Assembly: GCA_002104895.1 (NCBI GenBank)
Contig: MCFG01000172.1
Coordinates: forward strand, 72,030 to 136,029
Origin: Anaeromyces robustus
Lineage: Eukaryota > Neocallimastigomycota > Neocallimastigomycetes > Neocallimastigales > Neocallimastigaceae
Direction of reading: 5' to 3'
Length of the DNA stretch: 64,000 nucleotides
Part shown: one piece after another, positions 1 to 64,000 of the stretch
Position numbering within the stretch: position 1 is the first letter of the stretch
Layout of the letters: each line of letters opens with the position of its first letter
The notes under the pieces: model-generated
Told to the model about the DNA's origin: nothing
Database searches by the model: none
Seen by the model: the letters and a program-made list of their open reading frames with translations, nothing else
Translations under genes and position numbers: made by a program

Positions 1-3000
1 TCTGATGTTTCATTAATACTAGTAGGTGATTTATTATTATTATCTGTAGCATGAATATTATCTTTCTTTATTCTTTTTACTGAATTTTCTGATGTATTTG
101 ATATTAATCTTACATTTTTCGATTTTGATTTATTATTTTCTTCATCATTTTTACCTATATTTTCTTCTACATTAGATTTTGTTTTATGAATATTTTCCTT
201 TAAACTTTCCTTTTCAGTGGTATATATAGAATTCTTTTTAGGTTTTGAATTATCTTGATAATCCTCATTTGAATTATTGCTTTTAAGGTGTATTATAGTT
301 TTAGAATGTTCTGCTGGTTCAGGGGACATACTCGTTCGTATTTTAATTGACCGTTCATTATTTGTTAAATATGTCGAATCATTGATAGCTGTTGATGTTT
401 TCAATATTGAATTATTATTATTTGATGAATCATACACATTTTCATTACTTTCATTTACATTTGTATTTCCATTTACATTTGTAGTAGAAGTTGCAATTGA
501 TTGTTTTTCTTTAAGTTTAACTAAATCTGCCAACCATTCTTTGTTGAAATAACATTCTAAAATATGAGCTTGCTGTGAAAGATAAGAGCTAGAATCATTA
601 AAGGTATAACAATTCCTAAAAATTAATCGAACATCATTTTCAAATTTTGATAATTTATCATACTTTCCTTTATTTAATCTAGCTTTTAACTTACTTAAAT
701 CCATAGGTTTTCTTATTAATTCATAGTATTGTGGATAAAGGTTTTTATCTACTGGTAACAAAAATGGAGTTGCTGATTTGTGCTTTTGTAATTTTGAAAT
801 TATTTTGTTACATAATTTAAATTCTTCTTTTCCCATTGATATTTCACCATTTACTTCTGTCCATTCTTTATTAAAATAATTTTCTAATACTGCACCAGCT
901 TCATTCACTGGGGTACCTGGTGGATTGAATAAAAAACAGTTCGAAAAAACTAAACGAACGTCACATTCAAATTCACATTTATCTTTATAATTTTTATTAT
1001 CAATTTTCTTTTTTATTGTACCAAAATCCATTGGATTTTTTATAATAGTAAAATAAGTCGGTATATTATATAATACTGGATCTACTGGGTCTCTGAAATA
1101 TGTTGCATCAAAATGTTTTAATAATTTTATAATCATTTTTTTACATAATTTCATTTCATTTCTATGGTTGCCAACAACAACTCTTAATGGTAAATTGTCA
1201 TTGCTAATTTTTTCATTGGTTGTTGGTATTACGACAGATGTTTTTACTATTGCTGGTTTTTCTGAAGCTTTATGTTCAGGTGATGACGCTTTAACATTAA
1301 TATTATTATTATTGTTATTATTAGTGTTAGTAGAGGTTGTAGATAGATTTTTGGTTCGAGAAGAATGTTTTCTTTCAAGTTTAATTGATGGAATTTTCGG
1401 TTGTTGTGATGTAGAATTTTTTGATGAATTTTTATTTGAAGAAAGATTAATTTTTATGGAATCTTTAACAGGTGGAGGTGGTGCTAATATATTTGATGAA
1501 TTTATTTCTTGACGTTTATAATGAGGTTTAATATCTTTAAGATTAGTCTGTATAGGGAAATTCATTTTTTTTGCTAATTGTTGAATTTTCGGTACAATAG
1601 ATTCTTCAAATTCAGTTTCTAATTTCTTTGATTGAATAGATACATAACTTTCATCTTGATTAAAAATATAACAATTCTGGAAAATTTGACGAATATCCCT
1701 AATTAATTCTTCAATTTTATTATTATACTGACCTGATTTTATTTTTTTCTCTGCTGTGCTTATATCCATTGGGTATTTAATAATATCATGATAAAATGGT
1801 ATATTTTCAACTGGCAATAAAAATGGAGGAGAGCAAGGATGATTTTTTAGATTTTCAATTAAAATTGTTCCAAGTCTCATGAATTTTGTTGTATAATCTT
1901 TTGTTTCAGCTTTTTCTGAATGTTCCAATTTCATTTCAGAATTTTTTCTTTCTTTTTTATTTGCTTTTTCTTCTTTTTCTTTAATAATTATAATTGGTTT
2001 AATTTTAGATTCTGATTTTAATGATTTTTCATCTTTTATTGGTAATTCTTTCACTTTAATACTTTGTCTTTTAGGTTCTTCTTTTAATTCTTTTACTTTT
2101 ATACTTGGTCTTTTAGGTTCTTCTTTTAATTCTTTTACCTTAATTATACTTGGTCTTTTATTATCATCTTTTAATTCTATTATTATTTTTTCTCTTTCTC
2201 TACTTCTATCTTTACTTCTGTCTCTACTTCTATCACGACTTCTTCCTCTATCTTTAGTTTTTTCCTTATCTTTTTCCCTTTCTCTTCCTCTTTCCTTTTC
2301 TTTTTCCTTATCTCTTAATGCACTACCATTAATTGTTATAGGGATTTTAGGTTTTTTGATTGGTTCAGACTATATATATATTATAATAATAAATAAATGA
2401 TGTTTTAATTAAATAAACATAATTATAATTAATTAATAAAAATCAATAAAAATTTCCATATTAAAAAAAAATTAAATAAAAAATAATTTAAATATATTTT
2501 GTTAATCTCTTAATAAAATATACCTCTTTATCTAATATAGATGAAGACATTCTAATTTTTAATTTCATTAATGATCCCTTTTGTGCAGGTTGTTCTTCTG
2601 GTATTTCAGGAATATATAATATTTCACATAAATCAATTAATTTCATCCTTATACGATGATCTAAAACAGGATTATTACTTTTGTTAAAACATTATAATAA
2701 TAAATATTAATATATATATATATATATAATTTAAGTAATAGAAAATATAAATAATTTTATAATAATACATTTTTGTTTTTTGTTTATAAATTATAAATTA
2801 TATTTTTAATAATTATATTTTTAATTATCTTTATTTAGAAAAAAAAGAAAAAAAAAAAAAAAAACTAACTTTAATAATTCCCATATCATTTCTCGTACAA
2901 ATTTATTTTCAGCAAATTCTATTCTATATTTTCTTAAAATTTCATTTTGATTGTATTTTGACTTCTGATTAATCATTTCTGTTGAATTTTCTAGAATCTG

Positions 3001-6000
3001 TGTTTTCTTTTCAACATCAGTATCTGTTATTCCTCCCAAAAGTGATATATATGCAACTAATGATTTAGCAATATGGAATCTGAAATATGGAGATGGATCA
3101 TCGCGTAATAAATAAAATATATATTTACAAATTGAATCAATAAATAAACCATTCAATATAATTAAAGCATCAATTGCTTCGAGCCTTATAAATAAACAAG
3201 TTCCATATCTTGTATATGGTAAAAATATTTTATAATTTACTGGTATTAATTCTGCCATCATCCATAAATGATACGTTTCTAAACATTTCACAGTTACAAT
3301 ATTATGATAAGATGGCATAATCATATCACGAATTCTATATCTTTCAATTTCTTCTAATGCTTCCTTAAATATTGTATTTTCTTTCTGTGCTTCTGTTTCT
3401 GATAAATTCTGCATTTTATTTTTTGGAATTGCATCCTGACTATCACTATCACTTCCATTAAATTCAAATTCTTCAACAACTAAATCACCTTCTTCATCAA
3501 TTTGATTTTTAACTTCATTTGTTTCTATTGTTATTTTTGGTTTTGTGACAGTTTTCTTAGTTGGAACAAATGCTAATCCAATTGATGTAATTAAGGATGC
3601 AATAAGATAGCAATCAGAATACTATTATGAAATTATAAATAGAGTATAAATATATGTATTAATATATAAAATAATAATTTTATATATAATAATAGTTATA
3701 TATTATATTATATTATATATTATTTTATATTATTAGTTATTTATTATTATTATATTATATATATTATTATATTATTATTAGATTATTATTATTATTATAT
3801 ATTATTATATTATTATTATAATTGTTTATTTACTTGATTATCAGTATTATCATTATTTTTTAAAAGATCTAATATAAATTTTCTAACATCGTAAAAAGCT
3901 AAATCATGTTCATCTCTTGCACCTATCATTCCTGCAGGTATTGATTTTTGAACAAAATATTCGCTCAAATTTGAAAAATCATTCGAGTATGGTATATAAG
4001 CATTAGTACTTTCATGATATGGGTAACAAAATTGTTCTTTATATGCTTTCATTAATTTTTCAATTCCTTGAACTGCTGAACAATAAACAATTGTTTTTGA
4101 TGCTTCCATTCTAATTTTATAATAATTGGAGCAATCAAGCATTGCCTTTTCTAATGTTAAAACTACAGCCGAAACAGCTTCTTCTGGTATATTGTGATAT
4201 TTTAATTCGGAAATTGCCTAAAAAAAGAAAAAGAAAAAAAAAATTTAATTTAATTTTTTTATATTTAAAACAATATATTAAATATTTATATACATTAATA
4301 ATTAGTTTTCTTACATGATGCTGAGCTATAACATCTTTATCTTTTTGGAGTTGATTACCCCACATAAAATGTGTTTGTTCCAATATAATTAATGTCAACC
4401 ATTCTGTATCTGGATCCATTCTAATCCATTCGACCGGTGATCTTTTTAAATTATTTCAATTAAAAAATTAAAAACACATTAATCATAATCATTATTAAAA
4501 AGTATAACATATAATAGGTATATAATGTTTAATGAAATCTTTTTTTTTATCATTTATCATTTATTTATTTTTTTTATAATTAATTAATTATTTATTTTAC
4601 CTATCTGTTCCTTCACCCCAATTGACATCTTCATTTTCATCTGTTTCTTCATCATCTTCTAACTCATCTTCTTCCATATTTTTCTTTGATTTTCTTTTCT
4701 TTTTTGATTTTGTACTCCTAATACGTTTATATTTAGTATGATACTGTACATCAAAATTTTGTTGAATTTCTGAAACTTGAACTTCCGTATCAAACACCCC
4801 ACTTGGTTCATGAACACGTATAGTTAATGGTCCTGTAAATTTTACTTTTTTTCCCCAATTACTAGTTGACTCTTGTCTAAATTTAAATTCTACTGTCATT
4901 CTTTTTCTATTGAAATGATGTGTAAAATAAAATTTTGGTATACCAGTTCCATATATCCATTGATCTGCAAACTCTTTCAAATCAATATCTTTACTTAATT
5001 TTCTACATAATTTCAAAAAATGATGAGTACTTAAACCAAACGGTAGTTCTCCTTGTTCAAATGAATTTGTAATTCTTGTTATAACTTTTTGAAGAACCCC
5101 TTTACCTAGACGTTTATTTAACATATATATAACTAATGGTGACTTTAATGATAAAAATTCACTTCTTGATGATAAATAGTCATCATCTGGATGATAATGC
5201 AATAAAATTAATGGATCTGGTATAAGTGTTTGATTATCTTCTGATGAAACTATTATAGGATGAAGTGGTGGTTGATTAACATCTAATTTTACTAAATAAT
5301 CTATATCCTTTAAAATTTAAATATTGAAAAGATCATATTATTTTTTTTTTTTTTTTATTTTAAATTAATAATTTTATAACACCAAAAATTTTTTGCAATA
5401 AAATAATAAAATATATATATATATATAAAATAAATGAAATGAATTATTTAAATATTTTTCAATTAAAACTGATCAAATTAATTATAATATTATAATATAA
5501 ATTAGAATTTACTTTTCTCAAACGATATTTATATTCATTATATCCAAAATGCCTTTTCAAAAATAAACCTGCAATGTAATGCGATAATCCATGGATGAGC
5601 CATGTATCTGCCCAAGTTTTCTGTACAATATAGGAACCAAACCATTGCATGACTAATGATCTTGATATATCTTTTCTTGTTTCATATGTTTGATCAATTA
5701 TATCATTTGTAACTAAATAGAGCGTACTAAAATAATTTATGATATATATATTATAGTAATAATAAAAAATATATATAATAATAGCAATATTTATAGATAT
5801 ATGTAATAGTATAGAATAGAATAGAATAAATATTTATAATATTGGTTATGAATATTTATAGATATATATAATAGAATATAATATAATAAATATTTATATT
5901 ATTATTAATTATGAATATTTATAGATATATGTAATAGAATATAATATAATAAATATTTATATTATAATTGATTATGTATTATTTATATATACTATATTTT

Positions 6001-7902
6001 AATAATTATATTAAAATATATATTGTTAATGAAATATATTTAACTCAAACTAAATATTATATTACCTCATAAAACTTATAGTTGTTCCAACTATTAATGG
6101 ATTAATTGGATTTTCCAAGCATACAAGTTTAAATGATAAATAAGGATATGGTGTTCCAATATATTGGACATAAAATGAAAAAGCTTGTTGAATGAAGTTT
6201 GTGGTATATTCAGCTTCTTCTTTACGTCCTGGTAAATAAAATATATAACCACCACCAATGCCTGATATATTATTTGATAATATCTCATTTTCTTTATTTT
6301 CTTCCTTATTATTTACATTGTCTTTTGATTTTTCTTGAGCACTTTTTATATTTTGATCTGAATTTTTATTCCTACTTTGTGAATTTTTTGATGTACTATT
6401 ATTGACATTATTAGCATTCGCATTTGAATTATTTACAGATTTTCCCATACTCTGCCATCCAATAAGTTTTCTCATTTTATATGGACCTACTGTAAAATAA
6501 ATATTTGGAGCTGCTGAAGGTATATTTAAAGTATAATAAAATATTTTTTTTGAAGAATCTAATGGATGAACAATTTGTTCTACTAATTCACCACTACTAA
6601 CTACAGTTAATTCTGCTTCATCATCTTCATCATCATCTAAATATGATAAATTATCCAGCATTTGAGGTCTAACTGTTTTTGGAACAATATATTCCATTTC
6701 CCATGTACAACGTTCTTGAAGTTTATCTATACATGGAAGCCATAACCTAGCAAATCCACATTGATTATATGTATACATATGGGGATATCTCTATTATTGC
6801 CAATATTTATATAAATATGTGAATATGTATGTCAAAACCATCAATAGAATTGAATTAATAAAACAAATCTCATTTAATTTTAAAATATTTTTAAATTCCA
6901 TCATTATTAATTATTATTTATAAACTGATATTTACATATGGTGCTGCTTCAGGATCTGGCATATTAAAATATATTCCAGAAACAGGATCAACTAATTCAT
7001 ATTCAATTCTTACAATAATGGGATAATATTTTTCTTGTTCTGTTGAATCATTAGTATCATTTACTATTTAAATGAAATTAAATTATTATTATAATAACAT
7101 CAATATAATGATTTTTTTTTATAATTAAAATTCTTTAATATATATTACCTCCTGTAAAATCTTTATTTTCATTTATTGATTCTTTATTAGTTGGAATTAC
7201 CTAATAATGAATAATTTATTTTAATAATTTATTTATAAGTAAAAATTCAATTTACAAACATATAACAAGATGAAAATATAATATTGAGTATTTAGAAATT
7301 TTATTATCAATTAATTATTTAATTAAATTTTTATTACTTTTTTGATTTCTATATCTTGTGGAATATTGATAACTAATTCTCCTTCATCTGCTTCTTGAAG
7401 GGAATTGAAATATTCTTGTTTAAATTCATTATAATTATTTACAGTTTTATTTCGTGGTAAAACATGTGCTACTGGATCTGATAAATTATATTGTGCTTGT
7501 ATTTTATTAATTGATATTTTTCTTATTTCTTTTAAAGAATTCATTTTTTAAGTAATAAAAATTAATATTTACGTTTTTATAATTATTCATATATTATATA
7601 ATATAAATTCATTATTTATTTCATTATTTATTTGCTTGCTTTCTTAACAAAATAATAAAAAAAAAACATACTTATTTGTCTACAATTTAAGTGAATCTCT
7701 GATAAATCTGGAATTAATGGTTGGATGATTAATTCAACATAACCCTAGATTTAAAAAAAAAAAATCTTCGTTATTATTTTTATTCTACATTCTTATTCAA
7801 AAATCCATATATCATAATTATATTTAATTATATAAAACATTAGGTCTACTAACAAATATTGATTTAATTGAAAAATCGATTTCTAATGAAATTCTTTGAT
7901 GC
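1..7902 (-). CDS. TAF2: TFIID subunit 2 (TAF2) with C-terminal triple bromodomain, partial
   Basis: TAF2 is the M1-aminopeptidase-like subunit of TFIID that helps recognise the core promoter. Exons read on the minus strand: 7902-7854, 7744-7672, 7528-7338, 7200-7149, 7063-6936, 6790-6066, 5726-5513, 5307-4601, 4441-4315, 4217-3834, 3621-2870, 2677-2524 and 2369 to the window edge; all phases agree. TAF2 hallmarks are HQRISLEID followed by GYVELIIQP and IHLNCRQI, the FARLWLPCID segment (about 6730), and MQWFGSYIV...DTWLIHGLSHYIAG (about 5560-5650), where the zinc motif of true M1 peptidases is lost. The last exon has a Lys/Arg/Glu-rich linker (about 1990-2369), then three bromodomains at about 1640-1890, 850-1150 and 540-830. 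Each keeps the acetyl-lysine-binding Asn (NCYIFN, NCFLFN, NCYTFN). The C-terminus runs off the left edge. The first exon is unresolved; a candidate lies near 8090-8110. The ATG at 7544 is in an intron and is not the start. Confidence 0.93.
540..830 (-). other. Bromodomain 3 of TAF2
   Basis: The minus-strand frame reads ATPFLLPVDKNLYPQYY, then LIRKPMDLSKLKARL, then VRLIFRNCYTFND. This matches the ZA loop, the PMDL motif and the BC-loop Asn of a bromodomain, so acetyl-lysine binding is expected. A low-complexity Asn/Ser/Thr-rich tail follows to the window edge. Confidence 0.9.
850..1150 (-). other. Bromodomain 2 of TAF2
   Basis: The frame reads YNIPTYFTIIKNPMDFGTIKK and then VRLVFSNCFLFNPPGTPV, a complete bromodomain core including the conserved Asn. 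It is the most diverged of the three in its ZA loop: FRDPVDPVLYNIP replaces the usual PFLxPVD. Confidence 0.9.
1640..1890 (-). other. Bromodomain 1 of TAF2
   Basis: The frame reads SPPFLLPVENIPFYHDIIKY, PMDISTAEKKI and IRQIFQNCYIFNQDESYV, with the conserved Asn present. It follows a charged linker carrying repeated IKVKELKEEPKRPS-type units. Confidence 0.92.
5786..5985. repeat. About 70-bp tandem repeat in a TAF2 intron
   Basis: Three imperfect units begin near 5789, 5857 and 5926. Each contains AATATTTATAGATATATGTA followed by AATAGAATATAATATAATAA-like sequence. The array sits inside the intron between the 6066 donor and 5726 acceptor and explains its length. Confidence 0.7.
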
Positions 7903-8102
7903 CTTGTAATGAATATGAAAAAAAAAAATAATATATATATTTATGGAATATATTGATATAAACAATATCCAATTAGTAAACATTATATTTCCAACAACAA
8001 AAAAATTGTTTTTATTATTTAATTTCTTTTATTTTATTAGACACTTATAATTGATAGGCACGTATATTGCCGCCAGATTCTTGCATTACGTTAATCCAGC
8101 AT

Positions 8103-11014
8103 ATGTTACTGATGAATAATTAATTATCTTAATAATAAGAATTATATTAATAATAATTTTAATAAAATAAAATAATATATTGATAATATTATTTTTATAT
8201 AATAATAAATAGATATAGATATATTGTTAAAGAATAAGAAAAATATATATAAATTAATATTTATTAAGAAAATATAATTAATCATTAAGCAATCATTATT
8301 AATAATATATATTATTATAATATTACATACTGTTTGAATAAAAATTTATCCAATTTTTAATTATAAATAAATATATAATTGAAAAACCATACAGGAAATT
8401 ATTTAATTTTTTCTTAATGAAAGACACTTCTCTTTTATATTAACATAAAAATCCTTAAGGTATATATAATGTAAAATATAAATCGATAATTGAAAAAAAA
8501 AAAAAAATAAAAAAAAAAGAAAAGAATTATTTTGAAATAACTAAATGATTGTATATATTATAAATAATAAATTAAATTAAATTATATTAAATTAAATTAA
8601 ATTAAAAATTAAACTAAATAAAATACAAATTTTATTTTTTTTTATTTATCTTATAATAATAATAATTGTCAAAAAAAAAATACATAATTAAAATCAAAAA
8701 AGAAAAAAAAAACTTTTTATAATTTTATTCCCATTTAATCTTATTTTTCTATTATATTTTTAAATAATATATGAAAAATAATTAATATAAAATTTATAAA
8801 AAAGTCAATTTTTTAAAAAATTTTTTTAGTAAAATAAAAAATTATTTAATTTATCAAATTATTTTATTTTTTTATTAAACATATTTTATTATATAAAATA
8901 TTACATAAATGTATGTGCGTATGTGATTCATACATTAATATTCTAATATAATTCAATTGGTTTTTTAAAAATTTATATATATATATATAAAAATAATATA
9001 TATTGATAAATATTTTAATTATTTAAAAATTAATTCTATAACAAACACCTTTTTTTTTAAAAAATTTCTTTTTGTAACATCACTGTAGATACTACTTACT
9101 ATTTTATATATTTATAATGTTTTGTGGAGTTTATATATATTAAGCAATATTTTAAAATTATTTTATAAAATTATTTTATAATATTAATAATACTTTTTAT
9201 ATGTTATTACTTTAAAATATAAAATTATATATCGGCCACAACTTTATTAATATTAAACCATCATTATTTAATTTAAATTAAATAATACTTGGATTAGTAT
9301 AATAAATTGTTCATCTATATTAAATTCTAAAAAAAAAAAAAACCATTTTATTATCATTTATATATACCTTCAGAAGTTCAAAATATTAACTTTTTTTTTG
9401 CTTTTATAATTATTAATATACATTAAATAATTATAAAACTAAAAAAAAAATATTAAATTCATAAGTCATCCTTCATTTTATAATTCCATAATTTAAAAAA
9501 TAAATAATCATTATTAAAGTAAAATCGGTTTTTACTTTTCAAATTATATGTTTCATTATTATATTAATTCATGAGTAAAAATGTAGATAAATATACTAAG
9601 CTAGTTTTTATTTTGAAAGGTATTCAATTGATTAAAAATGGATTAGAAATAATTATATTTAATTAAATTTTAACCCATATATTTCTTTATAAATAGTATA
9701 TTTTTACAATATTTAACTAAAAATTCATATAACTATATAATAAACATAATAATATTTGTTTATAAATTAAACTTCTATATCATGTTTTTATAAATATAAA
9801 TATATCCCCACAGTAAACTGTTAACATTTTCAATTATATGTATAAAATCAATAATATGTTAATATTATTGTATAAATTTGATTATCTTCATTTACACCAA
9901 TTTATTTTTACTTTATTATTAATAAATTAAATATAATATTAAATTCAAAACTATTCAAAATAAATAAGTATAAAATAATGTGATGAAAATATATATGGAG
10001 CTTTTTAAATATGTATTTTTTCATTAAAACAACTTATACATTATAAAAATTCATCTTAAAGAAAGTAATAAGTTATAAATTAAAATAATTAAAATTTAAT
10101 TATCAATTGTCCAAAAAGGAATATGTCATTTAACTCATATATTTCAAATTTTAAGTTTATATAATATTAATAAATATTGTAAAATGTATATATATATTTA
10201 TTTTTGTTTGTTTGTTTGTTTGTATTTAATATTAAAAAGGGTATATTAATAATCATATCTTTGCATTGTTCTTGATATTAAAAATAAAAAAGTGTATTTT
10301 ATTGTAATATCTATTATGTATATATTATTTCGTTATTTATAAAATTAATAAAAACTTAAAATCCAATACCAATAATAATAATAAAATAATGATAATAATT
10401 ATTAATAAATATTAGTATTCCCTCTATTAATAAAATATTAATAAAATATATAATTGTAACTTTAAGTATATGAATTATTTATATTAAAATTTTAGTACTG
10501 GCAATATAAAATTATATTAATTTTTTTATTATTACTTGAAAGATGAATAAGATAACTCTTACAAAAAAAAATAAAATAAAATATAATAAAAAAAAATATA
10601 TATATACTTATTAAAGTAAAATAATGTAAATAAATTTTTTTATATTTTTATATTTATTTATTGTACAGGTTTTTCATAAATAGTATATTTTTTATATTTG
10701 CATTATTATTGTTACATTATTATTATAGTTATTATATTATATGATATTATATTATACTGTATTATATTATATAGATTTTATAATTATTTTATTTCTTTTC
10801 CATTATGATTACTATTATTTCTTATTATTATTTTTTCTTATTACTATTTTATTTTATTTTAATTTTTTTATTATATTTATTATTTATAGATTTTTTTTGC
10901 CTTTTTATTTTTTATTTCTTTAATTATATGAATTGTATATATATTATTTTATTACTGATAATAATATTAATATTAAAATTATGATTATTTGGAGAAAAAA
11001 TATGATACATTTCT
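8103..11014. other. Gene-free AT-rich intergenic region
   Basis: About 2.9 kb with no coding-like ORF beyond short Ile/Leu/Tyr/Phe-rich shadows. It holds A/T homopolymers and a short GTTT run near 10204. It must contain the promoter and perhaps the first exon of TAF2 at its left end, and the 3' flank of the aminopeptidase at its right end. Confidence 0.7.
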
Positions 11015-14000
11015 TTAATCTGTAATATATTTTTTATTTTCAAAATTCTCTTTTAACCATTTGGCAACAACTTCTCCATACTTTTCATGCTTTGTCCAGT
11101 AATTATAAGCTCTACCAAATTCAACACCACGTTTAACTAATGCCTTAGAATTAGGTGGAACAACTCTTTTTGGGTTATCTTTTCCATCAATCCAATCAAG
11201 AATCTCATCAAAAAGTTCTTTATTATTAAGATATTCAGAAATAGTACCTAATAATCTTGAGAAACCAGCGGTACCATTTGGGAATCTATCAATAAAGTAG
11301 GAATCCCAATGTTCCTTAACAAATATCCAACATAAACGAGCAGCACTAGAACCAACATTTCTAATTAATCTCATTAATAAGAAATTGGTATCTTGTTCTC
11401 TAATTTCACTAGAAATTGAAAGTTCAAATAATTTTTCTTGGAGGAATGGAAGAGTAACTGAAGCAAGTGAATCTTTTAGCATATCTTTACGTTGAACAGA
11501 AGTTTCCTTTTTATATTCTTCGAAAATATAATTAAATTCATTTTCATTACCATAACGTATACCAGTAGAATAAATAACACTCATAATATCTTCATCAAAG
11601 TTCTTTGTAAAAGTACCGTTTTTAATTTGTTCAAAATAACTTAAAGCTTGAGTTTTGATTTTCTTTTCACCAACAACGCAAGCTAATCCTAAAATAGCTG
11701 AACGTAATTGTGAACGATTATGAACAGTATTATCTTCAGTTGGTATGTTACTTTCTTCTCTCTTAATGTTTTCTCTTAATTCATTATTGACTTTTTTCAT
11801 ACTTTCATTATCCTTTTCAACAGTGACATTTATTTTTTTTCTACTTTGAGTGTCATTACTTTGATTATAAATAATTGATGGATCATCATTATCATTATTA
11901 TCATTGTTATCATCATCGTTACCATCATCAATTTTATCACCATCACCTTTATCATCATCATTATTATCGTTATTATTATTATCATTTTCATCCTTTTCCT
12001 CCCATCCAATATCATTAGCAATATTTTGAATTAATGAAATTATATATTTTTTAACATTACCATAAGAAGCATTAATGTCAAAGTTTTTAATAAATTGTTT
12101 TAAAATATCAATAGCACTTTGCCAAACAACATTACTTTTTTCGTTCTTTAAAAAGTTAAAACAATCTAAAATAACTTCTGGATTTTCAGTTCGACCATTA
12201 AATAATTGAGATGCTATATCATATAAGAAACCAGCTCTATCAATAGCTGGCATGAAATATAAATCGGATTTCAACCATTCACAAGCAATTTGAATAGATT
12301 CATCATCATATTGAACCTTATAAAAACCAGTTTGATCAGTATTACCTTTAACAAACAATTTAATTGTTGTACTATCATCTTGATCTCTTTTTCTTAAAAT
12401 TCTTGGCAATGGTATTGTTGTTTCTTCTTTTAAGGTGATTGATTTATTTTCTATAATTTCTGGTTTTCCAGTAGCATTGGAAAAGACCAGGTATGAATAT
12501 GGAATAATCCATGTACTATTATCAGCTGGTGCTTTATCATTTATTAATTCCATATGATTTACGAAATAACGTTCTTGTGATAATGAAACATTATTTTCTT
12601 CTTTATTCTCCTTCATCATAACAATTGGATAACCTCCTTGATTAATAAAAGTACCCATTGTTTCAGAAACATGCATTAATGGTTCACCATCTTTATCATA
12701 GGATTCTAAAGCATCCCACAATTGCTTAGTTTCAGCATTATTATATTGATATAAACTTAGGTACTTATGAATACGATTAAAGAAATAATTATTTGAATAA
12801 GAAATTAAATCCCGTTTTACTTGTTTTGAATTAATATTATTTAACCATGATTCAATCATTCTATTTATTCGTTTATTATATAAAATGATTATTATATATT
12901 ATTATTTATTATATAATATATAATATAATTATAAATTTTATTTACCTAATAACTGAAGAACCCTTAGAATATGAAATATCATCGAATAAACCCTAATTGA
13001 GTATAAAATAAAATAAAATATATAATTAATAACATTGTTTATTAAAAAAAAATAAAATAAAATAAAATAAAATAAAAAATATAAAAATATAATTATGATA
13101 AATATAAAACATACAGAAATTTCATCTGGGTCTTTTACTTCAGCATAAATTGGATGAGTATGATGAGATGAATCAGTTTTGAAAGCCTTAAGAACATCCA
13201 TGTAATACCAATGGTATTCCATACCCCATTCTGGTTCTGCAGCATTTACACCCAAATCTTTTTTTTTTTTTTTTACAAGTTGATTATATATTTATTTATT
13301 TTGTTTTGTTTTGTTTTAGTTTTTATTCATTATTTATTTATTTAATAGATAAATGATCATTAAAAAATTATTATAAATATTTTATTAAATTTATAAATAG
13401 TATCAATTTATTTAACCTGAATTATAATATACTTACATTCCATAAATTCTATTTACATTATTCCATGACGATAATTTATATAGATGTATTCATTAACAAG
13501 ATATTAATAAAAATATTATTATACATTATTTATTAATATAATTTATTTAAATTTCGTATGAATAAAAATATAAATATAAAATTACCAGCAAATCCTTCAT
13601 TTAACCATAAATCATCCCACCATTTCATGGTTACAAGACTTAATAATATATTTATATAAAATATTAAAATATTATATTTCAATAAACATAGTAATTAAAT
13701 GATATATATTTTAATAAATTATATTATGTTTATTTAATAAAATTAACTATACTATTTTAATCAAATTAAATTGTATTTATTTTACGACTTACTTTCCAAA
13801 CCATTGATGAGCTAATTCATGAGCAACTACGGTAGCTACATACTGTTTATTTATAGAAGAAGCCTTTTTTTCATCATATAATAAAGCTGTTTCTCTGAAT
13901 GTAATTAAACCCCAATTTTCCATAGCACCGGCTTCAAAATCTGGAATTGCAACCTTAATAATATTTATTAATCATATAAATAATTATAAAGAATCGATTA

Positions 14001-15553
14001 TAAATCAATACATGTATTTTAATTACTAATTATTTTACATATATATATTATATATAATAGAAAGAAAATACATACTAAATCTAATTTTGGAAGTGGGTAA
14101 GGAATATCATAGGTACTTTCATAAAATTTTAAGATTTTTGAAGCCACTTCTAAAGCATATTCAGTAGATTCAATTTGTTCTGGTCTAGCATAAACACTAA
14201 TGTCAATACCTTTATTATTCTTAGTTATGGATTTGAAGTTTGAAACAATGAAAGCTACTAAATATGTACTCATTCTTAAGTTATTTTAATATATAAATAT
14301 ATTTATAATTGTTATAATTAATATATATTATATATTAATATAATAATAATAATAATAATGTAATAATATTAATTATTGTTATATTTTACTTTGTACTATT
14401 AGCAAATATATATTTCTTTTTTTCTGAATTTTTAATTTTTTCAATATCAACAACATTCATATTTGATATGGCTGTTAATCCAGCACCAACAGTCATATTT
14501 AATTGAAAAGTAGCCTTAAATTCTGGTTCGTCAAAACATGGAAAAGCCTTTCTAGCTGAGGTTGATTCAAATTGGGTTGTAGCTAAATAAGATGGATTAT
14601 CACTATTTCCATATTTACTTAAATAATAACCACTCATATCATCTGATAAAATACCAGAATATTGCATTGTTAAAGTATAATTAGTCTATAATTAAATGGA
14701 TAATTATTATAAACAAGAAAAAAAAAATAATAATATATATATTATTAAATATCTAAACTATTTTCATATTTAAATAATTATTATAAACAAAAAAAAATAA
14801 TAATATATATATTATTAAATATCTAAACTATTTTCATATTTAAATATATGTTTAAAAGAAAAATTCAATATATATTTTTTTTTATTTATTTAATATGAAA
14901 TAATAATATATTTATTATTTTAAAATTTCAATAAAATTTTTAGAAATTTAATAATGAAGAGAATATTTATATTAATTTGTATAGATATATATATTATTAT
15001 ATACCTCTGGTTTTAATAAAGTATTAAATTGTAAAATGGCGTATTGATTCTTTTCATCAAATTTAATAGATTTTGCTTTCCATTTCTTTTTACCATTAAT
15101 TATCTTTATGTTTGATAAGTTAAGTTTATGAGAATGAATTACAATGAAATCTGTTTCTTCTTTAACTTCAACGTCAATTTCAGCAATACCATTAAATGAA
15201 ACATTTTCAAGTGAAGTCGAAAAGTCTAAACGATAAGCTGTTGGAATAACAGTTTTTGGTAAACGAATATCTGAATAAATAGGTTTAGTTGTAATTTTAT
15301 GGTTTAATACTGGAACAAAAAAAATGAAGAAAAGTAATATAGATGTTACAGAATATATAACTGGCCTTCTAAGAGTATGCCAATGCATTCTAAAGAACAT
15401 ATTGACTTTATCTAAAAAAGAACCATTATAACGAGAATAATCAGATTCTATCCAAACACCATCTTCATCCCTTTCAATATTTTCTGCATCAGTAAATTCC
15501 TCAAAATTACTACCTTCTTCAGGTAGAAGTTTCTCAAGTTGAGAATTTGACAT
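11015..15553 (-). CDS. Type II membrane M1 zinc aminopeptidase (gluzincin family)
   Basis: Removes N-terminal residues from peptides. Nine exons: 15553-15005, 14685-14390, 14274-14076, 13953-13793, 13638-13586, 13448-13437, 13257-13115, 12992-12946 and 12860-11015, totalling 3306 nt (1101 aa). An acidic cytosolic N-terminus and one transmembrane helix (about residues 64-83, no signal peptide) imply a signal-anchored ectoenzyme. The M1 domain shows [20 protein letters not shown], substrate motif GAMEN (356-360), HELAH (393-397) with the third zinc ligand E416 in NEGFA (HExxH-x18-E), and the [11 protein letters not shown] block. The long last exon is the ERAP1_C-like helical domain, interrupted by an Asp/Asn-rich insert (about residues 770-820), which helps explain why it is longer than typical family members. 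It should be catalytically active because all key residues are present. The ATG is preceded by an AT-rich leader. Confidence 0.95.
13437..13448 (-). other. 12-nt microexon of the aminopeptidase
   Basis: Exon AATTTATGGAAT is bounded by an AAATAG acceptor and a GTAAGT donor. It joins the flanking phases to give NEGFAEFMEYLGVN, matching the conserved NEGFAxxMEYLGV region of M1 peptidases. Skipping it would delete four conserved residues downstream of the zinc ligand. Confidence 0.88.
14701..14845. repeat. 74-bp tandem duplication in intron 1 of the aminopeptidase
   Basis: Two near-identical units start at 14701 and 14775, each containing TAATTATTATAAACAA and ATCTAAACTATTTTCATATT. They differ mainly in the length of an A-run. 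Confidence 0.85.
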
Positions 15554-15724
15554 ATTATTTTATTTTTTTTATATATTTCTTTCTTTTCTTTATTTATTTA
15601 TTTATTTATTTATTTTATAATTAAATTTATATCCTTTTTATCAATAAAAATCTTTAATATTATTATAGTTGATTTTGAAATTTAACAATAATAAAAACGA
15701 TTTAAAAAGATATAAATTAATACA

Positions 15725-15755
<31 letters not shown>

Positions 15756-16758
15756 TTTGCTTTTATTGATTTTTTTGTCTTATATGTTTAACTTTTTTTA
15801 TTTTATTTTAATTTATTTTATAATTTATAATTTATTTTTTTTTTTTTATAATTTATTTCTTATATATTTTTATTTATTTATTTATTTATTTCTTAATTTT
15901 ATTATTTTTAAAATGATTTCTTTTTAATTTTAATTTTAAAATTTCTTTACACTAGTTGATATTAAAATAAAAAAAAATTTAAAATGATAATAATAAATTA
16001 ATAATAAATTTAATAATTACAACAATAATATTTATATTTAGTTAATATTGTGTTTTTTTTTTAATATTATAGTTTTTTTGAATATTCTTAATTTTGAAAT
16101 ATCATTTTTTTATATTATGATAAAAGAATATATTGATTAATATATTATAAAATTAATTAATAAAATAATATATTAATATATTATATTATACTATATTGTA
16201 ATATATTTGCTTTTTCTTATTCGTTACTTTTAATTAATTTAAAATTTTAAAGTTTAATAATTAAAAAAAAAATTTGTTTTTAATAATAATAAAAAAAAAT
16301 AATAAAAAATAGAAAAAATTTAATAATAATTCATATAATATGCTATAATGAAAAAAAATACTTTTAAATAATTAAATAATCATCGGTCACGTCCATATTA
16401 TAAAAACTATTAATATATTTTTTCATTAATATATTATATAATTTAAACTGTTAAACTGTTAAATATATATTTACGTATTTATAATATCTGTAATAGTATT
16501 TTAAATTATTTTTAAATTATTTTTTATTCAGATATGACATTTCTTTTTATTATAGCTTTTTTGGTTATATGAACAAATTTTAATACACATTATTTACATA
16601 ATAAAGATAAAGTTAAATAGTAAATTCATTTATAATATTCACATTCAAAGAACAGCAAAATAAAAATTTTACGACTTTAATTAAAAATTATAATTAGAAA
16701 TATTTTAATATTTTTTAACAAAATAGCATTTTATAATAATATAGCAAATGATAATGAT
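15554..16758. other. AT-rich intergenic region
   Basis: Promoter side of the aminopeptidase (T-rich tracts just upstream of 15553) and 3' flank of the E2-like gene. No ORF or RNA gene is visible. Confidence 0.6.
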
Positions 16759-17990
16759 TTAAATATATTTTTTATAAGTTGGATCATGTTTAAAAACAAT
16801 TTTCTGATAAGGTGAAAGTTTTATTCTTTCATTATATTTTTCCATATCATTTTTATATAATTCAGAAGCTTCTCTCTAAAATATTCATATAAATATATAT
16901 AAAATTAATAAATCATATGAATAATTATTATATAACAATTTATTAAAATTATTGTTTTTAATGATAGATTTAATATATTAATACTATTAATATAGCTACA
17001 TTATAAAAGTAATCAATACAAGGTTTTGCAAGTAGTATTTGTAAATCAATTAATATTTGAGTTAAACCGTATTCAGGATACCAACTCTATATATAATTAA
17101 ATAATTTCATTTTTTGAGATATAAACTATAATTATTATATATATTTATATAAATTTAATAAATACCTGTGTAAAGTAAGCATTTCCTATTATAATTATTT
17201 AACATAATAAAATAAATATATTATTATAATTTATATTTAAATATATATTATTGTTTGTATAAAGATTACTATAGTATTTAATATTTATATATAATACCTT
17301 CTTTGCTGACATTTGGATGACTTTTATTATAATTTATTGTTAATGTGAAAAATAAAATAAAAAAAAATTAATATAACTACTAGTAATAAATAGATATTAT
17401 TACAATTAATTTTTTAACTGTTTAATTAATATTTACAAAACAGGTGGAATAAATCGTATAACTTTAGGAGGCTCATTAGGATAATCTAAAATAATAATAA
17501 TCAGGAAAATTTAAATAAATAATTATTTAACAATATATTAATATAGAAAAAAAAATAATTTATTTATTATATTTTACTTCTTGGTATAAAGAAAATAACT
17601 TTTAATTTATATTTTTCCCAAACTGTTCCTCTAAAAAAAGAAAAAATAAAATATGAATAAACTAAACTAACAGCCTTATATAAATTTTTTATATTAATTA
17701 AAATATCTTAATTTAATATTTTACTTTTTCCCCGGAAACCCGCCTTCTATAATTCTTGGATAACCCAAAAAATTAGTCCTAATAATTGGTTTTAAATAAA
17801 AATCAGATGGCATTTCTATGTTTTAATATTAAAAATAAGATATTAAAACAAATATAAATAATGATTAAAAATTCTTATTACTATATAAATAATTTTTATC
17901 TTCATCTATTTTACTTTCAATTATAGGTGTTTCTTTTTTTATTATATTTAATAAAAATGTTTTATTGATATATTCATTATCTTCAGACAT
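16759..17990 (-). CDS. E2 ubiquitin-conjugating-like (UBC-fold) protein lacking the catalytic cysteine
   Basis: Eight exons: 17990-17882, 17815-17725, 17630-17578, 17485-17437, 17320-17298, 17185-17166, 17086-17000 and 16875-16759, totalling 549 nt (182 aa), all phases consistent. The UBC fold is shown by FPGKKGTVWEKYKLKVIFF, NYPNEPPKVIRFIPPVFHPNV, SWYPEYGLTQILIDLQILL and the C-terminal helix (ELYKNDMEKYNERIK). The HPN motif (102-104) is intact. At the active site, aligned without gaps to HPNxxxxGxIC of canonical E2s, the sequence is HPNVSKEGNAY: Tyr112 replaces the catalytic Cys, and about three residues are missing before the Trp-x-Pro. It should therefore be unable to form a ubiquitin thioester and may be a regulatory pseudo-E2. 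It is not a typical Mms2/UEV, which lacks HPN. The gene is divergent from the DUF1746 gene across about 1.6 kb. Confidence 0.87.
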
Positions 17991-19563
17991 TGTTTAATGA
18001 ATAATTAAAACAAAAATTATTTTTTATCCTTCTCTTTGTATGTTTTTAAAAAGTAAAAAAAAAAAAAAATTAAAAAAAGAAAAAACTTATAAAATCATAA
18101 TGTATGATAATTATTTTATATTTAAATAATAAAAGAAATTTTTTACATTTAAATTTTATATATTACTTCGCATTTTTAAAGTAAAAATAATATATATATA
18201 TTTTGTTTATTTATTATTTAATAAATTTTTAATAAATTAGAATATTAACTTTTATTTATTAAGTATATATTATAATACATTATAATTTATTTCAAAATTT
18301 ATTGATTTTTAATATATTATTATAATAAATATAAATAAATAGAAAATATTTAAAAAGAAAAACTTTTTTTAATAATAAATAAAATAAAGTAAACTATTTT
18401 TTGTTAAATTAAAAAAAAAAAAAAAATTATATATATATATAATAATAAATATAATAAAAGTAATTGCCTAAAAAATATATATTCTATTGAATTCAATCAT
18501 AAATATATCAAGATGAAATGAAAAAAACAAAAAATTATATACTAATTAAAAAATATATATATTCTATATCATTCATTTATATTATATAAATTCTGGAAAT
18601 TTAATTACAAATCATCTTAAACGTTATAATTTTATAGAATTATATTTTAAAATTGAATTTTTAATATATTTTTGTAGCAGTTCTTATTATAATCATCAAA
18701 AACAAAGTATTACCAATATATAATATTCGAAAATATAAATATTTTTATTCGAATGTAATAAAGATATAAAAAATTACTTTATATACCTTTATATATATTA
18801 ATAAATTAAAAAACAAGAATCCATCATAATTATATATATATATAAGCTTACATAAATTAAAATAATAGAAAAAAATAACAATTACAATTTTATTTATTTA
18901 GTTATTTAAAAAATTAAACCATTTAATTAAAAATACTTTATAATTTTCATTCATATTTTTATTAATAATATCCATCCATATATCCTATTTACTATTTATA
19001 GTAATAACAAAGATAATCTATTGTTATATATATTTCTAAAGAGAATAAAAATATATATATATTAATTATAATTTAATACAAATAAAAGAAAAATATCAAA
19101 TATATTTTTATTTATTATCTTATATAAATATTTATATTTATATCTAAATAATAATATATCTTATAATAGAATATATAGAAAAATAATAAAAATAAAATCG
19201 ACAAAAAAAATAATAATATTATAAAGAAAATAATATATTATTCACAATAGAAATATTATAAAAAGATAAAAGAAGAATAAAAAAAATAAAATTTAAATTA
19301 AAAAATCATCTTTTATATAAATATAGAATTTTTATTGATTTTAATACCAATAAAATAAGAGAAAAAGAAGAAATAAATAAAGTGATAAAAGAAGAATATT
19401 TTATTTTAATTATTTATTATTTCAGTAGATTATTTTTTTTTTTTTTTTTCTTTTTTATTCCACAAAAATATATATTAATAAACGAGGACACTATTTAATA
19501 TTCAATTGATAAATAATACAATATATCAATTTCAATAATTAATTAAAAAAAAAAAAAGAAAAA
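17991..19563. other. Divergent intergenic region between the E2-like and DUF1746 genes
   Basis: About 1.6 kb of A/T-rich sequence that must hold both promoters. Poly(A)/poly(T) runs occur near 18057-18070, 18412-18426 and 19433-19450. No discrete element is recognised. Confidence 0.6.
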
Positions 19564-20264
19564 ATGATTGTGTTGCCATTGCCCGTTCGAGTATTAATCA
19601 ATAGTTTAGACTATATGATAGATACATTTATGATAGCAATATATTTAAGTGAATGTTCAACTTATACTTTATTGTTATTATTTATTTCAAGCAGAGTATG
19701 TTATTTAAAACAATTATTAAAAAATCTTTAATGTCCTTAAAATAAAAATATAAAAAATTATAATATATATCAAAATATTTTTCTTACTTTTAATATTTAT
19801 ATAATTTCAAATATTAGATATTTTCTGATAAATTAATTAGTAGAAATCCAATGGCTATTTATGCATTTGTATTATTTATGGATACACTCGTAATTGGAAG
19901 ACACATATTTAAAGATTACAATGACTATGGAATAATAATAGATTTTTTCGGAAAAGGTAAATAATTATAATAATACATTAAAGAAATAATTATAATATTT
20001 ATTAATAATAAAATATTAATAATTATATAATATTTTATTATAATGTTCAATATATATATTAAAATATTACATAGGAAAAAGTTCAATATGGTATATTTTA
20101 AATTTTGATATTTGTATTTTAATTTTCCAATTTTTAAAATTCTTTACTGTTTATAATTATACCACATTAGCTATTGCTAATCATTGTCCAAGTACAGTAG
20201 CTAAGGTATTGGAAGATTTTGGAGAACCTGATTATGGTTTACAATATATTTCAATACGTTCAGA

Positions 20265-20339
<75 letters not shown>

Positions 20340-21549
20340 CTATGATGATATAAATAGTAACAATAAAAATGAAAATGAAAAAGAAAATGAAGATAATTTT
20401 GGAGATGAAGATATTATTCAACCAGTTAATTTAAATAATAGTAAAAAGAAAAAGAAGCAACATCTTCATAAATATGAGCCTAAAAGAAATATTTTTGAAA
20501 AAATATTTAATAAAAGAAAAGATGGAAATATATCTGATAATGATGAAAGTGCTCTATTAATTGAAGAAAGTAAAGATCGTCTTAATGATGATAATCAATC
20601 TTATAATTCAAATGATGATGAATTATTAACTTATAATGGTTTAGGTAAAGAAGAATCATTACAAAATTTAAATCAAAATAAAGATACATTACAAATCAAT
20701 TCATCAAAATTAAAATCAAATATTGAATCAAAAACTTCAATAAATAATAATAATAATAATAATAGTAATAGTAATAAGGAAAATGATTCTGTCATTATTG
20801 ATTTCAATCATTTTAATTCTAATACCAATAATAATGATAAAAATAATAGTAATAATAATAAGAAACGTAAAGATAAAGGAAAATCACCTTATCAACAAAA
20901 ATCTCCTAATAAAGGTAAAAATCAAGCAGAAGATCAAGATGATATCTTTTATGATGCTTTTGATAATGATGATCATATAAGTTCACCTTCTTCTCTTTCT
21001 ACTTCCTCAATATCTTCAGTAAATGCTAATGCTATCTCACTTCATCGTATACCTTCTTCTTCTTCATCTACTCCTATTCATCCACCACGCCGCCACCCTA
21101 TAAATACATCTTTCCTTTCTTCATCCTCATCTTCACCATTACATAATTCTATTAATTCTAATAATAACAATAGTAATAATAATAATAATCAATCTTCATC
21201 ATCTAATACCACATCACCTCCAGAAATTGATGAAAGATTGCGTACAACAGAAGGAAATGATAACGCATTATTATACCTTGAATCTTATTATCAATATTTA
21301 CCCGTTATGAAAATTAAAATAAAAGAAGCTATACATTTAATGAAAGCAATAAAAGATTCAAATAAACGTGCTCGTGTACGTCAACAACAAAAACGTCAAG
21401 AACAAGAACAAGAACAAGAAAAAGAAAATCAAGAGCAAAAACATAATCAAGAAAAAGAAAAAGATAATCAAGAACAAAATCAAAATCAAAATCAATCTAA
21501 TTCTGAATCCTCATCCACTTCAAATTCAAATAGAAGATTTATATTATAA
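19564..21549 (+). CDS. DUF1746 (Dsc4-like) multi-pass membrane protein with acidic low-complexity tail
   Basis: Three exons, 19564-19695, 19818-19956 and 20075-21549, give 1746 nt (581 aa). The N-terminal about 130 residues are hydrophobic with 3-4 predicted membrane segments: LDYMIDTFMIAIYLSE, TYTLLLLFIS, MAIYAFVLFMDTLVIGRHI, then IIIDFFGKGKSSIWYILNFD and ICILIFQFLKFFTV. The I-D-F-x-G-x...L-x-x-D spacing matches my recollection of DUF1746, the fungal family that includes Dsc4 of the Golgi Dsc E3 ubiquitin ligase complex. After the membrane domain come 24 consecutive Asp (20269-20340), a Lys-rich patch, Asn/Ser/Gln-rich tracts and a coiled-coil-like Gln/Glu/Lys end. The tail is long for the family. 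If the assignment is right, the protein acts in Golgi membrane-protein degradation or SREBP-type signalling. Confidence 0.6.
20269..20340 (+). repeat. (GAT)n/GAC coding microsatellite, 24 Asp codons
   Basis: An uninterrupted run of Asp codons inside the DUF1746 gene, all GAT except the last (GAC). The near absence of synonymous change suggests recent expansion by slippage, so length polymorphism is likely. Confidence 0.98.
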
Positions 21550-21774
21550 TGAATTTATATGAAATTGAATAAAATTATGGAAAAAAAAATGGGGAATATA
21601 TTAAATAATAAATAATAAAATAGAATAAAATAAAAAAACACAAAATTAATAAAATGAACATAATAAATAGATAAATAATTAAATAAATAGATAAATAAAA
21701 TATAAAATAAAATAAACAAAATAAAATAAATAATATTTAAAATATTAAAATATTAAAATAAAGCAATTATAAAA

Positions 21775-21821
<47 letters not shown>

Positions 21822-22063
21822 ACAAAATCAAAATAAAATAAATATAATATAAAATAATATAATATATAAAATTTAATTTTTTTTTTTTAATTTAGATTAT
21901 AATTGAGTGTCTTTTTATTTATTTATAGTCTTTTTTAATTTTTATATTTATATTTTAAATATGTTTATTTTTTTTTTCATTTATTACCGGGGTATAGTAT
22001 ATTAGAATAGAAAATACCAAGATGTAAATACTTATTTAACTTTTTTAGATCTTAAAAAAAAAA
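21550..22063. other. 3' flank with a 45-A homopolymer
   Basis: Sequence after the DUF1746 stop holds A-rich runs, including an uninterrupted poly(A) at about 21776-21820. At 21986 a rare GC-rich 10-mer, ACCGGGGTAT, follows a T-rich stretch; it also occurs next to the poly(T) of the SINE-like element at 34702. Confidence 0.7.
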
Positions 22064-22400
22064 AGAGCTAATGATACAGTGTAATATCTTGAATGAACTT
22101 GAATCTTTAGGAATTAGAGATAAATATTTTAAATTTCTTGAAAATGCATCATTATTACTCTTTATCAATGATATATTTAGAATTGTGGGGTTCTCTTTGC
22201 TGATGATATTGTTTAATATGTCCCTTCTAGAGAAATATTAAACAAACTTTTAAGAAACGATATCGGTTGAGTTAAAAATAATTATAAGGAATTTGATATT
22301 TAAATTTTACTATAATAGTTGTTATTAAAGTTGAGAATTTCAGAGTTTAAATGCAGTCCTATCTTTTACCAAAGTTGTAATATCTATATAATGATTTCTT
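22064..22400 (+). pseudogene. Fossil of a LINE-type (non-LTR) reverse transcriptase
   Basis: Broken plus-strand frames match RT landmarks. The stretch ESLGIRDKYFKFLEN (about 22100-22140) resembles the RT region before the template grip. It runs straight into LLLFINDIFRIVG, as in the ...LFINDIF... segment of LINE RTs. After a frameshift near 22189 comes VLFADDIV (about 22190-22213), carrying the F-A-D-D catalytic box, then a stop and S-R-E-I-L-N-K-L-L in another frame. A possible later trace, EFKCSPIFY, lies near 22340-22370. The segment normally between the first two blocks (with the PQG motif) is missing. The copy is dead; no flanking duplication was recognised. Confidence 0.68.
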
Positions 22401-22609
22401 ATGATAGTAAATTGTTTTATTACTTTATCTATATACATGTATTTTATTTCTTAAATAAATTTTTTTTAGTATATTGTTAAAAAAAAATATTAATAGTATG
22501 TTATTATTATTAATAATTTATAATTATATTATTTGTTTTTATATTAATTAATATTAGAACAAAAAACTAAACCTATAAATATATATAAAAAAATTTTAAC
22601 CTTTAAATT

Positions 22610-22657
22610 TTTTTTCTAATTTCACCCAATAAGAAAACATTAATTTTTTGATTTATT
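22610..22657 (+). repeat. Dispersed direct repeat, copy 1
   Basis: About 47 bp containing CTAATTTCACCCAATAAGAA and AACATTAATTTTTTGATTTA. A copy with one mismatch lies about 500 bp downstream in intron 1 of RRP45 (about 23112-23160). The pair brackets the RRP45 promoter and first exon. Confidence 0.85.
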
Positions 22658-22920
22658 TTTTTTTTTAACTACTTTAATTATATTTTTTTTTTTTTAAAAA
22701 AAAAATAAATTTTATATTATTAAACAACCGAAATTATACCATAATAATATAATATTTATATTTATAATAAAACCATAAAATAAAATAATAAATTCAGCAA
22801 TCAATTTTTCTTTTTTAAAGGAATCTATTATCATATTACTATATTTTTTTTTATTTTTATAACAGCTATTTTAATTATATTATACATATATAAGTATCTT
22901 TGAGAAAAAAAAAAAAAAAG

Positions 22921-24146
22921 ATGAACAGAGAATTAGAACCATCTATAAATGAAAAGAATTTTTTATATAATGCTCTTAGACAAGGAAAAAGAATTGATGG
23001 AAGAGGAATATATGATGTTCGTAATATTCGCATAACGTTTGGAAATCAATATGGACATGTTCAAGTTCAATTGGGAAAAACAAGGTGAATAAAAATAAAA
23101 ATGGAGTAGTAATTTTTTTTCTAATTTCACCCAATAAGAAAACATCAATTTTTTGATTTATATTCAAGTATTAATATATATTATAGCATTTTATTATATT
23201 TCTTTTAAAAAGATAAAAGAAAAATATAAAAAAATTTACAATTTTTTTAAATATCGCATTATAAAAAAAAAAAAGATAATAGTAATACTTATATAAAAAT
23301 TTTTAAAAGTATCCAAAAAATTTGAAATCATAATTTTAATTTAAAATTAGTTGAAATTTCAATTTCACCTTTTTTTTTTGATTTATTATAAATTTATTTA
23401 ATAAATTTATTTTAGAATAAATAATATCTCAATTATGAATATAAAAATATCCATTTTAAATTAGCAATGAAAAAATACTAATTTTTCTATTTTAAATTTT
23501 TAAAATTTTAACATTTCAATTAATTTCAATATAATAACAATAATAAAGAGTATTTGCTAATGTTTCTTGGGAAATTGTTAAACCATATCCAGATCAACCA
23601 ACAGAAGGATTTTTAAGATTTAATACAGAAATGTCACCAATGGCATCTCCAGAATTTGAAGCAGAAAAGTAAGTCATATGTATATATGAAATTATGATAA
23701 ATATATAATAATAATAATAATAATAAAGAAATAGGTTTTCTTAATTATTATAAAAATATAACATAAATATATTATCTATTAAAATATAATATAATTAATA
23801 TTTATATTTATTGATAATTTTTATTAAAAAAATTTAATATATATATAAAGACTTTCAGAGGTTGAAGTTATTGTAAGTAGATTACTTGAAAAAGCTTTAA
23901 GAAGAAGTAGAGCTATTGATACCGAAGGTTTATGTATTATTGCAGGTGAAAAAGTATGGTCTATAAGAGTAGATATTAGAGTTCTTGATCATGAAGGTAA
24001 TATTACCGATTGTGCTTGTATTGCTGCTATTGCTGCATTATATCATTTTAGAAGACCTGAATATACAATAGAAGATGATGAAGTTACTATAGTAAGTGTT
24101 TATTAATAAAATTAAAATCAATTGATTTTTTAATAATATTTTTTTC

Positions 24147-24194
<48 letters not shown>

Positions 24195-24448
24195 ATTATC
24201 ATTATTATTATCATTTAGTAGGAATATAAGAAATTCATATTAGTATTAAATTTTTATACTAACAGTTCCTTTTATATTTTATATTTAATTAATTTTTTTA
24301 GCTTCCATTAGATCAATGTAATCCAGTTCCATTAAGTATTCATCATACACCAATTTGCATTTCATTTGCATTTTTTGATGAAGGGTATAGTATATATATA
24401 TCATTTATTATAATAGCTTATAATACTGTATTTTAAGCATTACTGTTC

Positions 24449-24521
<73 letters not shown>

Positions 24522-24847
24522 ATTATTATTATAATTAATATATTTAATGAAGTGAGCTTATGGTAGTTGATCCTAATTTATTAGAAGAACAAGTTAAAGA
24601 AGGAGATATGACTATTACTTTAAATTCACATAAAGAATTATGTATTATTCATAAAGCTGGCGGTATACCATTAGAAATTGATCAAATTCTTCGTTGTACA
24701 AAGATTGCATCAGTAAAAGTATCAGAAATTACTGAATTGATAAATAATGCATTAAAAGAAGATGAAAAAAAACGTGAACTAGATACTGGTATTGTTTCTA
24801 AAAAGATAAAAGCTGAAGTTGAAGCAAGTTCACTTCATCCACGTTAA
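22921..24847 (+). CDS. RRP45: Exosome complex core subunit RRP45 (EXOSC9, RNase PH-like)
   Basis: One of six RNase PH-fold subunits of the eukaryotic exosome ring, which processes and degrades RNA in nucleus and cytoplasm; eukaryotic ring subunits are not themselves catalytic. Five exons, 22921-23084, 23549-23668, 23851-24091, 24302-24384 and 24553-24847, give 903 nt (300 aa). Family marks: N-terminal QGKRIDGRGIYDVRNIRI, VFANVSWEIVKPYPDQPTEG, the block ERLLEKALRRSRAIDTEGL-like (here SRLLEKALRRSRAIDTEGLC), VWSIRVDIRVLDHEGNITDC, then PLDQCNPVPLSIHHTPICIS and VVDPNLLEEQV. The ATG at 22921 is chosen because conserved sequence starts within about 25 residues; an upstream in-frame TTG is not a likely start. 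The C-terminus lacks a long acidic extension. Intron 4 contains a TTA microsatellite. The gene converges on the AAA ATPase. Confidence 0.96.
23112..23160 (+). repeat. Dispersed direct repeat, copy 2 (RRP45 intron 1)
   Basis: Near-identical to 22610-22657, with one substitution (AACATC for AACATT). Flanks of the two copies differ, so this is a local duplication or a fossil repeat, not a simple tandem array. Confidence 0.85.
24450..24519. repeat. (TTA)n microsatellite in RRP45 intron 4
   Basis: More than 20 uninterrupted ATT/TTA units, ending about 30 bp before the AAG acceptor of the last exon. Confidence 0.97.
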
Positions 24848-25999
24848 TTTGCATTTTTTTTCCCCTTTTTTTTTTTTCATTATTAAATATTTTTAAATTT
24901 CAAATATTTCATTATTTTTTTTTTCTTCTTTATTTCAATATTTATTTTACTTAAATCAGAAACAAAGAGAAAAAAACAATATATATATAATTTTTTTAAA
25001 TCTTTCATATAATATTATTATATCAAATTTCTTTATATTTTAATAACAAAATAAAAAAAATCTATAATAAATAAAATATAAGTAATAATAATAATAATAA
25101 TAATTGTTTTTAATATATTTATTAATAATACTAATCAGAATATAAAAATTATTTATAAAAGAACTTTTTATACGTAGTATATTTTTAAAATAAAATAATA
25201 ATAATAATAATAAAATAAAATAAAAATAAATATATAAAAAAATATAGCACTTCACTTTTCATTCTTATTTAATATACTCTCCATTAATAAAGTTAATATT
25301 TATATAACTTTGATTATTTTATTAATATTACATAATTTTTAATATACACACCTAAAAACATTTCTAAATATGTTTTTTTTTTTTTCATTTATTTATTTTT
25401 TATTTTATTTTATTTTATTTATTTTATTTATTTATTTTTTATTTTATTTATTTTTTTATTTTATTATTAATGTTATTTTTTTTTTGTTTTGTTATTATTT
25501 TTAATATTTTTCATTTATTTTATTTATTTATTATTTTTAAAATTCAATAGTAATTTTAGAATATATATAAAAAAGTAAAAAAAAAAAAAAAAAGTAAAAA
25601 GAATAAAAAACTGAATAAAGTATTAAAAAAAAAAAAAAAAAAAAAAAACGATATAATTGATATTTCATTAGTTTTTTTATATTATCTTGATTAATGATTA
25701 TTAAAAAGAATTTTAATAATTGATTATATTTTTTTTTTTTAAAGAATTTTGTTTGTTTTGTTTTTATTTTTGCATATTTTTTTTTTTTTTTAATTAATTA
25801 TTCACATATAAAAAACAATACAATTTTAATAGAATTCAATTATAAATATATATTAAATAATAGTATTAATTAATGAATTAATTTAAATCTTTTGAATTAT
25901 TATTTTAAACTATTTTTTTTTTATATATATATATATTTTCTCTTCTATAGATTAAAAATTAAATTAAAACTTTTATTATTATAATTCTTATTATTAAAC
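24848..25999. other. Convergent 3' intergenic region (RRP45 / AAA ATPase)
   Basis: About 1.15 kb of T-rich and A-rich runs on both strands. It presumably holds both poly(A) sites, but the high A/T content prevents assigning signals. Confidence 0.6.
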
Positions 26000-28002
26000 T
26001 TAGAAACCAAATACAGATGAATGACCACTGTAACCTCCAGCTTCAGCACCTGTACCATATTTAGCATTCCATTCTTGTAATTGAATAATAATACCTGTCT
26101 TTTCATTTAATGATGGTACAATATCACCACTATCAAATGCCATATCAAAATGTTTCTTTTCAACAATTCTTACAATTTCATTCTTTTTATCTGGTTCAAC
26201 AATTTGTTCTCTAATAGCATTCATTACTAATATATAAATATTATAAAAAATTATAAAATTAAAAATAATATATAATATATAATTAATAATTAATAATTAA
26301 TAATTAATTAAAATTAAATAAAAAAAAAAAAAAAAAATTAAAAAATAAAAAAAAATAATAAAAATCATAAAATATTATTTTATTTTATTTAATTTTATTA
26401 TTTATTATTATTATTTTTCTTTTTCTTTTTTTTTTTTTCTTTTTTTTTTTTAATATTAATATATTGATTTTATAAATATTTACCTGAAGCAATTGATAAA
26501 TTCTTTAAATCACTACCACTCCATTGGTTTGTTTTACTGGCAACATAGGCTAAAATTTCTTTACGTTCTTCCTTTGAATGACCAACAACTTCTTCCTTTA
26601 ATAAAATATCAAGAATTTCTGCTCTGGCTTCAGCATCTGGTAAACTTACAAAGATTCTTCTTGGTAATCTTCTTAAAACGGCTTCATCTAAATCAAATGG
26701 TCTATTTGTGGCACCAATAACAATAACACCATCATTTCTTGAATTAAGACCATCCCATTCTTGCATGAATTCATTTAAGGTATTTACCATATAATGTGGT
26801 GTAAATTCACCTTTTCTAGTTTGTAAAAGAGCATCAATTTCATCAATGAATAAAACACATGGAGAAAGTTTTCTAGCAAGTGAAAAGATAGCTTTAACAT
26901 TCTTTTCATTTTCACCTACCCATTTACTTTGAACATTAGACATTTGAATGTTTAAGAAATTAGCACCACATTGTGAAGCAACAGCTCTAGCAGTTAAAGT
27001 TTTACCTGTACCTGGTGGACCAAAGAGTAATATACCGGTAGTAGTTTCCTTTAAAATACCAGTTTTATATAATTCTGGACGTTTTAATGGTAAAGTAATT
27101 AATTCATTCATAATAACTTTAGTTTTCTTTAAACCACCAATAGAATTAAAAGTGGTTTTAATATCAGATGGGAAAATGAAACATTCTTTAAGAATACGAT
27201 TTTCAAATTTATTTAAAGTGTAACGATCTTTTGGATTTTTAAATATATTAAGATATTCTAAACCATCCTTTATGAATTGTTGAGATTGATAAGTATTGAA
27301 TAAAACTTTATCAGCATTTGTAATATCTTTAATTTGTATTTTCTTAATTAAAGGTTTGGCTAATGGATTTTGATTTTCATTAACAACACCTGTTGAACCT
27401 TCAGCTAATGTAACTAATAATAATCTTTCAATTTCACTTGGATTTAATAATTTTTCTTCAAGGTATAATCCAGTATTATCTGGTGTTTTCATAGTTTCAA
27501 GTTCTTTTAATGGTAATTCACAATTAGCTGCTCTAGCAGCAACATTTAATTCCTTAATATTGTATTTTCTAATTACCTTTTTTAAATCGTTACTAATAAT
27601 TTTTCTGAATTCTTCAAATTCAACTTCCTTTTCAAAAGATGGGAATACCGGTATAACATTTGCACCAACATATTTATCCAATACAGTATCTAATTATATT
27701 AAATTAATTAATTTTTTTTTTTTTTTTTAATATATATATACATAAATAAATAAATAAATAAATATATATTAATAACAATAATAATAATTATAAAGTAAAA
27801 ATAATATATATAAGTATTTACCAAATTCAATCTTTTTTGATTCAATAACATTTCTGTTATCATTATATCTATTCTTTGATTGATCTGGTTCAGCATCAAT
27901 ATCTGGAGCTTTAAAACCTGCAACAACTTCATCATATAAATTACCAAATCTGATGTTACTATAAATATTTTTTAAATTAATTATATAAATAATAATATTA
28001 AT

Positions 28003-28036
<34 letters not shown>

Positions 28037-30096
28037 TATTAGTATTTATAATTATTATTATAAAAATAAAAGAATAATAATAATTTTTTTTTTATTAACG
28101 ACGTAAAATATACATAATATTTAATAAATTTATTAATAATAAACATATATCCTTATTGTTAAATTAATGATAATGATAATATTTTATTATTTATTTATAA
28201 CTTACTTTTTGACAACCTTCTTTTCAAAGGTTGGTGTTGATGGAGCAATTAATACAATATTATTGAAAGCACCAGTAATACCTAAAACAGTAACTAAACC
28301 ATCAAAAATATCTTGATTATCTAAACCATCATTAAAAATAGTTAAAAGATCTTCAAAGAAGATAACAATTTTCTTCGATTTTGATTCTTCAGTAATTTTT
28401 GAGAAAAGTTTTATCCACATATCTTGAACAAACATATTTAACTCAATATCTCTTTTTGGCCATGGCATATTTCTATTAACAACAACAGCTTGATTACCTT
28501 TATTGTCTTCATAAGCCCTATATATACAGATAAAATAAAATAAAAAAGATAAAATAAAGTAAAAAAAAAAAAAAAAGAAAAAAAAAAAGAAATATATATA
28601 TATATATTTATTATAAAATAAATATTTAATATAATAAAATATTTAGTATATTAAAAATAATTATCATATAATCATTAAATAATACATATATATATATAAT
28701 ATATGAATTTACTTATAGATTGGGTATGGAATTTTAGTAGAACTACTTCTATCATAATGTCTCTTATCACCACCAAACATTGAAAAAACATTTGGGAAAG
28801 CTGATGGATCACCTTTTCTACCAAATCTTGATTGATGATCCATTTCTGGATTATTTCTACTTCTTTCCATTTCAACAGTTTCAATATTTGGCATAGATTT
28901 CATAACACTACCGCTAATTCTATAGAAAATGTCACTATGAGTAACCTAAAATTATTAATTATTAAATAAATAATAAATAAATTTTAATTATTAAATTTTT
29001 TAAATTAATTTTTATTATATTAATTATTAATTAATAATCGTAGAAAAAATTAATTATTAATGAATAAAGGAGTAAAATATAATAAAAAAAATAAATAATA
29101 ATAACAAATATAGATAATTATAATAATAAAGTTATTATTTATTATTTATAATAAATAATAGATTATAGATAAGATTTACTATAATTCAATATCATAATAA
29201 ATGTCAAAATATTATTGAAAAAAAAAAAAAGTTAAAAAACTCACTTCTAAGAAATCAGCACCTAATTGTTTAGCAGTATGACTAGCAATATGTTTTAAAT
29301 AAATTTCTGAACCTTTAATTGGACAAGATAACAATACAAGTCTTGAACTTTGAGAAGGAATATATTTAACATGGTTTTTAATAGATTCGTCTAATAAACC
29401 TCCTGCTACTAATTGAATTTCATTTAAAGTGAATTGATTATATATATATGGTAATTCTTCAAGGTTTGTAGTATTATTTTCTGGAGTTATAATTCTATTT
29501 TCAAAAGAATCAGTAACTAATTCATTTACTTTTATTTTTTATATAAAGTTTATATTTTTATAGATTGAAAATATTGTTAAAAATATAATAAAATTATAAG
29601 TAAATGATAAAATAAAAGTAATAATAAAAAGATAATTTAATATTAATAACAATTAAATAAATTTATTCATAATTTATATATATACTATTCTTACATAAAA
29701 AAAAAAAAAAAACTTACATAAAAGTTCCTTCATACGAATTCTTTTAATTCCTTTAAACATATCTTCTCTAACATTTGGGAAAGCGTAAATACGATTTCTA
29801 ATTTTATCAGTTTCAGCCTCCTTTTTAACATTTTCAAAAATATCTAAAGGTTTTGGATTATCTAAATCTTCATCATATAAAGATTCATATTTTTTAGTAA
29901 AATCGTCTTCATTTAAATCCTTGACTTGAACATTATTTTTACCATTTCCATTTGGGTCATTAGTAAAATTTCTAAGTTGAATTTTTGAAGTAGCAATTCT
30001 ATTGTTAATAATGGCATTACTTTTTAAAAGTAAAGCACCAGAGAGTTGCTTTTGTACTAAGTTTATATTATTTTTTTTAGCTAATTGATTTAGCAT
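26000..30096 (-). CDS. Organelle-targeted AAA ATPase, Msp1/ATAD1-like, with a degenerate first AAA domain
   Basis: Seven exons, 30096-29718, 29528-29245, 28945-28713, 28517-28206, 27958-27822, 27689-26484 and 26226-26000, give 2778 nt (925 aa). The N-terminus (MLNQLAKKNNINLVQKQLSG, then a Ser/Asn/Arg-rich stretch) looks like a mitochondrial presequence; in an anaerobic fungus it would target the hydrogenosome. Residues about 140-380 resemble a AAA fold without Walker A (SRLVLLSCPIKGSEIYLKH, later KKIVIFFEDLL). The second domain is canonical: GPPGTGKT (672-679), VLFIDEID (from 727), GATNRP (about 774-779) and RRLPRR. The order of GGLKKTK, ILLFGPPGTGKTL, MSNVQSKWVGENEK and NEFMQEWDGL matches the Msp1/ATAD1 (membrane-protein extractase) clade rather than the FtsH-like Yme1, since no zinc-protease domain follows. 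The protein ends with a Gly/Ser-rich tail after the C-terminal helix. Confidence 0.88.
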
Positions 30097-30822
30097 TTTG
30101 CGTTATTATTGTTATTTAAAGATATTTATAAAAGGAAAATAAGTGAAGATAAAACAAATTTTGTAATATAAAAAAAATTTTTTTTTTATATATTTATAAT
30201 TTAATTTTATTATACAATTATTGTCAATTATTGTTTTTTTATTATAATTATTATTTTACAATTATTAATATTACTAGATAAAATATTTCTATTATTTTTT
30301 TTTCTTTTTAGATAAAATAACTATTTTTTAATATTATTAATATTACAAATAGTTTTTTTATACTTTTTTTTTTTTTTTTACTTTTTTTATTTCTTTGTGA
30401 ATAATTTTTATTACTTATTTTGTGTTAAAATTCTTTTTATATTCTTAATAATATAATTTTAATATTTATTTAAGTCTTTTATTTTAATTTTATTTTTTTT
30501 TATTTTTTTATATATATATATTATGTTTAACGTTCTTATTTTTATTTATTTATTTATTTTTAATTTATTTATTTGTTTTTTCTTTTTAATTTCAAATTTT
30601 ATTTTTTATATATGATATGCTATTCCTTTTTTATAATAGTTAAAATAATAAAAAAAAGAAAGAAATAGAAAAAAGAAAAATTTTGAATTTCTTTAAAAAA
30701 AATATTTATTTCTTTTTTTTATATTTCTTATCCTTTTTTTTTCTCGGTTTTATTTTATTTTTATTATTTTTTTATTTTTTATTTTTATTATTATTATATA
30801 TTTTAATTTTGATATTAACAAA

Positions 30823-30864
<42 letters not shown>

Positions 30865-31296
30865 ATGTTAATTCGCCTTCTTAATATTACTAAATATTTA
30901 ATAATAATAATAATATTAAAAAAAAAAAAAGTATTAAAATATAATAAAATATAAAAGGATAAAAAATAAAAAAATTTTTATTTTTTTATGTTTTTATCTT
31001 ATTTATATATAAATTTTTTTGTGTTATCTAAATTTATATTATATTTTATTTTTCGTTTAAACAAGCGTTTTTTTTTAGTTTTATCTTTATTATTTCCTTT
31101 TTATTTTTTTTAATTATTATTATTAAATAATAACTTTATTTCTATTTAGGAAATAGAAAACGTACAATAAATAAATCAAAAAATAATTTATTTTATATTA
31201 ATGAAAAATATATATATATTTAATAATTATCATTTTTTTAATTTATTAATTTATTAATTAATTTATTTATTTATTTATTAAATTTATTTATTAAAT

Positions 31297-31327
<31 letters not shown>

Positions 31328-33299
31328 TTAAATATATTCAAGTTTTTTAAACTATAACTTAAATATATGAAATAAAATTATTTTATCCTTTTTCCATATA
31401 TTAAATTTTTAATATATATTTTTTATTAAAAAATAAATATATATATATATCAAAAAAAAAAAAAAAAAACAGTTCCATAATGTATAACAAAGTTTTATTA
31501 TTTAATTTTATATATAAATATAAAAACATCTTTTTTTTTATATATACTTTGATAATATATTTATAATATGATGATTCTTTATTAACATCGTATATCGAGA
31601 ATACTTCTAATAAAGTCTTAATAAGAAGAAAAATTTTAAAATTAATAAGCAAATATATGGTAATTATAATATTTGTTTATTATTACCTATAATCAATAAT
31701 ATACATTTAAAAAATGACTAATTCTAAACAAAACAAAAACAATAATTAATTATAATTATAATTATTATAATTATGATTATTATTATTATTATTATTCATC
31801 TAAACATTTTTAATATAAAAAATATAGGATTATATTACTAAACAAGATAATTAGATAAGTAAATTAAATCAACAATATAAACCAATGTAATGTAATCATA
31901 TAAACCAATGTAATGTAATAAAAAATCAATCAAATAAAATTTCATGTTATCTACATTATTTTAATTATATGTATACATTTATAATATTATTGGTGAATAT
32001 GTAACATACGTTATTATTATATAAAATTTATGATAAAAATAAAGGATTATTTTCCTATTATTATTATTAATATTTACCATTAAATAAAATAAATTGTTTT
32101 TGTTTAACATATTCAATATATACAAATATAACTATTAATATATGAAATATATTAAATAATATATGGTTCTTATTTATATTTATTTAATTTCATAATATAA
32201 AATAAGAAATAAATTTAAATCAAAATTTTTTAATAAAAAATAATTATATATCTTATTTTAAATAGGATTTTTTAACGAACCTTTATAAAAAAAAAAAAGA
32301 ATTATAACAATCTTTTACAAATAATATGAAAAACTTCTTTTTTATTATTATTAAACTTTTTTTTATCCTTTCTAAAAAAGTTTAATTGAAATATACTTTT
32401 TATATATATTAATATTATATATTGTAATATATAATTATACATATATTATTTAATCTATTAGGAAAAAATTACTAAGTAATGTTAAAAATTCCATTTTTAA
32501 TTTATACATTATGATTAAAACAATAATAAATATATATTATAAATATTAAATAATTTATAAAAATAATAATATAAAAAAGAATATACTCCTTTTACGTAAT
32601 GTATAAAATAAGATTATTAAAAAGTAATGAATAATATCTGTTATTAAATTTTTGAAAGAAAAGAGAAAAACTAATGAACTAAATGTTGATATATATATAA
32701 AAATCTTCAAAATCTTGTTAAAGAAAATATATAGTATTTTTTATTAGTATTATTTTATATTATTAGAAGACGTTAATTTATTTTTATTATCTTTTTTCAA
32801 AATTTATAATAGTAATTATTCAAAATTTGTGTATTTTCTTTTTTATTTTCATATATAAGTATATATTAATACTATTTTTTATATAATATATAATATAAAA
32901 GATAGTATGAACTAATTATATTGAAGGATAATTGTCAAGGTTTTCAAACTTAACAGAAAACAACAGCACTATTATAAATTTTATAACATACTTTTTTTAA
33001 TTATTATTTTATTTTTTTTATATATAATAATAATAATAATCAATTCTTATTAAGTAATAAAGATATATATAAATAATAACAAATAATAGTTTAATTAAAT
33101 AAATTGATAAATCAACAAAATAATACACTAATAAATTAAAATAGTCTCCAATTATTGCAAATATTTAATATTTTTTTTGTATTTTTTTAATTTTTATTTT
33201 TATTAATATTTTTTTTTATTATTTTATATAAATTGAATTTAATATTTAAATTGAATTTATAAATTCATTTTTTAGTTTTTAAATTTAATTATTTTTATT
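30097..33299. other. Gene-free AT-rich intergenic region
   Basis: About 3.2 kb with T-rich sequence upstream of the AAA gene, an ATT microsatellite near 30822-30865, ATTT runs near 31256-31330, and a 22-bp tandem pair (ATAAACCAATGTAATGTAAT) at about 31877-31919. No gene is seen. Confidence 0.7.
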
Positions 33300-34010
33300 T
33301 TATTTTGTACAAGAAAAACTAACTAAAGATTTTACATTAGTAATCTCAACATTACTATACATTTTCTTCATACGTTCGGTAAAGCTTTCTAAAGTTTCAA
33401 AAGGAGGAGTGAAATAACCTTTCTTAACATAAAGAGTATTTATAAATTTATCTGTTCTTGAACATTGTCCTTCAATATAAAAACAACCACAGAATCTACC
33501 TCCTTTTTTTAAAACACGATAAGTTTCATTATATGCTGCTTCTTTATCTGGGAAAGCATGAAAACCATTCATTGAAAGAACAATATCAAAACTATTATCT
33601 TCAAATTCTAAATGACCAACATCACCTTGTTGAAATTTAATATGAGTAAGTTGAAGTTTTTCACTTTTTTCTTTAGCTTGATTTAACATTTCTTCAGAAT
33701 AATCTAAACATGTAATATCAGCATCTTTTATAATAGAATAAAATGGAATTGTTAAAACACCTGTACCAACTGGAACATCTAAAAGTTTTCCATTAAAATC
33801 TTCTTCAATATGAGATAATACTTGTTCATAAAGTTTATCATTATCTTCTTTACTATAATCCCATACTACTTTATTAACTAATGAACCTAAAAATGTAGAA
33901 TTTGTTATCATTCCATCATAAAATGAATTACTACCTAAAGATTTATAAGCAGACTTAACTTTACCATAAACATTTTCAGATGTATTTGTAGAATTACCAG
34001 CTTCAGCCAT
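33300..34010 (-). CDS. Class I SAM-dependent methyltransferase (UbiE/Methyltransf_11-like), possibly bacterial in origin
   Basis: A single uninterrupted exon of 236 aa. Rossmann methyltransferase motifs are clear: motif I LLDVPVGTGVLTIPF (SAM binding, about residues 77-91), the acidic residue in ITCLDYSEEML, QGDVGHLEFEDNSFDIVLSM (motifs II/III), and YRVLKKGGRFCGCFYI. The substrate is unknown; UbiE-type similarity does not imply quinone synthesis, which is not expected in an anaerobic fungus. The start is the only nearby ATG and gives a natural N-terminus (MAEAGNSTNTSEN). The lack of introns in a window where most genes have many, and a layout I recall from rumen Clostridia-type proteins, suggest horizontal transfer. 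Codon use is A/T-adapted like the neighbours, so any transfer is not recent. Confidence 0.85.
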   Translation of the reverse strand: MAEAGNSTNTSENVYGKVKSAYKSLGSNSFYDGMITNSTFLGSLVNKVVWDYSKEDNDKLYEQVLSHIEEDFNGKLLDVPVGTGVLTIPFYSIIKDADITCLDYSEEMLNQAKEKSEKLQLTHIKFQQGDVGHLEFEDNSFDIVLSMNGFHAFPDKEAAYNETYRVLKKGGRFCGCFYIEGQCSRTDKFINTLYVKKGYFTPPFETLESFTERMKKMYSNVEITNVKSLVSFSCTK

Positions 34011-34438
34011 TTTTTATTTATATTTTATTTTTATTTTTATTTTTATTGGTAAATATACAAATTAACTTAATAATATTTATTTTAATATATAAATGAATTT
34101 CTATTTTTTTTAAAAAAAAATTTTTTTTTAAAATAATTTGATAATTATGAAATTGAATATTTATGAAAATAAATAAGATATAATTAACTAATTATATATT
34201 ACTAATTATATATATTTAATATAAATGTTTTAATTACAACTGTTATTTTATTTTTTTACATGTAAAAAAAAAGAAGAAATATCTTTGAATATTTAAATAA
34301 ATTTCATTAATAAATGTTTCATATTTAATTTTCTATATAAAAATTAATTTAATTAATATATTTATATTAAAATAAAAAATTACTTTTCATAACCAATCTT
34401 ACTTTTCATAGTTTCCGATATAAATCTCACTGCCATAT

Positions 34439-34439
<1 letters not shown>
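34011..34439. other. Upstream flank of the methyltransferase
   Basis: A TTTTA-repeat leader directly precedes the ATG at 34010, followed by A/T-rich sequence with no ORF. It should contain the methyltransferase promoter. Confidence 0.5.
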
Positions 34440-34506
<67 letters not shown>

Positions 34507-34625
34507 ATGAATAAATGAATAAATAAATGAATAAATGAATAAATAAATGAATAAATAAATGAATAAATGAATAAATAAATGAATAAATAAATGAATAAAT
34601 AAATGAATAAATGAATGAATAAATG
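34440..34625. repeat. Tetranucleotide satellite (AAAT)n/(GAAT)n
   Basis: About 46 four-base units. The first about 17 are pure AAAT; the rest mix AAAT and GAAT. On the minus strand this makes a fake ORF of repeating Phe-Ile-Tyr-Leu/Ser. It abuts the left flank of the SINE-like insertion. Confidence 0.98.
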
Positions 34626-34646
34626 TATTTGCCGTAGTTAACCAAT

Positions 34647-34656
34647 AAAGATAACG

Positions 34657-34659
<3 letters not shown>
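34647..34659. repeat. Target-site duplication, left copy
   Basis: AAAGATAACGAAT, identical to 35192-35204. It flanks the poly(T) end (3' end on the minus strand) of the retroposon. Confidence 0.92.
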
Positions 34660-34698
<39 letters not shown>

Positions 34699-35191
34699 AT
34701 GACCGGGGTATGCTTCTTTGACCTTCCCTAATGTGAAGCAGTAAGCCCACTCCCTAATAATTAGGTGGTAGTGTGTCCCTCATGGACTGCCATACTGAAA
34801 GTCAGCTTCGGCTTTCCCAATCATGTACAATAATTGCTGAATTTATATCCGCAAGCCACACATTCTCGGTGCCCGACAAACCTCAAACAAGGCTGATGAA
34901 AAGCCCAACGGTCACGTGATTATAATTCACTTGGTTATTCTACGTTATTGATTGGTACAGGTTGGATTTTCTCAAAGAAACAATATTAAAGACTATAAGT
35001 GTCAGGCAGTACAATAAATTATTAAATTAAGAAGTTTGGTATAATTAAGGAAGGACAATACTTAACCTGGCGGTCGAACAAGTCCTGATGAAAAACCCAC
35101 ATAGAGGAAACATCAGACCCGCGGGGTCGAACCAGAGACCTTATGTATGCTAAGACAACGCCTTAACAACCAGGATAAAAACTGGTTTGAC
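34660..35191 (-). mobile_element. tRNA-derived SINE-like retroposon
   Basis: A non-coding insertion of about 530 bp, much richer in GC than its surroundings, read on the minus strand. The 5' head (35191 downwards) is tRNA-like: a box A-like CTGGTTGTTAAGGCG at 35173-35159 and a near-perfect box B GGTTCGACCCC at 35133-35123, about 40 bp apart as in a pol III promoter. A TTAGCAT loop as in tRNA-Ala(AGC) lies between them. The body has no ORF but repeats a motif: GTGGGTTTTTCATCAG (about 35100-35085) and GTTGGGCTTTTCATCAG (about 34908-34892). A second box-B-like GTTCGACCG lies at 35079-35071. The element ends in a pure poly(A) tail (about 36 T on the plus strand, to 34695) and is bracketed by 13-bp direct repeats, so it was inserted by LINE-type retrotransposition. 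The identical duplications point to a fairly young insertion. Confidence 0.88.
35123..35173 (-). promoter_or_regulatory. Internal RNA polymerase III promoter (box A and box B) of the SINE-like element
   Basis: Box A-like at 35159-35173 and box B at 35123-35133. Box B keeps the GGTTCGANNCC consensus exactly. The anticodon-stem pairing between them is degenerate, so this is a promoter relic within a retroposon and not a functional tRNA gene. Confidence 0.8.
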
Positions 35192-35204
35192 AAAGATAAC
35201 GAAT
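35192..35204. repeat. Target-site duplication, right copy
   Basis: AAAGATAACGAAT, a perfect match to 34647-34659, directly outside the tRNA-like 5' end of the retroposon. Confidence 0.92.
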
Positions 35205-35375
35205 AAAATATATTTTTTTATTTATATATATAATTATTTATATTTTATATTCAATTACATATACAATTTTGACATTTATTGTTTTAATTGTCATATTATT
35301 CATATATTTATTAACTAATTATAATTGATTAATAATAACCAGATTTGTAATATATAAATTGACAAAATAAAAGGT

Positions 35376-35483
35376 CCTTGTTTTCACTAAAAATGTATTT
35401 TTTCAATTTTGATTAAATTATTAAATCTATATTAATCTTGTTTAGTAAAAATAGATTTTTAGATTTTGATTAGATTTATAAAC
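35376..35483 (-). repeat. 60-bp minisatellite, inverted outlying copies (about 1.8 units)
   Basis: Contains CTTGTTTTCACTAAAAATG, TTTTTTCAATTTTGAT and TATATTAATCTTGTTTAGTA, the reverse complement of the array at 40021-40372. These units are more diverged than those in the main array. Confidence 0.85.
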
Positions 35484-35824
35484 ATTTATTTTATTATTTA
35501 TCTTATTAAACTAATCCATCCTTAGAAATACATAGAGTGTCGATGCCGAATCATGTGTTTGTCTATAAAAAAATAAATCCATTCAAATATTTTATTTTAA
35601 ATATATGATTATATTTTATTTTTCTTTTCATGTAAGATAAGAAAAATAAATATAAATATCTTATACAAATATATATTAAAAGACATAATTTTATATTCAA
35701 TATATTTATTCTCTAATATAACCGAAGAATTTTATGTTAATGTGTCATATTGAATGAATAATATATTTAAGAATATTTATTTTTTTTAAATTGAAAAAAA
35801 AGTTTTTGATAATATATATAATTA

Positions 35825-35862
<38 letters not shown>

Positions 35863-36373
35863 TTTTACATTTTACAAATTATTCTTATATTAACCATATT
35901 TTTATATATTAAATTAAGAATATAATAAAAAAAAATAAAAATTAGTAAGTATTATTTGTTTAAATAAATAAATAAATAACTAAAAAAAAATGGCAACAGA
36001 AAAATAAAAAATGATGATAACATTCAACTTAATTCCTTTGTAAAAGTCATTGATGATAATATTAAATTATTATTAATTACTACTGAAAGATTAGAATTTA
36101 TTATTGAAATATGTATTAAATATATATATATATCCTTGATATTATTAGTAAAAAGATTAAGAGAAAAAGATAATTTTAAATTATTTAGTATAATTTTTAA
36201 AAATTTACTTTTTTTTTTTTTTTTTTTTTGATAATGAATATATCATAACTATTTTACTTTATCATACTAAGAATAAAATAACATTCAATTTAACTAAATA
36301 AATAACAAAACCAAAAGAAATTAATGGATATAATTAATACTGTGTGTAATTCAAGTAATTTATCTTTATAAAG

Positions 36374-36419
36374 TTTTTTGATCTTTTTGGATACAATTAT
36401 ATCCAAAAAGATCAAAAAA
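36374..36419. repeat. Perfect 20-bp inverted repeat with 6-nt loop
   Basis: TTTTTTGATCTTTTTGGATA at 36374-36393 and its exact reverse complement at 36400-36419 enclose CAATTA. It is mixed-sequence rather than a simple TA palindrome. No gene is adjacent. Confidence 0.95.
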
Positions 36420-37274
36420 TCAATATAAATCAATATCTTGATCGAGATTACTTTGTAAAGTTCAATAAATATTTTTATTAATTATATGATAAATTTTCTT
36501 CAAATCTTTACATTTATAATACAAGAAATATTATTAAATATAATCAAAGAATTTTATGTTAATTATTTTTTTTTTTTTTATTTTTTAAAATTGAGTAAGA
36601 ATTGATTATTGACAAGATAGATTTTATTATAATATCAAAATTAAATTAATGTTTTTATTTATTATAAAATTTATTAATGTAACAAATGTAATTATTAAAT
36701 GAAAACTCTAAATACTTTAAATAAAATTATACAATCATTCTAGCTATATTTCCCATTAGTAAGAATAAATAAAAATGACAAACAAATTTATAAACAATCA
36801 AACAAAACAATCAAACAAATAAAAAAATAAAAAAATAAACAAACAAATAAACAAACAAAAAAACATATAAATAAATAAATTTTTTTAAAAAGAATATTTA
36901 TATGTATTAATTCATATAACTATTATTAAAAATAATATTAATAAAAATTATTAAAAGAAAAAATAATAAATAATAATAATAATAATTAAAAATTCATATA
37001 ATTTAATTAATTATTATTTTAGTTATTATTACAAAATATTAAAATATTAATATATTTAATAATATAATTAATTATTAATTGTTACAATTATTATTAAAGG
37101 AAAATTAGTGTAATGGAAATATTTAATAATGAATATTTTAGTGTTTTTAGTGTAATGGAATTTTTTGAAAAATAATAATTTTTTTTTTTTTGTTATATTC
37201 CATTTTTATAATAATATTAATAACAATAATAATAGTGTGATATTTAAATTCCATAAAAAATTAATAATAAAATC

Positions 37275-37305
<31 letters not shown>

Positions 37306-40020
37306 ATAAAAATAAAAATAAAAATAAAAAAAATAAGATTTTATTTATATAAATTAATAAAATATTAAAAATTTATATTTTTTATATAAATTCTATATTT
37401 TAATAAATGAAATTTTATATTATATAGAAAAAAAAAAAAATAAATAAAAAAAAGGGAATGAAAAAAGAAAAAATTTAAAACATTTAAAAATGCAATATTT
37501 TATTTAATAATATATATTATAATATATTATATATTATTAAATAAACTTCAATTTCTTGTTTAATTTCTAATTTACACATTTAAAGTATAATCTATTTTAT
37601 TATATTAATTTATAATTGATTTTTTATTATAATTAATTTTTATCTATTAATTTTATTTATATATTTAATAATTGTTAATATTTTATGTTTATAATAAGAG
37701 TAAAAATTAAAATTGAATTATTATAAATATATAAAAAATTAAAAAAAAAATAAAATAAAATGATGGATCATTAAAAAAGAATTTTTTTAAATTTTTTTAA
37801 AAATATTAATATTATATTATTGTATGTTGATACTTGTTTATATTTTTTTATATTTTACATAAATATTGTTTGTTTATATTTTTTTTTATATTTTACATAT
37901 AATATTGTTTGTTTATTTTGTTGAATGTATTATGACATATCATGTATATAAAGTTAATATGATTTAGGGTATAAAGTACAAAAATAAAAGAATTCTTTTT
38001 TTTTTCCTTCTGAAGTTACATTAATGAGAATATTAATAAAAAAATATATTATTAATATAGAATTATAAAACAATAATTTTTTAAATTTTATAATAAAAAA
38101 AAATAATAATAAACTTTTTTTTTTTATCTTTAAAAAAATTTTTTTTTCAATGAATCCAATTGGTTAATTAAATAATCCCCATTTTATATATTAAATATTA
38201 TTATATAATAAATAAATATAAGGATTAATATATAAAAAATTTTAAATATATAAATTAAAAATTTTAAATATTAAATCAAAATGAGGGAATAAAAATATAT
38301 AATATATATAGACTTTTCTTAATATTAATTATTATATATATTGTATATATATTTAATATTTAATGTATATTCATTGAGGTTAGTGTGCATATTGTTTAAT
38401 TATTTATATAAATGAATATTAATTAAAAATTAAAAGTGTAAAATTATATAGCTTTCATACTATTGTTAAATAAAAAAAAAAAAGGAAATAGATACTAAGT
38501 TAGAAAAATATTATATTATATATAAATCTTAACAAATATTTAATATTTTAAAAAAAAAAAAAAAACAATAGAAAAATTGTATTTATGATATATTTACATT
38601 TTTATGTGTAACTTTCCAAAATGACTAAAATTATTTTGCTTATAAATATTTTAAATTATTTATCAAAAAATATGTTTTTTTTTTCTCCACTTTTTAAGTA
38701 TTACAGAATGTTTTTTTTTTCTTTAACTGTTACTTTTGTAAATAATAATTAAATATTAAAACTTTTTTATTTTTAAATATAATATTTATCAAAAAATATG
38801 ATCTTCAAGAAATTTGTTTCAATGATAAATGAAATATTCTTTATAATATATTACATTTTAATTAATATATATATATATATTTTCCATAGAAAATTATTAA
38901 TATTAAAAAGAAAAAGATTTTCGCATATAATATTAAGTATGACATTCATTTTTTATGTTTTAATTATTAAATTTTTTTCCCACTTTAATATGATTTAAGA
39001 TGTATTCCAATGTTATCTTTAATTACATCAAAACATTTTTAAATATTGTAATTTTTTTTTTACTTCATTTATTATTATTTTATAAAATTATTTATTATTA
39101 AAATATATAAAATTTATATTATATTACTATTTTATTGAATATATATTTAATATATATAAATTTTTTTTGTTATGTATATTATAATTTTTATTATAACATT
39201 TAAATATGTATTTAATTATAAAAAAAAGTTATATAAATGAAATATATTGTTTGTATTTAAATAGTATTAATTTTGGTTTATATCCATTAAAGATTTCTTT
39301 ACCTTTTTTTTTTTTTTTTTTAACATTTATATGTATAATATCATAATTGTTGGATATAATATAAAATATATTATAATATTTATAATAAAAATTTATGCAT
39401 AAAATCAATATTTTATATACTTAGTTTTAATATGTTAAAAATAAATAATTAAATAAAATTTCTTTATCTTCAACTTCAATTATTTTTTTTTTTTTGTTGA
39501 AAAACCTTATAAATTATATTTGGTATAAATGAATTAATATTAACATTTATATTAGTATTTTGGTTTAATTTTGCCTTAATTAGGAAATATTAAAATGATA
39601 AAATTAATTTGATAATTATATATAAATTTAAAAACAACAAAATTTATACAAGAAAATTCTATGAAGAAAGAAGTTTCAACTATTCTCTAATTATTATTAT
39701 TATTATTGTTATATTACTATTATTATATTATTATTATATTATTATATCATTTATTATTTATTATTATACTATTATTATTATTACTATTACTATTATAATT
39801 ATTATTATTATTATTATTATCATTAAGTTAAAAAATGAATTAAGACTTGTTATATAATTTATATATCACTTATATATTTTTAAATATATATATGTGCTAC
39901 AAAAATAATATGAAATAATTAAAATATATTAAATTTATATGGTTTTAGAAATAAATAATATATTTTTAAAACTATATAAGAAAAGTTTAGTTTAATAAGA
40001 TAAATAATAAAATAAATATA

Positions 40021-40372
40021 AATCAAAATCGAAAAATCCATTTTTAGTTAAAATAAAATTAATATGGATTTATAAATTTTATCAAAATTGAAAAAATCCA
40101 TTTTTACTGAAAACAAGATTAATAAAGATTTATAAATTTTATCAAAATTGAAAAAATCCATTTTTGGTGAAAACAAGATTAATAAAGATTTATAAATTTT
40201 ATCAAAATTGAAAAAATCCATTTCTACTGAAAATAAGATTAATATAGATTTATAAATTTAATCAAAATTGAAAACATCCATTTTTACTGAAAACAAGATT
40301 AATATAGATTTATAAATTTTATCAAAATTGAAAAATCCATTTTTACTGAAAACAAGATTAATATAGATTATA
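40021..40372 (+). repeat. 60-bp minisatellite, about six tandem copies
   Basis: Units start near 40022, 40081, 40141, 40201, 40261 and 40321. Each contains ATCAAAATTGAAAAAATCCA, TTTTTACTGAAAACAAGATT and AATATAGATTTATAAATTTT with a few substitutions. The period is 59-60 bp. The outer units are the most diverged. Confidence 0.97.
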
Positions 40373-42651
40373 CTGAATATATAACTTGAACATACATAAT
40401 TTTTTGTGTGACAGTGTAATTATTAATACTGATATTATAAAATTTAGAGATTTTTGTTAAATATTTAAATCTTATTTAGAATATAAAGACTTTAACAATT
40501 GTTACAGCATATGAAACTAATTATTTTTATAAAAATATATGTAACGTTACTCATAAAAAGATTTATATCAAGAAGGGAAAAAATATATTTATGATAAGAT
40601 TATCCTAATTATTTTTATTATTTATAATATATAATATATTAAATAAAATAAAATTAAAGGATAATAAAACATTTAATAAAAACTATATTAATGTAAAAAT
40701 TATTGTTTCACATTATATAAATAATATCAAAATATTAGTATTTTTTTATTCCTATATAATAAGTATTGTTTTTTTTTTTTTTGCCTTAATATAATATTAT
40801 TATATATAATTAATGAAAATATTTGATACAATTTTATAATTTTATCATGAATGAAAAAAAAATAATAATCTAAAAGATTATTCTATAGTTTTTACTATAA
40901 TAAAAAAAATATAAAAATTTAAAAATAATAAAAAACATGTATTAATAATTATTATTGTAACATATTAATAATTAAATTATAAAAAATACTAATTCCTTAA
41001 TAATATTAATTTTAATATGTTAACAATAATAATTTTTTCCCTTTTCATTAAATATAATTTTTTTTTAAATATATATTTAATAAATGATAATAATAATAAA
41101 AATAGTAATAATTTTGTTACACTTAAATATAGATATTATCTATCTTTATTTAAATTATAATTATATAATTTTCTTATTTATTATTAAAAAATTTTCACTC
41201 AATATGATAATTCATCTATTTTTATTAAAAAATCTAGAAACAAAATTAATAATTTTCAAATATTATGTTTCTATAAATAGGTATTATAAGTATTATTCTA
41301 GACATATACAAATATAAAATTTAATTTTTTTTTTCTTATTATTAATAATTATAATTAAATAATAATTATATAATTATTTTCAAAATATTTTTTTTTTAAT
41401 AATAAATATTATAAATAAATATTATAAAATAAAGTTTTTGTATGCTTAATTTTTAATATATATAAAAGATATTTAAAATAATTTCAAGTGGTACAAAAAT
41501 AAATATTATAAAAAATACTAATTTTTATATATTTAGTGACATTTTCGTGGAATTTACTTTTTTATATTATAGTAATTTTGTTGATTTTTCTGTCTTATTA
41601 TAAATCTTATTTTTTATATTTTTATATTTGTGTAACACACCTCTTATCATAATTTTTATGTAACTAAAAAAAAACAAATTATTAAACATATGAAATAATA
41701 ATATATTTATTTAATTTATAAATATATAAAGTTTAGGCTGGTCTCTTTTTTTTTAATATTTTTTTTTTTCCATATTAATTTTAATTATATTTAATATATA
41801 ATATAAAAAATAATAATAAATTAATGTTAATAAAAACGGAATATATATTATTAAATTAAAAATACACTTAAATAATAATAATAAATTAAAAAATAAATTA
41901 AAAACTAAGTATTATCATGAAACCAAAAAAAAGTTTCAAAAAATAAAAAATAAAAAAAATAAAAAAAAAAATAATTAAAATTATTTTTTTTTTGCATATT
42001 TAATATATGAACTTTAGTATCATTGTATTATTGTATTTATAAATGATATAATAATTATTATTTTTGCTATATTCCTTATTACATATTTTTTTATTATTTA
42101 TTTTGTTTCAAAAAATAAAAAAAAGGAATTATTAATAGTATATTAACATAATAAATAATAATATTTCAATATTTCAAAATATATCTATAATAAATTAAAA
42201 TACTATTAATAGTATTTATATATATATATATTATTTCTAGTTTTTCTAAAATAAAACGAAAAAAGTAGACAATTCTGAATATAAGGGATATTAAACAATT
42301 ATTAACAAATTTCAAATTTATATTATATTTCATTAATTAATAATTAAAATAATCATTATTTTAATTTATTACTATTAATACTTATTATAAAACTTTAACA
42401 ACAAACAATTATTATACTTAAATAATTTTATCCTTTTTGTTTTTTTTTTTTAGTTTTTGTTTTTTAAATATATATTAATATTTTTTATTTATATATTTAA
42501 ATATGTCTTTATATGTATTTATTTAGTTTTTTTTTTTTAATTTCGTTTTTAATTTCTATTAATAATATACATGCTTTATTCCATGTTTTTTTTTTTATGT
42601 TCTTGTATACTTACCATAATAATACTAGTTAGTTATTATTACTATTATTTC

Positions 42652-42686
<35 letters not shown>

Positions 42687-44556
42687 TTGTGTATATTTTA
42701 ATGGAATTATTTTTAATTAATTTTTATATATATTTATTTTGTACTTGTTTTTATATACATATTTAATTTAATACAATATTTATTTTGCAATAATTATTAT
42801 GGATAATTATTAATAATGTATAATATTTTAATAAATAAATAAATAAATATGAAATAAATAAATATAAATAAATAAATAAATTAATAAGAACTACCATATA
42901 AATAAATATTATATATAAATTTTTATATATAAATATTTTTTATAGAAAAATTTAATTTTCTTTGATCTACTTATAGTTTTACTATTATTATAATTATTAT
43001 TAACTTTCATATATTAATTTTAATATAAATTAAAATTTTACATAATTTAAAATATTAATTATGTTTTATGTTATTATATTATAATATATTATATAATTTA
43101 ATTTTATATTAGATTTTATATTTGTATAGTATATTATAATTGAATAAAATATATTTATTATAATTATTATTCTTATAATAAAATAATAATAAGAATTATT
43201 ATAATAAAAATTTTGTATTTTTTTTTGTTCCCTCTTTTTATCTATAATTCTGTATAATATTAATATTATTTAATATCACCCAAAAAAAAAATTTATTTAT
43301 TAATTTCATGCCTATATAATATATATTAATAATATTTTATAATATATTATAAAATATTATAAATATATAAAATAAATAGAAAATATATTTATGTATATAT
43401 AAATACTATAAAGATTCTTATATAATTTATTTAAAGAAAAATATTATATACTATTAATACAGAGTATTACTCATTAAACCTAATTAATGCTAATACCTCT
43501 TAAGTAAGCTAGTTTAAAGATGATATAGATATAATTAATGTGAATAATATTACTATTATAAGTAAAAAGGAGACACTTATTTAAAAAAACAATTATAGGT
43601 CTACAATAATTATTAAATAATTATTACTTATTATTACTTATTACTTTTTTTTTTATTTCATTAATTACTCATTACTAATGATATAAAAGAAAAAATATTT
43701 TCTAATGGTGTGATTCAAGTAATTTATTAGGTATTAAAACTCTGTATTGATATTAGTTATTAGTTGAATTGATTTATTAATAAATCATATAAATTAAAAT
43801 TCTTTTATATATATATATATATATCATTCATGTTAAATATAATAATTATTGAAAATAAGATTTATATTTATTTATTTATATAATTAATAATTTCAATTTA
43901 TTTATTATTAAAAAAAAAAAATAGAAAAAAAAAATAAAAAAAAAAATAAAAAATAGGGAACAAAATATATATTAATATATATAAAATAAATCAAATATAT
44001 ATAAAAATAAATTAATTTTAATTTAAATATATATAATTTAATATATATGAAATCAAAAACAAAATTATTAAAATAAAATATTGAAAAAAAATTTTTTTTC
44101 CAAATATTAAAAACTTTATATATTAAAAATATTAAAGTATTATTAATTGATAAAAAAAGTATAAAATAATCTAAAAATTCTTTAAATTTCCTTTTTTTTT
44201 TTTTTTTTTTTTTACTTTTTTTATAAAAAAAGACGAAGCATTAATAAGAAATAAAAATTTAAAAAAAATTATAAGAAAAAATAATTTATTTTTTTTTTCA
44301 TTTTTATAAAAAAAAATAAATTTAAAAAATACTATTTAATAATAAACTGTTAAATAGTGTTAATAAGAAGTATTTGTTATTTAAAAAAAAAAAACTTATA
44401 ACATCATCTAAAAGTATTATTATTAATGTAATAATACTTTTATCTATATATATTAAGTTAAGAACAATTTTTTCTAAATAAAAGTTAATATTATTGTAAA
44501 TTTTTTAATAAATATATAAATATCTAAATATTAATAATAATAATATCAAATAAGAA

Positions 44557-45786
44557 ATGGAATATCAAACTGGTATGGAAATGAATAATCAAACAAATGT
44601 CGTTCCACTTGATAGATTTTCACCAGAAACAAAAACTTGTCATGGTAAAGATTATCCAACCTTTTTAGATGGTTTCTTTACTCAATTTGGGGAATCATAT
44701 TTTTATGCATTTGTCATTCAATTCATATTAGTTGCACTTATGTATGTTAATGTTGGTAAAGGTATATACTGGAAAGTTTTATTCTATGCATCTATAGCAG
44801 GTTTAGTAGCTTCTATTCTTGAAAATGGTACTGTAGCTAGTATTTGTAGAGAAAGTCAACAATCAGTAAGTAAACCATTCTCTCTTATATTTCTTCTTAT
44901 TGATGAAGTATTTTGGATTGCAAGTGAATATTCAATTCCATATTTGAATTTAATTAAAATGAAAGCCTTTGCAAGAGGTAAATTAGCTCTTATTATGAAA
45001 TGTACTATTATTGGACTTGCACTTCCATTTATCTATTTCAGATTTATGATTGGATATCAACGTATGAAGAAAGGTTATTTAAATGATACAGAAATTAAAT
45101 TTTATCACGGTTATGCTTTTGGTATTATGGCAGTTGCTGATCTTATTTGTACTTTTGGAATTCTTTACTTTGTGAAAAAGAATAATAGTCATGCTGAATT
45201 AACTACCAATCTTAATGAATATATTAAACATTCAAGCTATACTATTTTACTTACTGTTGATGTAGTTAGTGCTTTACTTTCTATTTTAAATATTATCACT
45301 AATATTCAAAAGAATGATATTAAATATTTAAGTACTTCTACAATTCCTTTCCACTGTCTTAAAAGTACATTTGTATTAATTTTAGCCGTAGATGCTTTCC
45401 TTTTCAAATATGGTGCTCACCTTACCTCTGTTCAAGAATCCTCTGGATCTAAATCTTATGGAGGTAATGATAGTTTCTATAGTTACAAGAATTCTGGTTC
45501 ATATAAACCACGTGGTCCAACTCATTCTATTGATATGACTGGTAAAAGTAGACAAAAAGCACCAGTTAGTAATATAACACCATTTAATTATCCACCAATT
45601 GAAAAAGATATGTATAAATCAAATAAAATGGATTCACCAAAAATGAGTAATAGTAAGAGTATAATAAAAAATTATACTCATATTCAAACTAATTCAACGT
45701 TATATGAATCTCCAATTGATAAACATGAAGTATATCCACAACAACAGTTTGGATTCTTAAGTACACAACATAGAAATTATCAATAA
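44557..45786 (+). CDS. Seven-transmembrane protein of unknown family
   Basis: Single exon, 409 aa. A polar N-terminus (about 48 residues, one CHGKDYP motif) is followed by seven hydrophobic segments: around SYFYAFVIQFILVALMY, VLFYASIAGLVASIL, FSLIFLLIDEVFWIAS, LIMKCTIIGLALPFIY, FGIMAVADLICTFGILYFV, YTILLTVDVVSALLSIL and STFVLILAVDAFLFKY. A tail of about 110 polar residues rich in Ser, Lys, Tyr, Pro and Asn follows. The topology fits a receptor-like 7-TM protein with an outside N-terminus and a cytosolic tail, but I see no GPCR signature (no DRY, no NPxxY) and do not recognise the family. There is no signal peptide. A 9-kb desert lies upstream and a 4.5-kb desert downstream. Confidence 0.85.
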   Translation: MEYQTGMEMNNQTNVVPLDRFSPETKTCHGKDYPTFLDGFFTQFGESYFYAFVIQFILVALMYVNVGKGIYWKVLFYASIAGLVASILENGTVASICRESQQSVSKPFSLIFLLIDEVFWIASEYSIPYLNLIKMKAFARGKLALIMKCTIIGLALPFIYFRFMIGYQRMKKGYLNDTEIKFYHGYAFGIMAVADLICTFGILYFVKKNNSHAELTTNLNEYIKHSSYTILLTVDVVSALLSILNIITNIQKNDIKYLSTSTIPFHCLKSTFVLILAVDAFLFKYGAHLTSVQESSGSKSYGGNDSFYSYKNSGSYKPRGPTHSIDMTGKSRQKAPVSNITPFNYPPIEKDMYKSNKMDSPKMSNSKSIIKNYTHIQTNSTLYESPIDKHEVYPQQQFGFLSTQHRNYQ

Positions 45787-46966
45787 AATATATATAACTT
45801 GAAAAAGTTAAAAAATAATAATATTTAATAATCATTAAAAAAAAAAAAGACACTCATTAATAATTAATAAATTCAATGATAATATATAATAATAATTAGA
45901 TAATTAATAATATTAAAAACAGCATAAATAATAAATTAATAAAAAAAAATATTAAATAAATATATAATTACAAACAAACAAAAAAAGATAAAAATAAAAA
46001 CAACAAAATAAAAAAAAAATATACCATATATTAAATAAAATAATAAGAAAAAAAAAAAAAAAACACTAAAAATGCTAATAATAATACAGTAATAGAATAC
46101 TAATTATTATACATTTTAAAAAAAAGTAATTGTTATATATAGAATTATTATATATTATTTATAGTAAAAAAAAGATAAATATATAGTAATTTATATAATT
46201 TTTTTTTTCTTTTGAAAAAATAATAGAAGTAATTTTTATTTAATATAAATAATTTTTATTTAGTTTTATTATAAAAAAATATATAAATATTATTAATATT
46301 TAAATATAATCATTGTTATAAGTTTTAAATAGTTATAATAATATCAAATATTATTAAAAAAAATAAATAATAAATAAATAAATAAATAAATAAATAATAA
46401 AAAATATATATATAATATATTTAATAATTCTTTTTGATTTTTTTTTTTTTTTTTTTGATTTTTTTTTATTAATGCATTCTAACATTAACCATATGATTTT
46501 ATAAAAGAATTCCATTCTTTTATTATTAATTCATGTTTCAATTTTTTTTTTTTAAAAAAAAATTAATAAATATAAATAAATATAAAATTTTAAAGAATAT
46601 TCTATTTTTTTATTATTTATTAATTATAAATATTATGAATAAATTTAAAAAAAAAATTATTATTTATTATTAGTAATTATTAATAATTATAAAAATAAAG
46701 AAAAATTTTAATGGATATTGGTTTATTGGTCAATGATCATATTATATATCATTCTATTTATAATATAATATATAATCAATAGTTTGAAATTTTTACATAT
46801 AATTACATATATAATCATATAATCATTTATATAATTATTATAATATATTTATTTCTTTATTTATTTTTTTACTTTAAAAAAAAGATATAATATATATACT
46901 AGATTCAATTTATTAATATAAATAATTACTAAAAATAGAAAATAAAAAAAATAATTAATTAATTAA

Positions 46967-47007
<41 letters not shown>

Positions 47008-48189
47008 AATTAATTAATTAATTAAATAATTAAATAAATAATTGTTTTAATATTAATAAAAAAATGTATTATTATCACTTTTAGTTACAAAGTTACAGAT
47101 ATGGTAATGTTAAAAGAAGGAAAAAATTTGTGGATTAATTAACGTTTCATCAGTTTCATATTACAAAAAACATCGAAAGAATAAATATTTTATATATTTA
47201 TTTTTACTATAAATTTTTTTATTTTAAAAATGTTATAATGTTATAATGTTATAATGTAATAATGTTATAATGTTATAATTAAAAAATATTTATAATTATT
47301 TATAATTATTTATAATTATTAGATATATAATTGAAAAGTATTTTTTTTATAAGATATATATTTATATAATAATGTATAATAATGTATATTTCTATATTTA
47401 TTAGTTATATATAAAAAAAAAAAAATAAAATTAAAAATATAAATATAAATAATGGAAAAAAAAAGTATTCTGACTTTATTATAATTTTTATTTAATAATT
47501 TTGTATTCATTTTTCCAATTATTTTTATATGAAATAAAGTTTTTAAATTGCCGTCAAATGAGAAACAAAAGGCAATAAATAAAATTTTAATTAAACTCAA
47601 TGGAATTAACTTTTAATATAATAAATAATAAAAAATTTTTTTATATAAATTTATAATATAAAATATATTATAATTTATCATATAAAAAAATCTCACTTTT
47701 ATATAAAATATGAAAAATATAAAAATTATATGTAAAATAATATATATATATATATTATATTTAATATTTAATATTATAATTTATTCTTTTTTTTTTTTTT
47801 TTACAGAAATTAAAATAAAAAAATGTTTTCATTTTTTTTTAGGAAGAATAGATAATATAAAAAAAACTATAATTTTAATTGTTCCAAATTTATCCACTTA
47901 ATAGATTAATAAATACAAAAAAAATTTTTGAAAAGACTAAATGTTTAATTTTTGTAATGGTAAAGTGTATAAATAATATTAATAAGAAATAACAATAATA
48001 ATAAATAATAAATAATAAATAATAAATAATAAATAATAAATAAATAAATAAATAATAGATATTAAATATTAAATATTAAATATTAAATATTAAGGAATGA
48101 ATAATAATAAATTAAAACAATATAATAACCCAAAACATAGTGATAAAAAATAAATAATAAAAAAAATTGATTTTCATTATTGCATATTA

Positions 48190-48194
48190 TTTAC

Positions 48195-48281
<87 letters not shown>

Positions 48282-48286
48282 TTTGC
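48190..48286. repeat. (TTTA)n microsatellite
   Basis: About 24 uninterrupted tetranucleotide units. Confidence 0.98.
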
Positions 48287-49512
48287 ATTACAATTTTTTA
48301 TTATTTCTTATTATTATTTTATATATAATAATATTCTTATTTAATTAAATTAATTAAATGTAACACGCGAATCTTTAAATAATGATAAATATTATAAAAC
48401 ATTTTTTTATTATGTTTAATATTTAAAGTTACACAATAAATAGATAAAATATTAATATCATAAATTTCAAAAAAAAATGCTGAACACAATTTTAAGTTAA
48501 AATATTAATATTATAAAATATGCTTTATTTTATTTATTATTTATATTATTTATTATTTATATTATTTATTTTTTTTTATCAAAAGATAGTTTTTTTAAAA
48601 GTTGAATATTTTTTTAAGAATTATAAAATATAAAGATTTATATAAAAGTTAAAAAAAAAGTTAACATTTAACAAATATGGAAATTATTATTTTTGTTAAT
48701 TATAAGAAAATATAAAGATTGTAGTAATATAAAAAAAATAATATATAAGTCAAAATTTAATTTTTGGAACTAAGATTTATAAAGAGAAATTATTAATTTC
48801 ATGTAAATATTTTTATCATTGTATTTAATATAGTTTTTTTTTTTTTTTTTATTAACTTTTCCCATCAAAAATAATTATTATATTTAATCATATATACAAA
48901 AAAAAATATTAGTATATATCTATATATTTTAATCATAAATATATGTCCTATCACATGAATTAATACTTTTCTTCAAATATATTAAATGAAATAATAATAA
49001 AATATAAATAAAATGTATAATTACTTCTTCAAAATAATTAATCTTACTATATATTATTTATAAATCAGTATAGAAATATTAATTAAATATTACCAATTAG
49101 CAAGAAAGAAAATATATATATATTATATATAATATACATGTAATAATTTTAACTTAATCATTATTGTATATTAAAAAGAAAAAATTTAATTATTAAAACT
49201 TTAAAAGATTTCTCATTTTTTCTTTTATATTTTATATAAAATCAGTATAAAAAAATTTTTTAGATTAGGATTAACTATAAAATTATTCATATATATTGTA
49301 TTAAAGAAAGAAATACATAATACAATTATACATATATTATTATATACTGATATATAATATGTAAATAATATTTACAATTTATAATTATATAATAATAAAG
49401 AATCTTGTAAATACTTATTAGACATTAATTTATTTTTATTAGAATTACTAAAGAGTATCTCCGTAAAAATATTTTTAAAATAGTCATAATATTTATCACA
49501 ATAATTATAATT

Positions 49513-49820
49513 TTTTCTTTATAAATATTATTGTATTTTTTTTCTTTCCAAAACTGTTTAGCTTATATTATTTATTTCTCACCAATATTATAAATATTAA
49601 TATTCTATATTTTATGTATATATTTTATTCTATCATTAATAGTGAAAAGAAAAATAATTACAGTTAAACCTTTAAAAGATTCTCATTTTTTCCTTTATAA
49701 ATATTATCGTTTTTTTTTTCTTTCCAAAACTATTTAACTTATATTATTTATTTCTTATTAATATTATAAATATTAATATTTTATATATTTTATGTATATA
49801 TTTTATTCTATCATTTATAG
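49513..49820 (+). repeat. Direct duplication of about 130 bp
   Basis: Copies at 49513-49642 and 49689-49820 share CTTTCCAAAACTRTTTARCT, ATATTATTTATTTCT, and TTTATGTATATATTTTATTC with indels. Sequence just before the second copy (CTTTAAAAGATTCTCATTTT, about 49670) also recurs near 49199, so the family has at least one further fragment. Confidence 0.82.
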
Positions 49821-50319
49821 TTTTTTATTCAATTTTATCTTTTAAAAAAGAAATATATAAAAAAAATTTTATTTTCATTAATTATATTATATAATGTATA
49901 TAAAAATGTACGAAAAATATAAAGATGTAAAAAAAAAATTAATAAATAATTGATTAAGAACAACTTTAATAATATTTAAAAATTTTACTAATAAATGGAA
50001 TAGAAAAAGAAAATATTAATTCATAAAAATTAATTTTATTCAGATTTCAAATTTTTTTGATACATTTTCCTCTTACCTTCCTATAAACAATAAATAAATA
50101 CTTTTTTCTTCAAACAATAAAAAATTATTCAATATCAAGTATTTTTAATTTTACATATTTTTATATTTTTATATTTTTAATTTTAAAATTTCACATCAAA
50201 AGAATTAAATTTAAAATTCAATAAATTTAAATTTTATATATCAAATACAATTATAAATATAAAAAAAACCCAATTTCAGTAGTTTTATATTTATATATAT
50301 ATATAAATAAAAAGGAAAA

Positions 50320-50646
50320 ATGAATATGGATATTAATGTAAAGGAATACATCAAAAGTATTAATCACGATGCTTTGAAATCTTCAGATTTTAATTTTTGT
50401 AAATTTAAATATGCTGATAGTAAAGATAAATTAAATAATAATATTCTTGTTCTCTTTCATGGGCTTGGTATATTTTGATTATTTATTAAAATTTATATAT
50501 TATTAATAATAAATTATTATAAATTATACTTTTAATTTTAAAAAGCAATTATTATGAAATAATTGAATTTTTTTTTTTTTTATTTGTTATTTTTAATAAT
50601 AATTAAAATTTATAATTATTTTAAATTATTATATAATATATATCTA

Positions 50647-50697
<51 letters not shown>

Positions 50698-51477
50698 ACT
50701 ATACATATTTATGTATTTCATTAATTAAAATTTAATATATCATACTTCATATAAATATAATAATATATAATTATAGGTGATAATCCTGCAAATTTCTTAA
50801 ATTTCGGTAAAAAGATAAATTTACCTCAAACAGCTATAGTTGCTATAAGAGCACCTTTTCCAATTCCATATTTTGATGAAGGAACAGCTTGGTACCCTTC
50901 TTTTGATAATTATGGAGAATGTAATAATTTTTATTATTAATACAAAATTAATTATTTGAAAAAAAAAAAAAAAAAAAAAAAAAAGAAATAATAATAATAA
51001 TAATAATATATATATATATATATACTTCATCATACAAAAAAATAATTGTCTAATTTCTAATTCATTTTTATAAAATTATTTATATATATATGTATGTTAA
51101 AATAATATTACTATTTATTTTATAGTATTAACAAGTTCTTCTCCTTATAGAATGCAAGGTTTATTAAAAACTAGAGAAATTATATCAAAATTTGTAGAAG
51201 TTTTAGTTAATAAATATGGATATAATTATCGTGAAATATTTTTCTTTGGATTTTCTCAAGGAGGAACAATTGCTTTAGATTCAGCTATATTTGGTGTTAA
51301 AGGTGCTATTGGTGGTGTTATTAGTATTAGTGGTTATTTATTAGAAGAAGAAAAAAAATTAGGTATTAAAGGATGTCAAGAAAAATGGAAAATATTAAAT
51401 AAAAGTGTTCCAATATTCATTACTCAAGGTACATCAGATGAAACTATTACTGTTAATGAAGCTAAAGATAATGTATG

Positions 51478-51521
<44 letters not shown>

Positions 51522-51843
51522 TTTTTTTTGTATTTACTTATTCAATCTTTATATTATTATATGTATTTATATTTATAATTATATTTATATATTAATTAAT
51601 ATTATTAAAATTTTTTTTATTTAAATATTAAATATATCTACGTATAAAATATTTATGATATTATATATTTATATAAAGGCACAATTTATTAAATCATTAT
51701 GTGGAGAATTTAATCATAAATTTATTTCAGGAAAAGGCCATACTATGGTTTCATCACAAGTATTATAATATTTATTTTATTTTTTATTTAATATAATATA
51801 ATATAATATAATATTATTATATATATAATTAATTTTAATTACC

Positions 51844-51918
<75 letters not shown>

Positions 51919-52086
51919 TTAATCAATCATTATAATATTATTTTAATTATGAATAATGATTATATTTGTATAATATATATATAGGTGGAAACAAGAAGTA
52001 TTATGGAATTCTTATCAAAATTTTTACGAATAAGAAATTTAAAATTAGAAAGCATGTCTAATCTTTATGAAATATCAACAAAATAA
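50320..52086 (+). CDS. Acyl-protein-thioesterase/carboxylesterase-like alpha/beta hydrolase (Abhydrolase_2)
   Basis: Five exons, 50320-50467, 50777-50920, 51126-51472, 51679-51759 and 51985-52086, give 822 nt (273 aa). The fold markers are LVLFHGLGDNPANF (oxyanion loop), the nucleophile elbow GFSQGG with Ser141, Asp202 in TQGTSDETI and His234 in GKGHTM, a complete Ser-Asp-His triad. The GFSQGG box and HGLGDN loop place it in the phospholipase/carboxylesterase family that includes acyl-protein thioesterases. The substrate could be palmitoyl-cysteine proteins, lysophospholipids or small esters; sequence does not decide. No signal peptide, so cytosolic. It is about 40-50 residues longer than typical APT1, mostly from extra residues at both ends. 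It lies 0.9 kb upstream of the lectin gene on the same strand. ATT/ATA microsatellites fill introns 1, 3 and 4. Confidence 0.9.
51851..51918. repeat. (TTA)n microsatellite in the hydrolase's last intron
   Basis: More than 20 ATT units without interruption. Confidence 0.97.
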
Positions 52087-52538
52087 TTTGATTCATTTAT
52101 ATATATTATGAGATTATTATTCAATATATTTTCAATAATTATACATCTATTCTTATTTTTATATAATTAAATTATTCTTTTATATATATATATACTTTAA
52201 TTTCTTATTTGTATTTTTATTTTTTTATTTCTTTTCTTTATTTATTTATACCCATAAAAATATAATATAAGACAATACAATAAAATAAAATTAAATAATA
52301 TATAAAAAGAAAAATTCAATAAAATTAATAATATATGTATTTATAATTAACATTATTTTCTTCCATTCTTTTTAATATCTTGTATTATTTCTTTTTTTTA
52401 ATTCACTTATTTATAGTGTAGGTTTTTTTAACTTTTATAAATAGAATATTTTTAATACTTTTTCATTTTGTAAAAATCATTGAAAAAAAAAATAGTAAAT
52501 GAGTTATTATAAAATTTTATATAAAAAATAAATAATGA

Positions 52539-52595
<57 letters not shown>

Positions 52596-52959
52596 ATCTG
52601 CACATATATATATATATATATATATTTTTTTTTTTTCTATTTTATTTTTTATTGTTTTAATTAATTTTTTTTTTTTTTAATTAAAATTTTATTTTTTTTT
52701 TTTAAAACTTTAATTACTATATTAATGCATATTTATTAATTATTAGTACATGACAGTATTAAAATTAAATCAATAATAATTAAAAAAAAAAATAATTTTT
52801 TTTTTCTAATTATAGATTTTAAAAAAAAAAGTTTTGTAGTTCCTCTTTACTTTTTTTTTTTTCTTTTCTATTTTTTTAATATTAAGTAGTAATAGAATAA
52901 AGAAAGAGAAAAAAATTATCCTATATATATAACATATATCTATATATATATCAACAAGA
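52087..52959. other. Intergenic region with a 53-A homopolymer
   Basis: Between the hydrolase and lectin genes. An uninterrupted poly(A) run spans about 52541-52593, followed by a (TA)n stretch and T-rich tracts up to the lectin ATG. Confidence 0.75.
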
Positions 52960-53747
52960 ATGATTTTTTCAAAATTTACTTCTAGTATTGGGATATTATT
53001 ATCCTTATTAATATCCAAAAATGTTGTAGCTGTTCCAGATGAAAATATAATGTATTATGATATCAAAAATTTGAGCTTACAACCACCATATCTAAGTAAC
53101 TTTTTTTATTATTATTATAATTTTCAATTTTCATTTTCTTTATATCTCTTTATTTGTTTATTTTTTTTTAAAAAAATTATATATAATACTCAAATTTTAA
53201 ATTTTATATACATGTATCATATTATCTTATGATTAAAAATTATTTACTTTTTTAAACTAACATATTTTATTAACATGTTTATTTAATTTTTATTTACTTT
53301 TATATTTTTTATATTTTGTTTATATATTATTTATATAAAAATAATATCTAAGTTGAAGGTTTAAGAAATGTGTAAAATATCATGAATAAATAAAATTATT
53401 ATTTTAATAATTATTGTATTTTATTATTATTGTATATACATAGTAAAAATTTATATATTAATATTAAAAATGGAATTGAATTATGAAAGATAAGAAAAGT
53501 GATTATAAATAAAAGAGGGCATTAAAAACAAATCAATGATTCAAAAAAAAAAGAAACATATATAAATGAAAAAATTAATATATATACATATAAATAAAAT
53601 ATTAATATCTATAAATATTTATAAATATTTATGATGAGAATAATAATATATATATATTATATAATTTATGCTTAAAAACACGTTTAAATAATAATTCAAA
53701 AATAACATAAATAATATATAAACACCATATTTTCACTCCTTTTTTAA

Positions 53748-53778
<31 letters not shown>

Positions 53779-54872
53779 CTTTTGCATAGAAAATATCTGA
53801 ATAAAATTATATAAATAAATATATAAACATTTATTTTTTTTTTCACATATTTCTATATTTCTACATATATAATATATATATTAATATATCATATAAATAT
53901 TTATTTAAATATTAATTTTAAAAAAAAAATTTAATAATAATAATAAAATAAAAGAGATTGGAGTTTTGGTAATGCTACAATTATGGAAATTAATAATTAT
54001 ATTAGATTAACACCAAGTTTACCATCAAAACAAGGATGGTTATGGTCAAAAGTTCCTTTAATTTCTAATAATTGGGAAATTGAATTTGAATATAAAGTAA
54101 ATATTAAATTAAAAAATAAAAATAAAAGATATAATAATCAATATTGTACATATATTTCTTATTACTTATATATATTTCAAAATTATTTCAATAAATATAT
54201 ATATGAAATATATGAATTAATATATAATGAAAAACAATATTTAATTCCCATTATATCTATATAAATATATATATAAAATAATATAAAAAATAAAAAGATT
54301 CATAGTAAAGGAAATAATAATGGAGATGGTTTTGCCTTTTTTTATACTTCTGAAAGAGCTACTGAAGGTGACGCTTTCGGAAATATTCAAAATTTCAAAG
54401 GATTGGGTATATTTTTTGGTAAGTTTCTTTCTTCCTTTTACTATATATAATAAAATAAAATAAAAAAAAAATTAAAATTAAAATATAATATTATCAATAA
54501 AATAAATAAATAATAATAATAATAATAATAATAATAATTCCTTTATTATTATTATTTAGTTAATATACCAATATTTAAATTATTTAATTTTTATTAAATT
54601 TTATTGTTATTATTATATAATACATATCTATAGATACCTTTGCTAACAGTAAACATGGTGTACAGTATCATTTAAATTATATATTATAACAATTAATATT
54701 TTCTTTATGAATTATATTAACCAGTAATCAAAAAAATAAAAAAAGAAAAGAAAAAAAAAAAAGAAAAAAAATAAAAAATAATGAAATGCTTATATAAATA
54801 TAATTAATATAAAATCAATTTATTTTTGTTTTTTACAACATTTATATTGTTTCTATAAATTATTTATATTTA

Positions 54873-54903
<31 letters not shown>

Positions 54904-55934
54904 GTATTCATTCCCAAGAATTTCAGCTATGATTGGTGATGGAAATTTAATGGTACCTAAAATTTATAATATTCTTTTTCAAAATAATCGTTATATATTA
55001 AAGATATAAGACTATGATCTAATACATATATATATATTTACTTTATATAGTATAATTTTGAAAATGATGGAGAAGATTCTGTTATTGAAGCTTGTTCAAT
55101 GAAAATTGTAATATATATTATTATATGAATTAATATTACTATATATTTATTTTTATTTAATTTTTAATTTAATATATATATACATATTTTTTTTATTTAT
55201 GTAAACCATATATTTTAAATAAAAAAGAGAGATCAAAATTATCCTACTAAAGTTAAAATTGTCTATATTAAAAATACTTCTTTAGATGTAAGTATATATT
55301 ACTTTTATATATACATAATTTTTTCTATTTTTCTTTTTTTTTTTTTTTTCTTTTAATATAATCATTTATATTTATATCAATCTATCTATATATATATATA
55401 GGTCAGTCTTACAAATGATGAATATCAAGAGTATACCCATTGTTTAACTATTAATAAAGCAAGTTTACCAAAATCAGGTTATCTTGGATTTACAGCCAGT
55501 ACAGGTGAAGCAACAGATAATCATGATATTATTTCAATTTCAACTAAAGGTATTCTTGATGTAAGTAATTAAAAATTATACACTATTTAAATAATAAATA
55601 TTAACTTATAAAAAAATATATATTATATATCTTTATTAATATATATATATATATTTATTTATTTAACCATTTTATGTTTTCTATTTTTCTATTTACTTAA
55701 TTATTTAAAAATATTATATATAATTAGAAATTTGTTGGAAAAACAGGTCAACGTAAAATTTATAAATCAAATCAAGGTATTATAAGTGAAGAAGAAGATA
55801 AGAATAGAAGTAATATTAAAACTTCATTACTTGTTATTGGTTTTCTTTTAGTCATTTGTGGTTTTGTTATTTATTTATTAAAAGGTAGTAATTATAATTT
55901 CGGTACAAGTCGCAAACATAGACACTATTATTAA
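52960..55934 (+). CDS. L-type lectin cargo receptor (ERGIC-53/VIP36/Emp47-like)
   Basis: Early-secretory-pathway lectin that binds high-mannose glycoproteins for ER-Golgi transport. Nine exons, 52960-53095, 53957-54096, 54298-54418, 54634-54659, 54905-54952, 55051-55107, 55228-55287, 55402-55560 and 55728-55934, give 954 nt (317 aa). A signal peptide (about residues 1-24) is followed by NWSFGNATIME, IRLTPSLPSKQGWLWSKVPL, GDGFAFFYT, GLGIFFDTFANSKHG (ligand/calcium-binding Asp and Asn), FPRISAMIGDG, a Cys pair (EACSMKI and YTHCLTI) and SGYLGFTASTGEATDNHDI (conserved Gly and His loop). One transmembrane helix, TSLLVIGFLLVICGFVIYLL, ends in a short basic cytosolic tail finishing RKHRHYY. The tail is shorter than in ERGIC-53 and the coiled-coil stalk is absent, so it is closer to VIP36. 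Donor GTACAG at 54660 is chosen over the GTATCA four bases later because only it keeps frame. Confidence 0.93.
54634..54659 (+). other. 26-nt microexon of the lectin gene
   Basis: Encodes the centre of FFDTFANSKHG, including the sugar/calcium-binding Asp-Asn region. Bounded by a CTATAG acceptor and GTACAG donor. Confidence 0.8.
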
Positions 55935-55954
55935 TAATATAAAAGTAAAAAATG

Positions 55955-55986
<32 letters not shown>

Positions 55987-56326
55987 TATATTTAAAAAAA
56001 AAAAAAAAATTCAAATTTCTTCTCAATTATAAATTATTATTTTTTATTAGTGTATGTATATATAAATAAAAAAAAAAAATTAGAACAATTTAAAAATAGT
56101 AAATAATAACATAGCAAATTAATTCTTTTAGAAAAAATATATATTATATATATAAAAAAAAAAAAATTTAATCATTATTAATATCATAATAAAATTATAT
56201 TGAATGTTAGTTACTCAATTAATAATAATTAAATAATATATGCATTTTATATTAGAGAATAACACACATTAAGAAATGAATAACATTTTTTTTTTAAATT
56301 TTTTAATTTATTTTTATTTTTTATTA

Positions 56327-56357
<31 letters not shown>

Positions 56358-57086
56358 TTTATTTTGAAAAAAAAAAATTTTTTTTTTATTTTTAATGATT
56401 ATGTTGCTTATAAAAAAATATTTAAAGAAAAAAAAAAAAACTGAATTTATTGAATTTTTTAATACTACTTGTTTAGTTTAATTGTAATTGCACTTTTTTA
56501 TTTTTAATTTTTTATATTTTTCTTTTATTTTTCATGTTTTGTTTTGTTTTTATTTTTATAACTAATTGACTATAATTTTTTATTTATTCATTGAAACTTT
56601 ATAATATTATATTAGTCTTAAAACTTAATAAATTTATTGTTTTCTTTTTTTTTTTTTTTTTTTTTTTTTTTGTTTGGTTTGTTTGTTTTTTTGTTTGTTT
56701 TTTTGTTTTTTGTTTTTTTTTTTTGTTTTTTGTTTTTTTTTTTTTGTTTTTTGTTTTTTGTTTTTTTGTTTTTTGTTTTTGTTTTTTTTTGTTTTTTTTC
56801 TTTTTTTTTTTTTTATTTTTATTTTTTTTTATTTTTTATTATTTTTCTTTTTCTTTATTTTAATTTTTATTTTTATTTATAATATATAAAAAAAATAATT
56901 ATTATTTATTAAGATAAAAAAACGTATTAAAAAAAAAACTTTAAGAATAGATATATGTTAGGAGGAAAAAAAAAAGAAAGAAAAATTAATTTTTACTTTT
57001 TTTTTTTTCTTTTCCTTTTTCATATATATGTATTAGATAATATTATTAAAAAGTTATATCGTTATTTTATTTAATTTATTTTTTTT
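55935..57086. other. Convergent intergenic region with G-interrupted poly(T)
   Basis: Between the lectin and RhoGEF stop codons. At 56641-56814 lies a T tract broken only by G singlets and doublets (TTTTTTG repeats), which produces overlapping Phe/Cys/Val ORF shadows in all three frames. The rest is A/T runs. Confidence 0.8.
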
Positions 57087-60000
57087 TTATGGCATACGCT
57101 TTCTAGAAAGAAGAATTCTTGATATAAGATGCATATCATTACCAGAAATAATATATACAGCATCACCAGTATAACTTGTAAATAATCTTATATCATATCC
57201 ATAAATAATTTGTTTAACAGAATCTGTATCATTTTCATCCCATACTTCAATATAATTATTACTAATGGCAAGAATATATGGTGATATATAAGCAAATGAA
57301 TTAGCTGAATTCATCCAGAAATATCTAATATTACCTCTTGATGGATTACCATTCTTATCAAGGAAGAATCCTACCTTATTGTAACAAACAAGGAAATCAC
57401 CCTTTATAGTTTTAATTAATTTAACAGGGTTATATTCTTCTTTAATAATCCATTCATAAGCAGGATCATGAGTATCAAATAAACTTTGAGTTGTTAATGT
57501 ATTTATATTGACAACTTCAAAACCTTTAGTACAACCAACACATAAAGCACGTTTTAAGAATTGTATTGACTTAGCTTCAGCTGGGATATAGAATTGCTAT
57601 ATTATATGAATTATGAATATAAATAAGAAAGAAAAAGTAAAAGAAAAAAAATTTTAATATTATTTAATAATTTTTTTTTTTTTTTTTTTGTTAAGTATTT
57701 AATTAAAAATATTATAATTTATATATTTTAAATAATAAAATACCTTATGTGGAATTAAAACATCAATGGTTGAAACTTTTTTATTAATAGTTTTGGCTGA
57801 TATAGCATCAATTAATGGTTTATTTGGCTCATAAGATCTTACTGTAGAATTGGTATTGGCAGTTTTAACTGCACACAATAAGTGATGACCATCACAAAAA
57901 CCAATTTTCATAAATGATATACCAGAACAAAGCTTTCTAGGTTTTTTAAAGTTACCAACAAGATCACCCTTTAATAAAGCATCAATACTATATGGAATAA
58001 CTTCTTTATCTATATATATACAATTAAATTTTTAATATAAATAAAACAAATGAATTAATATATATATATATCAATATATCAATATAAATTGATATATAAT
58101 TTTTTGTTTATATATATAAAATTAAAAATAAAGATATTATATTATTAAAATTAAAATTAAAATTAAAAAAAAAAAAATCATTTTATAATATCTTTAACTT
58201 ACCAATTAAAACAAACAATAAACCAGCATCCGGCATAATATCAATATTTGTAATTCTTTGTAATGGTAAAATCATAGTTAATGTATTACCTACATTGGTA
58301 TAAAGTCCATTTTCATTAGCAAAAATCATAATATCATCTTTAACTACTACAGCAGAATTTATTTTTAAATGACAACTATATATATTAAACATCTCTATAC
58401 AATATCTTTGTGCTTGACCAAGTCTTTCTTCAATAGCTTCTATCCATGATTTTTGTTCTGAATAAACTTTTGTCATAAAAGTATACATTTTATAACCCAT
58501 ATGAACAACTGTAAATGAATATCTTTTTTCATTAAATGGTAAATCTTTATTATTTATTTCATCTTGTTTTTCATTATTTATTAATTTTAATAATTGGATC
58601 GGTATTGGTTTTCTTATAATTTCAATAGTATTAACTTTTTTACGTGTAATAACAAAGGCATTATCTAAAAATACAACATCAACTTCTTGTGGTGTTGTAC
58701 CTTCTCTCTTTAATAATAATGTACCTTCTCTTATAAATCTACGTTGTGAACTAGTTAATTTAAGAATTAAAATATCTTCAATTTTATCCATAGTAGTTTG
58801 ATCTAATGATTTACCCCATTGATCTAATTTTATTTTATTAGTTGTTCTACCAGCCTTTTCATTAACTTGTTTTAATATATTTTGTATTATTTCCATGGTT
58901 TTATTTAATGTAATTTGATCAGGATGACCTTCCTTGGTATGTTTAAGAATATCTTTAATAAGAATTGGATATCTACCTAATCTAGTAGTTGGACGAGCTA
59001 AGAAACTTTCTAATGGTAATCTTCTAAATTCTTTTTGAGATTGCATTTGCTTTAAATATGCTTCTAAAGAACTATTAGTACTTCTATGATATTGTAAAAC
59101 TTCTTTTGCTAATGGTTGTATTTCACCATATCTAATATAACAAGTAAAGTTTTTAACAAATTCTAAAGTTATATCACCTAATCTATCAACAACTGAATTT
59201 TTTTGTTGTAAATTTTGTAACATTTGTGAAAATGGTGCATTACAACTTAAAATTTCTTCAATATTACTAAATACAATATTTACAAATCTAATATCAATCT
59301 TTGGAACAGCACCTTCAATTAATGGTCTTCTTATAAGCTTTTTTATAAAAAATAAAAATAAATAAAAAAAAATAAAAAAAAAAATTTTTAAAAAATTACA
59401 TTAATACATAGAAATATAAAATATCATATATAAATAATTATTTATTAATATATAAAAATAATAAAATATCATATATAAATAATAATTATTTATTAATATA
59501 TATAAATAATAAATAAAAAAAATAAAAAAGTATTTTCTAAATTTACCTTTGTTACAGAAATAAGATCATCTACATATTCTTTTTCAGATTGAATGAATTC
59601 ATATATAACCTCTTGTCTTTTTCTTTCATGATCATCAACCTTTGCTAAAATATTTTTATCAACAGTAGTGGACCATGCATTATCATCAACAGCATCTGAA
59701 TGATCTGTTTTAGATTCCTTTCCAGATCCAGATTTCAATATAAAAGCCTTTCTTCTTGGACATGAATAAGAATAACATGGAGAATCCTTTGAACATGTAG
59801 GTGAATAACAAGAAGAAATAGCAACAAAAACACCCTTTGGTAATTCCACCTTAGAATTGATGAAAACGGAATCATGAGTATGCTTACTACTATTATTATT
59901 ATTATTATTATACATGCTATTTTCTTCAATATAATCTCCAATAATAACACTAAGATCTAATCTAGACTCACGATTATAAGGCATAGAAGTACGACAAGTC

Positions 60001-61877
60001 ATTTGATAAATATAATCTGATGAATCTAAAAATTCATCTGTATATAAAATATCATGGAAAAATTTTTCAGATGCTAATGAACGACAGATAGCAAGTGCCA
60101 ATTTTCTATTTTTAGTACCAATAATTGAAGCAACAGTAGTAACTGCATCAGCCCCTGTGAAACAATCAGTATATTCAATAGATTCTTTTTCTAATTTTAC
60201 TAAAGTTATAGTATTCATAAATTCTTGAGCAATTTCAGATAAAAGAGCAGAATGTTCAATTATTCCTGGTTCTATTTCTGTATCACTGTCATTATTTTTA
60301 TCATTATTTGATGATTCAGTATTTTCATTATTGGAAGAATTAAGTGAAGTGGTTGAATCTTTTGCAACAGATTCATTATTTTGATTATCTGTAGCTGTTG
60401 TTGTAGAAGATTTTGGATGTATAGAAGCTTTTGTTCTTGTAGGGATAACAATTGGTGATGGTTCTTCAATAACAGGTTGTGTTACTAATTCAGTAGAATA
60501 ATTACTTTGGAATGTTTCATTGATAAGGGATTCATCATTAAAGGCTCCACTCTTTAACATTTCTTCAATAGTATCTAAACTTTGAATACCATTATATTCC
60601 ATAACTTCACCAGTACTGGTCATAACAGAGAAATTAGAATAAATTGATTGAGTCTTATAATTTCCTCTTCTAGGTGGAATAACAACTTCCTTTTTAGGTT
60701 CCATCATAGGTGATGAAGTACCAATGTTTGGAGATCCTTGAGTAATCATACTTTCATTAACAGCTGATAAATTTGGTGAATAAGTTGTATATGATTGTAA
60801 TTTTGGAGATTCAACAGGGGAATCATATTCTGATTCTTCGTAACCCAATACAGGTGTAGAAACATTAAGAGCAGGAGAATTACTACCTAATTGTTTAGAA
60901 ATAGCATTATCTTCTGATTTTGTTTGACGAGAATTTATTTGATAATTATACACTGGAGTAGTATTTCCACTACTATTACTTCTGCCTTTGGCATTATTTT
61001 TCATATTATTAACCATAACTGAGGTATAACTTTGACTACGTACATGATTATAAACAGGTGATGTTTCCGGTACTGGTACAGAAGGTGATCTATTTCTATT
61101 ATTAGAAGAAAGGTCATTAATACTCGTTGGAGGAATATTTGCAATTTTATTAAGTCCTGTATATGAACCTTTTCCTCTTAAAGGTATAACAGGTTCGTCG
61201 ATTTTTGTGGTATCATCTGTAAATAAAGATGAAATAGAATTCTTTGGAGCATGACCTTTATGAAATTGATTTTGATTTTGATTCTGATAATTATGATTGT
61301 AATTACTATTCTGGTTATAATAAGATGTTTCTTGAGAAATTGTATTATTTCTAGGAATAATGTTTGGTGAATTGGTATCATTAACAAATGTTTTTATTGA
61401 TGAAACAGAAGAATTTGGAGAATGTCTATATGATGAAGATGAATTTTGATATCTGGAAATATCTCTTGTTGGTATAACAGGATAATAACCTGGTGCATTA
61501 TTAGGACTAGATGAATATTGTATACCTCTAGTATTACGAGATACAGTTTGCCTTGGACCTAAACTTGGTGAAGCTGAACGATAACTGCTTTGTGTATTTT
61601 GACGATTAACAGTACCATAATTCATATTTACACTACTAGTTGACATATACGACAATCTTGATTGTGGTGGTGGTGCTTGATAAGATTGTCTCATTTGTAT
61701 ATTATTTGGTGGATGTCTTTGAAATGGCATTACATTTGGACTACTATTATAATTATAATTATTACCATAATTTGGAAGTGGTGGTTGATTGTGATTGACT
61801 CTTGGTTGAGGTCTTGACCTTCCCAAAGTTTCATACCTTGGTGGAATAACGATTCCATTATCCTTCTGATTACTCAT
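57087..61877 (-). CDS. Rho guanine nucleotide exchange factor, Rom1/Rom2-like (DEP-DH-PH-CNH)
   Basis: Activates Rho1-type GTPases controlling cell-wall synthesis and actin polarity. Four exons, 61877-59547, 59337-58203, 58009-57744 and 57596-57087, give 4242 nt (1413 aa). The N-terminal about 540 residues are disordered, rich in Ser/Asn/Pro/Gln, with a recurring short motif of the type VIPxR or IPPR (VIPPRYET, VIPTRDI, VIPLRGKG, VIPPRRGN, VIPTRTK). Then come a DEP domain (about 545-630, EYTDCFTGADAVTTVASI), the DH domain (from about 750: EVIYEFIQSEKEYVDDL, RRPLIEGAVPKIDIRFV, LARPTTRLGRYPILIKDIL), a PH domain (RRFIREGTLLLKREG, then SFTVVHMGYKMYTF...KSWIEAIEER), and a C-terminal CNH/citron domain (FCDGHHLLCAVK, CVGCTKGFEVVNI, FLVCYNKVGFFLDKNG, VKQIIYGYDIRLF). 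This order is the fungal Rom2/Rgf layout, and all domains appear intact. The ATG at 61877 is followed immediately by the first VIPPR motif. Confidence 0.96.
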
Positions 61878-61921
61878 TTCTTTTTTTTTTTTTTTATTTC
61901 GTATTCATGTAATATATATAT

Positions 61922-61953
<32 letters not shown>

Positions 61954-63422
61954 TAAATTAATTTTTATAAAAATTTATTACAAAAACAAAGAATATTGAT
62001 TTGTTTAGAAATTTTTTAAATTTTGTTTATAGAAATTTATCAAAAAAAAAATTGTTTAATTATTTATTCAACTTAATATTTTATATTGATATTCTATATA
62101 TATAATATATTTATATATTTATATATAATTCTAAAATTAAAATAAATTATAATATTTATATATATCAAATATAACTTACTTTCTTTTATATTTAACTGTT
62201 TATTCTCTCTTTAATTTATATGATATAAAAAAATAATTAAATTTTAATTATTTATTATTTTATTTTGTTTCTATTGACAAAAGAGAATATTTTTTAATTG
62301 CAATTGGTTTGTAATTATTTATTTATTTACTTATAATAAAAAAATCTATATTATTCATAAATTTTAACTTAAAAAAAAATCTATATATTGTTAAAAAATT
62401 GAATAATAAAAATTTATTTTTTAATCGATTAAAAATTATTAAAGTGTTTTTTCTTAATTTCTTTTATATATTTATTAATATTATTTAGTTCAAACTTTTA
62501 TACTAATTTTAATAAAAACTTGTATTATATTTAAAAGTTTTTTTGTTTGTTCAATTAAATAATTAATTATATTAATGAATTTATAAATTTATAATAAACT
62601 TTTAACAATATCTCTACAGTCTTCATTAAAATTTCTTCTATTATAATTATTATTACGATGTTTTTTTTTCTCTTTTTTCTTGTTTTTTGAAAAATTATTG
62701 TTTATATACCAATATCTTTTAATTTAATTATTCATTAGAATATCTATATCTTCATTATAATAAATAATTAATTAAAAAAAAATTGTATTTCTTTTTTTCT
62801 TTTACAATTGAATATTATTTAAAAGGTCTGTTTTGTTTTTTGCTTTTTGTTTAATTTGGACTTTCTAAATTTATTTTTTAATTATTTTTAATTTCTTTTT
62901 GCTCTTTTTTTCCAGTAGATAGTTTCCAGTAGATTTTTTTCAATATTTATTTATATTTATAATTTTTCTATTATGTATTTATTTAATTATTTATTATTTA
63001 TTATTTATTATTTATTTATAAAAGATTTACAGATAGATTGTTATTGAAATGTACATAATTTTCACATATCATTTACATTCAACGATATTATTTATTTATT
63101 AATATTTTCCTTCTGGCAACGTTATTATTATTTATATAAAAAGAAAATTGAAAAAAAAAATATTAAAATTTATAATTTTAGAATTAAAAGCAAAAGTATT
63201 GAATACAGATTAATAAATAAATAATAACAATATAAAAAAAAAGCATAAAGAATTAAAAAATCAATTATCGAGAAATAAAAATGAATAAAAAAATTTTTTT
63301 TTAAATATAATTATTAATTAACTATAAATAAATAAATAAAAAATATTTTTAATATATTAATTTATAATAATATACTAATATATATATTATAATTAAATAT
63401 TTATTTACTTTTTTATTTATTT

Positions 63423-63477
<55 letters not shown>

Positions 63478-64000
63478 TTTTTTATTATTTATTTTTTTAT
63501 TTATTTTTATTTATTTATTTATTTATTTAATATATATATTAATTCATTATAAATAAATTTCTTTTGTTTTCTTAGTATTTCTTATTTTCAATATATTAAA
63601 TGATTTAGAGTATACTAAAAGAATTTAATAAAAAAAATATTTAATAAAATTTTATTTATGATATTTATATTTATGATATATTTTCTATATATTACACATA
63701 TTATTGATGAAAAATTATATTAGTATTTAAGATTAACAACCATAATAATATTTTACTACAATTATATATTATAGTTTTTTTTTTTTATTACAAAAAAAAT
63801 ATTATTAATAATAAATTATATATAATATATTATGAATTTTTATATATTATATATAACATATCACATATATAATACAATATATTTTATTATATTAAATCTA
63901 TTAAATTTAATATATAATATGTATTATTGAGTTTATTTTTATTGTTTTATAAAATATATATTTTTAATATAAAAATTAATTAATATAATAGATTTAGAAT
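61878..64000. other. Upstream region of the RhoGEF gene, AT-rich
   Basis: Poly(T) directly before the ATG and TTTA repeats near 61924-61955, then A/T-rich sequence. (ATTT)n occurs at 63428-63480 with related runs to 63530. No ORF or RNA gene is seen up to the window end. Confidence 0.65.
63428..63480. repeat. (ATTT)n microsatellite
   Basis: About 13 tetranucleotide units, followed by an imperfect continuation to about 63530. Confidence 0.97.

What the first reader, a model, noticed from the sequence alone, without database searches (positions are those of the whole stretch)
34647..35204. Complete tRNA-derived SINE-like retroposon with intact target-site duplications
A GC-richer, non-coding block of about 530 bp carries a pol III box A/box B head, a body with a duplicated core motif, a pure poly(A) tail of about 36 nt and perfect 13-bp flanking duplications. 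Together these are the full signature of a SINE mobilised by LINE machinery. I do not recognise the body, and I do not know of a described SINE family from anaerobic fungi. Perfect duplications and an unbroken tail suggest recent activity.
Basis: partly seen in the sequence, partly recalled or inferred. Interest (0 to 1): 0.85.

Follow-up and report, generated by a model that had tools for sequence, protein, structure and literature searches.

The report
Young SINE family, anaerobic fungus
This is one intact copy of a small "copy-and-paste" jumping gene that has spread recently to dozens of places in what looks like an anaerobic gut fungus, probably using the enzymes of larger jumping genes in the same genome; it is a new example of a known kind.

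Summary
Window 34696-35191 (minus strand) is a 496-nt non-coding element with a 37-nt A tail and perfect 13-bp target-site duplications. It is not single-copy: 67 places in the 70.2-Mb host genome carry its 3' end. Of these 67, 50 keep the 5' end, 15 are 5'-truncated, 2 cannot be judged. Of 50 copies tested, 42 have a duplication of 9 bp or more, all different, against 31 of 2450 mismatched flank pairs; 45 full-length copies differ by 0.5% on average.

The head has a perfect box B, a box A with one mismatch, and partial similarity to host tRNAs; the parent tRNA was not found.

The genome holds subfamily B (about 89% identical) and family C, which shares the head but not the body. C carries a 49-column piece (44 identical) of the coding end of a poly(A)-tailed LINE. 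Another LINE has an endonuclease and reverse transcriptase and resembles human LINE-1. The partner LINE of A and B is not identified.

Host: probably an anaerobic fungus. No SINE from this group turned up in the papers searched. New member of a known kind.

The parts
34647..34659 (.). target-site duplication, copy on the 3' side of the element (AAAGATAACGAAT on +)
   Evidence: identical 13-mer at both ends; mismatched flank pairs reach 9 bp or more in 31 of 2450 cases
34659..34695 (-). 3' poly(A) tail, 37 A, one shared with the duplication
   Evidence: tail length 6-63, median 26.5, in the 50 copies tested
34696..35191 (-). SINE body, family A, 496 nt, 5' GTCAAACCAG ... GGTCATAGC 3'
   Evidence: 67 places with its 3' end and 64 with the A/B head in the genome; all 67 read
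35121..35191 (-). tRNA-related head, shared with subfamily B (0 substitutions in nt 7-71) and with family C (59 of 66)
35159..35169 (-). box A-like TTGTTAAGGCG, one mismatch to TRGYNNARNNG
35124..35132 (-). box B GTTCGACCC, perfect to GWTCRANNC
34696..34825 (-). structured 3' end (predicted RNA fold closed by AUGAUUGGG with CCCCGGUCAU)
   Evidence: -41.8 kcal/mol, z -2.90, 2 of 200 shuffles as good
35192..35204 (.). target-site duplication, copy on the 5' side of the element

Best explanation
A full-length, recently inserted copy of a tRNA-related SINE family ('A') of an anaerobic fungus. Proposed cycle: RNA polymerase III starts at the 5' GTC using the internal box A/box B and reads through the body and A tail (inferred). 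The A tail and structured 3' end are used by a LINE-encoded endonuclease/reverse transcriptase; the target is nicked, the A tail primes reverse transcription, and the insertion is closed with a duplication of about 9-13 bp. The products of this step are shown: constant 3' end, A tail, varied duplications, 5' truncations. The enzyme is probably supplied by one of the poly(A)-ending LINEs in this genome (inferred for A; supported for sister family C by a shared LINE segment).
For: 67 places with the 28-nt 3' end, 66 exact. All 67 read: 50 keep the 5' end, 15 are 5'-truncated, 2 abut an N run or a contig end. 42 of 50 copies tested have a duplication of 9 bp or more, 42 different sequences; control 31 of 2450. 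Low divergence: A 0.50% mean pairwise over 45 copies, B 0.28% over 14. The head is free of substitutions between A and B over nt 7-71 (43 substitutions in nt 72-496; P about 0.001 with this boundary, chosen after looking; 0.056 by a longest-run permutation). A head versus 12 host tRNAs: score 98, best of 500 shuffles 95. Poly(A)-ending LINEs of three groups are present. One copy of the LINE-1 group has Exo_endo_phos and RVT_1 domains above cut-off, and human L1 ORF2p is among its best solved relatives. Family C carries a LINE-2 piece (44 of 49 columns), 0 of 300 shuffles as good.
Against: No tRNA model match in the head at E<=10 and none by ARAGORN; the head of C is not significantly tRNA-like (39 of 500 shuffles as good). 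A and B contain TTTTT at nt 11 and nt 97, which could stop pol III early. No significant match of the A or B body to four LINE 3' ends from three families (best 6 and 7 of 300 shuffles as good). 8 of 50 copies lack a duplication of 9 bp. Insertion sites show only a weak preference (38 sites: T two bases before the duplication in 27, A as its first base in 22), not the TTTT/AA of L1 (recalled). No transcript data, and no empty allele of the window copy was found.
Confidence: 0.92

Rival explanations
1. A family of retroposed copies of a polyadenylated pol II non-coding RNA (SINE-like, LINE-mobilised, but not pol III driven); each new copy would depend on a few transcribed master loci.
For: Two internal TTTTT runs, imperfect box A, no tRNA model match. 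The insertion signature would be the same.
Against: Perfect box B at a tRNA-like distance, head unchanged between A and B over nt 7-71, and similarity of the A head to host tRNAs; head shared with C whose body differs. 11 of 12 host tRNA genes have a run of 4 or more T in the 65 nt fetched downstream; in 4 of them the first such run is only 4-5 T, so how strongly T5 stops pol III here is unknown.
Confidence: 0.06
2. A DNA transposon (MITE) or a segmental repeat spread by DNA mechanisms.
For: Multi-copy and homogeneous.
Against: No inverted repeat of 12 nt or more at the element's ends, pure A tail of varying length, duplications of varying length, 5' truncations with a constant 3' end.
Confidence: 0.01
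3. Assembly or cross-contamination artefact.
For: Very high identity between copies; evenly spaced tRNA clusters hint that some contigs are duplicated.
Against: Different flanks and different duplications at 42 of 50 places tested, spread over many contigs.
Confidence: 0.01

Closest known systems
MgSINE of Magnaporthe grisea (472 bp, about 100 copies; as given in the introduction of PMC5063351, section read)
   Same: tRNA-derived, about the same length and copy number, in a fungus
   Different: ascomycete (recalled); sequence not compared here
Foxy of Fusarium oxysporum (about 160 copies, active; same source)
   Same: an active fungal SINE family
   Different: sequence not compared here
[quoted passage not shown]
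   Same: tRNA-related SINE whose 3' part resembles a LINE, as in family C here
   Different: there the shared part is described as LINE 3' UTR (Tad1 LINE) and the 3' end is an ACT repeat; in C the shared piece lies in the LINE coding end; A/B show no significant LINE match; the copies read of all three families end in an A tail
L1/Alu-type poly(A) SINE-LINE systems (recalled)
   Same: poly(A) tail, target-site duplications, 5' truncation, no shared tail sequence needed; an L1-like LINE with an endonuclease of the Exo_endo_phos family is present
   Different: tRNA-related rather than 7SL-derived head; partner of A/B not shown; no L1-like insertion motif

Membership tests
SINE | short (100-600 bp), non-coding, dispersed multi-copy | tested here: met
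   496 nt, no long frame, 67 places
SINE | internal pol III promoter (box A and box B) | tested here: inconclusive
   box B perfect, box A one mismatch; two T5 runs inside; no transcription data
SINE | head derived from a small pol III RNA (tRNA, 5S, 7SL) | tested here: inconclusive
   A head scores above all 500 shuffles against 12 host tRNAs (98 against at most 95), C head does not (39 of 500 as good); no Rfam tRNA match
SINE | constant 3' end with A-rich tail or simple repeat | tested here: met
SINE | target-site duplications of variable sequence | tested here: met
   42 of 50 copies with 9 bp or more, control 31 of 2450
SINE | mobilised by a LINE | not testable with these tools
   L1-like and other poly(A) LINEs present; LINE segment in family C only
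stringent-type SINE (shares its partner LINE's 3' tail) | 3' end homologous to a LINE 3' end | tested here: not met
   A and B against four LINE 3' ends of three families: no significant match; other LINEs were not tested. For C: coding-end piece (44 of 49), plus a weak match of its last 27 nt to the last 130 nt of the LINE (29 of 1000 shuffles as good)

The most novel reading that the evidence does not exclude
A currently amplifying, modular SINE lineage of anaerobic fungi. Families A, B and C share one promoter head but carry exchangeable bodies and tails, and family C hijacks its LINE through a captured piece of the LINE's protein-coding end, so that the RNA signal read by the reverse transcriptase would lie inside the LINE's coding sequence rather than in its 3' UTR.
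Probability: 0.3. Interest if true: 0.62.

Novelty: new member of a known kind. Interest (0 to 1): 0.45.

Why it matters
The fungal SINEs listed in the introduction of PMC5063351 (read) are from Magnaporthe, Fusarium, Erysiphe/Blumeria and Nectria, all ascomycetes (recalled), with one oomycete set. A young family with intact duplications in an early-branching anaerobic fungus gives strain markers and a fresh SINE/LINE set to test. Comparing A/B (no detected LINE piece) with C (LINE-derived segment) in one genome would let the question of how LINE enzymes choose SINE RNA be tested directly.

Tried and rejected
Hammerhead ribozyme: the CTGATGA...GAAAC look of the plus strand suggested one; Rfam reports none at E<=10. 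tRNA gene: none by ARAGORN or Rfam.

LINE tail for A/B: tested against the 3' ends of LINE-1 (L107), LINE-2 and a LINE-3 fragment (both in L120) and the 768-nt RT group (L121, same family as LINE-3), so four ends of three families; no significant match. A first run with loose gap costs was not informative and was replaced. The weak match to LINE-1 (A: 6 of 300 shuffles as good; B: 7 of 300) was not taken as homology.

Twin-priming inversion at L079: rejected, because the inverted piece is the head of a separate family C copy beside a truncated A copy.

Empty site: for the left flank of the window copy, 40 of 204 candidate places were scored; the only full-length match is the window itself, so no empty allele could be shown. 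No exact match to the head or to an A/B 3'-end pattern in viral contigs, nor to the head in prokaryote genomes (the tool says that records very near the window's genome may be left out).

Literature: searches pairing SINE with anaerobic-fungus terms gave no relevant paper, judged from the listings; broader searches listed no anaerobic-fungus SINE paper. Read: one passage of PMC6414434; outline, abstract, introduction and one results section of PMC5063351. RepBase and most subscription papers could not be searched.

Full report
What is there. Window 34647-35204 is exactly a 13-bp duplication, 37 T on the plus strand (the A tail of a minus-strand element), a 496-nt body and the second 13-bp duplication. 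The body has 41.5% GC in a window of 16.6% and no long reading frame. Box B is perfect (nt 60-68 of the element); the best box A has one mismatch (nt 23-33) (consensus strings recalled). The repeated core motif is real (14/15), but its second copy is changed in the sister subfamily.

It is a family. The 28-nt 3' end is present at 67 places with up to 3 mismatches, 66 of them exact; the reversed control pattern has none. I read all 67: 52 and 15. In one search, 45 start at nt 1 or 2, one keeps the 5' end but has an internal deletion (C412, L014), and 6 are 5'-truncated. In one search, 3 span the whole element (two with internal gaps), 1 keeps the 5' end with a large internal deletion (L080), 9 are 5'-truncated (L077 and L085 are also rearranged), and 2 cannot be judged (L078 at a contig end, L083 next to N). 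For 50 of the 52 copies (left out: one with N downstream, and C412) I looked for duplications next to the A tail: 42 have 9 bp or more, all 42 different; two have 8, one has 6, five none. The same test on 2450 mismatched flank pairs gives 31 of 9 or more. Tails are 6-63 A, median 26.5. At 38 sites used there is only a weak base preference (T two bases before the duplication in 27, A as its first base in 22; the base just before is biased by how the duplication is called).

Age. Among 45 full-length copies the mean pairwise difference is 0.50%, the largest 1.61%; 15 of 45 equal the majority. Of 58 substitutions against the majority, 47 go from G or C to A or T, as expected for a GC-richer insert decaying in an AT-rich genome.

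Relatives in the same genome. The 43-nt head pattern is at 64 places. Fourteen of these lack the A 3' end; they are subfamily B (501 nt, 13 of 14 ending CCGGATATAG and one CCGGATATAA before the A tail), about 89% identical to A and 0.28% different among themselves; 12 of 14 have duplications of 8 bp or more. A B-type 3' end with up to 2 mismatches is at 22 places; 14 were read, the other 8 were not. Between A and one B copy there are 46 substitutions: 3 in nt 1-6, none in nt 7-71, 43 in nt 72-496. With that boundary, chosen after looking, P is about 0.001; a longest-run permutation gives 0.056. This suggests that the promoter head is constrained, but is not strong proof. A wider head pattern has 130 places, about 66 beyond the 64 of A/B (only the first 100 rows were shown). 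The further rows shown carry the head type of family C: head 59 of 66 identical to A, no significant similarity in the rest (17 of 300 shuffles as good). Six C copies were read: one beside a truncated A copy (L079) and five fetched from the lists. They are 416-418 nt and differ by 0.24% on average. The five fetched copies all have duplications of 10-14 bp and an A tail.

LINE link. Family C aligns to the end of the coding region of LINE-2 over 49 columns, 44 identical (L120 1203-1250; score 182, best of 300 shuffles 93). This piece lies inside the LINE reading frame, shortly before its stop, not in the 3' UTR. One search finds 112 places with this segment: of 100 rows shown, 85 have the C form and 15 the LINE-2 form; the other 12 were not shown. 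The last 27 nt of C and the last 130 nt of LINE-2 are only weakly alike (29 of 1000 shuffles as good). The bodies of A and B match none of four LINE 3' ends (three families) significantly. The LINE 3' ends read run into A: LINE-1, LINE-2, LINE-3. The RVT_1 search scored 150 of 463 candidates; 22 rows share one score and a 762-nt match, a homogeneous LINE group. One copy of it has Exo_endo_phos and RVT_1 above cut-off; in the LINE-2 copy the endonuclease match (Exo_endo_phos_2) stays below its cut-off in the part read. For the LINE-1 copy human L1 ORF2p is among the best solved relatives, after one entry named RNA-directed DNA polymerase. So a poly(A)-type LINE enzyme is available; which one serves A is not shown.

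tRNA origin. The A head scores 98 against the best of 12 host tRNA sequences (six anticodon types by ARAGORN), best with tRNA-Thr; 500 shuffles reach at most 95, mean 60. The C head is not significant (39 of 500 as good). No tRNA model reaches E<=10 for A, nor E<=5 for two C loci and one B locus. I therefore say tRNA-related, parent unknown. Only 12 of the 63 scored tRNA genes were fetched, and the first look had 2506 candidates.

Structure. The 5' 132 nt and the 3' 130 nt fold better than shuffles (z -3.11, 0 of 200; z -2.90, 2 of 200), the whole element less clearly (z -1.69, 4 of 100). No covariation test was made.

Host. All 150 scored CBM_10 (dockerin) matches, of 683 candidates, pass the cut-off; 0 of 14 control genomes has one, but the controls are prokaryotes. 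That many dockerins in a 70-Mb AT-rich genome is, from general knowledge, a mark of Neocallimastigomycota.

Known or new. Fungal SINEs are known (PMC5063351, introduction and one results section read). Paper searches pairing SINE with anaerobic-fungus terms listed nothing relevant. So this is a new member of a known kind, with one less common feature in its sister family C, the captured LINE coding-end segment.

Noticed in passing
L008, L075, L024, L047 (5' flanks of four A copies): Four A copies have duplications that begin right at TTGTATC^A, at the 3' edge of two repeats (shared 5' flank 1223 nt at 99.1% in one pair, 229 nt at 100% in the other). Site preference or chance is not resolved.
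   Followed up: partly
G000 C219/C378 and C213/C353: tRNA genes repeat with the same spacing on pairs of contigs, which suggests duplicated or allelic contigs in the assembly. Many tRNA rows have one identical score; the one fetched of these is tRNA-Arg(TCT).
   Followed up: no
L039 (C768, A copy): This A copy, without a visible duplication, appears to sit inside a Ty3/gypsy-like RNase H reading frame (motif recalled, not searched).
   Followed up: no
rows C24:253339, C261:7790, C289:15565: Three 3' ends that fit neither A nor B; they may be further subfamilies.
   Followed up: no
window 34441-34625: Long AAAT/AATG-type simple repeat directly beside the insertion.
   Followed up: no
window 11015-12898, 26470-27693, 33300-34013 (minus strand): Host genes near by: an ERAP1_C-domain (aminopeptidase-like) protein, an AAA ATPase, and a methyltransferase beside the SINE.
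   Followed up: no
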